Shown: in pieces, positions 1-64,000 of the stretch
Layout of the letters: each line of letters begins with the position of its first letter
Position numbering within the stretch: the stretch's first letter is position 1
DNA from: Rhodothermia bacterium
GTDB taxonomy: Bacteria > Bacteroidota > Rhodothermia > Balneolales > Balneolaceae
Direction: 5' to 3'
NCBI GenBank assembly: GCA_030427885.1
Contig: JAUICM010000002.1
Location: 248,001-312,000 of the forward strand
DNA: 64,000 nt
The notes under the pieces: model-generated
Told to the model about the DNA's origin: nothing
What the model saw: only the letters and a program-made list of their open reading frames with translations
The model's database searches: none
Program-made: the position numbers and the translations under genes

Positions 1-3000
1 TGGAGCTAAAAATTCATCTAAATCTTCTGTATCAAGTTCTTGCAGCTTAGAAAAAGCATGTGGAAGATTCCTTTGAAGTTCGAAATACACACTCGAAATA
101 ATCGCAAAAGCAACCTTTTCACGTGCTCTTTTACGGACCCCAACATTTTCAGATATCAAATCAATGGAATTTGCTTGAATTGCTTTCCCTAAAATTGGAT
201 CAATTAGCTGTAGTTGTGACACTATGGTTTCAATAATTTTTGGCAATCCATGAAGTTCATCACGCAGTATCAATCTGAGCATAGAAATATTAATGGGAAC
301 TTCATAAGTATCATCATCTGGAGCTCTAAATTCTTTAGGCTTTAGCCGATTCCAATTACAAAAGACCCTTAGGTCACCAGTCAAAAATCTCCCATATTCT
401 GGACTTCCTTTTAAAATGTCTTCAAATATTCCAATAACGAATAACTCCAATTCATCTTCTGGTATTTGATCCTTGGCTTTTTTACTCCCATCATCAAACC
501 AGTATACTTCATCTAATTTAAATTCATGTGGAAACAAGGACACGTGTCCAAGACACCTACGTAGTAAAGGATTAAAATGCTTTATTAGCTTGTCATGTAA
601 CAAAGGTCTAATCAATACTCCGAGCCTTTTAGTAATCGTAAGTTTAATCTGTTCATCTATACTTTGCACCTCTTTTGAAGTCCTTAACCTACCATTATCT
701 TTATCATTATAACTTCTCAATCGAACCACATTTAGTACAATAAAATCCTCAATTGCTAAAACTGCTCTCTCAAGATTGTCTCCTTTTTCAAATTTCAATA
801 AAGACTCTGAGAACCAATCTAATGCCCCCTTTACACGCACTTGATAATCACCATCATCCTTTTGAACACCTGCCCTATTTAACATTCCAAAGTCAACTAT
901 TTCATGTAAAATACTGACCCAAAATGAGGCCATTTTATCTTTCATCTCATCTCGACGTCTGTCTACATACTGCATCAGCATGGAAAGAATATCATCTATA
1001 AATTTTATCCTTTCATCAAACGGCATTCGAGTATCTTTTAGAAGTATACTTGCTATTACTCCAGGCACTACTCTTGCTAAAAACAATCTTTGTTGAGGTC
1101 TATAATCAACCTTGGATTCACTATCATAATTTTCATCTATCAGATGCCCTTCTAAAGTAGATAGAAAAGCTTTGTATTTTGGTAGTACAGGGTTGTATCG
1201 AAAATTGTTAAGAAGATAATTTACAGCCAACAGGAAATTTAGTGGTCGATAACCTAATTCAACTAACCTGTACCCCGCTTCAATAAATTCAGAATCCTCT
1301 TTTGTATCTGCGTCTCCTTGAATTATTTCTAAGATATTTTCAGTTGTTAAAAAATCTACCGAAGAATATTCCTTATTTAACTGCGAGAACTCTTCACGAA
1401 GCTCATCAAATGGAAGAGGGTGATTAAACGGCCAAAGTAAATAGCCAATTACCCTATCATCAGTCCATAAATTCAGCTCTTTTGATTTTGCCAATTCTAA
1501 CAAACTTAGAGCCTGAGTGTTTGAGGATCTAAAGAAGAATGAATCTCTACTCGGAACTTCGATATCAGTTAAAACTTCAATGATATCTTCACTAACCAAA
1601 TTCTCAAGTTCGGATAGCTGATTTGAAGCCAATAATTTCATTCGCATCTCATTTTCAATGAGTGTAGCCTCCTTTATTAAATGTGCACTTCCAAATGGGC
1701 CGAGATGAATTTTCGGCCAAGGAGTTTCATTTTTGATCCAAGCTCTGTTTGCTACTGTTAATAAACCAGTCGCATTCCAGTGTTCGATTGAGAAAGCAGA
1801 GAAGACTACATTCTTAGGTAGTTCAACAGGGTCCGTGTTTCTCCAGCCTTCAAATCGTGAATTCTTGTTAGCTGCCAAATCTGCTTCATTCTCACCAATC
1901 AAACCATGATCTACTAACGATCGCAACAACTGTTTTGAAGATGTTAATGCTGATAATACTTCACTCTCTCCTTCCATGCCGTCGATTTTGTCTAAAATAA
2001 AACAGGCCTGATCTAATGAAAGTGATAAACCTAAATCAGAAACATGATTACCCAGTACCTCATGCAATTCTTGAGGCACCTCTGAAGAGTATTTATTCCA
2101 AAGATCTGCTGAATATTCTTGAATTACTGCATTGTCATTAAGCAAATTGAATAATTCATCGTAAGGGTACTTCTTGATTTCAAATAATACTTCTTCCTGT
2201 CGGGTGACAGCTCTTCTTAAATTCCGCAATTCTTTAGTTCTAAGAAAAAGGTTGTACCCTAAATCTTTTAGTTCTCTAATTATTCGATCTGTTTTAGAAA
2301 GGACACAGAGAGTGAGTAGCGCAGTTAAATCTAACAAAATCCCCTTTTCCCAACTCTCAAACTTGTGAATATAAGGCCACGGAGATTTGATTGAATGAGA
2401 AAAGCTATTCTTATAATAAATTTCGTCTGCTGCAGATGTCCAACCAATCCATTGTCTCCAAGGTTGACCATTTCTGGCAAAGGTATCTACATATGTCATC
2501 AGGTCATTCCGATGAAATGTGTTTAGAGCAGAAGTGAATTCGCTATTCCATTCGACAAATGCTTTAATACCCTCTTTTCCTCCCAGGTCCATTCTTACAG
2601 ACCCACCTGAGGCCAGTTCGTTTAATTGTTCAAAGTCACCTTTTTTGGTAACAGACATCGAAGGAATTGTTGCCCAATGCTTTGAAAAATATCGTTGTGC
2701 AACATTCTGTTTGCCTGCTAATCCAGCTGCCCTACCCATATGAAGGTATAGGAAGGAACTTGTCAACCCTGCCTTAAGCCTATAAGCCTTTGATAATAAA
2801 TTAAACGCCTTTCGACCTTCTTCGGGGGTTACATTTTCTCTAAATGTAATTGCCACTGCTAAGTTTGCGTTCAAATAAGGATCATCAGGAAATCTCTCTA
2901 TCCACTTATTTAGAATAGTATAGGCATCTGTACCTTTATTGTAATTCAAATAATATGTCGCTGCCTCATTTATATATCTTGGATCATTAGTTAAATCTGC

Positions 3001-5061
3001 AAGTTCTTCAAAAATTTGCGGGACCTCATTTACTCTTTCAGTCTCAATGAGACAATGTGCTATATATCTTAATGAGCTAATGTAAACCTTAGTTTCTGAG
3101 GATACTTCTTTGAGAACTTGGAAGGCATTATTAAAGTCTTTATCGGCTATTAGTGCTTCTGCATAAAGGATTTGGTTGGCATCCGTCGGTAGAAGCCTGT
3201 TAAGAATATTCACACTTTGATTTATCTCATCTAATAACTCTTGATTATTTTTTGCTGGTTCTTCCTCTCTTTTCTTTTTGATTTCATCAATTAATAAATC
3301 AATGTAGTAGCGCCTAAATTGTATACTTAATGGAAACTGACTAACAAGGACTTTTAATCTTTCGAATAAACTTTCAATACCTTTTTTTCTCTCAAGAATA
3401 CCAAGTTCAATCAGTGCTTTTGAGTGTTCATTTATTTCAGATAATCGCTGTAAAACCCTTTCTGCTTTATCTAAGTGTCCTTCTTGTATATAAAAATTAA
3501 TTAAGGACTGACCAGTTACATATTTTTCTTCTTTTGTTGATAGTTCAAAAGCAGCTTGAAAAAAGTGCTCAATGGATTCGAACTCCGCTTTTTCTGAGCC
3601 TTTCATTAACGAAACCGCATTGTTGTGTAGTTCAAGTGCTTTGGAAACTACACCCCTCTTAATTTCAAATTGATAGACTGCCTCATCATCTTCATTCAAT
3701 TCTTTAATAGCAATTTCTGTAGCCCGTATTGCCTCTTTCTCTTCAAGCATTGAATAAAACTTTAGCGCACTATCTAATAAGATTACAAGCCCTCTACGAT
3801 AGTTTACTTTTTTGCAAGAGGTGATTGCTGAATCAATATATTCACGTGTTTTTATGACTAATTCTGATCTATCAAGTTTTGGTGTTTCAATCATTCCAAA
3901 ACTTATTCTTCTTAGAAAATGAATCGCTATGTTTGCGATTTGTATCTTATGCAAAGGTTGGTCACCTGTAAACTCTTTGGCCCTAAAAATTTCTTGCTGA
4001 AATTCTATTGCTTCTTGTGATAGAGTGACATCATCATAATTCTCAATTCTTCCCAACAACCCTAAATAAATAATCCTAAAGTTATCGGTCTCATTATTTA
4101 TCCTTTTTAAGAGTTCTCCCCATTGGCTTTTGAGCATTAAAAGTTCCATTTCTGCTATTTCTAACTCTGTAAGTTCCCCTTCCTTCACAAGTGATTCGAA
4201 CTCAGATATTTTATTCAGGTTAAGTAAAACTTTCGATTCTAACCTCTTCAGCGATGGAGTTACAATTCCTTTGTTTTTAGCATCTAAATAATTCTCTTGG
4301 GCTTTGTGGAACTCACCTAAATTTGAATATAGAGATGCAAGTTTTAGTAATAATTCTACATGATGATCTCTAAATATTACCTCTGAAGAGGGGTTTGCCA
4401 CATAAATTTCATTCAGTTTATTTAATCTTGATTCTATTTCTCTTTGAGCGTCATGGAAAGCTCCCCTATCTAAAGATTGTTTAATTGAATTCCAGTCTTG
4501 TGTTGCAGAAAGAAATTCTTCTATTGCTTTTTTCTGAGGTTCATTATGAAAATTCAAGCTACCTATTAGATCAGTGATAGTGTCTTTATATTCATTGAAC
4601 TCACTCTCTAACTTTTCAATTATTTCTTCCTTCCCCTTTTTTATTTCATCCGACTGTTTATCAAAGCTCATTAATATGCGATTCGACAAAAGTACTGGTC
4701 CGTTAGGAGATTTAAGAAGCCCTTCGTTAATCTGTTTAAACAAATAGGCCAAGACTTCTTGGGCTTTTTTTTCTAATTGTGGAATACTTATAAATGATTC
4801 AACAGCTCTTGATACAATGAGTTCAACAGATTCCCCATTTTCTAATGCCTTAATAAAGCTGCTAAAGTACTTTGACTTGATCCATATTGTTAAATAATCT
4901 TTATACGCTTCTCTTCTTACAGTTGAGCTACTGAACTTTTTTGCAGTTTTGTTAGTAGCTCTCCAAAGAATTAGCTTTCCTCTTTTGGCATTTAATAGAG
5001 CACTTGCACCTTTCTCTCCTAAGGTGAGACTCAGAGCTACTGCAACATCGATTAGTGGCAT
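1..5061 (-). CDS. Giant TPR-repeat protein with PIN-nuclease-like segment (3' end outside window)
   Basis: The minus-strand frame stays open from an ATG at 5061 to the window edge, giving 1687 codons with no stop seen. The N-terminus begins MPLIDVAVALSLTLGEKG. Much of the first 900 residues reads as helical-hairpin repeats of TPR type, for example around residues 233-262 (LASLYSNLGEFHKAQENY), 508-556 and 690-735. Around residue 908 comes LLDLTALLTL with Asp911, and near 1198 LWTDDRVIG with Asp1201 and Asp1202. These two motifs resemble the first and last acidic motifs of a PIN-fold ribonuclease. The arrangement recalls the TPR-GreAB-C-PIN proteins proposed as bacterial conflict systems, but no clear GreAB-C domain can be seen. 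The rest, to residue 1687, is helical and unrecognised. It follows two replication-type HTH genes on the same strand by 99 bp. The open frame is certain; the nuclease assignment is an inference. Confidence 0.72.
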   Translation of the reverse strand, partial: MPLIDVAVALSLTLGEKGASALLNAKRGKLILWRATNKTAKKFSSSTVRREAYKDYLTIWIKSKYFSSFIKALENGESVELIVSRAVESFISIPQLEKKAQEVLAYLFKQINEGLLKSPNGPVLLSNRILMSFDKQSDEIKKGKEEIIEKLESEFNEYKDTITDLIGSLNFHNEPQKKAIEEFLSATQDWNSIKQSLDRGAFHDAQREIESRLNKLNEIYVANPSSEVIFRDHHVELLLKLASLYSNLGEFHKAQENYLDAKNKGIVTPSLKRLESKVLLNLNKISEFESLVKEGELTELEIAEMELLMLKSQWGELLKRINNETDNFRIIYLGLLGRIENYDDVTLSQEAIEFQQEIFRAKEFTGDQPLHKIQIANIAIHFLRRISFGMIETPKLDRSELVIKTREYIDSAITSCKKVNYRRGLVILLDSALKFYSMLEEKEAIRATEIAIKELNEDDEAVYQFEIKRGVVSKALELHNNAVSLMKGSEKAEFESIEHFFQAAFELSTKEEKYVTGQSLINFYIQEGHLDKAERVLQRLSEINEHSKALIELGILERKKGIESLFERLKVLVSQFPLSIQFRRYYIDLLIDEIKKKREEEPAKNNQELLDEINQSVNILNRLLPTDANQILYAEALIADKDFNNAFQVLKEVSSETKVYISSLRYIAHCLIETERVNEVPQIFEELADLTNDPRYINEAATYYLNYNKGTDAYTILNKWIERFPDDPYLNANLAVAITFRENVTPEEGRKAFNLLSKAYRLKAGLTSSFLYLHMGRAAGLAGKQNVAQRYFSKHWATIPSMSVTKKGDFEQLNELASGGSVRMDLGGKEGIKAFVEWNSEFTSALNTFHRNDLMTYVDTFARNGQPWRQWIGWTSAADEIYYKNSFSHSIKSPWPYIHKFESWEKGILLDLTALLTLCVLSKTDRIIRELKDLGYNLFLRTKELRNLRRAVTRQEEVLFEIKKYPYDELFNLLNDNAVIQEYSADLWNKYSSEVPQELHEVLGNHVSDLGLSLSLDQACFILDKIDGMEGESEVLSALTSSKQLLRSLVDHGLIGENEADLAANKNSRFEGWRNTDPVELPKNVVFSAFSIEHWNATGLLTVANRAWIKNETPWPKIHLGPFGSAHLIKEATLIENEMRMKLLASNQLSELENLVSEDIIEVLTDIEVPSRDSFFFRSSNTQALSLLELAKSKELNLWTDDRVIGYLLWPFNHPLPFDELREEFSQLNKEYSSVDFLTTENILEIIQGDADTKEDSEFIEAGYRLVELGYRPLNFLLAVNYLLNNFRYNPVLPKYKAFLSTLEGHLIDENYDSESKVDYRPQQRLFLARVVPGVIASILLKDTRMPFDERIKFIDDILSMLMQYVDRRRDEMKDKMASFWVSILHEIVDFGMLNRAGVQKDDGDYQVRVKGALDWFSESLLKFEKGDNLERAVLAIEDFIVLNVVRLRSYNDKDNGRLRTSKEVQSIDEQIKLTITKRLGVLIRPLLHDKLIKHFNPLLRRCLGHVSLFPHEFKLDEVYWFDDGSKKAKDQIPEDELELFVIGIFEDILKGSPEYGRFLTGDLRVFCNWNRLKPKEFRAPDDDTYEVPINISMLRLILRDELHGLPKIIETIVSQLQLIDPILGKAIQANSIDLISENVGVRKRAREKVAFAIISSVYFELQRNLPHAFSKLQELDTEDLDEFLAP

Positions 5062-5160
5062 ATTATTATTTCAGTTTCATATTTAATCAAATCCTATTAA
5101 CTAAGTATATATAAGTAATACATTTGATATTATGAATTGTATCTAATTTTCTATTACTAC

Positions 5161-6006
5161 TCACTTTAGATACTCTCTCATTGGATATCCATCTTTATCC
5201 CACTTACCCTCACAAATTTTAAAATCACTTTCGTCGTATCCTTTATTGAATTTCAAATCTAACATTTCTGAATAAGTATAGAGTCTTTTCGGTACTCGAT
5301 TCAAATCTGTTCTTATAGTATCCGGGTAATGAAAAAAGCTTTTAGGGTTATTTAACAAATACGGTTTTCTATCCCGGTAGTAATCTGCTTCCAACCTATT
5401 CTCCATTGCCTTGATGATTTCATCTACAGAAAATTCATTTATGGATTCATGGATTTTCTTGCAAAGATTACTGTCTCCGTAATTGACTTTTTGAGTAAAT
5501 TTATTATTCCAGGCTTCAACTACTTTTACAAATGAATCATCAAAATTAAAATCACTACTAGTAGTAGTTTCTTTAGGTTTATTTTGATCTTTCTTTTGAG
5601 TGTCTACTTTTTGGACTAGTTGCCGGTCTGAATTTTGAACTGGTTGTGGTTCAATCATCAAACCAGGATTTGATTCTTGGACCGCTCCTTTTTCGGGCAT
5701 CAGCTTTGAAAAATTCAATCCGTACTTATTGGTACTGCTGGTTCTTTCTTTAATTATTAAATGACGTTTTTCCAGATTCTTAAGAGCTTTGGTTATAGTT
5801 GATCTAGAACACCCAGTTATCTCTTGGAATGTAGAAAGCGCTATGCCATCCTTGGATTTACCAAAGCCTAATGTCTTTCTACAAATAGCTACAATCGTTA
5901 GTAATTCAGCTCCACTTAAATTTTTCATATGATTATCTAGAATCATATTGGGAAGCTTAGTAAATCCCAGCTTATTAATTATGGCATTAAGTTCTTTTCT
6001 ACTCAT
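5161..6006 (-). CDS. Winged-helix replication-initiator-like protein (phage O/DnaD type)
   Basis: A 281-aa protein. Residues about 13-100 form a winged helix resembling the N-terminal domain of phage replication protein O: a FTKLPNMILDN start, then a recognition-helix region STFQEITGCSRSTITKAL and a wing ending KERTSSTNKYGLNFSKL. A Gln/Lys-rich linker (about 105-150) leads to a C-terminal helical region with a WNNKF motif near 170. This suggests a DNA-binding protein acting in element replication or its control, although no helicase or primase gene is visible. Its ATG overlaps the stop of the upstream HTH gene by 4 bp, so the two are probably translationally coupled. The two proteins share the same overall plan, as if tandemly duplicated. 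Confidence 0.6.
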   Translation of the reverse strand: MSRKELNAIINKLGFTKLPNMILDNHMKNLSGAELLTIVAICRKTLGFGKSKDGIALSTFQEITGCSRSTITKALKNLEKRHLIIKERTSSTNKYGLNFSKLMPEKGAVQESNPGLMIEPQPVQNSDRQLVQKVDTQKKDQNKPKETTTSSDFNFDDSFVKVVEAWNNKFTQKVNYGDSNLCKKIHESINEFSVDEIIKAMENRLEADYYRDRKPYLLNNPKSFFHYPDTIRTDLNRVPKRLYTYSEMLDLKFNKGYDESDFKICEGKWDKDGYPMREYLK

Positions 6007-6611
6007 TCGTGCACCCCAAATAGTTCTTTAAGATCTTCTTCTGTATACGACAGATCTATATTTTCATTATTTATATACCCTTGTAATGCTTTTAGAGCTT
6101 TTTCTCCCGAAACGGAGTTCATGAATGTTTGAACACATTTTTTATGCAGTTCATTAGCTGGATTCAGATAAATTGACATGTACTTATTCCACAGTTGGAA
6201 TAAATTCCCCTCACCTGGTGTAATTCCTATCCTTCTACGATTTACTTCTTCTACTACCACCCTGCTATTTATTACACTCTTGCAGGCTTTCTCTTCCTCA
6301 GATTGTATCAATGAGATTTTTAGTATCTCAAGTCTGTTAATTGAATATCTAAATGGCTTTTCGTTTTCATTTACTTCAATCAGGCTTAGACTCCTTAATC
6401 TTTTAAGTCCGATAACTAATGTTTTTCTGGAAAGTCCTGTAATAAAACCAAGATCATCTATACTTAGGGGTACGGAATTCAAATTCTTTCCAACTGTCAA
6501 GTGGTTTATCAGTAGCATTAACTTCAGTTCAGAATTATTCAACTTGGGTAAGTTGAATACAAGAGTATCTAGGACTCTTTCATAGAATGTTTTCACTTCA
6601 GATTCTTGCAT
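6003..6611 (-). CDS. Winged-helix DNA-binding protein, paralogue-like to its downstream neighbour
   Basis: A 202-aa protein with a winged-helix segment at about residues 20-95 (SIDDLGFITGLSRKTLVIGL, followed by a wing FRYSINRLE). The C-terminal half contains LWNKYMSIYL and a helix-rich tail, matching the WN-plus-helices plan of the next gene. It is likely a DNA-binding replication or regulatory protein of the integrative element; no enzymatic motif is visible. It starts 4 bp after the stop of the small HTH gene and overlaps the next gene by 4 bp, so three genes form a tight operon. Composition is AT-rich like the rest of the region. Confidence 0.55.
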   Translation of the reverse strand: MQESEVKTFYERVLDTLVFNLPKLNNSELKLMLLINHLTVGKNLNSVPLSIDDLGFITGLSRKTLVIGLKRLRSLSLIEVNENEKPFRYSINRLEILKISLIQSEEEKACKSVINSRVVVEEVNRRRIGITPGEGNLFQLWNKYMSIYLNPANELHKKCVQTFMNSVSGEKALKALQGYINNENIDLSYTEEDLKELFGVHE

Positions 6612-6615
6612 AGTG

Positions 6616-6873
6616 TTACCTCAGGTGAAACATTCGTTCAATAACAGTTCTTTCGAAGTACTTTCTTCTACTTCCGCCAAACCTAATTGATGGGATATAT
6701 CTGGGATTGTCTTTCTCCAAGTTTGATCTGTTTAAAATGGTTCTATGATCTAAGCCTGTCAGATCCTGAACTTCTTTTGCTGAGATATACTTCTTTGCAT
6801 TTATTCGGTGGGCTGATGAATTGAGCAACAGATCAAGTTTACTCTCAATTCGTTCTAAGGTTGTTTCACTCAT
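6616..6873 (-). CDS. Small excisionase-like HTH protein
   Basis: An 85-aa basic protein. After a short coiled N-terminus (ERIESKLDLLLNS) it has an HTH region, KYISAKEVQDLTGLDHRTIL, followed by a wing-like segment ending IRFGGSRRKYFERTVIERMF. This layout is typical of MerR-like or excisionase-like helix-turn-helix proteins encoded beside tyrosine integrases. It is the first gene of the minus-strand operon that continues into the two winged-helix genes. A 201-bp AT-rich gap separates it from the integrase transcription unit and probably holds its promoter. Likely role: directionality factor or regulator of the element (inference). Confidence 0.6.
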   Translation of the reverse strand: MSETTLERIESKLDLLLNSSAHRINAKKYISAKEVQDLTGLDHRTILNRSNLEKDNPRYIPSIRFGGSRRKYFERTVIERMFHLR

Positions 6874-7074
6874 TTTTCTATTTGTTAATTAGTGATTGTC
6901 TGTCACCAACTTATGCTCACAAATAGAATAATTTCAATTGTTTGAAAAATATATTTCTAAAGCTGTTTTACAGAAATGCAAAGATTATTATTAGAAACCA
7001 GCATGGTTTTAATAGAAAATCGGGAAAAACTATTAGACAAAATTTTTATAAAAAAAACTTCCTGAGAGTAGGAT

Positions 7075-7806
7075 TTAATTCTTAGTGTACTTTTCATTTT
7101 CGTGGTTTATCCATGAGTTTACTCTGTTGTTAATCGTGCTTCTTTCATCAATTATCATTCCACCTTCATTAATCACTACACTCTCTTTTATCCATTTCTT
7201 TAGCTTCTTCCTATCAAATGAATTTTCAATATTATTCTTATAGTACTCACAAGCTTTTGGTACGGATTCGAATTCGAAAATCCTTTTGTAAACTCCATCC
7301 AAGAGTACGTCTCGTTGAACCTCATCAAAAACCTCTCTTTTTATTATTGCTTTTCCAAGCTTTTCAAATAATTTTATTATCCGTTTAATGTATTGATCTG
7401 ACATTGAACATAATATTAGACTCCCCTCTTCTTCCTGATTTTTAATCAATGAAAGGTTTCCAAATATTTCGTCCAGATTCTTTTTAATATTCTTTTCGAG
7501 AGTAACAGTACGATATAATTTCCCTTCGTAGTTTCTAAACGAAAACAGAATCTCATTTTTTAGTGATTTAATTAAATCATCTAAGACCTTTTTCTTTGCT
7601 TTAAATTTTTCTGACAGAATATCCTCTTCATTTGCTTTTAAATATTCTTTGCGCTCTTTATTCTTAGTCTCTAAAACTAATTCCATCTCATTAAGAATGT
7701 ACATTGTAACATTGAACAAAGGTGGTTGATAATCCAACCTTCTATTCATTTCGAATAGTGAATAAGTAATATTCACTATAAGACTAATATTGCTTTCATT
7801 TTTCAT
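7075..7806 (-). CDS. Unknown protein translationally coupled to the integrase
   Basis: A 243-aa, Lys/Glu-rich, probably cytoplasmic helical protein that I do not recognise. No signal peptide, membrane segment or catalytic motif is obvious. Residues about 50-85 (KNKERKEYLKANEEDIL and the following Lys-rich stretch) have coiled-coil character. Its ATG overlaps the integrase stop codon by 4 bp, so the two are co-translated and may act together, for example as an integrase accessory or regulatory factor. Downstream (7045-7070) the minus strand has a weak TCCT/AGGA hairpin followed by a T-run, a possible terminator. Confidence 0.5.
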   Translation of the reverse strand: MKNESNISLIVNITYSLFEMNRRLDYQPPLFNVTMYILNEMELVLETKNKERKEYLKANEEDILSEKFKAKKKVLDDLIKSLKNEILFSFRNYEGKLYRTVTLEKNIKKNLDEIFGNLSLIKNQEEEGSLILCSMSDQYIKRIIKLFEKLGKAIIKREVFDEVQRDVLLDGVYKRIFEFESVPKACEYYKNNIENSFDRKKLKKWIKESVVINEGGMIIDERSTINNRVNSWINHENEKYTKN

Positions 7807-8981
7807 TCGTCTATTCCTTTTATCGCATCAGAAATATTCTTTGTATCCAAATGTTCATAGATCATAGTTGTATTTATTGAAGCATGACCCATTATTTTTT
7901 GGACCATTACTGCAGGAACTCCCTTTGCTAATAAATCAGTAGCACAAGAATGTCTTAATCCATGTAGAGTAACGGTATCAGGAACTTCAGGTGCTAGCTT
8001 TACAAATTTCTTAAATGATTTCGACAAAGCTAACGAATCCATTTGATGCCATTCATCAAGTCCGGTAGCACTTGGAAACACATATCCATCATTCGGCTTA
8101 CCTTGATCCAGATACCATTTGTGAATATGCGGAAATAAAGGTTTTCGAATTGGTATGATTCTTTCTTTTCCAGATTTGGTTGTATTGGTATCTGAGTTAG
8201 TAATCTTAATTACTCCAAAATCATCACTGCTATCTTTTTGTTCGGAGAAGAAAACATCTTTCCATGTTAGATTTACTGCTTCTTTAGCCCTTAGTCCACA
8301 ATAATAAATCAGATTAATCATAGGTTTAAACCATAGTCTCTCCTGTTCTGGTTTTGTAATAAACCTTTTCTTCTTCATTTCTTTTAAGTGCTTATCAAAT
8401 GCTTCAAAAACTTGTTCCAGTTCATTTCTGCTAACGGTTTTTTGAGTGATCTTTTGTGGAATACGTGGAGCTTTAATATTCTCTGTAATATCGGTTCTTA
8501 AAATATGAGTTTCTTCCAACCAGCTGAAGAAAACTTTTAAGTGCCTCAAATAACTTACCTGAGTTGCTGGTGCTAAATCCGATCTAAAACAAAAGGACCT
8601 AATATCGGATTCCAGGATCTCGGTCACAGGCATCGTTCTTCCTAACTGATCCATCAGCATATCAAGATGCTTTCTGTAATTCTTTTTAGTTCTCTTGTTG
8701 GCCTGACTTCGTTGATCTATAAATTGTTTAGAAGCTTCTTCTAAAGGAACATATTTTCCAACCAGGCTTTGCCTTTTTCTATCTGCTTCTAATTTTGGGG
8801 TCCAGCCATTGAAGGGATCAATTTCCCCTCGTTCGAACTTTTCTTCATACTCTATTAAAAGTTTTTCAGCTTCTCTTTTTTGGGTTGTTCCTAAACTCAG
8901 ACTCTTTCTCTTTCTTTTATTCCCTACCGTTCTAGAGAATCTGATATAATAGAGATTCCCTCTTTTCTTCAAACCAGCCAT
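7803..8981 (-). CDS. int: Tyrosine recombinase (phage-type integrase)
   Basis: A 392-aa site-specific recombinase. The N-terminal ~60 residues (GNLYYIRFSRTVGNKRKRKS) look like an Arm-type DNA-binding domain, followed by a SAM-like core-binding domain (about 85-175). The catalytic domain has Arg in YYCGLRAKEAVNL, the HxxR box in LHGLRHSCATDLL, and the His and nucleophilic Tyr in IMGHASINTTMIYEHLD. The catalytic set appears intact. It lies with its 5' end about 217 bp from the 3' end of a tRNA gene, the usual position for integration into tRNA. It is followed by a coupled unknown gene. It probably catalyses integration and excision of the AT-rich element to its left. Confidence 0.93.
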   Translation of the reverse strand: MAGLKKRGNLYYIRFSRTVGNKRKRKSLSLGTTQKREAEKLLIEYEEKFERGEIDPFNGWTPKLEADRKRQSLVGKYVPLEEASKQFIDQRSQANKRTKKNYRKHLDMLMDQLGRTMPVTEILESDIRSFCFRSDLAPATQVSYLRHLKVFFSWLEETHILRTDITENIKAPRIPQKITQKTVSRNELEQVFEAFDKHLKEMKKKRFITKPEQERLWFKPMINLIYYCGLRAKEAVNLTWKDVFFSEQKDSSDDFGVIKITNSDTNTTKSGKERIIPIRKPLFPHIHKWYLDQGKPNDGYVFPSATGLDEWHQMDSLALSKSFKKFVKLAPEVPDTVTLHGLRHSCATDLLAKGVPAVMVQKIMGHASINTTMIYEHLDTKNISDAIKGIDE

Positions 8982-9072
8982 AATTCTGAGATTTAGTTTT
9001 TAAAAATATCTGAAGTACAACAAATGAAACGAATTCACCATACGTAGAGTGCACCCCTTTTTGTACCCCCTA

Positions 9073-9091
9073 TTTACACAATTTGTGTGTA
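9073..9091. promoter_or_regulatory. Near-palindrome upstream of the integrase
   Basis: The sequence TTTACACA-AT-TTGTGTGTAA is an imperfect dyad about 90 bp upstream of the integrase start. It could be an operator or an integrase arm site. Only the symmetry is seen; the role is a guess. Confidence 0.25.
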
Positions 9092-9145
9092 AAAATGAAA
9101 TTCTTTCATTTTGAGAATTACATCTTATTTGACCAAATCTCATAA

Positions 9146-9180
9146 AAAAAGCCTCTAAATGTATTATTTAGAGGCTTTTT
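9146..9180. terminator. Bidirectional rho-independent terminator
   Basis: A perfect 15-bp inverted repeat: AAAAAGCCTCTAAAT (9146-9160), a 5-nt loop, and ATTTAGAGGCTTTTT (9166-9180). Each strand ends in a T-run, so it can stop transcription both ways. It lies just downstream of the minus-strand tRNA and upstream of the integrase, insulating the two. Confidence 0.8.
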
Positions 9181-9197
9181 ACGCTGTTTTTAAAAAG

Positions 9198-9271
9198 TGG
9201 GCCCAGAGGGACTTGAACCCCCGACCAATCGATTATGAGTCGACTGCTCTAACCAACTGAGCTATGGGCCC
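9198..9271 (-). tRNA. tRNA with anticodon CAT, Ile2-like (k2C-modified) rather than Met
   Basis: Read on the minus strand, the gene folds as a full cloverleaf. The acceptor stem is GGGCCCA/TGGGCCC, the D-loop is AGTTGGTTA, the anticodon stem GTCGA/TCGAT carries loop CTCATAA, and the T-loop is TTCAAGT. The discriminator is A, and CCA is not encoded. The anticodon is CAT. The anticodon-arm and variable-loop context (GACTCATAATCG, TTGGTCG) resembles bacterial tRNA-Ile2 (lysidine-modified CAU) more than elongator Met. A tyrosine integrase lies at its 3' side, so the 3' half is a plausible attachment site. Confidence 0.9.
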
Positions 9272-9386
9272 TTTTATTTCTAACACACTTTGGTGCTTGA
9301 GAAAGGCTGCAAAGTTAAGACCTTTACGGACTTTTTAAAAGCTTTTTTCTACACAAATATCCCAACCAAAGCTACCTCAAAATAAA

Positions 9387-9415
9387 AAGGCTGCCCCTGA
9401 TATCAGAGACAGCCC
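9387..9415 (-). terminator. Terminator downstream of the MenE-like gene
   Basis: A hairpin with GGCTG/CAGCC ends and an inner CTGATATCAG palindrome. On the minus strand it is followed by TTTTTATTTT, giving a rho-independent terminator for leftward transcription from the adenylating-enzyme gene. It lies about 145 bp past that gene's stop codon. Confidence 0.65.
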
Positions 9416-9558
9416 GTTGTAGAAGCTTTATTCTTCTGACTTTTATGTACCCCGAAAAAGCCAGAACTACTTCGCTGTTAACTTCGCCGTTTGGCATGAA
9501 CAAGGAAATACCCTGTTCAAGGTATTTTAAGATCAGCTTAAAAACTTTTTTCCGGAAA

Positions 9559-10386
9559 TTAACTCTGCATTCCTATTTCTTCCTTCCTGCCCAGCACATA
9601 AATACGTCCTTCCGAATCTTTATAGCCGATGTCTGATGTGTCGTATGTCGAATTTTTAAACGCTGTCTGCGATTTTAGAAGAATGGGTTTCGGATCAGAT
9701 GATGTTCCGTCACATTCGATTGTTGCTCCCGATACAGGAAAGCCGTGGCATAGATTCTCCTTTGGAGAAGGTATTTTAGTGCTTCTTCTTTTATAGCAAC
9801 TGATCAAACCACCTGCTTCGGTCTGGCCATAGGCCTGATACATGGTAAAACAGCGAGGAGACAATTTGGGGTATTCTTCAAACCGGATCGGATATCCACC
9901 AAATACAATATTCCCGGCGTACCATTCCTCATCGTAGAGCGCTCGCAGCACTGCCGGAACGGTAAACAGGTAATCCGGATTCAAATCCTGAACAGTCCTG
10001 GTCCACAGTTCATGATCTCCCTTTTTGGTTGTGATAAATACATACTCACAATTCATTAGCTCAGCCATGAGTAACCATGACAGGCCTGCCACGTGCCAGG
10101 GCAAAGCCATCATCAGTAAAAAGTGCCTGGCATCCACTTCGAATGCCTGAGCACTCAGCTGTGCATTCAGAATCAAATTATCGTATTTATTCCATATGCA
10201 CTTAGCTGTTCCGGTTGTTCCACTTGAAAACAGACCTATATATTTATCTCCTTTCGGCGGGGATGAGATCTCTAGTTCAGACTCTTCATATTTTGGCGGG
10301 ATCAGCAATTGGTTCTCATCCGCAGCCATGATCCTTCTCACGATCTCCTTTCCTGATCCTTCCAGCGATGTTATCCGATAGGACAT
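9559..10386 (-). CDS. AMP-forming adenylating enzyme, MenE-like, C-terminally truncated
   Basis: A 275-aa member of the acyl-CoA synthetase/AMP-binding family. It has the phosphate-binding loop FSSGTTGTAK (about residues 54-62), a MYQAYGQTEAGG motif (A5, YGxTE) near 185, and the DxGY/LGRKEE region (A7-A8) at the end. It stops just after the hinge motif, so the usual ~100-residue C-terminal lid domain is absent. Reading on past the stop, other frames contain AELISG and SGKKVF, reminiscent of the A8 continuation. A frameshifted, decaying gene is therefore possible. Size and motifs are closest to o-succinylbenzoate-CoA ligase (menaquinone synthesis), but substrate cannot be fixed and no other men genes are nearby. 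It is divergent from hisF. Confidence 0.65.
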   Translation of the reverse strand: MSYRITSLEGSGKEIVRRIMAADENQLLIPPKYEESELEISSPPKGDKYIGLFSSGTTGTAKCIWNKYDNLILNAQLSAQAFEVDARHFLLMMALPWHVAGLSWLLMAELMNCEYVFITTKKGDHELWTRTVQDLNPDYLFTVPAVLRALYDEEWYAGNIVFGGYPIRFEEYPKLSPRCFTMYQAYGQTEAGGLISCYKRRSTKIPSPKENLCHGFPVSGATIECDGTSSDPKPILLKSQTAFKNSTYDTSDIGYKDSEGRIYVLGRKEEIGMQS

Positions 10387-10521
10387 TCCAACTCTTTTTT
10401 TGAATAATACTTCGGGTTTTTCAATAAATTATAAATATAACATTACGTTATTCCCGACCGGCTAAGTTCTGATTCTTCCCTAAAGGAAACCAACAGCTCA
10501 TTTTTAAAGTTCATTAGTTAT

Positions 10522-11289
10522 ATGCTCACAAAAAGGATCATCCCCTGCCTCGATATCAAAGACGGACGCACAGTGAAAGGAGTTAATTTCCTGGAACTGC
10601 GTGATGCCGGTGATCCGGTTGAGCTGGCTCAGCGCTATTCTGATGAAGGCGCCGACGAACTGGTATTCCTGGACATCACTGCAACACTGGAAAAACGGAA
10701 GACTCTGGTCGAACTTGTTACCCGTATCGCCAAACACATTAATATACCGTTTACTGTTGGTGGCGGTATCAAAACGGTGGATGAGATCGAGGAACTCTTA
10801 AAGGCCGGAGCAGATAAGGTCTCGCTGAATAGTAGTATTGTTAAAAACCCTGACCTGATAAATGAAGCATCTGACGCATTTGGAGCCCAGGCCATCGTGG
10901 CAGCTGTTGATGCGAAAAAGAATGCCGGATCCTCTACCTGGAATGTATATATAAAAGGAGGAACAGAAGATACCGGCATGGATGCACTGGAATGGATGAA
11001 GGAAGTTGAACGCCGTGGAGCCGGTGAGATCCTGCTAACCAGCATGGATCGTGATGGTACCAAATCAGGATTTGATCTTGAGCTGCTGAAGCTGGTGAAC
11101 AGTATTGTCAAGATTCCGGTCATTGCCAGCGGTGGTGCGGGAACGATAAAACATTGTATTGACGCCGTTCAACAAGCTGATTCAGATGCTATTCTTGCTG
11201 CAAGTATCTTCCATTTTAAGGAGATCGAGATCAGTGATCTGAAAGCTCAAATGGCTGAAAACGGTCTCCCTGTTCGGATCACCGCCTGA
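10522..11289 (+). CDS. hisF: Imidazole glycerol phosphate synthase cyclase subunit HisF
   Basis: A 255-aa TIM-barrel enzyme. With HisH it converts PRFAR and glutamine-derived ammonia to imidazole glycerol phosphate and AICAR in histidine synthesis, in the cytoplasm. The N-terminus is [19 protein letters not shown], with catalytic Asp in CLDIKDG. The phosphate-binding loops [13 protein letters not shown] and [13 protein letters not shown] and the second catalytic Asp in VAAVDAKK are present. Length is normal for the family. The rest of the his operon is absent here; only hisE follows, beyond gltB, so his genes are scattered in this genome. Confidence 0.97.
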
Positions 11290-11513
11290 TTTTCGGCCTG
11301 AAACAGTGATTTTAAAGAAAAAATGAAATTTTATTTATTTAGGCGTTTTTAATTATTAAACTTATTTATTTAGGTAATATTAAAGTAATGAAAAGCGCTT
11401 TTCCAATTTCACCCCTTGGAATTTTCTTTCTGTGCTTTTTTTGAAACTCACCTGAAAGCCTCCAAATACCTTATTTTCTTAACTTATTAGGCTTTTTGTG
11501 CTTCTCCCGATAG

Positions 11514-11544
11514 TTTGACAAACAGTATTTTTTTGTGCTATTTG
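11514..11544 (+). promoter_or_regulatory. Bacteroidota-type promoter candidate for gltB
   Basis: TTTG (11514-11517) and TATTTG (11539-11544) are separated by 21 bp, resembling the TTTG and TAnnTTTG boxes of Bacteroidota sigma factor. It overlaps a possible upstream GTG start at 11535, which supports the ATG at 11580 as the true gltB start. The rest of 11290-11513 is AT-rich with two TTATTTATTTAGG-like repeats and no gene. Confidence 0.4.
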
Positions 11545-11579
11545 TTAATTCCGATCTAAGAATAGAAGTGAGTACAGCA

Positions 11580-14500
11580 ATGAATAGCCAAAATAAATTA
11601 AGATATACCGGACCAGAGAAATCCGCTTGTGGTGTTGGCTTTGTCGTGAGTAGAAATCAGGATTACAGTCACAAACATTTACAGGAAGGCTTGCATGCCC
11701 TGCGCTGTGTTGAACACCGTGGTGCCTGTGCTGCTGACGGTCTGACCGGCGATGGCGCTGGTATCATGACCGATATCCCTTTTGATCTGTTTGGCTACGA
11801 ACAGGATACTGTTGCTGTTGCTACTCTTTTCCTTTCAAAAGACCGGTCGAAACAATTAAAGGCCTTAAAGATCTTTGAGAATACCTTTGCTCTCTTCGGG
11901 CTTGATATCCTCAAGTATCGTGATGTTCCCGTGAACGACACTATGCTTGGAGAAAGTGCTGCTGAGTCGGTACCTGTTATCAAGCATGCTTTTATAAAGC
12001 GTCCCGAACGAGCAAAAACAATGCTCTCTTTTGATAAGCGTTTGTATACTGCAAAGCAGCTTACCAAATCAAAGCTATTCGACGGAAATCTTCAGGACTC
12101 CCTTTTCTTCACATCACTCTCAGCGAAAACAATTGTATACAAAGCACTCACTCAGTCCTATGCACTGGAGGAGTTTTACGAGGATCTCAAAAACCCTCTG
12201 TATACAACACGATTCTGTCTCTTTCACAGAAGATTCAGTACAAACACCACTACATCATGGGATAAAGCCCAGCCTTTTCGTCTGATCGGGCATAACGGTG
12301 AAATCAATACCATTGCCGGTAACCGTTCCTGGGCCAAATCCCGTGAGAAAATGATAGGCGCCGAAAAGAATGAGATACTGACCAGAGATGGAATCAGCGA
12401 TTCCGGCAGCCTTAATGAAATGGTAGAAGCACTACGCTACCGAAGCAGTATTCCCAATGTGGAAGACATTCTGGCTATTTGCATGCCCCCTGCTACGGAA
12501 GGCAATAAATTTTACAAATTCTGGAGCCGGGCTATGGAGCCCTGGGACGGACCGGCTCTTATCACCTACGCAAATGGTTATACAATAGGTGCCCGTCTCG
12601 ACCGAAACGGATTCCGACCCTGCCGTTGGGCGCGTACCAAAGATCACTTCTATCTCTCTTCAGAAGCCGGAACTTTTTCCTTGAATGAAGAGATCATCGA
12701 AGCAAAAGGAACCTTGTACGCCGGCCGTGGGGTAACAGTAGATCTGCTCAGCGGAAATGTATTATTCAGAGATCCGAGCCACTCTAAAGAAAATTATGAC
12801 GCACCTTTTGAGCCACGCGTTCAACTGATTCCCAAAAAGATCGAAGCTATTGACGAACATTATGATGACAAGCTTCCTCTTTTCTCTTATACCGATGAAG
12901 AACTTTCACGGGTGATCTACCCAATGGCCGAATCCGGAAAGGAATCAATCGGGTCTATGGGTGACACTGCACGTTTAGCGGTACTATCTACCGAACCCCG
13001 TCCTTTTTTCGATTTCTTTTATCAGAATTTCTCGCAGGTAACCAACCCGCCCCTTGACTACATCAGGGAAAAAGTAGTCACAGACCTAACCGTATACCTC
13101 GGTAAGAAGCCAAATATCTTCGAACCGAAAGAACTGATCCCCCCGGCTCCTGCTTATGAAATCAAGAGCCCCTTCCTGAGTCTTGCTCAGATGAAATTCC
13201 TTTACTCCTGTATCGCCAACCGTACTGATCTGGATCGGGTAGTTCCATATGTAATAGATACGACCTTTAAAAGAACCCACGGTGTTGTCGGATTCAAGTC
13301 CAGACTTGCACAGATCGGTGAAGAGGCCATCAAAGCGGTAAAAGCCGGCCATACCATTTTAATACTGAGTGATAAAGCAGCCAGCATCGACCACACTCCC
13401 CTTCCTAGTTTATTGACACTCCGGCGTGTGGTGAATTCACTTAATGACGAAGGCCTTAAGCTGAATGCAGCCGTAGTTGTGGAAACTGGTGAGGTTAAAA
13501 GTACACATCACGCTTCAGCACTTATTGGTTTTGGTGCCCAGGCAGTATGTCCTTATATGGCACTGGATATTGCCCGCAATCATGATGACCGTAGCCTAAA
13601 AGATATTGATCCGGATACTAAAGAGAAGAATGTGCTTAAAGCCATGGAAGGTGGACTGCTTAAGATCATGGCTAAATCTGGTATATCTGTGGTCCGAAGT
13701 TATCAGAGTGCAAAATTATATTCTGCACTTGGTCTGGGACCAGGGATCATCAACGAATATTTCCCGGGTATCCAAAGTCCGATCGGTGGTATTGAGATCG
13801 ATCAGATCGCTGAGAATGTATTGAAGCAGACGCAGCATCTTACTGCTGATGATATCAAGGATTACAAACCAATAAAGACCTACCAATTCAAAGAACATGC
13901 CCGCGGGAAAGAAGGCGAGAAGCATTCCATGACCAATTCCCGCTCTAAGGCGATCCATGAGCTGGTTTGGGAGCATGACCTCGATCTCACCGATATGGAA
14001 CTCTTTGATGAGTACCTGAAACTTGGCCATGATGATGAGCCGGTTGCACTGCGTCACCTGTTTAATCCTAAAAAATCTGACAATCCGGTTGAGCTCAAAG
14101 ATGTAAAACCCGTGGACCATATTCTCCGAACTTTTGGCTCAGGAGCTATGTCGTTTGGTGCGATCAGTGCCGAATCACAACGGGATATCTTCCTGGCTAT
14201 GAAAGAGATCGGTGGTCGTTGCAATAGCGGTGAGGGTGGTGAAAACCCTTATTACTTTAAAGAGGGAATTGGTGCAAGCATCAAGCAGATCGCTTCAGGC
14301 CGGTTTGGTGTTACTGCCGAATATCTGGTTTCAGGTGAAGAGATCCAGATCAAAGTATGTCAGGGTGCCAAGCCTGGTGAAGGCGGTCAGCTGATGGGCA
14401 TCAAAGTAAATGAAGATATTGCAAAAGCGCGTTTTGCCAATCCCGGAGTAGATTTGATCTCTCCTCCACCTTTGCATGACATTTATTCTATTGAGGACTT

Positions 14501-16034
14501 GAAACAGCTTATCAATGATCTGAAGCAACTTCACCCCAATGGAAAAGTAAGTGTGAAACTGGTAGCCGGAGTTAATATCGGAACCATTGCTGTAGGAGTT
14601 GCTAAAGCTGGCGCTGATTCAATACAGATCTCCGGCGGTGAAGGCGGAACCGGAGCTGCATCGCTGTCATCCATGAAACATGCCGGACTCCCATGGGAGA
14701 TCGGACTTCTGGAAGCACATCAGGCGCTTGTTGAAAATAATCTTCGTGATCATGTGATCCTGAGAACCGATGGTGGTTTATCATCCGGTAAAGATATTGT
14801 ACTCGCCTCCATCCTGGGCGCTGAGGAATTCGACTTTGGTAAATTCCTGCTTATTGCTGAAGGATGTATCATGGCCCGTATCTGTGAAAAAAATACCTGC
14901 CCAAGAGGTATTGCTACACACGATCCGAAATTCAAGGCCAAATACCGAGGCCATAAAGATCATATTGTAAAAGGACTGAATTACCTTGCTGAAGATGTGC
15001 GCCGGATTCTGGCAAGCATGGGCGAGACCTCACTGCAGGATATTTGCGGTAATACAGAACTGCTTTCTATTAATGGAAATCACCTGGAGTTGATAAACAC
15101 CCTGAATCTTGATCTTGGCTTCTTCCTGAATGCTCCTGCTTATAAAAAGGAAGCAAATATGGAAAGTCTTTCAGAGCCGATCAGCGAGATGAATGCCTCA
15201 CTTGTTCATGACCTTAAGGAAGCTATTGAAAGTGATACAGACATCAGTAAAGAATATACCATTCAGAATACTGACCGCTCTACCCTTGCCACCCTGTTCG
15301 GATATCTGGCTGAACGGGTAAGTAAAGCCCGTATGGCTGAGATCAAAGGTGAGAAATCTGATATTAAACCTTATTCGAAAAAGATCAATCTGACCTTCAG
15401 AGGAAGTGCCGGTCAGAGTTTTGGAGTGTTCCAGACCAAAGACGCTGACATCCGCCTGATCGGTGAGGCAAACGACTCTGTTTGTAAGTCAATGTCGGGT
15501 GGTAAAACGGTTATCGTTCCTTCAGAAAAAGCTACCTACCAACCAGAAGATAATGCGATCATTGGAAACTGTGCCCTTTATGGTGCAACAGGCGGAATCC
15601 TTTATGTTCATGGTCAGGCAGGCGATCGCTTTGCCGTGCGAAATAGTGGATCAACCGCTGTTGTTGAAGGTACCGGCCTGCATGCCTGTGAGTATATGAC
15701 CAATGGTACTGTGGTAATCCTTGGAGCTACTTCAGATAATATCGGTGCCGGAATGACCGGCGGAACTCTTTATATGTACGAAGATCCCGGCTCAAGAATT
15801 AATAAAGAATACATCGGGGAAGCCGTGATGAGTGAGCTCGATTACGAGAAACTCAAAGGCATTCTTGATGATTACGCCAAAGAAACGGACTCCAAAAAAG
15901 CTTCTTATATATCTTCGGATTGGGATACCGCCAAAAAGCAGTTCAAGAAGTATATTCCATTGTCTATGATCACTGTGGGTGAACAGGAAACTCAATCCAC
16001 TGAAGACTCAAATTCAGAATCAGAGAAATCCTGA
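11580..16034 (+). CDS. gltB: Glutamate synthase large (alpha) subunit
   Basis: A ~1484-aa enzyme making two glutamates from glutamine and 2-oxoglutarate. The class II amidotransferase nucleophile is Cys17 in SACGVGF, preceded by a short propeptide that should be cleaved. Next come the central domain, the FMN-binding synthase domain (SGGEGGTGAASLSSMKHAG) and a 3Fe-4S site CIMARICEKNTC with C-x5-C-x4-C spacing, then the C-terminal GXGXG beta-helix (GTGLHACEYMTNG). The frame could start at GTG 11535, but the promoter position and the family N-terminus favour ATG 11580. The small subunit gltD is not next to it; reductant may come from a distant gltD. Confidence 0.96.
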   Translation: MNSQNKLRYTGPEKSACGVGFVVSRNQDYSHKHLQEGLHALRCVEHRGACAADGLTGDGAGIMTDIPFDLFGYEQDTVAVATLFLSKDRSKQLKALKIFENTFALFGLDILKYRDVPVNDTMLGESAAESVPVIKHAFIKRPERAKTMLSFDKRLYTAKQLTKSKLFDGNLQDSLFFTSLSAKTIVYKALTQSYALEEFYEDLKNPLYTTRFCLFHRRFSTNTTTSWDKAQPFRLIGHNGEINTIAGNRSWAKSREKMIGAEKNEILTRDGISDSGSLNEMVEALRYRSSIPNVEDILAICMPPATEGNKFYKFWSRAMEPWDGPALITYANGYTIGARLDRNGFRPCRWARTKDHFYLSSEAGTFSLNEEIIEAKGTLYAGRGVTVDLLSGNVLFRDPSHSKENYDAPFEPRVQLIPKKIEAIDEHYDDKLPLFSYTDEELSRVIYPMAESGKESIGSMGDTARLAVLSTEPRPFFDFFYQNFSQVTNPPLDYIREKVVTDLTVYLGKKPNIFEPKELIPPAPAYEIKSPFLSLAQMKFLYSCIANRTDLDRVVPYVIDTTFKRTHGVVGFKSRLAQIGEEAIKAVKAGHTILILSDKAASIDHTPLPSLLTLRRVVNSLNDEGLKLNAAVVVETGEVKSTHHASALIGFGAQAVCPYMALDIARNHDDRSLKDIDPDTKEKNVLKAMEGGLLKIMAKSGISVVRSYQSAKLYSALGLGPGIINEYFPGIQSPIGGIEIDQIAENVLKQTQHLTADDIKDYKPIKTYQFKEHARGKEGEKHSMTNSRSKAIHELVWEHDLDLTDMELFDEYLKLGHDDEPVALRHLFNPKKSDNPVELKDVKPVDHILRTFGSGAMSFGAISAESQRDIFLAMKEIGGRCNSGEGGENPYYFKEGIGASIKQIASGRFGVTAEYLVSGEEIQIKVCQGAKPGEGGQLMGIKVNEDIAKARFANPGVDLISPPPLHDIYSIEDLKQLINDLKQLHPNGKVSVKLVAGVNIGTIAVGVAKAGADSIQISGGEGGTGAASLSSMKHAGLPWEIGLLEAHQALVENNLRDHVILRTDGGLSSGKDIVLASILGAEEFDFGKFLLIAEGCIMARICEKNTCPRGIATHDPKFKAKYRGHKDHIVKGLNYLAEDVRRILASMGETSLQDICGNTELLSINGNHLELINTLNLDLGFFLNAPAYKKEANMESLSEPISEMNASLVHDLKEAIESDTDISKEYTIQNTDRSTLATLFGYLAERVSKARMAEIKGEKSDIKPYSKKINLTFRGSAGQSFGVFQTKDADIRLIGEANDSVCKSMSGGKTVIVPSEKATYQPEDNAIIGNCALYGATGGILYVHGQAGDRFAVRNSGSTAVVEGTGLHACEYMTNGTVVILGATSDNIGAGMTGGTLYMYEDPGSRINKEYIGEAVMSELDYEKLKGILDDYAKETDSKKASYISSDWDTAKKQFKKYIPLSMITVGEQETQSTEDSNSESEKS

Positions 16035-16126
16035 TATAAAAACTGTGTTAAATTTGTCTTCAGGATTGTTTTGCAGGGTTAAAATTTAGACCTTTGCACC
16101 CACTAAGCAAGCAAACCAATTTCAAA

Positions 16127-16465
16127 ATGGGCGTAAAAAAGCAGCTAACAGAAAAAGACCTGGCTTTTATAATAGAACTTGAAGATCTGTTGTATGATCG
16201 TAAGAACGAGATGCCAAAAGGTTCTTACACAACCAGTATGTTCAAAAAGGGAGTGGATAAAATCGCCCAAAAAGTAGGTGAAGAGGCCGTTGAAACTGTG
16301 ATCGCCTCCAAAAATAAAGGCAAAAAAGAAACGATAGCTGAAGCTGCTGACCTCCTGTTTCACCTGATGCTGCTTTTAGCCGAAAAAGAGATCCCTCTTC
16401 ATAAAGTGGTTAAAACCCTTCGTAAACGTCACGATAAAGGAAATCACAAACACATCGGCGAATAA
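16127..16465 (+). CDS. hisE: Phosphoribosyl-ATP pyrophosphohydrolase
   Basis: About 112 aa, a stand-alone HisE catalysing the second step of histidine synthesis (PR-ATP to PR-AMP plus PPi). The MazG-like helical core is clear: KGSYTTSMFKKGVDKIAQKV, then GEEAVETVIASK and EAADLLFHLMLLL, whose Glu/Asp residues bind Mg2+. A TTG at 16094 would add 11 residues with no family similarity, so ATG 16127 was preferred. In many bacteria HisE is fused to HisI; here it is separate. It lies 92 bp after gltB on the same strand. Confidence 0.93.
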   Translation: MGVKKQLTEKDLAFIIELEDLLYDRKNEMPKGSYTTSMFKKGVDKIAQKVGEEAVETVIASKNKGKKETIAEAADLLFHLMLLLAEKEIPLHKVVKTLRKRHDKGNHKHIGE

Positions 16466-16573
16466 ACGTCTTTTATACACTTTTCTGTTTCTTCCCCTTT
16501 CTTTTTGAGTGCTACATCCCTATCATTTTCCGAAATTCTTTGGAATAAAATGAATAAGTACAGGGGATAAGAC

Positions 16574-18211
16574 ATGAGTAAGAATTATGTGATAGGTCTG
16601 GATTTCGGAACAGATTCTGTTCGTTCAGTATTGGTTGACGCGTCAAATGGAGATACCATTGGTTCGTACGTACATTGGTATAAGAGATGGAAAGAAGGCC
16701 GTTATTGTGATCCTGCGATAAATCAATTCCGGCAACATGTTCAGGATCATATTGAAGGGATGGAAAACACCATAGTTCAGGTGATCAAAGAAACAGGAAC
16801 CAACCCGGAACACATCAAAGGAATTTGTATTGATACAACCGGTTCCTCCCCTATTCCGGTGGATGAATCTGGCAAAGCACTCTGCCTGTCTCCGGCTTAC
16901 AGCGAGAATCCGAATGCCATGATGGTTCTCTGGAAAGACCATACTTCTATAAATGAGGCGGAAGAGATCAATGAAGTAGCCCGTACCTGGGGTGGTACCG
17001 ACTTCACTATGTATGAAGGAGGTATTTACTCCTCAGAATGGTTCTGGGCTAAGATCCTTCATATTTGTCGCATAGATCCGGTAATTAAAAATGCGGCTTA
17101 TTCCTGGGTTGAGCATTGCGATCTGATGACTTATATCCTTACCGGTAATGACGACATTGATCATTTGAAACGCTCACGCTGTGCAGCCGGGCATAAAGCC
17201 ATGTGGCACGAGAGCTGGGACGGACTCCCCGCTGATGGATTCCTGGAGAAGCTGGATCCCCATCTGGTTCAGATCAAACATAATCTGTACCACGACACCT
17301 ACACTTCTGATATCCCCGCCGGTAACCTGAACCCGGAATGGGCAGTCAGGCTCGGTTTACCAGAAGATGTGGTTGTGGCTGTTGGTACATTTGATGCTCA
17401 CGCAGGTGCCATTGGTGCTGAGGCTGAGGAATTTACGTTGGTCAGAGTGATGGGAACCTCTACCTGCGATATCATTGTGTCGCGGGAGGAGATAGTTGGA
17501 GATAAAACCGTTAAAGGAATTTGTGGACAGGTCGATGGTTCTGTGATACCTGGCATGGTGGGCCTCGAAGCTGGCCAATCAGCATTTGGCGATGTACTGG
17601 CATGGTTTCGTGATGTCATCAGCTGGCCTATCGATAATCTCATTGATGATCCAAAGAAGATCGAAGAGCTCAAATCAAAGATGATCGCTAAACTTTCCGA
17701 GCAAGCTTCAAAAACTCCCCTTAATGAAAGTGTCCCGGTAGCGCTCGATTGGGTTAACGGCCGGCGCACCCCCGATGCAGATCAGTCCCTCAAAGCTGCG
17801 GTCATGAATCTTAACCTGGGAACAAAAGCGCCCCATATTTTCCGCGCTCTTGTTGAAGCAATTTGTTTTGGCTCCAAGAAGATCGTTGACCGGTTTACTG
17901 ACGAAGGTGTCGAAATTAAAGAAGTTGTTGGAATTGGTGGCGTGGCTAAGAAATCACCTTTTATCATGCAGACCCTTTCTGACGTTTTGAACATGCCGAT
18001 AAAGATCGCCGTTTCGGAACAGGCTCCGGCACTTGGAGCCGCCATGTATGCGGCAGTTGCTGCCGGTATCCATTCTGATATCCACGAGGCAATAGAAGCA
18101 ATGGGTAATGGTTTTGAGACCACTTATCACCCGATCGCAGCGAATGTTGAGATCTATAAAACCCTTTACAAGAAGTACGAGGCTCTGGGTAATTTCATAG
18201 AAAGTAACTAG
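16574..18211 (+). CDS. araB: L-ribulokinase
   Basis: A 545-aa FGGY-family kinase phosphorylating L-ribulose to L-ribulose-5-phosphate in arabinose breakdown. The N-terminal ATPase motif is YVIGLDFGTDSVRSVLVD. CIDTTGSSPIPVD and MVLWKDHTS match ribulokinase signatures, and the second ATPase domain has GIGGVAKKSPFIMQTLSDVL. Length matches the AraB subfamily. It is first in the arabinose cluster, but a DUF559 module on the opposite strand separates it by about 750 bp from araD. No arabinose regulator or transporter is visible nearby. Confidence 0.96.
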   Translation: MSKNYVIGLDFGTDSVRSVLVDASNGDTIGSYVHWYKRWKEGRYCDPAINQFRQHVQDHIEGMENTIVQVIKETGTNPEHIKGICIDTTGSSPIPVDESGKALCLSPAYSENPNAMMVLWKDHTSINEAEEINEVARTWGGTDFTMYEGGIYSSEWFWAKILHICRIDPVIKNAAYSWVEHCDLMTYILTGNDDIDHLKRSRCAAGHKAMWHESWDGLPADGFLEKLDPHLVQIKHNLYHDTYTSDIPAGNLNPEWAVRLGLPEDVVVAVGTFDAHAGAIGAEAEEFTLVRVMGTSTCDIIVSREEIVGDKTVKGICGQVDGSVIPGMVGLEAGQSAFGDVLAWFRDVISWPIDNLIDDPKKIEELKSKMIAKLSEQASKTPLNESVPVALDWVNGRRTPDADQSLKAAVMNLNLGTKAPHIFRALVEAICFGSKKIVDRFTDEGVEIKEVVGIGGVAKKSPFIMQTLSDVLNMPIKIAVSEQAPALGAAMYAAVAAGIHSDIHEAIEAMGNGFETTYHPIAANVEIYKTLYKKYEALGNFIESN

Positions 18212-18238
18212 GCTGGATTAACCATACTTTTGTTCACT

Positions 18239-18256
18239 CTCCGCCAGCTGGCGGAG
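18239..18256. repeat. 18-bp perfect palindrome
   Basis: CTCCGCCAGCTGGCGGAG is self-complementary. It lies between araB and the 33-bp repeat that precedes the DUF559 gene. A GC-rich intergenic element of the same flavour (CCGCCATCCGGCGG) recurs at 27390-27403. Confidence 0.6.
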
Positions 18257-18298
18257 GTAAGACCTATTGTTTTAATATTTGTGCCATATCAACGATAC

Positions 18299-18331
18299 TC
18301 CCCTCCCACGGAGGGGATTGAGGGGAGGGTC
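18299..18331. repeat. Left 33-bp direct repeat flanking the DUF559 gene
   Basis: Begins TCCCCTCCCACGGAGGGG and ends GGGGAGGGTC, with internal dyad symmetry (CCCTCCC/GGGAGGG). The copy at 18841-18873 differs at one base. Together they bracket the nuclease gene as a 575-bp unit. Confidence 0.85.
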
Positions 18332-18338
18332 ACCACAT

Positions 18339-18710
18339 TTATTTATTATCCAGAATCCACTTTTCGATTTCCAACACAACACTCTCTGTATGGCTCTTAG
18401 CATCACCTTCTGAGAATCTCAGAAAAGTTATCCCCATCTCTTCCAATTTCCTTTGGCGTATTTCATCATATTCGATCTTATAATCATGACTAACTCCATC
18501 AACCTCAATTGCTAACTTCAGATCTGCGCAGTAAAAATCAATAATAAAACTATTGATCGGTCGCTGTCTCCTGAATTTATACCCGAGGACTTGCTTATTC
18601 TTCAGTGCTTTCCATAATTCTATCTCTCCCGGTGTTGATCTTTTCCTCAACTCTCTAGCTTTCTCTATAAGATCCTCTCTGTAAGGTAATATTTTGTTTT
18701 TATTTACCAT
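18339..18710 (-). CDS. DUF559 (Vsr-like) endonuclease-domain protein
   Basis: A 123-aa protein of the DUF559 family, related to very-short-patch-repair and restriction-endonuclease folds. Visible signatures: LRKRSTPGEIELWKALKN, YKFRRQRPINSFIIDFYC and LKLAIEVDGVSHD, where the Asp and the E-V-D triad resemble PD-(D/E)xK catalytic residues, then RQRKLEEMGITFLRFSEGDA. It lies on the strand opposite the arabinose genes and between two near-identical 33-bp repeats, interrupting the ara gene order. DUF559 genes are often seen with such CT/GA-rich repeats in Bacteroidota. The cellular role is unknown, and a repeat-mobilising or selfish function is only a hypothesis. Confidence 0.85.
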   Translation of the reverse strand: MVNKNKILPYREDLIEKARELRKRSTPGEIELWKALKNKQVLGYKFRRQRPINSFIIDFYCADLKLAIEVDGVSHDYKIEYDEIRQRKLEEMGITFLRFSEGDAKSHTESVVLEIEKWILDNK

Positions 18711-18765
18711 GATAGGTGAATCTAATTGAAGAGTTGAGTTAAGTCAAAAACTTATCAGTACACAC

Positions 18766-18873
18766 CTTAACCCCCTCCTTTCATTCCTCCCCCAAGGGAG
18801 GAAGACTCTTTGTTAACGAACCTGGCTTGATCAAGGAGCTTCCCCTCCCACGGAGGGGATTAAGGGGAGGGTC
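18766..18873. repeat. Right repeat cluster of the DUF559 module
   Basis: 18771-18803 is a CT-rich hairpin-prone stretch containing CCTCCCCCAAGGGAGG. 18841-18873 is the second copy of the 33-bp direct repeat (TCCCCTCCCACGGAGGGG, ending GGGGAGGGTC). No gene is seen in 18711-18966. Confidence 0.8.
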
Positions 18874-18966
18874 AGGATATTATGCTAAAAAAAAACTTAA
18901 GTGTTATACTTACACTAATCCTTTCAAAACCTCTTCTATTTAGCTAACTTCAGCTTCTAAACTCAA

Positions 18967-19674
18967 ATGAATATGTCTAAATACACAGAGTTAAAGCGGG
19001 AATGTTATGAAGCCAACCTGCAGCTTCCGGAATTAGACCTCGTGATCTACACTTTTGGAAATGTAAGTGCTGCTGATCAGGCTGAAGGTGTTTTTGCTAT
19101 CAAACCCAGTGGCGTACCATACGCTGAGCTGAAAGCAGATGATATGGTGGTCCTCGATTTTGAAAATAACCTGATCGAGGGTAAAATGAGGCCTTCATCG
19201 GATACTAAAACGCATGCCTTTCTGTACAAAGAATGGAATGATATAGGAGGTATTGCTCACACCCACTCCACCTATTCTGTTGCTTGGGCTCAGGCTCAAA
19301 TGGATATCCCAATTTTCGGAACTACTCATGCCGATCATCTTACCAACGACATCCCCTGTGCACCACCTATGAGTGATGAACTGATCGCTGGCAACTATGA
19401 ACACATGACCGGACAGCAGATTCTGGATTGTTTTGCAGACAAAGGATTAGATCATAAAGAAGTACAAATGGTACTGCTTGGAAATCATGGCCCGTTCACA
19501 TGGGGGAAAAATGCAGCCAAAGCATTGTATAACAGCAAAGTACTGGAAGAGCTGGCAAAAATGGCTTACCTCACTCTACAGATCAATCCTGATGCACCTC
19601 GTTTGAAAGACAGCCTCATAAAAAAACACTACGAGCGTAAGCACGGTAAAGAAGCCTACTACGGACAGGAATGA
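18967..19674 (+). CDS. araD: L-ribulose-5-phosphate 4-epimerase
   Basis: A 235-aa class II aldolase-fold epimerase converting L-ribulose-5-P to D-xylulose-5-P. Zn2+ ligands are visible in GGIAHTHSTYSVAWAQA (His-x-His) and in the downstream LLGNHGPFTWG. The substrate loops FGNVSAADQ and IKPSGVPYAELKADDMV are typical. Start ATG 18967; a second in-frame ATG at 18973 is equally possible. Its last codons overlap the HAD phosphatase start by 4 bp (ATGA), so translation is coupled. Confidence 0.96.
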   Translation: MNMSKYTELKRECYEANLQLPELDLVIYTFGNVSAADQAEGVFAIKPSGVPYAELKADDMVVLDFENNLIEGKMRPSSDTKTHAFLYKEWNDIGGIAHTHSTYSVAWAQAQMDIPIFGTTHADHLTNDIPCAPPMSDELIAGNYEHMTGQQILDCFADKGLDHKEVQMVLLGNHGPFTWGKNAAKALYNSKVLEELAKMAYLTLQINPDAPRLKDSLIKKHYERKHGKEAYYGQE

Positions 19675-20333
19675 AAGGAATTATCTTTGACATGGACGGC
19701 ACGATGATAGACAATATGATGGTTCACCATCGTGCATGGCAGAGAATGCTATCGAAGCTGGGAATGGATATGAGCCTGGAGGAAGTCCATCAGAAAGTGC
19801 ACGGTGTGAATACAGAGATCCTGGAAAGGCTGTTTGGCGATCGTTTTACACATGAACAACGGGTGGAGATCTCTAAAAAGAAAGAAGAAGAATACCGGGA
19901 GATCTTCAAACCTCAGCTTCAATTAGTGGATGGCCTTGCCTATCTGCTTCAAGAAGCAAAAACAAGAAACATCCCGATGGGAATCGGTTCAGCGGCCCCT
20001 CCTGAAAACGTTGATTATGTAATGAACAACCTGAGTCTTTGGGAGTATTTTGATGTGGTAAAACACTCAGATGATGTTGAGAACGGAAAGCCGCATCCTG
20101 AGATCTACCTTAAAGTTTCGGAAGCTATGGGTTTGAGCCCTGAAGAATGCCTGATCTTTGAAGACACTCCGGCCGGGGCAACAGCTGCTCAGCGTTCAGG
20201 AGCTGATGTCATCGTGGTAACTACAACACATAAACCAGAAGAATTTACTTCCAATGATAAGATCATTCGATTCATCAATGATTTTACGGAAGTCACTATT
20301 GAAGAACTATTAGCGGAATTTGTATATGAGTAA
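19671..20333 (+). CDS. HAD-family sugar phosphatase / beta-phosphoglucomutase-like
   Basis: A 220-aa HAD hydrolase with motif [10 protein letters not shown] (nucleophile and acid Asp pair), a helical cap (about 15-85), a motif II region ([12 protein letters not shown]), and [16 protein letters not shown] with [15 protein letters not shown] (motifs III-IV). It overlaps araD by 4 bp and araA by 8 bp, so it is an integral part of the ara operon. It may dephosphorylate or repair a phosphorylated by-product of arabinose metabolism (inference). Such an enzyme is not part of the textbook araBAD set. Confidence 0.88.
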
Positions 20334-21822
20334 ATTATCTAACTACAACGTTTGGTTTGTTACGGGGAGCCAACACCTTTACGGGGACGAGATACTAAAA
20401 AATGTGGACGATCACTCAAAGATAGTGGCAAAGGCCTTGAACGATAGTTCGGATGTGCCTGTGAATGTGGTTTATAAATCGGTGGTTACCACTCCCGATC
20501 AGATCACTAAAGTGTGCCAGGATGCCAATGTGGACGAAAATTGCATCGGCCTCGTTTTGTGGATGCATACTTTTTCGCCGGCCAAGATGTGGATCAGAGG
20601 CCTGGATCTGCTTAAGAAACCGGTTGTTCATTTTCACACACAATTCAATGCTGAAATTCCCTGGTCTGAGATCGATATGGATTTCATGAATGAAAACCAG
20701 TCGGCACACGGAGGACGTGAATTCGGATTTATGGCGAGTCGGCTTCGCAAGAACCGCAAGGTGATCGTTGGGCACTGGAAAGAAGAAAAAGCTCAGAAAG
20801 CACTCGGAAACTGGACCCGTGTGGCTGCAGGATGGCATGTGCTTCAGCGTACTAAAGTGGCACGTATTGGCGATAACATGCGCGAAGTGGCCGTTACCGA
20901 AGGCGATAAAGTTGAAGCTCAGATACGATTCGGTTTCTCTGTAAATGGATTTGGTGTGGGCGATGTAACCAAATATATAGATCAAATTCAGAGCGCTGAC
21001 ATTGACGCCCTTGTTAAAGAATATGCGGATACCTATGAGATCACCAAAGAAACTCTGAACAATCCGAACTTAAAAGATGCAGCGCAGATCGAGCTTGGAA
21101 TGCGTGCTTTCCTTGAAGAAGGCGGGTTTGGAGCTTACACTGATACCTTCGAAAATCTCTATGGCTTCAAACAACTCCCTGGTATCGCTTCACAGCGTTT
21201 GATGGCAGATGGATATGGATTTGGTGCTGAGGGCGATTGGAAAACTGCGGCTCTGCTCCATGCTGCTAAAGTGATGGACGAAGGCCTTGAAGGCGGAACA
21301 TCATTCATGGAAGATTATACCTACGATTTCAGAAAAGGCCGGTCCCGGGTATTAGGTTCACATATGCTTGAGATTTGCCCGAGTATTGCTTCCGGTAAAG
21401 CCCGTTGTGAGATACATCCGCTTGGTATAGGAGGCAAAGACGATCCGGCTCGTCTGGTTTTTAATGTGGATGAAGGGCCTGCGATCAATGTATCACTGAT
21501 CGATATGGGAACACGATTTCGGTTACTGGTCAATGAAGTGGATACTGTTACTCCTGATCAGGATCTGCCGAACCTGCCGGTGGCCAGGGTTCTCTGGGAT
21601 CCAAAACCAGATCTCGATATTGCAGCTTCATCCTGGATACACGCCGGTGGAGCGCACCATACAGTATTCAGTAAGGCGATCACCACGGATTTCATTGAGG
21701 ATTTTGCGGATATGGCAGGAATTGAATTGGTAGTCATTGATGGAGATACCAGACTCCGTGATTTCAAAGACTCCCTGAAATGGAATGAGGTGTATTACCA
21801 CCTGTTCCAGAATAAAATGTAA
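20326..21822 (+). CDS. araA: L-arabinose isomerase
   Basis: About 498 aa, interconverting L-arabinose and L-ribulose with Mn2+ in the cytoplasm. The N-terminus [13 protein letters not shown] is diagnostic. [37 protein letters not shown] and [15 protein letters not shown] carry the substrate- and metal-site residues, and [22 protein letters not shown] follows. An in-frame TTG at 20320 would add two residues, but ATG 20326 fits the family. It overlaps the HAD gene end by 8 bp. It is followed by a G-rich repeat, then the aldose epimerase. Confidence 0.97.
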
Positions 21823-21845
21823 CAGACCCCCACCTTTGTTTTCCC

Positions 21846-21878
21846 TTCCTGCGGGGGGGGGGGATTGAGGGGAGGGTT
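21846..21878. repeat. Degenerate copy of the G-rich intergenic repeat
   Basis: A run of 11 G followed by ATTGAGGGGAGGGTT matches the right half of the 33-bp repeats at 18299 and 18841; the left half is decayed. It lies between araA and the epimerase gene. The homopolymer could also be a sequencing-sensitive site. Confidence 0.6.
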
Positions 21879-21957
21879 GTTCACTAACTGATTTAAACTG
21901 GAAATAGATCTCAAATGATTTACTTTCTGAAACTCTTATTCAAAAGAAGGCGGAAAT

Positions 21958-23094
21958 ATGAAACATATCTTAACAATAGCAGCAATCGGTCTGATAACAC
22001 TGGCCCTGGCCTGCGCTACACCGGAGGATAAAAAAGTGGTTGAATTCACTACTTCCAGCTATGGAACATTGTCAGATGGCACTCAAGTCTCACAATTCAC
22101 TCTTCGCAATGCAAACGGCATGGAAATGAAAGTGATCGAATATGGAGGCATAATCACTAATTTAACCGCACCCGACAAAGACGGTGAGTTTGAAGATATC
22201 GTACTCGGATATGATTCCCTGGAAGCATACGTAGCTGAAAATCCTTTCTTTGGCGCTTTGATAGGCCGTTACGGTAATCGTATAGCGAGAGGTAAATTCA
22301 CTCTGGATGGAGTTGAGTACAAGCTGGATACCAATAATATGCCTAATCACCTGCACGGTGGCGACGTTGGCTACGACAAAGTGGTATGGAAAGGCGAACA
22401 AGTTGAATCTGATCGCGGTGTTGCCCTGAAGCTGACCTATACCAGCTGGGATGGCGAAGAAGGATATCCCGGTGAGCTCGATATTGTAGTGATCTATACT
22501 CTCACTAACGACAACGAAGTGGAATTTGACTACACCGCTACCACTGATAAAAAGACTGTTGTTAACCTGACTCAACATACCTATTTCAACCTGTCTGCTA
22601 TGGAAGATGACATTCTGGATCATGAGTTGGTTCTCAATGCCGATCACTACACCCCGGTAGATCGCACCCTGATCCCTACTGGTGAAATTGCTGTGGTTGA
22701 CGGAACTCCATTCGACTTCACAGAAGCAAAAACCATTGGCAAAGAAATTGGTGCTGATCATGAACAAATCCGTTACGGACTTGGCTACGACCATAACTGG
22801 GTGATCAATGAAGGAGACGAAGACCTGAATTTTGCCGCTTCTTTATATGAACCTGAATCCGGAAGATTTATGGAAGTATATACCACCGAACCAGGTATTC
22901 AGTTCTATTCAGGCAACTTCCTCACTGATAATATTGCCGGGAAAAATGGAGTTATAAACAACTACCGTACAGGATTATGTCTGGAAACACAGCATTTCCC
23001 AGATTCTCCTAACCAACCCAATTTCCCATCAACCGTTCTGGATCCAGGTGAGACTTACCATACTACCACGGTATATAAGTTCTCGACTAAGTAA
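21958..23094 (+). CDS. Aldose 1-epimerase (mutarotase), predicted lipoprotein
   Basis: A 378-aa GalM-family enzyme interconverting alpha and beta anomers of aldoses. The N-terminus has a lipoprotein signal with lipobox ALAC (Cys about 19), so it acts in the periplasm or is membrane anchored. Active-site motifs: GNRIARGKF, MPNHLHGG with a catalytic His, NLTQHTYFNLS with the second His, GYDHNW, and YRTGLCLETQHFPDSPN carrying the general-base Glu. It lies 135 bp after araA on the same strand, so it probably equilibrates arabinose or galactose before uptake. The stop lies at the edge of a long hairpin shared with the next gene. Confidence 0.93.
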   Translation: MKHILTIAAIGLITLALACATPEDKKVVEFTTSSYGTLSDGTQVSQFTLRNANGMEMKVIEYGGIITNLTAPDKDGEFEDIVLGYDSLEAYVAENPFFGALIGRYGNRIARGKFTLDGVEYKLDTNNMPNHLHGGDVGYDKVVWKGEQVESDRGVALKLTYTSWDGEEGYPGELDIVVIYTLTNDNEVEFDYTATTDKKTVVNLTQHTYFNLSAMEDDILDHELVLNADHYTPVDRTLIPTGEIAVVDGTPFDFTEAKTIGKEIGADHEQIRYGLGYDHNWVINEGDEDLNFAASLYEPESGRFMEVYTTEPGIQFYSGNFLTDNIAGKNGVINNYRTGLCLETQHFPDSPNQPNFPSTVLDPGETYHTTTVYKFSTK

Positions 23095-23169
23095 TTAAAA
23101 ATGAAATATTTAAAATGAAAAATTGGGTACTGAAGCAGTATCCCAATTTTTCATCTTTCATTTTTAATT
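23094..23169. terminator. Long shared hairpin between the epimerase and OPT genes
   Basis: An imperfect palindrome of about 76 bp. The outer arms are AATTAAAAATGAAA and TTTCATTTTTAATT. The inner arms are ATGAAAAATTGGG and CCCAATTTTTCAT, with a TAC/GTA extension around a short loop. Long T-runs on both strands make it a likely bidirectional terminator. It includes the stop codons of both convergent genes. A 21-bp piece of it (23156-23176) recurs exactly at 29033-29053. Confidence 0.75.
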
Positions 23170-25218
23170 TTGAATTCGGGGAGCGAAGGCGACCCTATAC
23201 AACCAGAACATAACAGCGATCCATACTCCGATACCAAGTATATCAGAGATCCAGCCCAGTTCTGCCGGCATAATACGTAAGGCCTCAGTACTCTCAAGAA
23301 TGGCAAACGGGATCGCCAGCACAATACCGATCAAGGCTTCCCCGGTGATCAACCCTGAAGAGAACAGCAATCCACGCTGACCTGCCGCTTCTACTGCTTC
23401 TTCAGCATCCTCACCCCTGGCTTCTGCCGCTTTCTTAACCGCTTTAGCTGATAACAAGGCTACCATCCCTCCTAAAAAGATCGGCACAGATAACTCGATA
23501 GGAAGATAGATCCCAACGGCTACAGCCAATACAGGAGCTCTGAAATTAGAACCTTTCGCCTTCAGAATCTGGTCGATCACTATATTAGCAACTGCGACCA
23601 ATCCTCCAATAATGATCATAGTCCATTCCAGATTTCTGGAGAACACCCCTTCCGCCACAGACTGCATCAGTGTTGCCTGAGGTGCTGTCAGCATTTCATC
23701 CGGGTTCATACCCTCACGCGGGAAAATTCCGCCAAGTCCGTAGGCATTGAATAACAAACTCAAAATAGGTGCGATTACAAGTGCCGCAGCAACTACCCCA
23801 ACGATCTGCATGATCTGCTGTTTATACGGAGTCGCTCCAACCACCTGACCTGCTTTCAGATCCTGTAAGTTGTCGCCCGCCAATGCCGCGGCACAAGCTA
23901 CCATCGCTCCCACAATGATCGCTGCTGCTGCCGCTGTGGTTGCTTTATCCATATCAGCTGCGAAATCAACCTGACTGCCAAGAATAGCCAGTAAACACAA
24001 GGAAGTAGCCAGCACGGTAGCGATGGTCACTCCCGAAATAGGGTTATTGGACGAACCCACCAAACCGGCCATATACCCTGCCACTGACGAGAACAGGAAT
24101 CCGGCAAAAAGGGAAAATACCACACCAAAGATGATGGCTCCCCAATAGGTGCCACTGCTCACATTCAAATGATCGATATCGATCACATAGGTAAATACCG
24201 CAAAGATTGGAATAGCAAGTAATACAATACTCCATAGAACAATATTGATCGGGGTGTCTTGCTCCGTTCTTAGGATATCAGCTTTGTTCCCTGACTTAAG
24301 CTGCTTCACTGCTTCCATACTGGATTTGATCCCATCCACTAATGGTTTTGCCAGTGATATCAAAGCCCATACTCCACCAACTACCATGGCTCCCACACCC
24401 AGATACCTGATCTTGGCGCTCCAGATGCTCAAAGCGGCATCATAACCTTCCGCACTTCCCACCACACGAGCTATTTCAGCCGGATCGGCCAGCATCATAT
24501 AAATTGGAATTCCGAACACCCAGGAGATCACACCCCCGATAAAGATCAGCACCGCGATATTGAGTCCCACGATATATCCTACGGCAATCAGGGCCACAGA
24601 TAGATCAGCACCCATCCCAAAAATAGATTTTCCGGCTTTAACAGAGCCACCCACCGATCCACCAAATATCTTTAATCCTGTCTGACCAAATTTGAAAGCC
24701 GCTGCTGCCAGACCTGCCATGGCAATGGTCTTGATGCTGTCGCCACCCTTGGTTCCGGCTTTGAGTACCTCACCAGTAGCAACCCCCTCAGGGAACTGAA
24801 GTTCACTTTCCACAATAAGTGCTCGTCTTAAGGGGATGGTGAATAACACCCCAAGCACTCCGCCGAACATACAGATGGCTGCCGTTTGCAGGAATGGAAA
24901 ATCCAGCCAGTACTTGAGCAGGATTAGCGCCGGAAGTGTGAAGATCGCCCCCGCGGCCAGTGATTCCCCCGCCGAAGCCGCTGTTTGAACAATGTTATTC
25001 TCCAGGATATTGGAGTTTTTGAACAACTTCAGTACCGCCATGGATATAACCGCAGCCGGAATGGAAGCCGAGACCGTCATCCCTACTTTGAGTCCCAGGT
25101 AGGCGTTGGCCCCGGCCAGGAGCGCCGAAAGCACAAAACCGAGGATCACGGCTTTTACCGTAATTTGGGGAAGATCATCTTCAGGAGATACAAACGGTGT
25201 AAATTTTTTATCAGACAT
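23164..25218 (-). CDS. OPT-family oligopeptide transporter
   Basis: A 684-aa inner-membrane protein with roughly 15 hydrophobic segments, belonging to the oligopeptide transporter (OPT) family. The N-terminal conserved stretch ITVKAVILGFVLSALLAGANAYLGLKVGM and NNIVQTAASAGESLAAGAIF are family hallmarks, and ELQFPEGVATGEVLKAG and GDNLQDLKAGQVVGATPYKQQ occur later. It probably imports small peptides or metal chelates by proton symport; the substrate cannot be read from sequence. It is convergent with the epimerase gene and stands as a single gene. Confidence 0.93.
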   Translation of the reverse strand: MSDKKFTPFVSPEDDLPQITVKAVILGFVLSALLAGANAYLGLKVGMTVSASIPAAVISMAVLKLFKNSNILENNIVQTAASAGESLAAGAIFTLPALILLKYWLDFPFLQTAAICMFGGVLGVLFTIPLRRALIVESELQFPEGVATGEVLKAGTKGGDSIKTIAMAGLAAAAFKFGQTGLKIFGGSVGGSVKAGKSIFGMGADLSVALIAVGYIVGLNIAVLIFIGGVISWVFGIPIYMMLADPAEIARVVGSAEGYDAALSIWSAKIRYLGVGAMVVGGVWALISLAKPLVDGIKSSMEAVKQLKSGNKADILRTEQDTPINIVLWSIVLLAIPIFAVFTYVIDIDHLNVSSGTYWGAIIFGVVFSLFAGFLFSSVAGYMAGLVGSSNNPISGVTIATVLATSLCLLAILGSQVDFAADMDKATTAAAAAIIVGAMVACAAALAGDNLQDLKAGQVVGATPYKQQIMQIVGVVAAALVIAPILSLLFNAYGLGGIFPREGMNPDEMLTAPQATLMQSVAEGVFSRNLEWTMIIIGGLVAVANIVIDQILKAKGSNFRAPVLAVAVGIYLPIELSVPIFLGGMVALLSAKAVKKAAEARGEDAEEAVEAAGQRGLLFSSGLITGEALIGIVLAIPFAILESTEALRIMPAELGWISDILGIGVWIAVMFWLYRVAFAPRIQN

Positions 25219-25356
25219 GCCCTTCTTGTATTAGTGACTGTTACCGGGACAAAGATGAGAGTTGGGGAGTGAGAAAGCAAGTGGGGCCTGTCTTTTGTCC
25301 CCTTCCCCTCCCTTCACTTGTTAATTAATTAAACCCGCAACAACACAAGTGAATTC

Positions 25357-25830
25357 ATGACAAAACTATTTGCACTACTCACCCTCTGCTTCGGCATTTC
25401 TTTTTCTTCCCTTCCTGAAACTGAGAATAACGAAGCACCCCTTTTCAGGATCGAAGACTATCAATGGCTGGCAGGTTCCTGGGTCGGAGATGGATTTGGA
25501 GGGATTTCGGAAGAAACCTGGTCGCTGCCGGTGGATGGAACGATGATGGGTATGTACCGCCACTACAAAGACGGAAAGATCGTGTTCTATGAATTCCTGT
25601 TACTGGATGAGACCGGAATGCGTCTCAAACATTTCAATCCGGACCTTACCGGCTGGGAGGATAAAGAAGGCATGGTGAAGTTCGAGATGATCAGCTTTTC
25701 CAAGACCAAACTGGAGATGAAGGGCCTGGTGTTTGAGCTTAAATCTGAGAATGAGATGGAGATCCGCTTGCGTCTGACTGAGAATGGGGAGGTACGGACG
25801 GAGGTGTTTACGATGAAGCGGGCTAATTAG
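25357..25830 (+). CDS. DUF6265-family secreted protein
   Basis: A 157-aa protein with a hydrophobic N-terminal signal (KLFALLTLCFGISFSS), then a lipocalin-like beta-rich domain beginning YQWLAGSWVGDGFGGISEE and continuing GTMMGMYRHYKDGKIVFYEF. This matches the DUF6265 pattern (W-x-G-x-W plus MxG-x-YR). It is probably periplasmic. The function is unknown. It is a single gene, divergent from the OPT transporter. Confidence 0.7.
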   Translation: MTKLFALLTLCFGISFSSLPETENNEAPLFRIEDYQWLAGSWVGDGFGGISEETWSLPVDGTMMGMYRHYKDGKIVFYEFLLLDETGMRLKHFNPDLTGWEDKEGMVKFEMISFSKTKLEMKGLVFELKSENEMEIRLRLTENGEVRTEVFTMKRAN

Positions 25831-25861
25831 GAGGTTTTCTTTTCATGTACTTTTGTCCCGA

Positions 25862-25954
25862 CAAAAGAATGAATGAACATATCAATGCTTGGGAGCCGTT
25901 TCATAAGATCCTGAATCAATACTGAAACTAGTTCAGCACATGGTTCAGGATGAC
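25862..25954. repeat. 93-bp direct repeat, copy 1
   Basis: Identical over 93 bp to 27279-27371. It begins CAAAAGAATGAATGAAC and ends ATGGTTCAGGATGAC. The 3' part holds an inverted repeat (TCCTGAA/TTCAGGA). The two copies bracket the SGNH hydrolase gene in the same orientation. Confidence 0.95.
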
Positions 25955-26119
25955 TTGGCAAATCAATCGAAAAGTCATTTAAGGGCACCTCCTGAAACCT
26001 CCGGGAAACATGGGTAGTATCTGATGCATCGTTATTCCTTAAATCACTTTTTGCACTATTTTAAAATAGTTTAATTTATATCTGCGGAATCAAAATCTTG
26101 TTGAATTAATCTAGTCATT

Positions 26120-26938
26120 ATGAAAAATATAACTGCTACGCTCTTTTTAATTTTAGTACTACTACCGTCAGTTCACGGACAGCAGATCAGCCTTCAGGAT
26201 TCCCAATGGAACAACAAAAAGGTCGCTTTTCTTGGTGATTCCATGACTCAAAAATGGGAAAGGGATAATACTCCCCGGACTGTTTATTGGGAATACTTAT
26301 CTGAAATGATGGGTATTGAACCTTATGTTTATGGTATAAGCGGGCATCAATGGACAGGCATTTATGGGCAAGCCTTAAAACTAATTGAGGAACATGGAAC
26401 AGATGTAGATGCCATCCTGATCTTTGCAGGAACAAACGATTACAATCATAACACACCAATAGGTAGTTTTTATACTGAATCAGCAAAAGTGACTAATTTC
26501 AACGGAACAATGGTCACCCGCAAATACCGGACACTCATTGAAGATGACAATTCTTTTTGTGGTCGGATTAACAAAGTAATGGCTCTTTTAAAAGCAAATT
26601 ATCCCGACCAGCAGATCGTTATAATGACACCCATTCACAGAGGGTTTGCAACGTTTAATGACAAGAATGTTCAACCTGAAGAAAGTTTCTCGAACGATCT
26701 TGGTTTTTACATCGATGATTATGTTAACACGCTGAGAGAAGCGGCTTCAGTTTGGGCCGTTCCACTAATTGACCTTTATTCGATAAGTGGACTTTATCCA
26801 ATGGAAGATTCGAATGCCAAATATTTTATGGACGACAAAACTGACCTGCTGCATCCTAATTCTTTGGGAAATTACCGTTTGGCAAAAACAATTAAGTATC
26901 AATTAATGAGCCTGCCAGCAAGTTTTGTAGAGGAATAG
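26120..26938 (+). CDS. Secreted SGNH/GDSL hydrolase
   Basis: A 272-aa protein with a cleavable signal peptide (FLILVLLPSVHGQQ). The SGNH blocks are clear: block I VAFLGDSMTQKW with the catalytic Ser, block II Gly in YGISGHQWTG, block III FAGTNDYNHN with Asn, and block V DKTDLLHPNSLGNYRL with the Asp/His pair. It is likely a carbohydrate esterase or lipase acting outside the cytoplasm, for example removing acetyl groups from glycans (inference). It lies between two identical 93-bp repeats and could be a mobile or duplicated cassette. Confidence 0.9.
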   Translation: MKNITATLFLILVLLPSVHGQQISLQDSQWNNKKVAFLGDSMTQKWERDNTPRTVYWEYLSEMMGIEPYVYGISGHQWTGIYGQALKLIEEHGTDVDAILIFAGTNDYNHNTPIGSFYTESAKVTNFNGTMVTRKYRTLIEDDNSFCGRINKVMALLKANYPDQQIVIMTPIHRGFATFNDKNVQPEESFSNDLGFYIDDYVNTLREAASVWAVPLIDLYSISGLYPMEDSNAKYFMDDKTDLLHPNSLGNYRLAKTIKYQLMSLPASFVEE

Positions 26939-27452
26939 TAAGGTTTCTACTTTTGCCCTGATGTCCCGTCCTTCAACTGGACAGGCGCCAGTCCAAAAGG
27001 TCAAGGCATAAATTCCTGTCGGGTTCACGATGTCGATATAAAAAGTCCTCCCTTGAGGAACCTGTGCTGAATACTGAATCAAGTTCAGCACAGGCTCGTT
27101 TCAGTAAGGTGAGTTTTTGGATTGCCAAAAAAGCGGAGGGTGTTGGAAACTAACTCCCAAATTAAACTGAACACCCCTCCCGCTCCGCGGTACTCCCCTC
27201 AAGGGGAGACTTCATCTTTCGCCTAAAATTCTAAGCGAAAGCAGACCTTTAAACCTTTGGCCTGGATTATTTGCGACCCAAAAGAATGAATGAACATATC
27301 AATGCTTGGGAGCCGTTTCATAAGATCCTGAATCAATACTGAAACTAGTTCAGCACATGGTTCAGGATGACCAACTAAAAAATCCACCCCGCCATCCGGC
27401 GGGTACTCCCCTCAGGGGGAGACTTCTTACAGGTTGCTAAATCGGACTTCCA
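26939..27452. repeat. Repeat-rich intergenic region
   Basis: No gene is seen here. It contains a perfect 11-bp-arm inverted repeat CCTGTGCTGAA/TTCAGCACAGG (27061-27094); two near-identical ~25-bp pieces starting GGTACTCCCCTCA and ending GAGACTTC (27189-27213 and 27402-27426); and the second 93-bp direct repeat (27279-27371). The CTGAA/TTCAG motifs resemble dispersed REP-like elements. Confidence 0.8.
27279..27371. repeat. 93-bp direct repeat, copy 2
   Basis: Exact second copy of 25862-25954, in the same orientation and 1417 bp away. Identity ends sharply at both borders. Confidence 0.95.
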
Positions 27453-27453
27453 T

Positions 27454-27485
27454 AAAAAAAGCCCGGTACTGTAAAAGCACCGGGC
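27454..27485 (-). terminator. Rho-independent terminator of the DUF4382 gene
   Basis: Stem GCCCGGT (27461-27467) / ACCGGGC (27479-27485) with an 11-nt loop. On the minus strand it is followed by TTTTTTT. It lies about 57 bp downstream of the minus-strand DUF4382 stop codon. Confidence 0.85.
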
Positions 27486-27542
27486 CACCAGAGCTATAAT
27501 GATCGCTCATTATAGCATCTCTCTTAGTGTAGTCATCTATGC

Positions 27543-28406
27543 TTATTGCATCCGAAGTACTAGTGTATCCTCGATTGCAAAGTCTTCGCCTTCTTCCACA
27601 CTAATATCTGTGAATGAAGAATCGGCGTACATTTCATTACTGGCCTCAACCCAGATGTCATAGCTTCCTTCGTGAAGTCCGAACAGAGTAAATACTCCTT
27701 CTTCGTCTGGGGTTGTACCTATGGTATCTTCATCGGCAATAGTATATACGTATGCATCTGCTTCAACCGGAGTGATAACACCGGAGATAGATGCTGTATT
27801 GTACAGATCAACTGTTCTGAGTACAGGCTTCAGATTAAACATTCCGTTTCCTCGAACCACAACAGATTGAGAAGCATCAAAATCGATCACAAGATCGTAT
27901 GTTTCTCCCTCTTCAATGGTTGCATCTACTTTAAGTTTAAATCCGGAAGTCTGAGCACTTGGGGTATGAAGGTTAAACGACTCACCACCGTCCATCACTA
28001 ATGAGTTATTATCTCCAAGTACCAATCGAATCTCTTCGTAATGACCGGCTTCAAGTTCAGTTTCACCCAACTCCAGGGTTTTTCCATTTTGATAGTCAAG
28101 AAGATTGACGGTCATGTCGCCATTGTAGACCACTTCCCATCCGCTTTCTTCAATATCATCATCTTCCATTCCTTCGGTTGAGGTGGTATCGTCTTCTGTT
28201 TCGTTATCTATTCGTTTTACCAGAACCTGTTGGATCTGGATGTTCACTTCAGCATAATCTGCTGGTGAATCGGTTAAGTGTACTCGCATTGTGCCTGTAC
28301 CTTCGTTGTCGCTTACATCACATGCTGTAAAGATCAGACCGACGATAAGCATCAGGCTTGTTATAAATTTGGTATGTGCTTTGGTTACTGCTTTCAAAGT
28401 CTCCAT
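27543..28406 (-). CDS. DUF4382 lipoprotein
   Basis: A 287-aa protein with a lipoprotein signal (VGLIFTAC, Cys about 29). The DUF4382 domain starts MRVHLTDSPADYAEVNIQIQ and spans to about residue 190 (DLVIDFDASQSVVVRGNGMF, NLKPVLR). It is followed by a carboxypeptidase-regulatory-like beta domain (ISGVITPVEADAYVYTIAD to the end). It is highly acidic in the N-terminal third (DNETEDDTTSTEGMEDDDIEE). Probably a surface or periplasmic structural protein, common in Bacteroidota; the exact role is unknown. Single gene with its own terminator. Confidence 0.85.
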   Translation of the reverse strand: METLKAVTKAHTKFITSLMLIVGLIFTACDVSDNEGTGTMRVHLTDSPADYAEVNIQIQQVLVKRIDNETEDDTTSTEGMEDDDIEESGWEVVYNGDMTVNLLDYQNGKTLELGETELEAGHYEEIRLVLGDNNSLVMDGGESFNLHTPSAQTSGFKLKVDATIEEGETYDLVIDFDASQSVVVRGNGMFNLKPVLRTVDLYNTASISGVITPVEADAYVYTIADEDTIGTTPDEEGVFTLFGLHEGSYDIWVEASNEMYADSSFTDISVEEGEDFAIEDTLVLRMQ

Positions 28407-28560
28407 GTTTAATAATTTTGTTCAATGTTCACTCCCTTAAATACAAGTATCTTTTTTGTGTTCCTGATTCCAATGACCTCTTTCGTACTCTTCACTTCCT
28501 TTTACCCAAATTTTATTTAAAAACCGTATCTTAGGTCGCCAAAAAAAATGTATTAGAATT

Positions 28561-28980
28561 ATGAATATTGAAGTAAACTGGTTAGGAAAAGACAATCATC
28601 TGGAAGCCGCTAATGAAGAAGGCGGCAAGATCAGAATGGATGGAGATACTATTATCGGAGGCCTTGAAGGCGGGATCAGTCCTTTTCAATTATTATTAGC
28701 AGGTATCGGCGGTTGCAGTGCCATAGATGTCATCTCTATCCTGAAAAAGCAAAAGCAGGATCTGCAATCTCTTAAAGTTGAAGTGGACGGTGATAAACAG
28801 AAAACTGATGTCGGCTACTCTGAGTATAAAAGTATTCATATGCATTTTATCCTTTCCGGAGACCTGAATCCCAAAAAGGTAGAACGGGCAATAAACCTGT
28901 CTGTTACTAAATATTGCTCCGTCTCAAAAGCTCTGGAAAAAGGCTCTGATATCAGCTACGACTTCGAAATAAAAAATTAG
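28561..28980 (+). CDS. OsmC-family protein
   Basis: A 139-aa OsmC/Ohr-fold protein. Two conserved cysteines are visible, in LLAGIGGCSAIDVISIL and VTKYCSVSKALEKG. This is the redox-active pair arrangement used by OsmC-type peroxidases to reduce organic hydroperoxides. GGLEGGISPFQLLLAG is the usual pre-Cys stretch. It is a cytoplasmic stress-protection or redox role (family knowledge). It is followed by an AT-rich hairpin related to the one at 23094. Confidence 0.9.
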   Translation: MNIEVNWLGKDNHLEAANEEGGKIRMDGDTIIGGLEGGISPFQLLLAGIGGCSAIDVISILKKQKQDLQSLKVEVDGDKQKTDVGYSEYKSIHMHFILSGDLNPKKVERAINLSVTKYCSVSKALEKGSDISYDFEIKN

Positions 28981-29054
28981 AAATGAAAGATTCAAAATTT
29001 AAAATAGCTGGCCCATACATCTATTTTAATTTTTTCATTTTTAATTTTGAATTA
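28976..29054. repeat. AT-rich imperfect palindrome after osmC-like gene
   Basis: Arms AAAATAG (29001-29007) / CTATTTT (29021-29027), extended outwards by A/T-rich complementary stretches. It shares 21 bp exactly (TTTCATTTTTAATTTTGAAT plus T) with the hairpin at 23094-23169. Probably a terminator and member of a dispersed hairpin family. Confidence 0.6.
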
Positions 29055-29127
29055 CTTCTCTTTGACCTCAGCCTCTTCATTTATTAAGTTGTAGACGAAT
29101 AAATATTCACAAAACAACTACTTATAT

Positions 29128-29301
29128 ATGGCTAAATGCGAGTTATACCAAGACGTTAAAGAAGAATGGCGATGGAGAAGGGTAAACAAAAACGGTGACA
29201 TTGAAGCTCATTCCACCCGGGGTTTCGAAACCGAAGAAGACGCTAAAAAAGACGGAAAAGACTGCGGGGAGTGCACCAGCTATCTCCGGAAATTCTATTA
29301 A
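29128..29301 (+). CDS. Small DUF1508 (YegP)-like protein
   Basis: A 57-aa ORF, MAKCELYQDVKEEWRWRRV..., ending SYLRKFY. The pattern W-x-WR, N-x-NG, S-x-x-GF, then an A-rich helix (EEDAKKDGKDC) resembles a single DUF1508/YegP repeat. Three cysteines occur (positions 4, 46 and 49). It is probably a small cytoplasmic protein of unknown role. Its stop codon overlaps the stop of the convergent M28 peptidase gene (TTAA at 29298-29301). Confidence 0.65.
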   Translation: MAKCELYQDVKEEWRWRRVNKNGDIEAHSTRGFETEEDAKKDGKDCGECTSYLRKFY

Positions 29302-30188
29302 ATAGCCTTATCCAGCGCTAACACCGCATTGAGGATCACCTGTACAGATCTCTTATAAAATTCCTGAGGGATCGTTTCAAACTCATCTGTTGCCTTATGG
29401 TAATGCTCGTGGTCCTCAACCCCGAAATAAACAAACCTGATACCTGCCCGATGGAAAGGGCCATGATCAGATGAGAAGGTCCAGTCCTGATGGCCGTCTT
29501 CGGGAGTATCATGTCCAAAAAGTAATTTCAACTCCCCGGTCTCAACCTTCTCGAGGATAGGCTTCAACTCTGGATAATGATAGGTTCCCACAGCATAGAG
29601 CTCATTTTTATCATTCTGGGAGATCATATCCATATTAATATTGAATATCACCTTATCCATCAGCACTGAATCGGCAACAAATGCATTCGCACCCACTAAT
29701 CCGCCTTCCTCGGCATCAAAAGCAGCAAACACCAGGGTATGCTTTGGCTGAACCTGTTTGAAGTATCCGATCATTGCCAGCAAACCACCAGATCCCGAAG
29801 CATTGTCATCGGCTCCATTATAGATAAGACTGTCTCGTATTCCCAAATGATCATAATGTGCACTTATCACTATCACGGAATCTGTTTTACCCGGAATAAC
29901 ACCTAATACATTTACGCCATTCACCTTGGTTCCATTTCGGCGTTCTCGTGAGAAATCATGAGTGTAACTTCCTTTGTAAGGCTGTATCTCCATTTCTTTG
30001 AAACGACCCAGAATATATTCTCTTGCTTTGGCATTTCCTTCAGTTCCAACCTTTCTTCCTTCCATCTCATCTGATGATAAAATTCTGATATCCTCGATCA
30101 GCTGATCGGTATCAAGCACCGGTGATTGTTCGGGCGCACAAGAAATAAACAGGAGAAGCAGTGCTGAAAGGGTCAATAATCGTTTCAT
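29298..30188 (-). CDS. M28-family zinc aminopeptidase lipoprotein
   Basis: A 296-aa peptidase. ATG 30188 is chosen because it is followed at once by the lipoprotein signal MKRLLTLSALLLLFISC; a further 20 in-frame codons upstream lack sense. Zn2+ ligands and catalytic residues of family M28 are visible in order: SAHYDHLGI (His, Asp), YNGADDNASGSGG (Asp), FAAFDAEEGGLVG (Glu-Glu), INMDMIS (Asp) and FSSDHGPFHRAGI (His). It probably trims peptides in the periplasm or at the cell surface. Single gene, convergent with the 57-aa ORF. Confidence 0.93.
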   Translation of the reverse strand: MKRLLTLSALLLLFISCAPEQSPVLDTDQLIEDIRILSSDEMEGRKVGTEGNAKAREYILGRFKEMEIQPYKGSYTHDFSRERRNGTKVNGVNVLGVIPGKTDSVIVISAHYDHLGIRDSLIYNGADDNASGSGGLLAMIGYFKQVQPKHTLVFAAFDAEEGGLVGANAFVADSVLMDKVIFNINMDMISQNDKNELYAVGTYHYPELKPILEKVETGELKLLFGHDTPEDGHQDWTFSSDHGPFHRAGIRFVYFGVEDHEHYHKATDEFETIPQEFYKRSVQVILNAVLALDKAI

Positions 30189-30269
30189 AATAGAATAGTC
30201 TTTTGAGGTATTATTATTAAAGGTACGCACACTGAGGTGAGCGCTCAACCGGATACTTTACTTTTTACA

Positions 30270-31127
30270 TTACAGCCCGTAATTGGAGCGATACTCGGTA
30301 GGTGCCATTCCATTCAGCTTCCTGAACTGCCGGTTAAAATTGGAGGCATTTCTGAAACCACATTCGTAACATATTTCGGTGATACTCATCTGCCCTTCGA
30401 TGAGCAGCTTTCTTGCAAAACCGATTCTGATCTCATTCACATAACCCGTAAACGACTTTTGATGCAGATTACTGAAAAAGCGACTGAATGCAGAAGGATT
30501 CATGTGTACCAGTTCGGCCGCTTCTTTTAGTTGTATCTTCTCCCTGAAATGATTCATGATATACTGATGTACTTTCTGCATGCGCATCGAAGTATTATCT
30601 GTGTTCATGAGGTAGCCTTCACTGGCCAGAAGCTGGAAGCTCTTCTCATTTCCGAACATATTCAGGATCTCAAGTACACCTATAAATTGGCCAAATCCTG
30701 AGAGCTTTGGCAACTCCTTCATTTTATCAACAATATGCTGCTGATCATTAATAAGAATGCCCCGGCTACTTTTCCGGAGCAGCTTTTTTACAGCGGCAAA
30801 CTCTGGCAGCTTGAAGGTTTCTGAATCTGTGAGATTTGTTCCAAGGTGAATACTTATTGCCTCTGCCATCAGTGATGACCCTTCTTCAAAATATTCCTTA
30901 TCGTTCTTCCACATATGAGGAAGATCACCGCAAAGAATAACCAGTTGTCCGGGAGTAAAGCGTTCGATACTGTCGCCTACAAACCTCGTTCCTGTACTCT
31001 GTAAAATTGCCACGATCTCATACTGCTTGTGATAATGCCACTTATCAAAGAAATGACGGGCTTTATAGTGAGTAACCGCATAAGAATGCTCCGGTACCAC
31101 ACTTCGGTCTAGAAATTCAGGAGTCAT
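30270..31127 (-). CDS. AraC-family regulator, probable regulator of the fucose operon
   Basis: A 285-aa protein with an N-terminal cupin-like sensing domain (about 15-110: WHYHKQYEIVAILQ, GQLVILCGDLPHMW) and a C-terminal AraC double HTH (about 185-283: IQLKEAAELVHMNPSAFSRF and SITEICYECGFRNASNFNRQ, then FRKLNGMAPTEYRSNY). It is transcribed divergently from the fucose operon with 112 bp between the starts, so it probably senses fucose or a catabolite and controls that operon (inference). The domain calls are firm; the ligand is not known. Confidence 0.9.
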   Translation of the reverse strand: MTPEFLDRSVVPEHSYAVTHYKARHFFDKWHYHKQYEIVAILQSTGTRFVGDSIERFTPGQLVILCGDLPHMWKNDKEYFEEGSSLMAEAISIHLGTNLTDSETFKLPEFAAVKKLLRKSSRGILINDQQHIVDKMKELPKLSGFGQFIGVLEILNMFGNEKSFQLLASEGYLMNTDNTSMRMQKVHQYIMNHFREKIQLKEAAELVHMNPSAFSRFFSNLHQKSFTGYVNEIRIGFARKLLIEGQMSITEICYECGFRNASNFNRQFRKLNGMAPTEYRSNYGL

Positions 31128-31239
31128 ATGATATTATAATGATCAATTTGGACTGCGAATCAATATACACGCAAAAAAAGTACCATTAAAAGTCATATTT
31201 GTTGTAGCCAGCCCACCGCTTTTTAATGCATGTTCTGGT

Positions 31240-32568
31240 ATGGAGTGGAATGAATTAACAATTAAGGCTTTAGAGGTATCAGATATTCGTTTTCCTACCA
31301 GCCGGGCACTGGATGGTTCGGATGCAATGAACCCTGATCCTGATTATTCAGCAGCATATGTGATCCTTAAAACTGATGGGAATCTGGAAGGGCATGGCCT
31401 CACTTTTACTATAGGCCGTGGTAATGAATTATGTGTTCAGGCTATACTTTCGATGAAACACCTGATCGTAGGTAAGAAGCTGAGTGAATTCACTGCTGAC
31501 ATGGGCGCCTTCTGGAAAATGATCACCGGCGACAGTCAGCTGAGATGGCTGGGTCCGGATAAAGGAGTGATTCACCTTGCAACGGGAGCTATCGTTAATG
31601 CGGTTTGGGATCTGTATGCAAAGGCTGAGAAAAAACCCCTTTGGCAACTGATAGCTGATATGAGCCCCGAAGAGCTTATCCGCTGTATTGATTTCACCTA
31701 CATCACCGATGCCATTACTCCTGCTGAAGCACTCAAAATGCTTCAGCAAAAAGAAGCAACCAAGCAGCAGCGCATCGAATACCTTCACAACAATGGCTAC
31801 CCCGCATATACAACTTCTGCCGGCTGGCTGGGCTATTCTGACGACAAGATGAAACAACTTTGCCGGGAAGCTAAAGCGCAGGGATTCAAACATATGAAGA
31901 TCAAAGTGGGCAGAGACCTGCAGGACGATATCCGTCGCTCTGCCATTATTAGAGAAGAAATCGGGTCCGATCTCAGGCTTATGATGGATGCTAATCAAAA
32001 GTGGGATGTTGGCGAAGCTATCTCAAACATGGAATCACTGGCTCAGTTTGATCCCTGGTGGATCGAGGAACCCACCAGTCCGGATGATATCCTCGGGCAT
32101 GCAGCAATTGCAAAAGCAGTGTCTCCTGTTCTGGTTGCAACTGGTGAGCATTGCCAGAACCGGGTTATGTTCAAACAACTTATGCAGGCTAATGCCATCG
32201 GGATCTGCCAGATCGATAGCTGCAGAGTGGGCGGGGTGAATGAGATACTTGCAATATTGTTGTTAGCCGCTAAATTTGAGATACCTGTATGTCCACATGC
32301 CGGTGGAGTTGGACTTTGCGAATATGTTCAACACCTTTCCATGATCGATTATATTTGTATCAGCGGCACGCAGGAAAACCGGATCATAGAGTATGTGGAT
32401 CATTTACATGAGCATTTTGAAGATCCGGTTGTGATCAGGAACGGAGCTTATATGCCGCCATCAAAACCGGGATATAGCATAACTATGAAGGAACAAAGCA
32501 GAATGGATCACCGATACCCGGTTGGAAAAGTCTGGCAGGAACTACTTGAAACTGAGGTTCATCCATGA
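31240..32568 (+). CDS. fucD: L-fuconate dehydratase
   Basis: A 442-aa enolase-superfamily (mandelate-racemase subgroup) enzyme dehydrating L-fuconate to 2-keto-3-deoxy-L-fuconate. Seen: FKHMKIKVGRDLQDD with the catalytic Lys-x-Lys, LMMDANQKWDV, WWIEEPTSPDD and VATGEHCQNR (metal-binding Asp/Glu/Glu), and PVCPHAGGVGLCEYVQHL with the catalytic His. Length and the SRALDGSDAMNPDPDYSAAYV N-terminus match the fuconate dehydratase subfamily. First gene of the operon; its end overlaps the next SDR gene by 4 bp. Confidence 0.95.
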   Translation: MEWNELTIKALEVSDIRFPTSRALDGSDAMNPDPDYSAAYVILKTDGNLEGHGLTFTIGRGNELCVQAILSMKHLIVGKKLSEFTADMGAFWKMITGDSQLRWLGPDKGVIHLATGAIVNAVWDLYAKAEKKPLWQLIADMSPEELIRCIDFTYITDAITPAEALKMLQQKEATKQQRIEYLHNNGYPAYTTSAGWLGYSDDKMKQLCREAKAQGFKHMKIKVGRDLQDDIRRSAIIREEIGSDLRLMMDANQKWDVGEAISNMESLAQFDPWWIEEPTSPDDILGHAAIAKAVSPVLVATGEHCQNRVMFKQLMQANAIGICQIDSCRVGGVNEILAILLLAAKFEIPVCPHAGGVGLCEYVQHLSMIDYICISGTQENRIIEYVDHLHEHFEDPVVIRNGAYMPPSKPGYSITMKEQSRMDHRYPVGKVWQELLETEVHP

Positions 32569-33317
32569 ATAAAGACTTAGAACATAAAACTGCCATCATT
32601 TCCGGCGGGGCTAGTGGTATCGGCCTGGCCATCACTAAAAAATTTGCTGAAAGTGGAGCTAAAGTTCACGTACTTGAATTGAAAAAGGATGTTCAGATAG
32701 AAATTGATGGAGATATTGAGGTACATACCTGTGATGTATCCGATCAGGCCAGAGTGGTTTCAGTTATCAGTAAAATAATGGATTCCGGCTCTATCGATAT
32801 TCTGGTCAATAATGCGGGGATAGCTCATGTTGGAAATATTGAAGCAACCTCAGAAACAGACCTGGATAGGTTATACAATGTAAATATCAAAGGAGTCTAT
32901 AATTGTATAAAAGCTTCAATTCCTGCCTTAAGACAATCAAAAGGTGTTATTCTGAACATGGGTAGTATTGCTGCTCATGTTGGCATTCCCGACCGTTTTG
33001 CGTACTCACTCACCAAAGGCGCAGTTGTAACACTCACCTATGCTATGGCTAAGGATTATCTGAAAGATGGGATCCGGTGCAATTCCATCTCTCCGGCCCG
33101 GGTTCACACTCCTTTTGTGGATGGGTTTCTGGCCACTAACTACCCCGGTAAAGAACAGGAAATGTTCGATGCCTTATCTAAAACTCAACCAATAGGCCGA
33201 ATGGCAAAACCTGAGGAAGTAGCAGATCTGGCTCTTTTTCTTTGTTCAGATAAAGCAGCATTCATCACCGGAATGGACTACCCGATCGACGGCGGATTTT
33301 TAAAACTTAATAATTGA
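32565..33317 (+). CDS. SDR dehydrogenase, probably 2-keto-3-deoxy-L-fuconate dehydrogenase
   Basis: A 250-aa short-chain dehydrogenase with the NAD-binding SGGASGIGLAIT loop, LVNNAGIAHVG, catalytic Ser in NMGSIAAHVG, and YSLTKGAV (Tyr-x-x-x-Lys). Its place between fuconate dehydratase and an FAH-family hydrolase fits the oxidation of keto-deoxy-fuconate to 2,4-diketo-3-deoxy-L-fuconate. It overlaps fucD by 4 bp and is 6 bp from the next gene. It could instead be the L-fucose dehydrogenase, but the second SDR in the operon fits that better. Confidence 0.8.
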   Translation: MNKDLEHKTAIISGGASGIGLAITKKFAESGAKVHVLELKKDVQIEIDGDIEVHTCDVSDQARVVSVISKIMDSGSIDILVNNAGIAHVGNIEATSETDLDRLYNVNIKGVYNCIKASIPALRQSKGVILNMGSIAAHVGIPDRFAYSLTKGAVVTLTYAMAKDYLKDGIRCNSISPARVHTPFVDGFLATNYPGKEQEMFDALSKTQPIGRMAKPEEVADLALFLCSDKAAFITGMDYPIDGGFLKLNN

Positions 33318-33323
33318 TCAAAA

Positions 33324-34178
33324 ATGAAATTATTCAGACACGGAGAACCCGGAAAAGAAAAACCCGGAATTGAGGTTAATGACTTGAGGTATGATGTCAG
33401 TCATCTGGTAGATGATTATAACGAGGAGTTCTTCACTAATGGCGGATTGGCAAAGCTTTCTGATCAATTCAGCCCTGAATCTGCCGGCAGACTAAACCCC
33501 GGATTTCGTTTTGGGCCTCCTGTATCAAGACCCGGAAAGATCGTCTGTATTGGACTTAACTACAGCAAACATGCTGCAGAAAGCGGAATGGAACCGCCAA
33601 AAGAACCTGTGGTTTTTTTCAAGGCCACATCTTCACTTGCAGGTCCCTTCGATAACGTCATTATTCCCAAAAACAGTAAAAAAACAGACTGGGAAGTAGA
33701 ACTTGCTGTTGTGATAGGTAAGAAAGCAAGCTATGTATCTGAAGATGAAGCCATGGATCATGTGGCCGGATACACCATCCACAACGATATCAGTGAACGT
33801 GAATTTCAACTGGAACGGGGCGGCCAATGGGTAAAGGGCAAAAGTTGTGATACCTTCGCTCCGATGGGGCCTTATCTGGTCACAACTGATGACATCAAAG
33901 ATCCGCATGACTTGCGACTTTGGCTCAAACGAAATGACACCCTCCTGCAGGATGGAAACACCAGCGATTTCATATTTAATATTCCACAGGTGATCAGTTA
34001 CCTTTCACAGTTTATGAGCCTGCTCCCCGGAGATATAATTTCAACGGGTACTCCGGAAGGGGTCGGACTTGGCTTTAAAAACCCGGATTATCTGAAACCC
34101 GGTGACATAATGGAACTTGGAATTGACGGACTTGGAACTGCCAGGCAAAAAGCAGTAGCCTACACTGAAAATAAATAA
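33324..34178 (+). CDS. FAH-family hydrolase, probably 2,4-diketo-3-deoxy-L-fuconate hydrolase
   Basis: A 284-aa fumarylacetoacetate-hydrolase-family enzyme. The core starts [15 protein letters not shown]; metal ligands lie in [12 protein letters not shown] (Glu-x-Glu) and [30 protein letters not shown], then [14 protein letters not shown], complete the family pattern. In this context it should cleave 2,4-diketo-3-deoxy-L-fuconate to pyruvate and L-lactate, the final step of the route. It is packed between its neighbours with 6- and 8-bp gaps. Confidence 0.88.
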
Positions 34179-34186
34179 CAAACCTG

Positions 34187-36664
34187 ATGATGAAATTTAC
34201 CAAAAGCATACTAGCGCCAGCCTTATTCCTGATAATTTGTATCAGCTGTACCAGCTCTGAAATTAAGCATACCGATCAAACCATGCGTTTATGGTATGAT
34301 GAACCAGCCCGGGAATGGGTGGAAGCACTGCCTGTAGGTAATGGCCGTCTGGGAGCAATGGTTTTCGGGAATCCCGCCAGAGAAGAACTACAGCTTAATG
34401 AGGAAACCGTATGGGCAGGAGAACCAGGCAATAACACCAATCCCGAAATTGCCAAACATATACCTGTTATTCGAAAACTTCTGGACGAAAAAAAATATAC
34501 GGAAGCACAAAGCTATGCCGAGAAACATATTTATTCTCTGAATCATGGTATGCCCTACCAGACCGTTGGAAATTTGTTCATAGATTTTCCCGGCCATGAG
34601 AATTATTCAGATTATACACGCTCTTTGGATATAAGTACTGCATTAGCCACCACCAGCTATAAAGTGGACGGAGTTACATTTAAACGGGAACTGTTCTCAT
34701 CGTTTACAGATCAGGTGATGGTCATGAGGATCACAGCCGACCAGCCTGGCAGTATTACCGGGGCATTTAGTTTCAAAAGCCCGCAACGCCACGAAACCTT
34801 ATTTGAAGGAAATAAAATTATCGTGAGAGGTACTTCGGGAGACCATGAAGGGAAAACTGGCCGGGTTGATTTCACAAATATTATAGAAGTAGTCCCTGAC
34901 GGAGGAACGATCTCACCCTATGACACCTCTCTGACTGTCTCCGGAGCGGATGAATTGCTTCTGTTTATCTCAATCGGCACAAATTTCAAAAATTACAATG
35001 ATCTTTCCGGAGAACCTGATGAAATAGCAGGCTCTTACCTCAGTGCAGCCGTACAAAAAAAGTACGATGCGATGAAAAAAACTCACACTGACTTTTACAA
35101 GCAGTATTTCAACCGGGTGGACATGTATCTGGGTGATTCAGATCAAAGTGCCAAAACCACCGATGTTAGGGTCAAAGAATTTGGAGAAGGAAACGATCCA
35201 CAGCTGGCTGCTTTATATTTTCAGTTTGGCCGATATCTTTTGATCTCATCCTCACAGCCGGGAGGACAGCCACCTACACTTCAGGGTATCTGGAATAACC
35301 ATATGATGCCACCATGGGACAGTAAATACACCATCAATATTAATGCTGAAATGAACTACTGGCCGGTTGAACTTACCAACCTTAGCGAATTACATGAACC
35401 TATGTTTGAGATGGTTCGCGGTATTGCTGAGGCTGGAAAGACAGATGCTAAAACCACATATGGTGCCGACGGCTGGGTCACTCATCACAATACTGATATC
35501 TGGAGGGCAACTGGCCCAATAGATGGAATGGGTTCCTGGGGTTTATGGCCTATGGGTGGTGCCTGGCTGGTTCAGGACTTATATGAGCATTTCCTCTTTA
35601 CCGGAGATACTGCATTTATAAAACAGGAGTATCCGATCTTTAAATCAGCTTCTGAATTTTTCCTTGATGTGCTTCAACCCTATCCGGGTACCGACTGGAT
35701 GGTGGTTTCTCCTTCTGTATCACCGGAAAACAGATATCGGACAGGTGATGGTACAGTAGCTGTCACTTCCGGTACAACCATGGATAATCAACTTTTATTT
35801 GATCTCTTCACCCGAACTGCTGAGATAGCTGAACTTACCGGTGAAGATCCTGCATTTATAGATAAACTGAATGCCATGAAAGCCAAATTACCACCTATGC
35901 AAATAGGACAGTATGGTCAATTGCAGGAATGGATTGAGGACTGGGATAATCCCGAAGACAAACACCGCCATATCTCTCATTTATATGGTTTACATCCTTC
36001 CAACCAGATCTCCCCTTACCGCACTCCCGAATTATTCGCAGCAGCAAATCAAACACTGCTGCAACGAGGCGATGCCTCCACGGGTTGGTCTATGGGATGG
36101 AAAGTTAATTTCTGGGCCCGCATGCTGGATGGAGACCATGCCTATAAACTGATCGCAGATCAGCTCAGTCCGTCTAAGATTCCTCAGGGACGTGAAAGAG
36201 GTGGAACCTATCCCAATCTGTTTGATGCCCACCCTCCGTTTCAAATTGATGGAAATTTTGGGTGTACTGCCGGAATTGCTGAAATGATGGTACAAAGTCA
36301 TGACGGTGCTATTCATATACTTCCGGCTTTGCCTTCAGCCTGGCCCGACGGTTACGTTACAGGTCTTAGAGCCAGAGGGGGTTTTGAAGTAGATATAGAA
36401 TGGAAAGCCGGTAAACTGAGTAAGGCCGTTCTGCGTTCTGATCTTGGTGGAGTTGCCCGTATTCGCTCTTATGTTCCTCTTAAAGGAGCTTCGCTTGTTG
36501 AGGCTGAAGGAGAGAATCCAAATCCATTCTTTAAACAAATTGATGTTAAAGAACCTATTGTCAGTGAAAAGGCACAATTACTGGATGTAAACCTCAAAAA
36601 AGTGTATACCTATGATCTGAGTACTGAGGCTGGTAAAGAATACGTCATCACTGCTGGAAAATGA
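34187..36664 (+). CDS. GH95 alpha-L-fucosidase, predicted lipoprotein
   Basis: An 825-aa glycoside hydrolase of family 95. A lipoprotein signal (LFLIICISC, Cys about 21) places it outside the cytoplasm. The N-terminal beta domain begins [27 protein letters not shown], a GH95 hallmark. The catalytic (alpha/alpha)6 barrel holds [19 protein letters not shown] with the catalytic Asn pair, later [15 protein letters not shown], and [21 protein letters not shown] with the Asp region. It releases L-fucose (or L-galactose) from glycans for the downstream catabolic enzymes. Alternative start ATG at 34190. Its stop overlaps the lactonase start by 4 bp. Confidence 0.95.
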
Positions 36665-37485
36665 AAATAGATGCCCATCAACATTTTTGGAATTACGATC
36701 CGGTCAGAGATGCCTGGATCGATGATTCTATGGTCCGGCTTAGAGAAAATTTTCTCCCCCCGGACCTGGAACCGCTTTTATCAGCTTCGGGCATCGATGG
36801 TTGTGTTGCGGTCCAGGCTGATCAATCGGAAAAAGAAACTCATTTTCTTCTGAAGCTTGCTGATGAAAATTCATTCATCAAAGGAGTGGTTGGTTGGATC
36901 GACCTGTTAGATTACGGTCTTGAGAACAGATTAGAATCATTTTCTCAATTTCCCAGGCTGAAAGGATTCCGACATCTCCTGCAAGGTGAGAATGACTCTT
37001 TTTTCAGGGACTCAAGACTTGTTGAAGGAATTACCAGGCTAAAGGATCATGACTTCAGCTATGATATCCTGATCTATGAGAATCAACTTTCGCTGGCACT
37101 AGAACTGGTTCAAAGTCTGCCGGTAATGAAGCTGGTGATAGATCATATTGCAAAACCTGATATCAAAAACTCTTCTTTCGATAACTGGTCAAGATTCATG
37201 AATATGCTTTCAGAATTCGACCATGTTCATGTTAAGCTATCGGGAATGGTTACGGAAGCAGATTGGAAAACCCAAAATGCCGATGACCTACTCCCCTATC
37301 TCGATCATTGCTTTGAATGTTTTGGTGCCGGTCGGCTGATGTTTGGATCAGACTGGCCGGTTTGTTTACTTGCCGCAGAGTATGATGAAGTTGCAGAGAT
37401 CATTGAAAACTATGTTTCTTCCCTGAGTGAAAACGAACAGGAATTGATCATGGGTAAAACTGCCATGGATTTTTATAGTCTATAA
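36661..37485 (+). CDS. Amidohydrolase-family L-fuconolactonase
   Basis: A 274-aa metal-dependent amidohydrolase (amidohydrolase_2). [13 protein letters not shown] carries the His-x-His metal site. [34 protein letters not shown] with His, [12 protein letters not shown], and [18 protein letters not shown] with the catalytic Asp are all typical of sugar lactonases such as fuconolactonase. In context it hydrolyses L-fucono-lactone to L-fuconate. ATGA overlap with the GH95 gene and a 10-bp gap to the SDR gene. Confidence 0.9.
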
Positions 37486-37495
37486 TTGGAGTAAA

Positions 37496-38281
37496 ATGGA
37501 TCTGTTATTAAAAGATAAGGTGTTCATTGTAACCGGAGGAGCAAAAGGCATTGGAGAAGCTATTGTAGCAGAACTAGCCAGGGAAGGTGCAATTCCGGTG
37601 ATCGTTGGCAGATCTGAAGAAGCTGGTAGCCTGCTGGAAGGGAAACTCAAGGATGCCGGGCATTCCTGTCTGAATATCATCACTGAGTTGTATGATCCGG
37701 AAAGCAGTGAACAGGTTATCTCACAGACATTGGAAAAATTAGGAGCCATTCATGGTATAGTTAATAATGCAGGAGTGAACGATGGTGCCGGATTAGAGAA
37801 TGGAGATCCTGAGTTATTCCGAAAGTCGGTGCTTTCCAATTTGATGCATTATTATGATATGGTGCACTATGCCTTACCCGAACTGAAAAAAACAAAAGGG
37901 GCTATCATAAATATCAGCTCTAAAACCGCGATCACCGGACAAGGTGGCACATCCGGATATGCAGCCAGTAAAGGTGCTCAGCTTGCATTAACCCGGGAAT
38001 GGGCCGTGGAATTGGCTCAATATGGAATTCGTGTTAATGCTATTGTTCCTGCGGAAGTAATGACTCCTCAATATGAGCGCTGGATCAATTCCTTTGACGA
38101 TTCAGAACGCAGTCTGAATGAGATCATCAGCAGAATACCTCTTGAAAAAAGAATGACCTCTTCCGAAGAAATAGCAGCCATGGCAGTTTTCATGCTTAGT
38201 GAACGCAGTTCTCACACTACCGGACAATGGCTGGTGGTTGATGGCGGATATGTTCACTTCGACCGGGCCTACAACAAATAG
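37496..38281 (+). CDS. SDR dehydrogenase, probably L-fucose dehydrogenase
   Basis: A 261-aa short-chain dehydrogenase. Seen: IVTGGAKGIGEAIV (nucleotide loop), GIVNNAGVNDG, NISSKTAITGQGG with catalytic Ser, GYAASKGAQLAL (Tyr-x-x-x-Lys), and a C-terminus GQWLVVDGGYVHFDRA that is characteristic of L-fucose dehydrogenase-type SDRs. It should oxidise L-fucose to L-fuconolactone with NAD(P)+. It lies between the lactonase and the permease with only 10- and 3-bp gaps. Confidence 0.85.
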   Translation: MDLLLKDKVFIVTGGAKGIGEAIVAELAREGAIPVIVGRSEEAGSLLEGKLKDAGHSCLNIITELYDPESSEQVISQTLEKLGAIHGIVNNAGVNDGAGLENGDPELFRKSVLSNLMHYYDMVHYALPELKKTKGAIINISSKTAITGQGGTSGYAASKGAQLALTREWAVELAQYGIRVNAIVPAEVMTPQYERWINSFDDSERSLNEIISRIPLEKRMTSSEEIAAMAVFMLSERSSHTTGQWLVVDGGYVHFDRAYNK

Positions 38282-38284
38282 CTT

Positions 38285-39547
38285 ATGAATACCAAACTGA
38301 TTGAAAAGAAATACCTGCTCCCTTTTGTGCTGGTAACCAGCATGTTTTTTATGTGGGGTCTGGCTAATAATATGACGGATACCTTACTGGCCGCCTTTAA
38401 AAAGATCATGAGTATGTCTGACTTCCAGACCTCATGGATTCAGGTAGCTTTTTACGGCAGTTATTTCTGTTTAGCACTGCCTGCAGCTTTATTTATCCGG
38501 AGATTCAGTTATAAATCGGGAGTGTTGCTGGGACTTGGTTTCTTCATACTTGGTGCCCTCCTTTTTTATCCGGCCAGTAAAACCATGATATATGGTCATT
38601 TTCTGACAGCCTTATTCATTTTAGCCGGAGGACTTTCCGTACTTGAAACAACGGCCAATCCATATATTCTGGCAATGGGAGATGAAGCTACCAGCATCAG
38701 GAGATTAAATCTGGCACAATCATTCAACCCTATTGGTTCAATAACCGGGGTATTGCTGAGTAAGTTCTTTATTCTTGATAACCTTAATACCGCTGACTCA
38801 GTAACCAGAGCGGGACTAAGCTTGGACGAGTTAAAAGTTATTCAGGAACAGGAATTAACGGCAGTCATGGGACCTTATGTTGGCGTAGCCATACTCCTGG
38901 CTCTGATCTGGGTTACTATCGCCTTTATTAAAATGCCCGTCGCATCCGACGACTCAAGGAAACCGGAACTACTTTCCTCCTTTAAACGACTTTTTTCAAA
39001 TTCTAATTATAAGCTGGGTGTGGTTGCTCAATTCTTTTATGTAGGTGCACAAATCGGGGTATGGTCTTTCACAATTCGATACGTTATGAACGAGCTGGGC
39101 ACGGATGAAAGTGAGGCTGCCAGTTATTACCTTGGGGCTCTCGTTCTGTTTATGTGCTCCCGCTTTATCTTCACTGCTCTTCTCAAGAAATTTTCTGCTC
39201 ATTCATTGTTGATCAATACCTCATTAACGGCGGTAGCACTATTATTAGTTGTGATTATGGTTGGTGGAATGCCCGGAGTTATTGCCCTCACACTTGTATC
39301 GGGATGTATGTCGCTCATGTTCCCAACCATCTTCGGACTTGCCTCTCAGGGACTGGATCAGGATCGTAAAGTGGGAGGGTCAGGATTGATCATGGCTATT
39401 TTAGGTGGTGCTGTTCTGACCGCAGTACAGGGTCAGATATCTGACAGCACAGGAAGCATACATATTGCCTTTATTGTCCCGGTGGTTTGCTTTATAGTGG
39501 TTGCCTGGTTTGGTTTTTATAATAAAAAATTAGTGAATCCATCATGA
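38285..39547 (+). CDS. fucP: L-fucose:H+ symporter (MFS permease)
   Basis: A 420-aa major-facilitator protein with about 12 hydrophobic segments in the FucP subfamily. The family signatures are FMWGLANNMTDTLLAAFKK in TM1, the ETTANPYILAMGDE stretch and RRLNLAQSFNPIGSITG, and later LMFPTIFGLASQGL. It imports L-fucose released by the GH95 enzyme across the inner membrane. Its stop overlaps the mutarotase start by 4 bp. Confidence 0.95.
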   Translation: MNTKLIEKKYLLPFVLVTSMFFMWGLANNMTDTLLAAFKKIMSMSDFQTSWIQVAFYGSYFCLALPAALFIRRFSYKSGVLLGLGFFILGALLFYPASKTMIYGHFLTALFILAGGLSVLETTANPYILAMGDEATSIRRLNLAQSFNPIGSITGVLLSKFFILDNLNTADSVTRAGLSLDELKVIQEQELTAVMGPYVGVAILLALIWVTIAFIKMPVASDDSRKPELLSSFKRLFSNSNYKLGVVAQFFYVGAQIGVWSFTIRYVMNELGTDESEAASYYLGALVLFMCSRFIFTALLKKFSAHSLLINTSLTAVALLLVVIMVGGMPGVIALTLVSGCMSLMFPTIFGLASQGLDQDRKVGGSGLIMAILGGAVLTAVQGQISDSTGSIHIAFIVPVVCFIVVAWFGFYNKKLVNPS

Positions 39548-39900
39548 AACAATACTGCTTTGCCTTAGACCTGCAAGACGATCCCGAGATGATCAAAGAG
39601 TACATTGAGCATCATAAAAACGTTTGGCCTGAAGTGTTGGAAAGCATCTCAACCTCAGGAGTAACTGAAATGAAGATCTTTCATGCCGGCAACCGTTTAT
39701 TCATGATCATGGAAACCAGTAATGACTTCGATAGTGATGCAAAACTTAAGGCTGATCAGGACAGCACCCGTGTGCAGGAATGGGAAATGCTGATGGATGT
39801 CTATCAGAAGCGATTACCTTTTGCTAAATCCGGCCAGAAATGGGTGCCGCTGGAGAATATCTTCTCGTTGAGTGATTCCCTGGAGAGTTCAATTACATAA
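39544..39900 (+). CDS. L-fucose/L-rhamnose mutarotase (DUF718 family)
   Basis: A 118-aa member of the RhaM-like (DUF718) mutarotases. Family motifs: CFALDLQDDPEMIKEYIEHH, NVWPEVLESISTSGVTEM, IFHAGNRLFMIMET, and VQEWEMLMDVYQKRLP. It speeds interconversion of alpha and beta L-fucopyranose so the dehydrogenase receives the right anomer. Last gene of the fucose operon, overlapping fucP by 4 bp. Confidence 0.92.
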   Translation: MKQYCFALDLQDDPEMIKEYIEHHKNVWPEVLESISTSGVTEMKIFHAGNRLFMIMETSNDFDSDAKLKADQDSTRVQEWEMLMDVYQKRLPFAKSGQKWVPLENIFSLSDSLESSIT

Positions 39901-39929
39901 AAAAAGCCTCTCCATTCTCATGAAGGGGC
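39899..39929 (-). terminator. Terminator of the gap gene
   Basis: Read on the minus strand: GCCCCTTC (39929-39922), an 8-nt loop, then GGAGAGGC (39913-39906) with one mismatch, followed by TTTTTTT. It lies 25 bp past the gap stop. A second small hairpin ACAGAC/GTCTGT (39936-39952) may serve the rightward fucose operon. Confidence 0.65.
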
Positions 39930-39953
39930 CTTCCGACAGACTGTAAGGTCTGT

Positions 39954-40952
39954 TTAAACGATCTTAGTGATCAACTCAGCAGTTCTGTTAGAGTAACCGG
40001 CTTCGTTGTCGTACCAACCAATCACTTTAACCATTGTGCCATCAACTTTTGTTAAGTCGCTGTCAAAGATGTTAGAGTGTGTGTTACCAACAATATCAGT
40101 TGAAACCAATGGCTCGGTTGTGAACTCGATAATACCTTTCATAGAACCTTCAGCAGCTTTCTTGAAAGCAGCATTCACTTCTTCAGCGGTAGTTTCTTTA
40201 CTTACTTCACAAACAAAGTCAGTTAGTGAACCAGTTGGAACAGGAACACGAACAGCTCCACCATCAAGCTTGCCATTAAGATGTGGAAGTACAAGACCCA
40301 CAGCTTTAGCAGCACCTGTTGATGTTGGAATGATATTGATAGCTGCAGAACGTGCTCTGCGAAGATCTTTGTGCGGAGCATCCAGAATTCTTTGATCACC
40401 GGTATACGCGTGAATAGTAGTCATAAATCCTTTTACTACTCCAAATTCATCATCCAGTACTTTTACCATTGGAGCGAGGCAGTTAGTAGTACAACTTGCG
40501 TTAGAATAGATCTGTGTATCGGCATCGATCACTTCCTGATTCACACCCAGAACAACAGTTTTAACATCTCCTTTTGCCGGAGCTGAAATGATCACTTTTT
40601 TGGCTCCTGCTGTAAGGTGCTTTCCAGCGCTTTCTTTGTCCACAAAGAAACCGGTTGACTCAACAACCACATCCACACCCAGTTCACCCCAATTCAGGTT
40701 AGCAGGGTCACGCTCTGCAGTAACTTTGAAGCTCATGTGATCGATGGTAATTGTATCTCCATCAACAGATACATCACCTGCGTAAGTACCTTGTGAAGAA
40801 TCGTGCTTAAATAAATGTGCTAGCGTTTTGGTATCGGTCAGATCGTTCACTCCAACGATATCAACCTTATCTGCATAGTTAGCCAGAATGGCGCGTGTAA
40901 CCATACGTCCGATGCGACCAAAACCATTTATTCCGACTTTAATTTTTGACAT
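39954..40952 (-). CDS. gap: Glyceraldehyde-3-phosphate dehydrogenase
   Basis: A 332-aa cytoplasmic glycolytic enzyme. The NAD-binding start is [17 protein letters not shown], with Asp in VGVNDLTD favouring NAD+. The catalytic Cys lies in [14 protein letters not shown], and the partner His in [30 protein letters not shown] and [11 protein letters not shown] are conserved. Single gene, convergent with the fucose operon. Confidence 0.98.
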
Positions 40953-41200
40953 ATCGAATCCTTATTTAGTAATGAATAGTTATTCTCAGATTTCAGAAAT
41001 TGAAATTTAGAACAACAGTGTAAAGTTCTCATGAAGGCCTCAAAGCTACCATTACTAAGTCCCATTTTCAATGGTTTTACCTTATCTTACGCTATACTTG
41101 GAACCCCTTTGAAATGGGAGCGCTTTTCTGAGTATATTTGACCTTATGATTCACAAGAGTGAATGAAAAAAATTTTAATCCTGACCCTCAAATAGTAAAA

Positions 41201-42814
41201 ATGTCTGATTTAGCACTCGAAAAATTTAAAAACGAAGAATATCTCGACTTTTCCGACCCAACACATGATTCAGCTCAGAAGAAAGCTTTGGCTGATGTGC
41301 GCAGTAATTTTGGAAAAGAATACGACCTGTACATCAATGGAGAATGGATAAAAGGAAATTCCGGCACTATGGAAAGCCGTAACCCTTCTAATACAAATGA
41401 AGTGATCGGTACTTTTCAAAAAGCAAGCACTGAGCAAGCACTTGGTGCCCTCGATGCTGCCTGGGAAGCATTTGAAACATGGCAATATACTCCCGCTAAA
41501 GAACGTGCAGAATATCTGTTGAAAGCAGCTGAGATTTGCAAAAGAAGAAGACTTGAGATCAATGCCTGGATGATCAGTGAAGCTGGCAAGAACTACCTCG
41601 AAGCGGACGCTGATACTGCTGAAGGGATCGACTTCCTGATCTATTACGCTTATGAGTGCATGCGTCTCGACAAAGGAATGCCGGTGAATGATTCATGGGG
41701 TGATGCCAACAAAACTATTTATATGCCGATCGGTGCAGGTGTTTCTATCTCACCATGGAATTTCCCGTTTGCGATCTATTTAGGAATGGCTGCCGCTCCT
41801 ATTGCTGCAGGTAACACCGTTGTTGCTAAGCCAGCGCCTGACACCCCGAAAATGGGACAGATCGTAGCAGAGATCTTTGAGGAAGCAGGCCTTCCAAAAG
41901 GAATATTCAATTTCGTAACTGGTGAGAACATGGAAGTTGGGGAAGCACTTACTACAAGTCCTAAAACCCGATTCATTAATTTCACCGGTTCTAAAGCGGT
42001 TGGGCTGCATATGGCTGAGATTGCAGGTAAAGTAGTGGATGGCCAGATCTTCCTGAAGCGACTCGTGTGCGAACTCGGTGGTAAGAATGCAACGGTGGTT
42101 GATGCTGATGCTGATCTGGATCGTGCAGCTGATGAGATCGTTAAAGGAGCCTTCGGTTTCCAGGGACAAAAATGTTCTGCCGGTTCACGTACTATCGTAG
42201 TTGAGAGTGTGTACGACGAAGTCCTCGCTAAAGTGGTTGAGAAAACCAAAGCTCTTAAAGTAGGTGATGCCAAAGACAATTACCCTTCGGGCCCGGTTGT
42301 AAATCAGGCTGCCGTTGATAAGATCATGAGTTATATCGAAATCGGAAAATCAGAAGGTAGATTAATGGCTGGTGGTAAACTTGCTGAAACAGAAAATCCG
42401 GGCTACTACATCGAGCCAACTGTGTTTGCTGATATTGATGAAAATGCACGCATCGCTCAGGAAGAGATCTTCGGACCTGTTACTGCCTTTATTAAAGCTA
42501 AAGACACTGACGATGCCCTGCGTATTGCCAACAGCACTGCTTATGGCCTTACCGGAGCGTACTTCTCACAGGATCCTAAGAAGATAGATAAAGCTCTTCG
42601 TGAGTTTAAAGTAGGTAACCTGTATATCAACAGAAAATGTACAGGTGCACTTGTTGGAGCCCAGCCATTTGGTGGCTTCAATATGAGTGGTACCGATGCT
42701 AAGGCAGGTGGACGTGATTATCTGCTTTACTTCCTGCAGCCAAAATCAATGACTGTTCGCCCAAGCGAAGGCGTTGATCTGGATGTTCACGAGTTTGAGT
42801 ATACCAAAGACTAA
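41201..42814 (+). CDS. pruA: 1-pyrroline-5-carboxylate (L-glutamate gamma-semialdehyde) dehydrogenase
   Basis: About 537 aa, an aldehyde dehydrogenase oxidising P5C/glutamate semialdehyde to glutamate in proline breakdown. Seen: VSISPWNFPFAIYLGMA, the NAD site INFTGSKAVG, the Glu in VCELGGKNATVV, the nucleophile in GFQGQKCSAGSR, and the RocA-type C-terminus with GALVGAQPFGGFNMSGTDAKAG. An in-frame GTG at 41159 would add 14 residues; ATG 41201 is preferred because the added part lacks family similarity. Proline dehydrogenase is not in the window, so it is not a PutA fusion here. Confidence 0.93.
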   Translation: MSDLALEKFKNEEYLDFSDPTHDSAQKKALADVRSNFGKEYDLYINGEWIKGNSGTMESRNPSNTNEVIGTFQKASTEQALGALDAAWEAFETWQYTPAKERAEYLLKAAEICKRRRLEINAWMISEAGKNYLEADADTAEGIDFLIYYAYECMRLDKGMPVNDSWGDANKTIYMPIGAGVSISPWNFPFAIYLGMAAAPIAAGNTVVAKPAPDTPKMGQIVAEIFEEAGLPKGIFNFVTGENMEVGEALTTSPKTRFINFTGSKAVGLHMAEIAGKVVDGQIFLKRLVCELGGKNATVVDADADLDRAADEIVKGAFGFQGQKCSAGSRTIVVESVYDEVLAKVVEKTKALKVGDAKDNYPSGPVVNQAAVDKIMSYIEIGKSEGRLMAGGKLAETENPGYYIEPTVFADIDENARIAQEEIFGPVTAFIKAKDTDDALRIANSTAYGLTGAYFSQDPKKIDKALREFKVGNLYINRKCTGALVGAQPFGGFNMSGTDAKAGGRDYLLYFLQPKSMTVRPSEGVDLDVHEFEYTKD

Positions 42815-42844
42815 CAGTATACTCACTTCTTGTTGTTGAGTTAA

Positions 42845-42877
42845 AAGTCCTGCACTATATAGTGCGGGACTTTTTTT
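42845..42877 (+). terminator. Strong rho-independent terminator after pruA
   Basis: AAGTCC and GGACTT arms enclose GCACTATATAGTGC, with near-perfect pairing, and the hairpin is followed by TTTTTTT. It stops rightward transcription 30 bp past the P5C dehydrogenase stop. Confidence 0.9.
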
Positions 42878-42916
42878 ATGCTTCTTTGATGTTATATTCT
42901 CCCAAAAAAATAAGTT

Positions 42917-43726
42917 ATGGCTAAAGAACACTTTTCAGAGGACGAAGTACGTCAGATCATTCGTCTGGCTATGGAAAAGGAAAGAAGTACAAAGAGCGAT
43001 TCCAAAAATGAATCGGGCTTAACTATTGATGATCTGGTCTCGGTTGGTAAAGATGTGGGCTTATCGGAAGAAGAGATCCTAAGTGCCGCAAAAAAATTCA
43101 GGTCTAATCCTCTTAAAAGAACTTTCCGTGTTACCAATACAGCTATTATTGAAGAACGCTTCTTCAATTCAGATATGGATAGAGATACTCTTTGGGAGCA
43201 TCTTCAGTTTGAACTGGATGATCACTTTGGAGAATCATCCATATTTGCTTCCATAAGTAATAAACCCAGAGATTATCAATGGAAGCATATGAGTAATTCA
43301 GGGGTTGTTTCAACAGCCTCACTCCGAAAAGATGGTGCTGGTTACCGTTTGAAAGTATCGCAAGTAGTAGGAATGGCTCAACCGCTTTGGGAGGGAATAT
43401 CTATCGGGATTATCCCCGCCTTACTGTTCGCTCTGGCATTTTATGGCATCTTCCGTTTCTCATCCCCGCTTGTGAACATTGCTTTTGGCTCGGCCGCCTG
43501 GGCTCTTTCTTCCTATGTGGTATATAAACTGGATGTAGCCTGGAGAAAAAGGAAATTAAAAGCCCTGAAAGAATTGGCAAATAAGCTGATCACAGACTTA
43601 CCGGAACGCCAATCCCTTACAGATAATGAATCAGCAGGTAAGATACAGATCGAGGAAAAGGAAGTATATGAGAAATACGAAGATAACCTCAGGTCGTCAG
43701 CTCGTAAAGAGCCTCAGAAAGATTAA
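42917..43726 (+). CDS. Membrane protein of unknown function
   Basis: A 269-aa protein. The N-terminal ~55 residues are acidic/basic helical, with SEDEVRQIIRLAMEKE and LSEEEILSAAKKFR resembling small SHOCT-like or helical adaptor segments. A soluble beta-rich middle (about 70-155) follows, then two membrane segments, GISIGIIPALLFALAFYGIF and LVNIAFGSAAWALSSYVVY, and a charged cytoplasmic tail ending in many Lys/Glu. I do not recognise a family. Possibly a membrane stress or envelope protein (weak inference). It is convergent with the ankyrin gene, with a 4-bp gap between stops. Confidence 0.55.
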   Translation: MAKEHFSEDEVRQIIRLAMEKERSTKSDSKNESGLTIDDLVSVGKDVGLSEEEILSAAKKFRSNPLKRTFRVTNTAIIEERFFNSDMDRDTLWEHLQFELDDHFGESSIFASISNKPRDYQWKHMSNSGVVSTASLRKDGAGYRLKVSQVVGMAQPLWEGISIGIIPALLFALAFYGIFRFSSPLVNIAFGSAAWALSSYVVYKLDVAWRKRKLKALKELANKLITDLPERQSLTDNESAGKIQIEEKEVYEKYEDNLRSSARKEPQKD

Positions 43727-43730
43727 TTAA

Positions 43731-44432
43731 TTAGTCATCCAGATCGATCTCATCCGGTGCATCATCATCTGAAACAAGATCATCCACATCCGGGGTATCA
43801 TCCAGATCGTCATCATCCTCATCGTCATCACTGACTACAGGCTGTGGTTTTTCTTTTTTCGGCTTCGTTTCATTTATGGCCCCGGCTCTCCTTAGAATAA
43901 TAGCGATATCATCCTGATCGTTCTCAGTTGCTATCATCATGGCAGTGTCTCCATTTTTATCCCGGAGATACACATTAGCTCCTTGAGCCAATAAATACTT
44001 AACTACTTCCGTGTGCCCATCTTTAGCGGCAACCATAAGCGCAGAATGCCCCCATCTTTGCTGGAAATCCACATCGGCTCCCTTTTCGATAAGTAATTTT
44101 ACTGCCTCTAGATTCCCATTTCTGGCTGCCATTATCAGTGCAAGTGAACCGATCTGAACTCCTTTTTCAAAAAGGTAATTCATCATATCGATGTTTCCTG
44201 ATTCTGCTGCTCTGTTCAGTGCTGTACCACCCATCTTGGTCTCAACATTAAGGTCGGCACCATTATCAGCAAGGTATTTCACCAATGGAAAATTTCCTTT
44301 TTCAGCTGCGACAATAAGAGCCGTGGCACCACTGCTGTTTGCAGTGTTTATATCTACTCCACTTTTGTGAATTTTCTTAACAGCCTCAAGGTCTCCCTCT
44401 CTTGCTGCTTTAATGATATCTACTGAGTCCAT
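43731..44432 (-). CDS. Ankyrin-repeat protein
   Basis: A 233-aa cytoplasmic protein with about five to six ankyrin repeats (residues 1-180): GVDINTANSSGATALIVAAEKG, NGADLNVETKMGGTALNRAAE, KGADVDFQQRWGHSALMVAA and GANVYLRDKNGDTAMMIATE. The C-terminal ~45 residues are a poly-acidic tail (DDDEDDDDLDD). It probably mediates protein-protein contacts; the partner is unknown. No catalytic or membrane features are seen. It is first upstream of the fmt/def group but separated by a 75-bp gap. Confidence 0.85.
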   Translation of the reverse strand: MDSVDIIKAAREGDLEAVKKIHKSGVDINTANSSGATALIVAAEKGNFPLVKYLADNGADLNVETKMGGTALNRAAESGNIDMMNYLFEKGVQIGSLALIMAARNGNLEAVKLLIEKGADVDFQQRWGHSALMVAAKDGHTEVVKYLLAQGANVYLRDKNGDTAMMIATENDQDDIAIILRRAGAINETKPKKEKPQPVVSDDDEDDDDLDDTPDVDDLVSDDDAPDEIDLDD

Positions 44433-44507
44433 TGTATAATATTTACCTTAAAACTTGGCGGGATGATAAAAAACGGAGCAACTATCTCAAACTAATTTAT
44501 CATTAAT

Positions 44508-45422
44508 TTATTCAAGATTACCCTCAGCGGTATAACCATTCAGGAATTCCTCAGCGTTCATTCTTTTCTTACCGGGTACCTGAACTTCGAGAAGCTCAAC
44601 CGTTCCATCCTTGCAACCCACTAATAACTTCCCTTCTCTTTCGAACAATTCACCGGGATCTACATTAGCAATTGGACCCAGTTTTGAGGAATACATATTG
44701 AATTTCTGACCATTCCACATAGCCCAGGCTGTTGGAAACGGACTTAATCCACGAATCTTATTATGAACACTTTCGGCTGGCTCATTAAAATGCACATGGC
44801 AATCATCCTTGAATAGTTTTGGGGCAGGGGTAGCTTTTGAATCATCCTGCTGCAGAAGTGTATATGATTTATTTTCGATACTATTTACCGCATCCAGCAA
44901 GGCATTACTGCCTTCTTCCATTAAACGGGTATATACTTCCCCGGTGGTTTCGTTACTATCTATAAATAATTCTTTTTGGAGGATAACATTCCCGGTATCT
45001 ACTTTTTCATCCAGAAAGAAAATAGTACAGCCCGTCTTTTCTTCCCCATTCATAACCGCCCAGTGAATCGGAGCCGCACCTCTGTATTTTGGCAGAAGAG
45101 AGGCATGAAGATTAACCGATCCGATTTTGGGGATCTCCAGAACAGATACCGGCAACACCCGAAATGCTACAACTACAAAAAGATCTGCATCCAGCTCTTT
45201 CAGCTCATTAGCAAAATCTTTTGATCTGAGATCTTCAACTTCAATCACCTTCAAACCCAGTTCCAAGGCCCTGGCCTTCACAGGTGTGGGTGCTGTTTGC
45301 GAACCCCTTCCTCTCCTTTTATCAACATTACTAACAACAGCTGATATGGTATGATGGGAATTAAAAAGTTTTTCGAGGCTTGGAATCGCAAATTCCGGTG
45401 ACCCCATGAATACAATATTCAT
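44508..45422 (-). CDS. fmt: Methionyl-tRNA formyltransferase
   Basis: A 304-aa enzyme formylating Met-tRNA(fMet) for translation initiation. The formyltransferase domain starts NIVFMGSPEFAIPSLEKL. NLHASLLPKYRGAAPIHWAV holds the catalytic Asn/His, and GCTIFFLDEKVDTG the Asp. The C-terminal OB-like domain begins around residue 205 (HNKIRGLSPFPTAWAMWNG). It lies 19 bp downstream of def in the same operon, the usual fmt/def pairing. Confidence 0.97.
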   Translation of the reverse strand: MNIVFMGSPEFAIPSLEKLFNSHHTISAVVSNVDKRRGRGSQTAPTPVKARALELGLKVIEVEDLRSKDFANELKELDADLFVVVAFRVLPVSVLEIPKIGSVNLHASLLPKYRGAAPIHWAVMNGEEKTGCTIFFLDEKVDTGNVILQKELFIDSNETTGEVYTRLMEEGSNALLDAVNSIENKSYTLLQQDDSKATPAPKLFKDDCHVHFNEPAESVHNKIRGLSPFPTAWAMWNGQKFNMYSSKLGPIANVDPGELFEREGKLLVGCKDGTVELLEVQVPGKKRMNAEEFLNGYTAEGNLE

Positions 45423-45441
45423 TTCTCGGAGTTAATCGTTT

Positions 45442-45996
45442 TCAGCCGCGGGGCTTGATAGGGTATCTGGTTTCGCGCTTGCCGGTATCTATTTCTTCCA
45501 GATCAGCTTTGTGCATTCGTTTTCTGAAAGCACTCAGGTAGTCGATAAATAATATCCCTTCAAGATGATCGTACTCATGCTGAATAACGCGGGCTGTCCA
45601 ACCGGAAAATTCTTCCACACGTTCTTCAAAGTTTTCATCCAGAAACTTAACCACGACCACTTCCGGACGTATCACTTTATCCGTTACCTCCGGGATACTA
45701 AGACATCCTTCATCCAGCGGGATCATCTTCCCTTTTTTTTCCACTATCACCGGATTAATGAATGCAATCGGACCTGGCTTTTCATCCTCTTCTTCCAGCA
45801 TTCCGTCAGAATCGATCACAAAAATTCTTTTTGAAACCCCAACCTGTGGCGCAGCTAATCCTACCCCGTCAGAGTTGTACATGGTCTCAAACATATCTTC
45901 TACAAAATCCTGAATTTCCTCATTCAGATCCTCAACAGGCTTGGTCTTCTCCCTTAAAACAGGATCATTATATGTTACAATCGGCAGTATCGACAT
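45442..45996 (-). CDS. def: Peptide deformylase
   Basis: A 184-aa metalloenzyme removing the N-formyl group from nascent proteins. All three family motifs are present: GVGLAAPQVG, EGCLSIPE with the Cys metal ligand, and QHEYDHLEG with His-x-x-x-His and the catalytic Glu. It is nearly contiguous with ruvX upstream (1-bp gap) and fmt downstream. Confidence 0.98.
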   Translation of the reverse strand: MSILPIVTYNDPVLREKTKPVEDLNEEIQDFVEDMFETMYNSDGVGLAAPQVGVSKRIFVIDSDGMLEEEDEKPGPIAFINPVIVEKKGKMIPLDEGCLSIPEVTDKVIRPEVVVVKFLDENFEERVEEFSGWTARVIQHEYDHLEGILFIDYLSAFRKRMHKADLEEIDTGKRETRYPIKPRG

Positions 45997-45997
45997 C

Positions 45998-46429
45998 TCA
46001 GTAATTATGCTCTTCTAAATAGGTCTGTAAGATAACAGCTGCTGCAATTCTATCCACACGTTCTTTTTCTTTTCTCTTCTTTTTTGAAATCCCTGAACTC
46101 ACCATAAGTTGCATGGCTTTATTAGAAGTATTTCTCTCATCAACTTTCTCAACGGGGATATCCGGAAAAGATCGGGTAAGCCTGATCAGGAACTCATCTA
46201 CCATCTGTGTAGCTGAACCTTCCACACCATTAGGCGTTAAAGGCCATCCAACGATAAATTTATCAACGGTGGATTGAGTTGTGATCTCCCGGATTCTGTC
46301 CAGTACTTCTTCGGGCGAGTAGGTACCAACAGGAGTAGCAATCGTTTTAAGCAGGTCAGTCTGGGCGATACCAATTCGCTTTGTTCCGACATCAATACCG
46401 ACCAGACGTGAATATTCCTGCAAAGTCAA
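45998..46429 (-). CDS. ruvX: RuvX/YqgF Holliday-junction-resolvase-like protein
   Basis: A 143-aa RNase H-fold protein, involved in pre-16S rRNA 5' end processing and possibly recombination. Seen: VGIDVGTKRIGIAQTD with the first Asp, FIVGWPLTPNGVEGSATQ, and KVDERNTSNKA with the acidic motif. It lies 6 bp downstream of the HU gene and directly upstream of def, making a four-gene minus-strand operon with fmt. Confidence 0.95.
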   Translation of the reverse strand: MTLQEYSRLVGIDVGTKRIGIAQTDLLKTIATPVGTYSPEEVLDRIREITTQSTVDKFIVGWPLTPNGVEGSATQMVDEFLIRLTRSFPDIPVEKVDERNTSNKAMQLMVSSGISKKKRKEKERVDRIAAAVILQTYLEEHNY

Positions 46430-46435
46430 AAAATG

Positions 46436-46756
46436 TTATTTCTTCTTAAGCTCTTCCAGAGGCTGACGTAAGAAGGTTTTTAACAGTTTACTTGGCTTGA
46501 AATGAGTTTTACGATGTGCTGGCACATAGATAACCTCATTTGTTTTAGGATTACGTGCTTTTGGCTTTGCTTTTGTTTCTTTTACTTCAAAAACACCAAA
46601 ATCGCGTATTTCGATACGGCACTCGGTATTTGCAGACATCATGATCTCGCGTATTGCGACGATCACTGAATCTACCCAAGGTTCTACTTTGATCATTGGC
46701 TCGTCATTTGCCTCAGCAACACGACGAACTATATCACGTTTAGTGTAAGTCATCAT
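46436..46756 (-). CDS. HU-family DNA-binding protein
   Basis: A 106-aa HU/IHF-like nucleoid protein. The helical N-terminal body (YTKRDIVRRVAEANDEPMIK) is followed by IEIRDFGVFEVKETKAKPKA and the DNA-binding arm RNPKTNEVIYVPAHRKTHFK with the intercalating Pro. It bends DNA and compacts the chromosome. A 162-bp gap upstream, rich in T-runs, probably holds its promoter. First gene of the HU-ruvX-def-fmt group. Confidence 0.95.
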   Translation of the reverse strand: MMTYTKRDIVRRVAEANDEPMIKVEPWVDSVIVAIREIMMSANTECRIEIRDFGVFEVKETKAKPKARNPKTNEVIYVPAHRKTHFKPSKLLKTFLRQPLEELKKK

Positions 46757-46918
46757 AACATCTAGTCTTAAAAATTAAAGCACGTTTTTTTAGTGCTGTT
46801 TAGTCCTTCCTTATTTATTCGCTATTATCCTTAAGCTGTTTTTTTACATGCGCGAATATCTTTGTTAGTTTAAAGATAGTTGTAACTAAAATCTACTCAA
46901 AAGTTGTAAACCTAATAA

Positions 46919-49162
46919 TTATTCGTACCTAAGTACATTTTTAACGCCAGCAACTTTTTCCAGACGCTTCATGATCTTATTGAGGTGGGATATGCCATCA
47001 ACATATAATGTTATGATTCCCTCAAACATACCCTCATCGCTACTCACATTTATACTTTTCATATTGGTCGAAAGTGATTTTGACAAAACATCCGTCAGAT
47101 CATTAATCATTCCAACCCTATCTTCCCCAATGACTTTCACGGCACCCAGGAATTTATTATCAATATTTTTAGCCCACTGTACATCTACGATCCTATCACT
47201 TTCAGTTTTCAAAAGATGCTGTGCATTATTACACATGCTTCTGTGAATCTTAATATCTCCGTTCCGGCTGATGAATCCGATCACGTTATCACCTGGAATC
47301 GGATTACAACAATTTGCATATGAATACTTAACATTGGTGACCTCACCGTTAAGAATCAGTGCGTTACCATCTCCAATTGAGCGCGCGGCATTGAAATAAC
47401 TTTCCTGTATCTGCTCCTCAGTTTTCGAAGTAGTTTCGGATGGATCATCCTCAAGTCTTCCTGTGCTCTTATACTTTTTTACCTCTTTAAAAAGAACGTT
47501 TGGATCAAGCGCCCCGATCCCGATATCGTAGTACATACCCTGTGTAGTCTCGTACTTAAATCTCTTGGCGATCTTTGTCAGCTCCTGATCGCTTATCTCC
47601 ACTTTTCCGCGCTCAGCACGTTTTATCCAGATCTCTCTTCCTTCTTCCGAAATTTTGCGCTGTTTCTGTTTAATAAACTGTCGGATACGTGATTTTGCTT
47701 TATGCGTAACCACATCATCGATCCAGTCAGGATTAAGATTGATCTTATTGCCGGTTATGATCTCAACCTGATCTCCGTTTTTCAGCTTCTCACGAAGCGG
47801 AGCCATTTTACCATTAACCTTCGCAGCCATTGCCCGTTCTCCGATCTCACTATGGATCTCAAAAGCAAAATCAATGGGTGTTGCGTACTTGGGAAGGGTT
47901 TTTAATTCACCGGTGGGTGTGAACACATAGATCTCATCCTGATACAGATTGAGCTGGAAATCTTTTACGAAATCAGTAGATGAATCCGGGCGTGGGTTAT
48001 CAAGCACATCGCGGACCCAATTCACAAAACGATCCAGACTTGCAGAACCTGCTTGTTCACCTTCTTTATACTTCCAGTGGGCTGCCAGACCTTTTTCGGC
48101 AATATCATCCATACGCCGGGTCCGGATCTGAACTTCAACTTTTTTACCTCTGTTGGTTATCACCGTAGTATGCAGCGATTGATACCCGTTCGTCTTTGGT
48201 ACTGAAATGAAATCCCTGAAGCGTTCCGGTATCGGCGTATACCAGTCAGTGATAATGGAATACACTCTCCAGCAATCTTCCTTTGTATGCGGGTCTTCTA
48301 AAATGATCCTTATCGCAAAAAGATCGTAGATCTCTTCGAAGGGCTTCTGCTGACGCTGCATTTTCCGGTAAATGGAATAGATATGTTTTGGCCGCCCTTT
48401 GATCTCAAAATTAAAATGCTGTTGCCGCAACTGACGTCCTACCGGCATCATGAATTCATCAATAAACTCTTCCCGGGCCTCCTTCTTTTCTCTCAGCTTC
48501 CGGGCAACAAATTTGAATGAAGTCGGATCGATTGCTTTAAAACAAAGATCTTCCAGTTCATTCTTGATATTGAATAAGCCAAAACGGTGAGCCAGGGGTG
48601 CATACAGCTCCATGGTCTCTGAGGCGATCTGAATCTGCTTTTCTCTTCGCAGGTGCTGGATGGTCCTCATATTGTGCAAACGATCCGCAAATTTGATCAG
48701 GATCACCCTGATGTCTTCTGCCATTGAAAGCAGCAACTTCATGAAGGTCTCAGCCTGCTTGGAGTCACGACTTTTGAACACTCCTGTGATCTTGGTTACG
48801 CCATCAATGATCACCGCCACCTGCTTCCCAAACCAGTATTCTATATCTTCAAGAGTCACATCGGTATCCTCCACGGTATCGTGCAGTAATGCCGCAATAA
48901 CAGAGATATCATCAATATTGATCTCATTGGCCACGATCTTGGCCACTTCTACCGGATGATAGTAGTACGGCTCACCCGACGCTCTTTTGATGCCCTGATG
49001 TGACATATAGCACAGCTTAAAGGCATTGGTGATCGAGACTTCATCCACATTATCCATGTTCTCGAGGCACACCTTCAGAAGCTGCTTCAGATCCTGTTTC
49101 TGAGCTGTCTCTAACTCGTATTCCTCGAGATTATACTTTTCTATGGAGGTAAGCTTTTCCAT
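46919..49162 (-). CDS. RelA/SpoT-family (p)ppGpp synthetase/hydrolase
   Basis: A 747-aa bifunctional alarmone enzyme. The N-terminal HD hydrolase has YYYHPVEVAKIVA, LLHDTVEDTDVTLEDI and IKFADRLHNMRTI. The synthetase domain has GRPKHIYSIYRKMQRQ and SVPKTNGYQSLHTTVI. The TGS domain begins EIYVFTPTGELKTLP. A C-terminal zinc-finger/ACT region ends IMKRLEKVAGVKNVLRYE. The intact HD motifs argue for hydrolase activity, as in Rel proteins of non-proteobacteria. It sets the stringent response to nutrient stress. Single gene with its own 5' region. Confidence 0.95.
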   Translation of the reverse strand: MEKLTSIEKYNLEEYELETAQKQDLKQLLKVCLENMDNVDEVSITNAFKLCYMSHQGIKRASGEPYYYHPVEVAKIVANEINIDDISVIAALLHDTVEDTDVTLEDIEYWFGKQVAVIIDGVTKITGVFKSRDSKQAETFMKLLLSMAEDIRVILIKFADRLHNMRTIQHLRREKQIQIASETMELYAPLAHRFGLFNIKNELEDLCFKAIDPTSFKFVARKLREKKEAREEFIDEFMMPVGRQLRQQHFNFEIKGRPKHIYSIYRKMQRQQKPFEEIYDLFAIRIILEDPHTKEDCWRVYSIITDWYTPIPERFRDFISVPKTNGYQSLHTTVITNRGKKVEVQIRTRRMDDIAEKGLAAHWKYKEGEQAGSASLDRFVNWVRDVLDNPRPDSSTDFVKDFQLNLYQDEIYVFTPTGELKTLPKYATPIDFAFEIHSEIGERAMAAKVNGKMAPLREKLKNGDQVEIITGNKINLNPDWIDDVVTHKAKSRIRQFIKQKQRKISEEGREIWIKRAERGKVEISDQELTKIAKRFKYETTQGMYYDIGIGALDPNVLFKEVKKYKSTGRLEDDPSETTSKTEEQIQESYFNAARSIGDGNALILNGEVTNVKYSYANCCNPIPGDNVIGFISRNGDIKIHRSMCNNAQHLLKTESDRIVDVQWAKNIDNKFLGAVKVIGEDRVGMINDLTDVLSKSLSTNMKSINVSSDEGMFEGIITLYVDGISHLNKIMKRLEKVAGVKNVLRYE

Positions 49163-49286
49163 GCTGATTATTAAGACAGGCCTTCATTGCCTTCTACCTA
49201 TACATTAAATGTACTTAAAACGTTTAAAACAAGCCCTATAGCATAGTATTGAAAACTTTTTTTCGGATTTTCTGAGAATACTTCTC

Positions 49287-49847
49287 TCAGAAACTGAGTG
49301 AAACCCCGAACATGATCCTTCCGGTACTCAGGTCCGCAACCTCAGGTTCACTTAGTGAATTGTTGGAATAACGATATTCAATAAATGGTTTGATCAGCGG
49401 GATCACAGTTACTTTAGCACCCACTATTGCATTCCAGTAAATATTGGATTCGTTCTGATCTTCTTCAGAGATCGTAACACCTTCAAGGTCTTGCGGTTTG
49501 ATGTCTACTGTTTCTGATCCCAGCCCCAGTCCAATATAGGGCTGCATAAGCCCCACATTAACGCCTCCGATCAGGGCAAGACCAAAATCATAATTTGTGA
49601 GGTCACGGGAGTACGTAACCCCGGATTCAGAAGCTGAATTCTCTTCACTGAAATAGCTGAAATGTGCCCGCAGCCCAAGATTTACCAGCGGCAACTTGTC
49701 CAGAAATCCTTTCTGAACTCTCAGGCCAAAACCATTCTTCGGTGATTCGTCCCGCAACTCATAGGAAGCGCCTATCTCCAGCTGGGCAAAAGCGGATGTT
49801 GAAAATACTACTATTAAAAGGGTAATGATTGTAACTGTCCTTCTCAT
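49287..49847 (-). CDS. Outer-membrane beta-barrel protein
   Basis: A 186-aa protein with a cleavable signal (IITLLIVVFSTSAFAQ). The mature part consists of alternating amphipathic strands such as GFGLRVQKGFLDKL, LGLRAHFSYFSEEN, PYIGLGLGSETV and PFIEYRYSNNSL, and it ends in a terminal Phe (GVSLSF) typical of OMPs. It fits an eight-stranded small beta-barrel (OmpW/OmpA-like size). Function unknown. Confidence 0.8.
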   Translation of the reverse strand: MRRTVTIITLLIVVFSTSAFAQLEIGASYELRDESPKNGFGLRVQKGFLDKLPLVNLGLRAHFSYFSEENSASESGVTYSRDLTNYDFGLALIGGVNVGLMQPYIGLGLGSETVDIKPQDLEGVTISEEDQNESNIYWNAIVGAKVTVIPLIKPFIEYRYSNNSLSEPEVADLSTGRIMFGVSLSF

Positions 49848-49971
49848 AACTCTTGATTTCGATGATAATTTATTGGAAGGTACAAAACAGGATTCTGAAA
49901 CCTAACATTTAGTATAAAACTAATTGAAGTAGTGGAATATTAAGTCGTATATTTGCCGCCCTGCCAAACAT

Positions 49972-50059
49972 GCCGCAGTGGTGGAATTGGTAGACACGTT
50001 GGACTTAAAATCCAATTCGTATTTAAATGCGAGTGCCGGTTCGAGTCCGGCCTGCGGTA
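49972..50059 (+). tRNA. tRNA-Leu(TAA)
   Basis: An 88-nt class II tRNA. The acceptor stem is GCCGCAG/CTGCGGT with a G1-U72 wobble and discriminator A. The D-arm is GTGGAATTGGTAGACAC, the anticodon stem TTGGA/TCCAA carries loop CTTAAAA (anticodon TAA), and there is a long variable arm and T-loop TTCGAGT. CCA is not encoded. Confidence 0.95.
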
Positions 50060-50060
50060 C

Positions 50061-50096
50061 AAACCCGATGCTTTTCATTAAGTGTCGGGTTTTTTT
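50061..50096 (+). terminator. Terminator after tRNA-Leu
   Basis: AAACCCGA (50061-50068) pairs with TCGGGTTT (50085-50092), followed by TTTT. It ends the tRNA transcript. Confidence 0.85.
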
Positions 50097-50148
50097 GTAG
50101 GTTTGAATTTTGGTACCAGATCTAAAGTCGAAGTCTTTTAGATCTTTT

Positions 50149-50259
50149 AAGTCTGTGACTTGAAAGACTAAGCCCGGGAAGTCTCTGACTTCCATATAAT
50201 CCATGCTTTTGATTGCAGGTTATTTTACCCTTTTACCACAATGCAAGTCAAAGACTTGC
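50149..50259. repeat. Three related hyphenated palindromes (AAGTC-n3-GACTT)
   Basis: AAGTCTGTGACTT at 50149, GGAAGTCTCTGACTTCC at 50177 and GCAAGTCAAAGACTTGC at 50243. All share AAGTC-3 nt-GACTT, with the flanks covarying to keep symmetry. No gene is seen in 50097-50336. Confidence 0.7.
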
Positions 50260-50336
50260 TGTTCTTATTACTCTTAAAGAAAAAACAAAGCATAAAAAGA
50301 ATAACTTTAAGTCTAACCTTCATTATTCTGATTTAT

Positions 50337-51386
50337 TTAATTATCGGGAATTAAAAATTCTATAACGATTCTAGGGCTCTCTCCCCGATTCTTATTCGAA
50401 ACCGTATTGTAAATCAAAACTCCATTTTGGACTGTAGGATTTCGACCTATTCCAATAAATTCCAAAGTATTTGAATCTCGTTTATATAGACTATCATTTC
50501 TGCTGAAATAAACTCTCTGATATTCATCAACTCCAAACATTTCATCAAACTTTATTCGAAATATCTTTTCTTTTCTAGCCTTCTTAATATCGTATGTAAT
50601 TAGATCTTTGTTCCCTTTTTGTGGGTTATTGGTGGTATAATAAATCCCCTCATCTGCTAATACTAGATAATTTGGATAAATAAATTCTTCTATGATATTA
50701 GACACATGGTTTACCAAATCTATTTCTATCAACTTTTCGCCTAGCCCATTATATGGGGTAGTAACCTCATATAATACTGTTATAAACAGTTTATTGTCAT
50801 CCTTCGTCCATACTGGATTTATAAAAGTATTTTCTCCCCCTACAAAGCTGTCGTAAAACAAACTATCTATTCTTCCGCTCACAAGATCCAGGATACTTAA
50901 ACTAATTTTACTATTCCGATAGTCTGCCTCCCAGAAAGCTAATTTTAAACCGGAATAACTAACGGAAGGGGCATTTACACTTACCTCATTACGTGCTCTA
51001 TTACTTGAATAAATCTCGGTAATTGATCGGGATGCCAATTCGTATCGGTAAATCTTTGCTTTCGACGATAAGTAAATACTCTCTGAATCCGGAGCCCAAA
51101 CTATAGTTCCATCTAAAGATTCAATTTGAGCATTTTTCTGAATTACAGGCTCCTTGACGCCCTCTATTAGATTATATATCCAGACATCTCCATATTTGAA
51201 AAAATCATAATCAGAGAACCTAACATATGCTACAGAATTTGAATCTGGTGAAATTACAGGATTATATAGCTCAGTTGTATCTGCTATCTCGTAAATTGCA
51301 TTTATGCTCCCAACTTCTTGCTGAGCAAAGCTTAACTCTGATAGAATAAGTATGAATAGTATTATGCTGAAATTTTTCAGATTCAT
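50337..51386 (-). CDS. Secreted TolB-like beta-propeller protein
   Basis: A 349-aa protein with a signal peptide (IILFILILSELSFAQQ) and repeated propeller-blade motifs: NPVISPDSNSVAYVRFSD, TIVWAPDSESIYLSS, SVSYSGLKLAFWEADY and NPVWTKDDNKLFITVL. It probably folds as a WD40/TolB-type propeller in the periplasm. It has no enzyme motif. It is more AT-rich than the surrounding genes, lies beside a tRNA gene and carries no neighbour in its unit, so acquisition by transfer is possible. Confidence 0.7.
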   Translation of the reverse strand: MNLKNFSIILFILILSELSFAQQEVGSINAIYEIADTTELYNPVISPDSNSVAYVRFSDYDFFKYGDVWIYNLIEGVKEPVIQKNAQIESLDGTIVWAPDSESIYLSSKAKIYRYELASRSITEIYSSNRARNEVSVNAPSVSYSGLKLAFWEADYRNSKISLSILDLVSGRIDSLFYDSFVGGENTFINPVWTKDDNKLFITVLYEVTTPYNGLGEKLIEIDLVNHVSNIIEEFIYPNYLVLADEGIYYTTNNPQKGNKDLITYDIKKARKEKIFRIKFDEMFGVDEYQRVYFSRNDSLYKRDSNTLEFIGIGRNPTVQNGVLIYNTVSNKNRGESPRIVIEFLIPDN

Positions 51387-51550
51387 ATGAGTACTTTTTT
51401 ATTTCATTTTAATACATAGACTTCCTGAAAACGCCCATTTCTTTTCAGAATCATTAAAAAGGTTGCAACTTCCCTTTCAATCCGTAGCTCTGCTGTCAAT
51501 CGAAACCCGAGGCTCTGCCTCTATTACTACTTGGATACAAAATAATCACT

Positions 51551-52708
51551 TCACACCACCCTCACCCCATCACCAAGTTTAGTGATGTAAATCTCGGTCT
51601 GAATCCCGGTTTTCTCTAGGTATTCGGCTTCAACCGTATCTTTAAAACTGTCCAGATGCTTTTTCTCAACCAGGTTGATGGTGCATCCTCCAAAACCACC
51701 TCCCATCATTCGGCAGCCCAACACACCGGGCAGATCCTTGGCAATATCAACCAGGGTATCCAGCTCTGCACAACTTACTTCATAATCTTCACTTAGACCT
51801 TTGTGCGATTCCTGCATCCGCAAACCGAACCGAACCAGATCGTCCTTCTCCAGATCAAGGCAGGCATCGATCACCCGCTGGTTTTCTTCAATCACATACT
51901 TACATCGCTTAAATACTACTTCATCCATCTCCCGCTGATGCGCATACAATAGATCCAGAGAGACATCCCGCAGATTTTCAACAAAAGGGTTGTGCTCCTT
52001 AATGATTTGTACACCCTCCTCACATTGCGCTCTTCGCACATTATATTCTGAAGAAGCCAGGTTATGACTCACCTTAGAATTACATAACACGATCCGGATG
52101 TCTTTTCTATCGAATGGAAAATACTCGTATTCCAGGGTTCGGCAGTCCAGGCGAAGTACATACTTATCCTTCCCATGAATATTAATGAACTGGTCCATGA
52201 TACCGCACCGCACCCCTACATGATTATGTTCGGTAAGCTGCCCGATCTTAGCCATGAGTTCGCCATCCAGCCCCAGATCAAATAAGGTATCCAGTCCTTT
52301 CAGCAGCCCTCCTTCTAACGCAGCAGAAGATGACAGTCCCGCACCTATCGGAATATCTCCTCCAAAAGCTATATCAAATCCCCCCGGTTCATATCCCTTT
52401 TTCTGAAGTTCAGAAACCACTCCTTTCACGTAGCTTATCCATTCTCCGGGTTTTGAATTTAGCTCTTTTGACAGATCAACTTCCTGGTATTCTTCCATAT
52501 CAACTGCACAGGCCCTGATCATATTCAGATTATTTTTTGCAATCGCCACCACGATCACTTTATCAATGGCCGCAGGCAATACAAAACCATCATTATAATC
52601 GGTATGCTCACCAATCAGATTAACTCTGCCCGGAGAATAAATTAGTACAGGCAGGCTCTCGAATTTTGATGAATATTCTTCTATTACTTTACTGGCTATT
52701 TCTAACAT
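51551..52708 (-). CDS. galK: Galactokinase
   Basis: A 385-aa GHMP kinase phosphorylating D-galactose at O1 (Leloir pathway). The galactokinase signature YSPGRVNLIGEHTDYNDGF, the ATP loop DIPIGAGLSSSAALEGG, the catalytic Asp region CGIMDQFINIHG and the C-terminal GCRMMGGGFGGCTINLV are all present. No galT or galE is adjacent. It works with mutarotase and other sugar genes in the window in hexose use (inference). Confidence 0.97.
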   Translation of the reverse strand: MLEIASKVIEEYSSKFESLPVLIYSPGRVNLIGEHTDYNDGFVLPAAIDKVIVVAIAKNNLNMIRACAVDMEEYQEVDLSKELNSKPGEWISYVKGVVSELQKKGYEPGGFDIAFGGDIPIGAGLSSSAALEGGLLKGLDTLFDLGLDGELMAKIGQLTEHNHVGVRCGIMDQFINIHGKDKYVLRLDCRTLEYEYFPFDRKDIRIVLCNSKVSHNLASSEYNVRRAQCEEGVQIIKEHNPFVENLRDVSLDLLYAHQREMDEVVFKRCKYVIEENQRVIDACLDLEKDDLVRFGLRMQESHKGLSEDYEVSCAELDTLVDIAKDLPGVLGCRMMGGGFGGCTINLVEKKHLDSFKDTVEAEYLEKTGIQTEIYITKLGDGVRVV

Positions 52709-52877
52709 GTTTTGCCGTTATTCCTAAATTTATGACAATGTAAGTCCTATTTGTTAAAGCTGGTACGAGAAGTTAAATTCCCTCGTCTTTTTTAAATAAA
52801 CAATTTTGTTTCATACCAAATCGTGTTATAATATGCCACCTCAAAGGGGTTTGCAGAGGAATGACTAAGAGTTGAAC

Positions 52878-53255
52878 ATGGAAAAGAATACTAGAAAGAC
52901 GGTGATGATCGTAGAAGATGATCTGATCCTCAATCTACTTTATGAAAGTTATCTCGAGAAGCTGGGTTACGATGCTGAAGGTGAGCTTGTTTACGGTAAA
53001 ACAGCAATTGAAATAGCAAAGAAGATCAATCCTGATCTGATACTAATGGATATTTCCCTTGAGGGAGATATGGATGGTATCGAAGCTATGAAGGAAATTC
53101 GTAAATTCTCTGAAGTGCCGGTGATCTATATCACGGGCAACTCTGACCCGACTCATGTGCAAAGGGCAAAAGAGACTAATTATATCGATTACCTGGTTAA
53201 ACCGATAGAATTTAATGACCTGAAAGAGTCACTGGAACGCAACTTCAATTCCTGA
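52878..53255 (+). CDS. Stand-alone response-regulator receiver protein
   Basis: A 125-aa CheY-like single-domain receiver. Acidic pair in VMIVEDDLILN, phospho-acceptor Asp in LILMDISLEGDMDG, then Thr in VIYITGNSDP and Lys in YLVKPIEFNDL. There is no output domain. A TTG at 52872 would add two residues; ATG 52878 fits better. The close neighbourhood of a histidine kinase and OmpR-type regulator suggests it may share the signal path (inference). It is followed by a hairpin terminator. Confidence 0.93.
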   Translation: MEKNTRKTVMIVEDDLILNLLYESYLEKLGYDAEGELVYGKTAIEIAKKINPDLILMDISLEGDMDGIEAMKEIRKFSEVPVIYITGNSDPTHVQRAKETNYIDYLVKPIEFNDLKESLERNFNS

Positions 53256-53286
53256 GCTGAGAACCGTTCTATTCGATTTACTTTAT

Positions 53287-53319
53287 ACTTCGTGGGTGAA
53301 GTGTGTTCACGAAGTTTTA
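53287..53319 (+). terminator. Hairpin terminator after the receiver gene
   Basis: ACTTCGTG (53287-53294) pairs with CACGAAGT (53308-53315), then TTTT. It separates the receiver protein from the kinase gene. Confidence 0.65.
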
Positions 53320-53385
53320 CCAATTTTTCACTACTTATAGCTACACTTATAGTATTTTTGGCCTAACTCTTTTAGCTGAGTAATT

Positions 53386-55080
53386 ATGTTCAGAAATAAA
53401 GCTTTTCGTTGGATTTTACTTTTAGTCGGAGTGGCTGCTATCATCGCACTCACTGGTATGAATGTATATTCCTTATATGATATTCGGGACAGGATGGCCG
53501 AAGGAGAGAAAAAGCGCCAAATTTCACTGATTGATGATCTTGTAGGCAATATTAGAAACGAAGTATATCAACCATTCAGGGGTTTGGGAAGAATTGAACT
53601 GGAACCTGTTGAGCGATCCATAGCCAAGTATGGGAAATTCCCTAATCAGGTTCAGCAGAGGATCAATACTGCTGCCACCAGTCCGATTTTCAATGGCATT
53701 TATTATACCCCTGATGGTGTTGATCCCTGTGTGCAAGGAGCAGAGATATATAGTTATAATTATGAAGATCAATCTCTGACCCTTACTGACGATTATCCGT
53801 CCACGGTGTGTGATGGTGTTGGTCTCGTAAGAACAAAAGCACGTATCGAACTCAACAGTGGGCAATACCGCTGGAATCATTCCGTGGAATTTGATGCACA
53901 CAGAACTATGAATATTGGATTGATCAATCTTAAAGAAAAAAGATTGATCGGATATCTGACTGCTACTTTCGATCAGGATTATTTGTTAAACGACCTGGTG
54001 ACACCTATGATTGAAGAGTTCAATGCAAACACTGACGGCAGTGTCATTTGGGTGCTTAGCTGGCTTAATTCCGAAATTATAGCAACCAACAGACCCGAAA
54101 TTGAATATGACCGAAAAATAGATGGGTACTCCAAAAGTTTTGGTGGCAGCCTTTTTGAAAATTGGGTAATTCGCATTGGTTTTATTGACAATCCCGTAGC
54201 TTCACTTTATAACAATACACTTTACAAGAATCTTATTGTACTGGGAGTAGCCGTTTTATTCTTACTCGGTGCGTTGATATTTATGTTCTATACTGCTCAA
54301 AAAGAACGAGCTCTTTCACAGCGTCAGGCTGGCTTCCTCGCTAACGTGACTCATGAATTGAAAACTCCACTTGCCGTAATGCAGGCAGCTGGTGAAAATA
54401 TATCTGATGGACGGGTAACCGAGCCGGAACGGCTGAAGCAATACGGAAATCATATTTTCAATGAGTCCATCCGGTTGAAACAGATGATCGAAAAATTGCT
54501 GGATGTTGCCAGAACCGATTCAGGGCAAACCCTTATAAAATCCTCACCTCATAACCTCAACACAATTGTGCGTGATTTTCTTACCACAAACCGTGAGTAT
54601 ATTGAGGCAAAAGGGTTTAAGGTTTCTTTTAACACAACAGATTCCCGTACTATGATCATGATCGATCCGGATACTGTTGAAACGATCCTCAGTAATCTTA
54701 CTGAGAATGCGATCAAATATAGTACGGATACCAAAGATATCAGATATTCCGTAGGTACTGATTCTAATGACGTGATACTTAAGATCTCCGATAAAGGGAT
54801 TGGTATTGATAAGAAACACATCAAGAATATATTCAAGAAATTTTACCGGGTTGAGGACTCCCTCAACGCTAAAACCAAAGGTCATGGACTGGGACTTAGT
54901 ATCGTTAAAAGCCTGGTTGAAATGAATGGAGGCAATATTGAGGTAAGCAGCGAAATAGAAAAAGGCACAACCTTTACCTTACGATTTCCTATTTTTGTGA
55001 GCGAAGAAAAAACTTTGAATCTGAAAAAAAATCGCATAATCTCAACTGAAACCTTTACCGATCCTGCAGAGCATGCCTAA
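53386..55080 (+). CDS. Membrane sensor histidine kinase
   Basis: A 564-aa kinase. TM1 is about residues 5-28 (WILLLVGVAAIIALTGM), a periplasmic sensing domain follows (about 30-278), and TM2 is NLIVLGVAVLFLLGALIFMF. The HisKA domain has FLANVTHELKTPLAVMQ with the phospho-acceptor His. HATPase_c has LSNLTENAIKYS (N box), DKGIGIDKKHI (G1) and GHGLGLSIVKSLVEMNGG (G2). It phosphorylates the OmpR-type regulator whose gene overlaps its end by 8 bp. The signal is unknown, and the sensing domain shows no obvious named fold. Confidence 0.93.
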   Translation: MFRNKAFRWILLLVGVAAIIALTGMNVYSLYDIRDRMAEGEKKRQISLIDDLVGNIRNEVYQPFRGLGRIELEPVERSIAKYGKFPNQVQQRINTAATSPIFNGIYYTPDGVDPCVQGAEIYSYNYEDQSLTLTDDYPSTVCDGVGLVRTKARIELNSGQYRWNHSVEFDAHRTMNIGLINLKEKRLIGYLTATFDQDYLLNDLVTPMIEEFNANTDGSVIWVLSWLNSEIIATNRPEIEYDRKIDGYSKSFGGSLFENWVIRIGFIDNPVASLYNNTLYKNLIVLGVAVLFLLGALIFMFYTAQKERALSQRQAGFLANVTHELKTPLAVMQAAGENISDGRVTEPERLKQYGNHIFNESIRLKQMIEKLLDVARTDSGQTLIKSSPHNLNTIVRDFLTTNREYIEAKGFKVSFNTTDSRTMIMIDPDTVETILSNLTENAIKYSTDTKDIRYSVGTDSNDVILKISDKGIGIDKKHIKNIFKKFYRVEDSLNAKTKGHGLGLSIVKSLVEMNGGNIEVSSEIEKGTTFTLRFPIFVSEEKTLNLKKNRIISTETFTDPAEHA

Positions 55081-55777
55081 CAAGCCTTTGAAAATTTTAG
55101 TTGTTGAAGACGAACCTAGTCTGATCTTTACCCTCCGTGATACTTTTGAAAGTGAAGGGTACAGCGTAATTGTAAGTGAAGATGGCGAACAAGCCGTTAG
55201 CCTGGTTAAAGAACATTCTCCAGACCTGATGATCCTCGATATCATGCTTCCCGGAAAAAGCGGTTACGATATCTGTAAAGAGATCCGTGGACTGAAGTTC
55301 ACTTTTCCAATCATCATGCTTACCGCCAAAGATCAGGAAATTGACAAAGTTAAGGGACTGAATCTTGGTGCCGATGATTATCTGACGAAACCATTCAGCG
55401 TTAAAGAACTCCTGGCACGAATTCACGCACGTCTGCGCAGAGCCGGAACCTATTCATCTTCCAGTGAAGTGGAAATACTTCAGCTTGGAAATGTTAAAAT
55501 AGACCTGCTTGAATCAGAATCTGTATTCCCTGATGGTAAAGTGAATATTCTCACTGCCCGTGAAGTTGAACTGATACGATATCTGCTAAGCGCCGGTGGC
55601 GAACCTGTATCCAGAGATGAACTTCTTGAAAAAGTTTGGAGATACGAATATACCACGAATACCCGAACGGTAGACGTTCACATCTCTAAACTACGAGCCA
55701 AAATTGAAGAACATCCTGATGATCCCCGGTATCTGATCACCCTGCATGGGGTAGGCTACCTTCTGAAAACCAGCTAA
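55073..55777 (+). CDS. OmpR/PhoB-family response regulator
   Basis: A 234-aa regulator. The receiver has ILVVEDEPSLIFTLRD, the phospho-acceptor Asp in MILDIMLPGKSG, MLTAKDQE, and Lys in DDYLTKPFSV. The C-terminal winged helix (about 135-232) includes LTAREVELIRYLLSAGG, VSRDELLEKVW, and TVDVHISKLRAKIEE. Translation starts within the kinase gene (8-bp overlap), so they are a cognate pair. Target genes are unknown. Confidence 0.95.
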   Translation: MPNKPLKILVVEDEPSLIFTLRDTFESEGYSVIVSEDGEQAVSLVKEHSPDLMILDIMLPGKSGYDICKEIRGLKFTFPIIMLTAKDQEIDKVKGLNLGADDYLTKPFSVKELLARIHARLRRAGTYSSSSEVEILQLGNVKIDLLESESVFPDGKVNILTAREVELIRYLLSAGGEPVSRDELLEKVWRYEYTTNTRTVDVHISKLRAKIEEHPDDPRYLITLHGVGYLLKTS

Positions 55778-55779
55778 CC

Positions 55780-56325
55780 CTAACCTCGTTTCAGGGCATT
55801 CACATATTTTATAAATCCCTGAGTTTGAGATTCCAGTAACTTTTGCTGGAATTCGTCTAATATTCCCTGGATTGGGTGGAACATATCCTGAACACGGCTG
55901 ATGAACACCCTTTCCGGAAATTGGTGTGCATCCATATAGTTTGCCACCATCTGAAACTGCTCAACCGGCCGCAAGCCACCAAAAGCGCCACCGGCAATTC
56001 CAACATATGCTATCGGTGTTTTTACAAACGCACTGGGATATGGCATATAATCAATAAAAATCTTCAGTATTCCCGGAAAACTCCCATTGTATTCAGGAAT
56101 TATAATTAGCAGTGCATCTGCTTCAAGCACAGGTTCCCTGAACTTCTCCACTGATGGAATTGACTGGCCATATTTTCCCCCGACAACATCCTGAAGTGGA
56201 AAATCAACCAGGTCTGTGATAGTTACTTCTACTCCTTCTTTCTCATATAACGCTTTTATGTATTCCGAAACCTCCAGCGCTTTTGAGTTCGGCATGTCTG
56301 TTCCACTGATAATGTTAAGCTTCAT
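55780..56325 (-). CDS. NADPH-dependent FMN reductase-family protein
   Basis: A 181-aa flavodoxin-fold protein. The phosphate-binding N-terminus is LNIISGTDMPNSKALE, and the conserved LLIIIPEYNGSFPGILKIFID motif and AYVGIAGGAFGGLRPVEQF match the NAD(P)H-dependent FMN reductase (PF03358-type) family. It probably reduces flavins or quinones in the cytoplasm. It is convergent with the response regulator, with 2 bp between stops. A small-RNA candidate lies upstream. Confidence 0.88.
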   Translation of the reverse strand: MKLNIISGTDMPNSKALEVSEYIKALYEKEGVEVTITDLVDFPLQDVVGGKYGQSIPSVEKFREPVLEADALLIIIPEYNGSFPGILKIFIDYMPYPSAFVKTPIAYVGIAGGAFGGLRPVEQFQMVANYMDAHQFPERVFISRVQDMFHPIQGILDEFQQKLLESQTQGFIKYVNALKRG

Positions 56326-56534
56326 ATAATAGAATTTTTGCTCTGAAAACTGATTTTTTGATCATGCAATATGCGGCTTATAATAAAAATATTCTGACTA
56401 CTTAATTTTGTAAGCGCTTTTCCGGTAAAACTGCCATTTTATTTATTATAAATGATATTTTTACCTAAATTTGTTTTGCATTAAGTAAAAATGTCCGTAT
56501 CATTTTATGTGTTATAAACAAATACATTAATTTA

Positions 56535-56567
56535 TTTGTTTCATGTTTTATTCCGCCTAATACATTG
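56535..56567 (+). promoter_or_regulatory. Promoter candidate for the small-RNA unit
   Basis: TTTG (56535-56538), then 19 bp, then TAATACATTG (56558-56567). This resembles Bacteroidota -33/-7 boxes and lies just before the structured GC-rich segment. 56326-56534 is very AT-rich and contains no gene. Confidence 0.4.
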
Positions 56568-56668
56568 CCGGGGGGATCAGGTTGGTTAGGCTGCGATTCA
56601 CCTTCCGGTAGTATTAGTGACTCCAACAACAACAGGCGAAGTGCTGATCCTCTTCGCCTGTTTTTTTA
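56568..56668 (+). ncRNA. Candidate structured small RNA with intrinsic terminator
   Basis: A GC-rich ~100-nt block inside AT-rich intergenic DNA that ends in a strong rightward terminator: AACAGGCGAAG (56631-56641), a 10-nt loop, CTTCGCCTGTT (56652-56662) and a T-run. No rightward gene lies upstream, so the terminator implies an independent transcript. GGATCAG (56574-56580) pairs perfectly with CTGATCC (56644-56650) in the terminator loop, and GTTGG (56581) with CCAAC (56623), giving a possible pseudoknot. I could not match it to a known family; an SRP-like motif is present only on the other strand. Confidence 0.55.
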
Positions 56669-56692
56669 TGCCCGATTTTTAAACCTAAAAGA

Positions 56693-58060
56693 TCACTCCT
56701 CTTTTCCCTCTCCCTTTATCGCCTGCAATCTCTTCCAAAGCAACCCTTCTCTTCCTTCCACACCTGATTCATAAAATGATTTGTTCTTTAGCGGGTCAGG
56801 CAGATATTGCTGCTCCACCCAATGTCCCGGATGATCATGAGGGTATTTATAATCTTTTGAGGCATTCTCAATATCCTGGTATCGGGCTGATAATTTATTG
56901 GCGGTCTTATCTTTCAGATAGGGAGGGACATTCCCCACTCCCTTTTCTTTGATCTCCGCATTGGCCTTAAACATTGCCATTGTACTGTTGCTCTTTGGAC
57001 AGAGACTTAAGTACAGACAAGCATGGGAAAGAAAGTACATCCCTTCGGGCATACCGCATTTCATAAATGCTTCATGACAAGAATTCACTATGGTGATCGC
57101 ATTGGGTTCGGCCATTCCGATATCTTCACTGGCCAGTATGAACATCCTTCTGAATATGAAATTCGGATCGTCACCGCCTTCCAGCATGGCGTTCATCCAG
57201 TACAAAGCTCCATCAGGATCTGAGCCTCTCACAGACTTTATAAATGCTGAGACATAATGGTAATGCTCATCTCCGGTCCGATCGTAACGTACAGCCCGTC
57301 TTTGAATACTTTCTTTAGCAATATCCAGATCAATATTAATCACTCCGTTCTCATCAGGTTTAGAAGAAAGCACAGCTACCTCTAATGCGTTCAATGCGTT
57401 TCTAACATCTCCTCCCGCATAATCCGCCAGATGATCAATCGCCTTTGGAGTCACCTCAATCTTTTTATCACCAAGTCCACGCTTACCATCACTTAGCGCC
57501 CGAAATAACATTTTCCGGACATTATCTACCTGAAGGGGATGTAATTCAAATAACTGACAGCGTGAGAGCAGTGGATTAACCAATGAATAAAATGGATTTT
57601 CTGTGGTAGCTCCCACCAGTGTAATGATCCCTGATTCCAGGTGTGGCAGTAAGGCATCCTGCTGGGCTTTATTCCAGCGATGGATCTCATCCACAAACAG
57701 AATCGTTTTCCTTCCATTAAGCTTCCTCAGTTTTTCTGCTTTATCGACAACAACCCTTAATTCTTTGATCCCGTCCAGCACCGCATTGATCACCTCGAAG
57801 GAAGCTTTTATTTCTTTGGATATCACATGCGCTAATGTGGTCTTTCCAGAACTGGGTGGCCCATAAAAGATCAGCGAACCGATCACACCACTCTCGATCA
57901 TCCTCCGCAGCATCTTTCCTTCCCCAACCAGATGCTCCTGACCTGAGAATTCGTCTAGTGACTGAGGCCGCATCCGGGTTGCTAAGGGTTGATGGTAATC
58001 ATTCTGCTCGGGCTCATTGGCCCTGAACGGTTTGGGTTGGTTTTCCTGAAAGAGATCCAT
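56693..58060 (-). CDS. rarA: Replication-associated recombination protein A
   Basis: A 455-aa AAA+ ATPase (RarA/MgsA/WRNIP1 family) acting at stalled replication forks. The N-terminus PLATRMRPQSLDEFSGQEHL is typical. Walker A is FYGPPSSGKTTLAHV, Walker B is ILFVDEIHRWNKAQQDALL, and LVGATTENPFYSLVNPLLSR holds sensor I and the Arg finger. The C-terminal MgsA-type tetramerisation domain (about 240-430) includes SEDIGMAEPNAITIVNSC and CPKSNSTMAMFKA. Located beside photolyase genes, in a DNA-damage neighbourhood. Confidence 0.96.
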   Translation of the reverse strand: MDLFQENQPKPFRANEPEQNDYHQPLATRMRPQSLDEFSGQEHLVGEGKMLRRMIESGVIGSLIFYGPPSSGKTTLAHVISKEIKASFEVINAVLDGIKELRVVVDKAEKLRKLNGRKTILFVDEIHRWNKAQQDALLPHLESGIITLVGATTENPFYSLVNPLLSRCQLFELHPLQVDNVRKMLFRALSDGKRGLGDKKIEVTPKAIDHLADYAGGDVRNALNALEVAVLSSKPDENGVINIDLDIAKESIQRRAVRYDRTGDEHYHYVSAFIKSVRGSDPDGALYWMNAMLEGGDDPNFIFRRMFILASEDIGMAEPNAITIVNSCHEAFMKCGMPEGMYFLSHACLYLSLCPKSNSTMAMFKANAEIKEKGVGNVPPYLKDKTANKLSARYQDIENASKDYKYPHDHPGHWVEQQYLPDPLKNKSFYESGVEGREGLLWKRLQAIKGEGKEE

Positions 58061-58142
58061 TTAGCTGGATTTATTGAAATATGTGCAAGATATGTAAAGC
58101 TATAGCCAAATTACAATCTTCATATTCCAAATTCCAAGAGAC

Positions 58143-59624
58143 TTATTCAAAGAGTTGGGACTGGCTGCCGAACTTAGTAAGATACTGCTTCAGCTTCACT
58201 TTACTGCGGGTACTGTTGCTGGTCATGTAGCGTAGCTTGCCAAATATTTTCCGTTCCTGCCAGGGCCGGTCGAAACGCCCAAAGCACCAGAATATCCCGG
58301 AGTAGCTGTTCGGATCTCTCCCATCGATAGCATATTTATTATTCAGGTGGATCAGATATTCCAGTGCTGTTCTGTGATCTGAGGTCCACTCGATCACTTT
58401 CTTGCCCCACAGCATTCTAAGATAATTATGAATAATTCCTTCTTCCCTCAATTGGGTTTGAGCTGCGTTCCAAAGTTCATCATGCGTCTGTGAATATTCC
58501 AGCTGATCCAATGAGTAGGTGTAATCCCGAACATCGTCTTTATGTTCTTCCAACGATTTAAGCACCCAGTCCGGCAGACTTTCATATTGATCATAATCAT
58601 CTCTGTGATGAGCAAAATGGAACCCAACTTCTCGCCATGTTATTACTTCATCCAGGAAGCTCTCAATACTTTCATGTCCTCCAAAAAAACCATTTCTTGC
58701 TCCATTATTCGGCTTAACTGAAGCTATATCCCATCCTGAAGGTTGTTTTTCTAAGGCTGCTTTCACGATCTCATATTCGCTGATCTTTCCAAAATGAAGC
58801 CATGGACTCATTCCACTCACTTTATTTTCATCCGGGTGATTTCTGCGGTCACCGTAATCCATCAGATCATGTTCAATAAAGTGATCTAATTGTTCGAGTG
58901 CAGCTTCTCTGGTTCCTTCGATATCTAAGGGCTTTACATCGTGATCGATATCCATCATTGAAATGGTATTTTCTATATCGTTAAGCTGGTCTTTTGCTGA
59001 TGGATATTTCTTTAAAAAACCTTCACTGAGTTTGACTTCTGAAGTATTCTCCAGCTCACTCAAAGGGTCTTTCCTGGGCGGGTTCGTAAAAGCCTCCAGA
59101 AAGTGTTTTTGCATGATCTTCCGGAACAGATACGCTGAATAAGGGTCTTTATCCGTAATACCCAAAGGAATGATCCCATTCGAATCAATCGTGATATAAG
59201 GAACCTTCAGTTTCTGTCCTACCTTTTCATTGTGCTCCTTAATGATAAACACAGGGTACTCATCAGAGATCACACAGCATGCATTCTCAGCAAGTGAGTA
59301 AATCAATCCTTTGCCAGACCTTTCCTCAGCCTCAACATAGCTGAATAGATTCACTTTTAACTGTTCTGCTTCCTGTAGATTTGCCTTCATTCCCTGCATT
59401 ATAAATGCATGAAAGCGGTCGGATGCCCAGGGATAATTCGCATTCAAACCTTCATAGATGAGCAAGGGCTTTCCAAGTTTATTAGCCCATGCGATTGCGA
59501 ATTCTAACGCATAGTTATAATGCAATCTTCGGTTGATCTGCATCCAATACAGAACGTACTCTCCATCATTATTAATGGCTTTGTCATTCCGGCTGAATTT
59601 TCGGTAGCTGTTTATATTCTTCAT
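58143..59624 (-). CDS. phr: Class II CPD photolyase
   Basis: About 493 aa, repairing cyclobutane pyrimidine dimers with light and FAD. The class II N-terminus is clear: YVLYWMQINRRLHYNYALEF, and LGKPLLIYEGLNANYPWASDR. The C-terminal FAD domain has EVITWREVGFHFAHH, MLWGKKVIEWTS, and the class II GRDPNSYSGIFWCFGRFDRPW followed by ERKIFGKLRYM. ATG 59624 is chosen over 59648 because the extra 8 residues are not conserved. A second, different photolyase lies 2.3 kb away. Confidence 0.93.
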   Translation of the reverse strand: MKNINSYRKFSRNDKAINNDGEYVLYWMQINRRLHYNYALEFAIAWANKLGKPLLIYEGLNANYPWASDRFHAFIMQGMKANLQEAEQLKVNLFSYVEAEERSGKGLIYSLAENACCVISDEYPVFIIKEHNEKVGQKLKVPYITIDSNGIIPLGITDKDPYSAYLFRKIMQKHFLEAFTNPPRKDPLSELENTSEVKLSEGFLKKYPSAKDQLNDIENTISMMDIDHDVKPLDIEGTREAALEQLDHFIEHDLMDYGDRRNHPDENKVSGMSPWLHFGKISEYEIVKAALEKQPSGWDIASVKPNNGARNGFFGGHESIESFLDEVITWREVGFHFAHHRDDYDQYESLPDWVLKSLEEHKDDVRDYTYSLDQLEYSQTHDELWNAAQTQLREEGIIHNYLRMLWGKKVIEWTSDHRTALEYLIHLNNKYAIDGRDPNSYSGIFWCFGRFDRPWQERKIFGKLRYMTSNSTRSKVKLKQYLTKFGSQSQLFE

Positions 59625-59674
59625 TCTGATCTGATTCTGGCATCTCAAACCAAAATGAAGAATCCGTCATTCCA

Positions 59675-60457
59675 TTAATTTCTGATATCCGTCATCGTTA
59701 GTGGTTTCTCAGCCTGAGGTTTGATCTGAATCTGAATCTTAACTTCCTTCAAAGTTCCATCCTCATACACTTCACCTGTTGGAAATTTACCAACCACGGT
59801 GATCATTGAGTCAGTGATTGCATCTTTGATCTCGTACTGAAACTGCAAGTCCCCTTCTGCAAAATCTGATAATTCTATTGCTCTGGATTCTCCATCCTCA
59901 TCCTGAAACCCGAGAAAAGTACCCCCACCACCACCAAATTCATTTGGCAAGATCATGAGCTCTGTAGCCTTAAGTGATATTTGGGACAGCTCGTATCTCA
60001 GATCATCTTGCTGTGTGCTTATTTCAGACGATTTCCCCGTGTTATTGAACACTACAATTGATGTGATCAATCCGCCAAACATAACCACGGAAGCAATTCC
60101 TGCCAGCGATGTTGCCGGATACCAAAGCATATGTTTTTTGTCTTCTTCCATCTTTTCGGACAACAAGTACCCTTTAACGAACAGAAAAGGAATTAAAACA
60201 GACCAGAAGAGAATTCCAGTTAGTGCGGGCACATAATCCGGGAAAGCTGATTCTGTTGGACTTCCGGAAAAAATATTTATCGCATCAATGGTCCCAATTT
60301 CCAGTAAAACAGTTGAGGGTATTGGATTAAAATATTTCGTTGCAGGAAAAGAAGCATTGTACATCGCCAAAGTAAATTGGTGTATCAAAAACATCAGTAC
60401 AAATGTTACCAGTAAAATAATCAGCCAGTCATTGTATTTTTTAATTTTGTCTTTCAT
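59675..60457 (-). CDS. Membrane protein of unknown function (pair member 2)
   Basis: A 260-aa protein with three hydrophobic segments (about 12-32 DWLIILLVTFVLMFLIHQF; 78-98 ALTGILFWSVLIPFLFVKG; 112-138 SLAGIASVVMFGGLITSIVV) and a C-terminal soluble domain (about 150-260), mostly beta, with GGGGGTFLGFQDEDGES. No family recognised. Its start overlaps the next upstream gene's end by 17 bp, so the two are probably one operon and may form a complex. Confidence 0.5.
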   Translation of the reverse strand: MKDKIKKYNDWLIILLVTFVLMFLIHQFTLAMYNASFPATKYFNPIPSTVLLEIGTIDAINIFSGSPTESAFPDYVPALTGILFWSVLIPFLFVKGYLLSEKMEEDKKHMLWYPATSLAGIASVVMFGGLITSIVVFNNTGKSSEISTQQDDLRYELSQISLKATELMILPNEFGGGGGTFLGFQDEDGESRAIELSDFAEGDLQFQYEIKDAITDSMITVVGKFPTGEVYEDGTLKEVKIQIQIKPQAEKPLTMTDIRN

Positions 60458-61085
60458 ATACGATCCCCTCTTTTGTTAATGTTGCAACCACCTGGATCTT
60501 TCCTGTCTCCCCGTTTCTGTTTTCGAATAACGGATCGAAACCAGGAGCAACAGAACCAACCGTTGTAATAACAAATGCATCACTGGGTTTATCGAAGCGA
60601 TAATACCGGGTGAACTCATCATCCTCTTGTTTGCCAATTACGGCCAGCATGGTACCGTCATCCTGAAACTTATCCCCTAAAAACTCCCTGGCTATTTCTT
60701 CAATACTATCCTCCTCATTTCTTGAGTAATAATTTTCCAGGACAGGAATAAAACTCCTTTGCACTTCGGCAAGTATAATCCCTCTTTCGATCTTTTCTCT
60801 TATCTCGAGTAACAGGGTTAGCTGAAAATCCTTCTTCCTGAAATCGTTTATGAAAAAGGCAACCTGAACCAGAATCATGATCCCCAGTATTGATCCGATC
60901 ACTTTTTTTGAGGCACCCGATTCGACCTCTTTCTTCGCCCATTCGTTTAAATTCACCATGTAGGCGACCGCTACTATTAAAGCCATTAATACACCAAGCC
61001 ATGGCCTTTCAAAATAGAGTGGTATCAGAAAAAAAACTGAAGCCACAATACATGTAATGATCAATGATCTAATTTCTTTCGACAT
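60441..61085 (-). CDS. Membrane protein of unknown function (pair member 1)
   Basis: A 214-aa protein with three predicted membrane segments in the first ~105 residues (SLIITCIVASVFFLIPLYF, WLGVLMALIVAVAYMVNL, VIGSILGIMILVQVAFFI), then a soluble C-terminal part with DGTMLAVIGKQEDDEFTRYY. No recognised family. It overlaps the second membrane-protein gene by 17 bp. A role in envelope function is conceivable but unsupported. Confidence 0.5.
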   Translation of the reverse strand: MSKEIRSLIITCIVASVFFLIPLYFERPWLGVLMALIVAVAYMVNLNEWAKKEVESGASKKVIGSILGIMILVQVAFFINDFRKKDFQLTLLLEIREKIERGIILAEVQRSFIPVLENYYSRNEEDSIEEIAREFLGDKFQDDGTMLAVIGKQEDDEFTRYYRFDKPSDAFVITTVGSVAPGFDPLFENRNGETGKIQVVATLTKEGIVYERQN

Positions 61086-61132
61086 AAACCCCCTGTTCTT
61101 GTTAATACAGGATGTTAATTAAATCATTGAAC

Positions 61133-61166
61133 AAAAAAAAAGCTCCTTTTCTCCCGAAAAGAAGCT
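61133..61166 (-). terminator. Terminator of the downstream OMP gene
   Basis: On the minus strand AGCTTCTTTT and AAAAGGAGCT pair with one mismatch around CGGGAG, followed by a run of T. It lies 22 bp after the minus-strand OMP stop. Confidence 0.75.
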
Positions 61167-61187
61167 CTTGGATAGATGTTAACGTGA

Positions 61188-61877
61188 TCAGAAGTTAAAC
61201 ATGAAACCGATGTTAAAAGTCGTAAGGTCCGTTCTGGATTTATTCAAATTATATTCTAGTCCACCGGCTGTACTCACCAGATCTCCTTCTCTCATATATA
61301 ATGCCTCTCCCCCAATCATTCTTCTTGCTCTAAGTACCAACGCTACTCCCATAAACTCGCCATCATCATCGAAGCCTTCATATAAACGAACCTTCAATCC
61401 ACCACCCATTCCGAAGTTCGATGTGAGATAATCATAATTTACCGTACCGCTCATTTCCTCATCCCAGTCATTGATAACAGAAGAGTGGGTATAAAGATAA
61501 TTGAACCCGACAGAGCCTTCCAGAAATGGCGAGATCAATCCAAAACCAGGTTCCAGCCTTAGCAGCAGATGTGGAGTGATCATATTATTTGTTGTTCGTA
61601 CTCTTACATCTACTTCAGGTATGTTTGAATTAAAATGCTCGTTTCTCTCAGTCCACCCGAAGTTCTGGAAAATAAATCCTGCACCAATGTGAACCGGCAT
61701 CTTTGGGATCTTTGTAGTAAAGGATGCATCCACTCCATAAGCATTCCTGTCAAGTGTTTGTGCAAATGATCCCTGAGGATCTCCCAATGCAAAACTGAGA
61801 TCTATATTATAATTCTGTCCGTTCATTGAACCTGAACAGATAAGAATGATCAATAATAGTTTTAATAATAACCTCAT
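61188..61877 (-). CDS. Outer-membrane beta-barrel protein
   Basis: A 229-aa protein with a signal peptide (LLKLLLIILICSGSMNGQ) and alternating amphipathic strands (MPVHIGAGFIFQNFGW, ITPHLLLRLEPGFGLI, FLEGSVGFNYLYTHS), ending in Phe (NIGFMFNF). This is the pattern of a small beta-barrel OMP. Function unknown. Single transcription unit with a terminator. Confidence 0.75.
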   Translation of the reverse strand: MRLLLKLLLIILICSGSMNGQNYNIDLSFALGDPQGSFAQTLDRNAYGVDASFTTKIPKMPVHIGAGFIFQNFGWTERNEHFNSNIPEVDVRVRTTNNMITPHLLLRLEPGFGLISPFLEGSVGFNYLYTHSSVINDWDEEMSGTVNYDYLTSNFGMGGGLKVRLYEGFDDDGEFMGVALVLRARRMIGGEALYMREGDLVSTAGGLEYNLNKSRTDLTTFNIGFMFNF

Positions 61878-61958
61878 TACCCGACCTGTCTGAAATTAGT
61901 TTAAACGAACCTAATTCATCCGACTAACCGGATATATTGCATGATGATGCGAGGCCTT

Positions 61959-63527
61959 TCACATTCTTTTGATGTTCTCTATGAAACGGATACTGCTCTC
62001 TCTTATCTCTTTTTTTTCTTCATCTGGTTTCTTGTCATACATATTTACCATGAAATTGGACCGGCCATTACTACTCATAGTATCCCTGTTTTGGTCTATA
62101 AAATTCCAGTACAAATAGTTAAAGGGGCAGGCATTTTCCCCGGTCTTCTCCTTAATTGAATACGAACATTCTTTACAGTAATCGCTCATTTTATTAATGT
62201 AATTTCCACCGGCGATATACGGTTTTGAGGCAAGTACACCTCCATCTGCATAAGTTGACATTCCCAGCACATTTGGAAGTACGACCCATTCATACGCATC
62301 AGTATAAGCCAGCCAAAACCATTCATTCAGCTGTGCGGGATCCGTTTCTGTAAGGTTACTGAAATTACTTAATACCATGAGTCTTTGAATATGATGTGAA
62401 TACCCGTTCTGGATTACAGGTCTTAGACATTCACTCATGCAATTCATATTTGTATCACCGGTCCAGTATATCTCGGGTAGTGAATTTCGGGAGTTAAAAT
62501 GATTGGCATTTCTCACTTCCGGCATCATTGCTTCATAATAGATCCTCACAAATTCACGCCACCCTATGATCTGCCGGATTAGTCCTTCCACAGAATTCAG
62601 TCTTGCCTTTCCATTTTCATATGCCAGTTGAGCTTTATCGCATATTTCCTGGGGTAAAAGCAATCCATTATTCAGATAGACTGATAATCCCGAGTGAAAC
62701 AGTGTATCTCCTCTCACCGACATCGCATCCTCGTACGGACCAAATTGATCCAACCTTTTCTCAATGAATTCATCCAGCAGAATCTGAGCTTGTTTCCTCG
62801 TTACTGCTAACCCAAAATCCTTTGTGCTTCCAAAATGATCGCTGAAATTCTTTTCTACCAAGTCTGTCACTTCCCTGGTTATTTCATCCGGCTCAAACTT
62901 TTTTATTTCTGGCAGATCGATCTTAGCAGTTAATTTTTTCCTGTTTTGTTCATCGTAGTTCCATTCCCCACCTTCGGGTTCATTTTCATGCATCAGGTAC
63001 CCAGTCTTCTTTCTAATTTCGCGATAAAAGAACTCCATTCTGTATCCCTTTGTGATGTTTTCCTTGTACTCATTCACATCAGCCAGAAAAAAATTATTTC
63101 TTATCTCACTGCATCGATCTTCAAACTTGTTTTTTAATTGGCTTAATCTACGCCGGGTATTCCATTCGGATGGTGTCATATAGATCAAGTTTAACCCAGT
63201 ATGTTCTTCCAGAATTTTCTCCAGAGCCTTGTCATAATGGTCAACCGTTGAATGATAAAAAACCGGGAATCCCTGTTTTGAACACTCCGATGCAAAATGA
63301 CGCATACTACTCAACACATAGATCAACTTCTTCTTATGATAAGGTCTCGATTTCCCTTTGGCTTCCGATTCAATAAATATCAGCAAAGGTTTTTCTTTTT
63401 GAACCCATTTCGGCCAGGCACTCAAATTCAGCTGATCATGCAAAATAAATACGGCTTTAGTGTGGGCCTGAGGATCTGGCCGTTCAATATTCTGATCGAT
63501 TTGTGTCAGATATGGTCTGTGTTTCAT
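61959..63527 (-). CDS. Fe-S cryptochrome/photolyase, (6-4)-type (FeS-BCP family)
   Basis: A 522-aa protein of the prokaryotic iron-sulfur photolyase group. The N-terminal domain holds FILHDQLNLSAWP and MRHFASECSKQGFPVFYH. The FAD domain has GLIRQIIGWREFVRIYYEAM, and WFWLAYTDAYEWVVLPNVLGMSTYADGG. Four cysteines at 363, 451, 454 and 467 have the same spacing (88, 3, 13) as the 4Fe-4S ligands known for Agrobacterium PhrB (350, 438, 441, 454). The likely role is light-driven repair of (6-4) photoproducts. It complements the class II CPD photolyase nearby. Confidence 0.92.
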   Translation of the reverse strand: MKHRPYLTQIDQNIERPDPQAHTKAVFILHDQLNLSAWPKWVQKEKPLLIFIESEAKGKSRPYHKKKLIYVLSSMRHFASECSKQGFPVFYHSTVDHYDKALEKILEEHTGLNLIYMTPSEWNTRRRLSQLKNKFEDRCSEIRNNFFLADVNEYKENITKGYRMEFFYREIRKKTGYLMHENEPEGGEWNYDEQNRKKLTAKIDLPEIKKFEPDEITREVTDLVEKNFSDHFGSTKDFGLAVTRKQAQILLDEFIEKRLDQFGPYEDAMSVRGDTLFHSGLSVYLNNGLLLPQEICDKAQLAYENGKARLNSVEGLIRQIIGWREFVRIYYEAMMPEVRNANHFNSRNSLPEIYWTGDTNMNCMSECLRPVIQNGYSHHIQRLMVLSNFSNLTETDPAQLNEWFWLAYTDAYEWVVLPNVLGMSTYADGGVLASKPYIAGGNYINKMSDYCKECSYSIKEKTGENACPFNYLYWNFIDQNRDTMSSNGRSNFMVNMYDKKPDEEKKEIRESSIRFIENIKRM

Positions 63528-63594
63528 AGTGACTTAATCTCAGTACGGAACCAATTCGTTCCACTATCCGGAATAAAAAGTATTGGATTTTAAT

Positions 63595-63618
63595 TTAATA
63601 CTATTATATTAGTATTAA
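63595..63618 (+). promoter_or_regulatory. Palindromic operator candidate upstream of the BlaI-type gene
   Basis: A perfect 24-bp dyad: TTAATACTA (63595-63603), six central bases TTATAT, and TAGTATTAA (63610-63618). It ends 15 bp before the ATG. BlaI/MecI/CopY repressors bind TACT/AGTA-type dyads, so it is probably the autoregulatory site. It lies between the divergent photolyase and regulator genes. Confidence 0.7.
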
Positions 63619-63633
63619 CTAAATCGTTTATAT

Positions 63634-64000
63634 ATGAAAAAATCAATTACACCGCTTGGCGAAACTGAAATGGAAATCCTTCATCATGTTTGGGAGCTTG
63701 GAGAAGCAACCGTGTCTGATGTTCAGGAAAAGATCCTCGAAAGACGGAAAGTAGCCTACACTACTGTGATGACAATTATGAAGAACCTGAACGATAAAGG
63801 GTATCTGAAATTCCGAAAGGATGGAGTCACTTATGTATATAGTGCTGCTCAGGAACCTGAAAATGTTCAGTTCAATCTGATCGGTAAGTTAATTGAGAAA
63901 GTATTCAAAGGCTCTCCGGCCGCATTGGTGCAAACACTGGTCAAGAATGAGAACCTTACCAATAAAGAGAGAGATGAGATCAAAAAATTAATTGACGGTC
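63634..64000 (+). CDS. BlaI/MecI/CopY-family repressor (3' end outside window)
   Basis: 122 codons are visible. The protein has a BlaI-type winged helix: ITPLGETEMEILHHVWELGE, VSDVQEKILERRKVAYTTVM, and TIMKNLNDKGYLKFRKDG, then YVYSAAQEPENVQF and a C-terminal dimerisation helix region. Such repressors are usually paired with a membrane M56 protease of BlaR1 type encoded just downstream, which would lie beyond the window. The palindrome upstream suggests autoregulation. It is divergent from the Fe-S photolyase. Confidence 0.92.
   Translation, partial: MKKSITPLGETEMEILHHVWELGEATVSDVQEKILERRKVAYTTVMTIMKNLNDKGYLKFRKDGVTYVYSAAQEPENVQFNLIGKLIEKVFKGSPAALVQTLVKNENLTNKERDEIKKLIDG

Follow-up and report, generated by a model that had tools for sequence, protein, structure and literature searches.

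The giant gene and its reading frame

What protein is encoded by the very long open frame that runs off the left edge of this Balneolaceae locus, and is it, as the original prediction had proposed, the defence or conflict payload of a mobile element? The frame occupies positions 1-5061 on the minus strand of the window (the whole 64,000-nucleotide stretch analysed, G000:C4:248001-312000; negative positions lie to its left on the same contig), where it is uninterrupted for 1687 codons and open at the window edge. Using the genome sequence left of the window, as had been suggested for recovering the C-terminus, we found that the frame ends at a stop at window -986, giving a full gene, P0002, of 2015 codons and a product of 2015 aa. 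The expectation of a frame of such length by chance is ~1e-57 at its own base composition, and differences from a Balneola homologue fall mostly at the third codon position (0.38/0.24/0.56 for positions 1/2/3). The continuous frame, foreseen as at least 1687 codons, is therefore confirmed as real and is longer still.

When the whole of P0002 was compared with Pfam, only TPR repeats were seen (PF14559, TPR_19; PF13428, TPR_14), which bears out the TPR-like hairpins read from the sequence earlier, and TPR_19 was present in all six family members scanned. Residues 1-190 contained no significant domain, neither an N-terminal EAD10 nor a variable effector. The C-terminal region beyond the PIN-like modules described below is conserved in relatives. 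The parts of the gene are as follows.

Window -986 to 5061 (L003:7014-13061; C4:247014-253061), minus strand: P0002, gene for the giant TPR/double-PIN-like protein; 1..5061 in the window, aa 1-1687 of 2015
2662..4374, minus strand: TPR and TPR-like helical repeats, ~aa 230-800 (Pfam TPR_19 E = 3.7e-10, TPR_14 E = 1.5e-8)
1846..2364, minus strand: PIN-like module 1, ~aa 900-1072, with GILLDLTALLTL (D911), D1009 and D1024, then the helix SSKQLLRSLVDHGLI (invariant Asp in eight proteins; the stretch of L034 where its PF20698 match starts aligns with the D911 motif)
1417..1824, minus strand: PIN-like module 2, ~aa 1080-1215, from VVFSAFSIEHW to LNLWTDDR (D1201-D1202) (W1199/D1201/D1202/R1203 invariant; PF20698 sub-threshold in L019; hhalign)

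Two acidic motifs, most likely in two successive modules

Asp911 and Asp1201-Asp1202 had been read as the two ends of one PIN ribonuclease domain. Both motifs are present, and D911, D1009, D1024, W1199, D1201, D1202 and R1203 are invariant in 8/8 aligned proteins; the usual Glu of the PIN acidic tetrad was not alignable as an invariant position. Their assignment to a single domain probably does not hold, as the 290-residue span misfits one compact PIN domain, D911 groups with D1009 and D1024, and D1201-D1202 close a second module. Each module opens with a hydrophobic strand (LLDLTALLTL in module 1, VVFSAFSIEHW in module 2), and the same helix pattern follows both (SSxxLLxSLxxxGxV after module 1, STxExLxQLxxxGxL after module 2). 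The first Asp of module 2 is replaced by Ser in P0002 and is lost in both Balneolaceae proteins, while the Rhodothermaceae module 2 starts VFDEYSILxW, with its own first-strand Asp. A profile comparison matched module 1 to module 2 (P 0.006; 0/100 shuffles as good). Given this layout and this match, the two original motifs are both real and, as read from the alignments, most likely belong to two different, successive PIN-like modules.

We then asked whether the central region is PIN at all. PF20698 (PIN-TPR-GreABC) was the only Pfam family to recur there, in 5/7 members, with a best E of 0.013 that is far below the cut-off. Isolated module 2 of the relative L019 gave E 0.011, also sub-threshold, and relatives overall lay between E 0.011 and 0.04. 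P0002 had no PF20698 match at the cut-off and no PIN match at any curated cut-off, and its isolated modules 1 and 2 gave no signal at all; likewise, PF20698 profile searches of 29 and 247 genomes did not recover P0002 and returned other proteins, one of them on the same contig as a relative. By hhalign, module 2 matched four PF20698-positive proteins with the DDR motif in register (P 0.003); module 1 gave no signal against the same four (P 0.22), and a HMMER comparison of the family profile with five PF20698-type proteins was not significant.

L034 is a bridging protein: PF20698 detects its first module (E 2e-5), and its parts are arranged as in P0002. The hhalign comparison with L034 and the similar L052 was collinear over both motifs (P 0.011, 0/100 shuffles), pairing D911 with ADLSALITL and LWTDDR with LLVDDR. 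The region preceding the first PIN of L034 weakly matches Pfam HTH_upst_double_PIN (PF24407, E 0.09), so Pfam apparently already includes a double-PIN arrangement. Two regions were modelled with AlphaFold, aa 795-1290 (7 sequences) and the Rhodothermaceae counterpart of aa 895-1240. Both models were of low confidence, with mean pLDDT of 56 and 62, and in the second the high-confidence stretch was confined to the last part of module 1 and the first part of module 2. Foldseek searches of the PDB with both low-confidence models returned no PIN fold and nothing usable. Taken together, individually weak signals that agree in register suggest that the central region is probably PIN.

A conserved operon with nuclease-type partners

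The giant gene starts an operon that continues left of the window.

Window -1905 to -979, minus strand: P0003, 308 aa, DUF3800-like (8-base overlap with P0002; hhalign)
Window -2406 to -1906, minus strand: P0004, 166 aa, GGCT/AIG2-like
Window -3267 to -2422, minus strand: P0005, 281 aa, Ymh/TIGR02391 HEPN with an RNPRAH motif (PF09509)

DUF3800 is an RNase H-like nuclease family. P0003 had no match in Pfam, PF12686 (DUF3800) included; by hhalign it matched DUF3800 members (P 0.001, 0/60 shuffles), with the acidic Asp and Glu motifs (DFRE, QEIxY) in register. The C-terminal Ymh/TIGR02391 domain of P0005 was detected by PF09509 at 1.6e-9 (38.1 bits against a cut-off of 25), and RNPRAH, a motif of the R-x4-6-H type, is kept in P0005 and its Balneola homologue. 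The Ymh family consists of HEPN RNases and has been linked to abortive infection (Abi) and restriction (PMC3710099).

At the Balneola locus the TPR, DUF3800-like and Ymh genes are kept and the GGCT gene is absent, so that the order TPR, DUF3800-like, Ymh/HEPN is common to two genera. The P0003 homologue there (L012:10661-11588) is broken by an in-frame stop, which may be either a sequencing error or real decay. In 4/6 Rhodothermaceae-type copies read, two small genes lie upstream of the giant gene instead of the Balneolaceae partners; this two-gene set (~270-300 and 143-179 aa) was found at L013:12953-14208, L014:8133-9388, L015:6571-7921 and L016:5938-7261, and its L013 representatives matched no Pfam family. 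A lone P0003 homologue (32% identity) was also observed at L049:12419-14841; nearby are an integrase-like gene and one whose product is VapC-type PIN-like (weak PF01850, E 0.12).

The carrier is an integrative element at tRNA-Met

To the right of the giant gene lie the recombination genes and one end of its carrier; the other end is far to the left.

5161..6006, minus strand: P0006, phage replication-protein-O-like HTH protein (PF04492 3e-14, TIGR01610 1.8e-12)
6003..6611, minus strand: P0007, HTH protein (weak HTH match only), by position an element replication or regulation gene
6616..6873, minus strand: P0008, 85 aa, excisionase- or helix-turn-helix-like by sequence reading, near the integrase; no Pfam match
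7075..7806, minus strand: P0009, 243 aa, no match in domain scans
7803..8981, minus strand: P0010, tyrosine recombinase (integrase; PF00589 3e-31)
9192..9240, plus strand: attR, 49-bp direct repeat within the tRNA-Met gene (repeat search)
9197-9271, minus strand: tRNA-Met gene, adjoining the integrase (tRNA call)
C4:226748-226796 (window -21252 to -21204): attL, the other 49-bp copy, at the far end of the element

The 49-bp repeat is a perfect copy of the tRNA-Met 3' half, and its 21-base core occurs at only these two sites in the genome. Because this repeat bounds both ends, the element measures ~30.5 kb; its GC content is 37%, against 43% in the flanks. With an integrase, a tRNA target and flanking direct repeats, what had been described as a mobile-looking region is an integrative element at tRNA-Met with located ends. 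A candidate end just left of the Ymh gene was rejected: no repeat occurs there, and the tRNA-Met repeat puts the boundary ~18 kb further left.

The same result overturned the impression that the element had no other cargo, which arose because most of it lies left of the window edge. That part carries much else, namely the DUF3800-like, GGCT-like and HEPN/Ymh genes, a secretion/pilus cluster and an Rhs/immunity pair. The cluster is T2SS/type IV pilus-like (C4:226897-244533, window ~-21100 to -3467; L002, L055), with T2SSE, secretin, PilN, PilO, pseudopilins, prepilin peptidase and T2SSF, and it surrounds an Rhs-repeat/Laminin-G protein of 2257 aa, after which comes a WapI-like immunity gene. 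Together, the Rhs/WapI-like genes and the pilus-like cluster may be a toxin-immunity set that is mobile and brings its own exporter.

Partial tRNA-Met copies of 45-47 bp were observed in three relatives (tRNA-Met loci G061:C7, G112:C1 and G405:C7), on the same contig as the intact gene and 41-86 kb from it, and the site has therefore probably been used repeatedly by elements. An empty site was not found in the close relative G077, in which the same permease gene stands on one side and tRNA-Met/menE on the other; between its tRNA-Met and permease genes lie ~17 kb of different content (G077:C2:278600-296000), possibly another insertion.

Relatives are sporadic and sit beside defence genes

Full-length relatives of P0002 were found in 5/394 genomes of the phylum, counting its own. 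The closest, in one Balneola genome (G293, record NZQV01000019.1), is 52% identical over its full length; the remote ones, in three Rhodothermaceae-type genomes, one of which has several copies, are 18-21% identical. A scan of genome contigs added two further Rhodothermales/Rhodothermaceae records, whereas plasmids (tblastn with the giant protein) and viral contigs yielded no relatives. Such sporadic presence, with several copies in one genome, is the pattern of a horizontally spread accessory gene.

None of the PADLOC models matched P0002 or P0003. Beside the relative at L016 lies a complete Gabija pair (GajA E 5e-242, GajB E 6e-203); beside that at L012, a type IIG restriction-methylation gene and a Fic gene with a SocA-like gene; and beside that at L014, a broken GmrSD-like gene with an HsdR-like gene. 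These neighbours are the strongest evidence for defence, and a defence role in general appears likely. The proposal that the giant gene is a defence or conflict payload is thus well supported as to setting; it is not, however, a lone payload, as it starts a conserved operon and shares its element with the secretion/Rhs cluster.

Proposed function and alternatives

Our main reading, to which we assign a probability of roughly 55%, is that the giant protein is the sensor or scaffold and an RNase component of an abortive-infection-type defence operon on the tRNA-Met-integrated element; its PIN fold, catalysis, trigger and phenotype are what we infer. The long TPR and helical arrays (aa 230-800 plus the helical C-terminus) would serve both to keep the protein switched off and to detect a signal of phage or of stress. 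Once the protein is activated, module 1 (D911, D1009, D1024) would cut RNA, and module 2, which is partly degenerate (W-x-D-D-R kept, first Asp lost), may be a regulatory or composite partner that regulates or completes the site. The presumably co-transcribed DUF3800-like protein and HEPN/Ymh RNase would supply further nuclease activity, and the infected cell would stop growing or die. Several results speak against this reading: the lack of a PIN match at a curated cut-off for P0002, the two low-confidence models in which Foldseek saw no PIN fold, the loss of the first Asp from module 2 in both Balneolaceae proteins, the different small partners of the Rhodothermaceae relatives and the lack of a PADLOC match for P0002 or P0003.

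Alternatively, the PIN-like modules might bind RNA or protein only, leaving the giant protein as a sensor and the HEPN/Ymh protein and DUF3800-like nuclease as the effectors. The absence of the first Asp from module 2, the seemingly complementary degeneration of the two modules and the retention of operon partners with predicted nuclease activity are all in keeping with this, yet D911, D1009 and D1024 are invariant across relatives only ~20% identical, which suggests selection on an acidic site, and we regard a purely binding role as rather unlikely. A different arrangement of that site is implied by the original prediction, in which D911 and D1201-D1202 would share one active site and the intervening stretch would be an insertion. 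PF20698 does match module 1 (in L034) with sequence of the start type and module 2 with sequence of the end type, and a PIN domain split inside a single polypeptide has been reported for DefensePredictor DS-3 (PMC13092281). We nevertheless consider a shared site very improbable: in D1009 and D1024 module 1 possesses further invariant acidic residues, the two modules match each other and run into the same helix pattern, and the Rhodothermaceae module 2 keeps a first-strand Asp of its own.

The operon might also work for the element and not against phages, by stabilising it, keeping out competing elements or regulating its transfer. It adjoins the element's replication and recombination genes, and no other maintenance system was recognised in the element parts read. 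However, relatives are not confined to this type of element and have phage-defence genes beside them, which makes service to the element improbable.

Comparison with known systems

TPR-GreA/B-C-PIN proteins, a conflict system proposed by comparative genomics, consist of an N-terminal effector or EAD10, TPR, GreA/B-C and a C-terminal PIN, and are mostly standalone (Kaur et al. 2021, PMC8195603); in the literature searched we found no paper testing one. P0002 resembles them (PF20698) as a large TPR protein with a PIN-type motif pair, in its rapid evolution, sporadic presence and conflict-type setting, and in its weak in-register profile matches. It differs in that no N-terminal effector or GreA/B-C domain was found, in that the PIN-like region is doubled and central (aa 900-1215 of 2015, with ~725-800 residues beyond), and in that the gene lies in an operon with conserved partners. 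Pfam GreA_GreB did not match aa 760-900 of P0002 or its relatives; the corresponding regions of PF20698-positive proteins, canonical members among them, gave no match either, so this negative says little about the domain. The likeness seen earlier to this group thus survives as a remote one, in the recurrence of PF20698 among members and the register of the Asp motifs, and not in the GreA/B-C domain, in a PF20698 score at the cut-off for P0002 itself or in a single, C-terminal PIN. Since the N-terminal effector, the C-terminal placement of PIN and a GreA/B-C domain were not seen, we do not file P0002 as a member; it is probably a distant variant that works similarly.

The abhydrolase-TPR-tandem-PIN proteins L034 and L052 (G071, G020; marginal PF24407 match) share with P0002 the succession of TPR, a helical block with R..H...MPW...W, PIN-like 1, helices, PIN-like 2 ending in VDDR, a helix and RYRF. 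Unlike P0002, they carry an N-terminal hydrolase and have a first PIN that PF20698 detects, and their pairwise similarity to it is very low. P0005 fits the HEPN/Ymh family (PF09509, TIGR02391; PMC3710099) in its above-cut-off match and R-x4-H motif; its N-terminal half (~180 aa), however, is outside the matched domain, and its partner is a giant protein, not an R-M gene. The carrier resembles other tRNA-integrating tyrosine-recombinase elements in its integrase beside a tRNA gene and in being bounded on both sides by a 49-bp copy of the tRNA 3' end; it differs in that its defence-like operon has a T2SS/type IV pilus-like cluster, with an Rhs protein, for a neighbour.

We tentatively suggest, at somewhat less than even odds, that these genes form a multi-RNase defence system not described before. 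In it, a TPR protein of ~2000 residues that has two PIN-like modules would act together with a DUF3800-like nuclease and a HEPN RNase; in at least one Balneolaceae case the carrier is a tRNA-integrating element, and a Rhodothermaceae branch would have two different small partners. TPR-GreA/B-C-PIN proteins were proposed from sequence alone, and a diverged version would separate the essential from the dispensable parts of that proposal; the features that would do so here are the internal PIN duplication, the lack of a recognisable RNA-polymerase-binding domain and the fixed nuclease partners. The compact three- or four-gene operon is a testable unit for phage protection.
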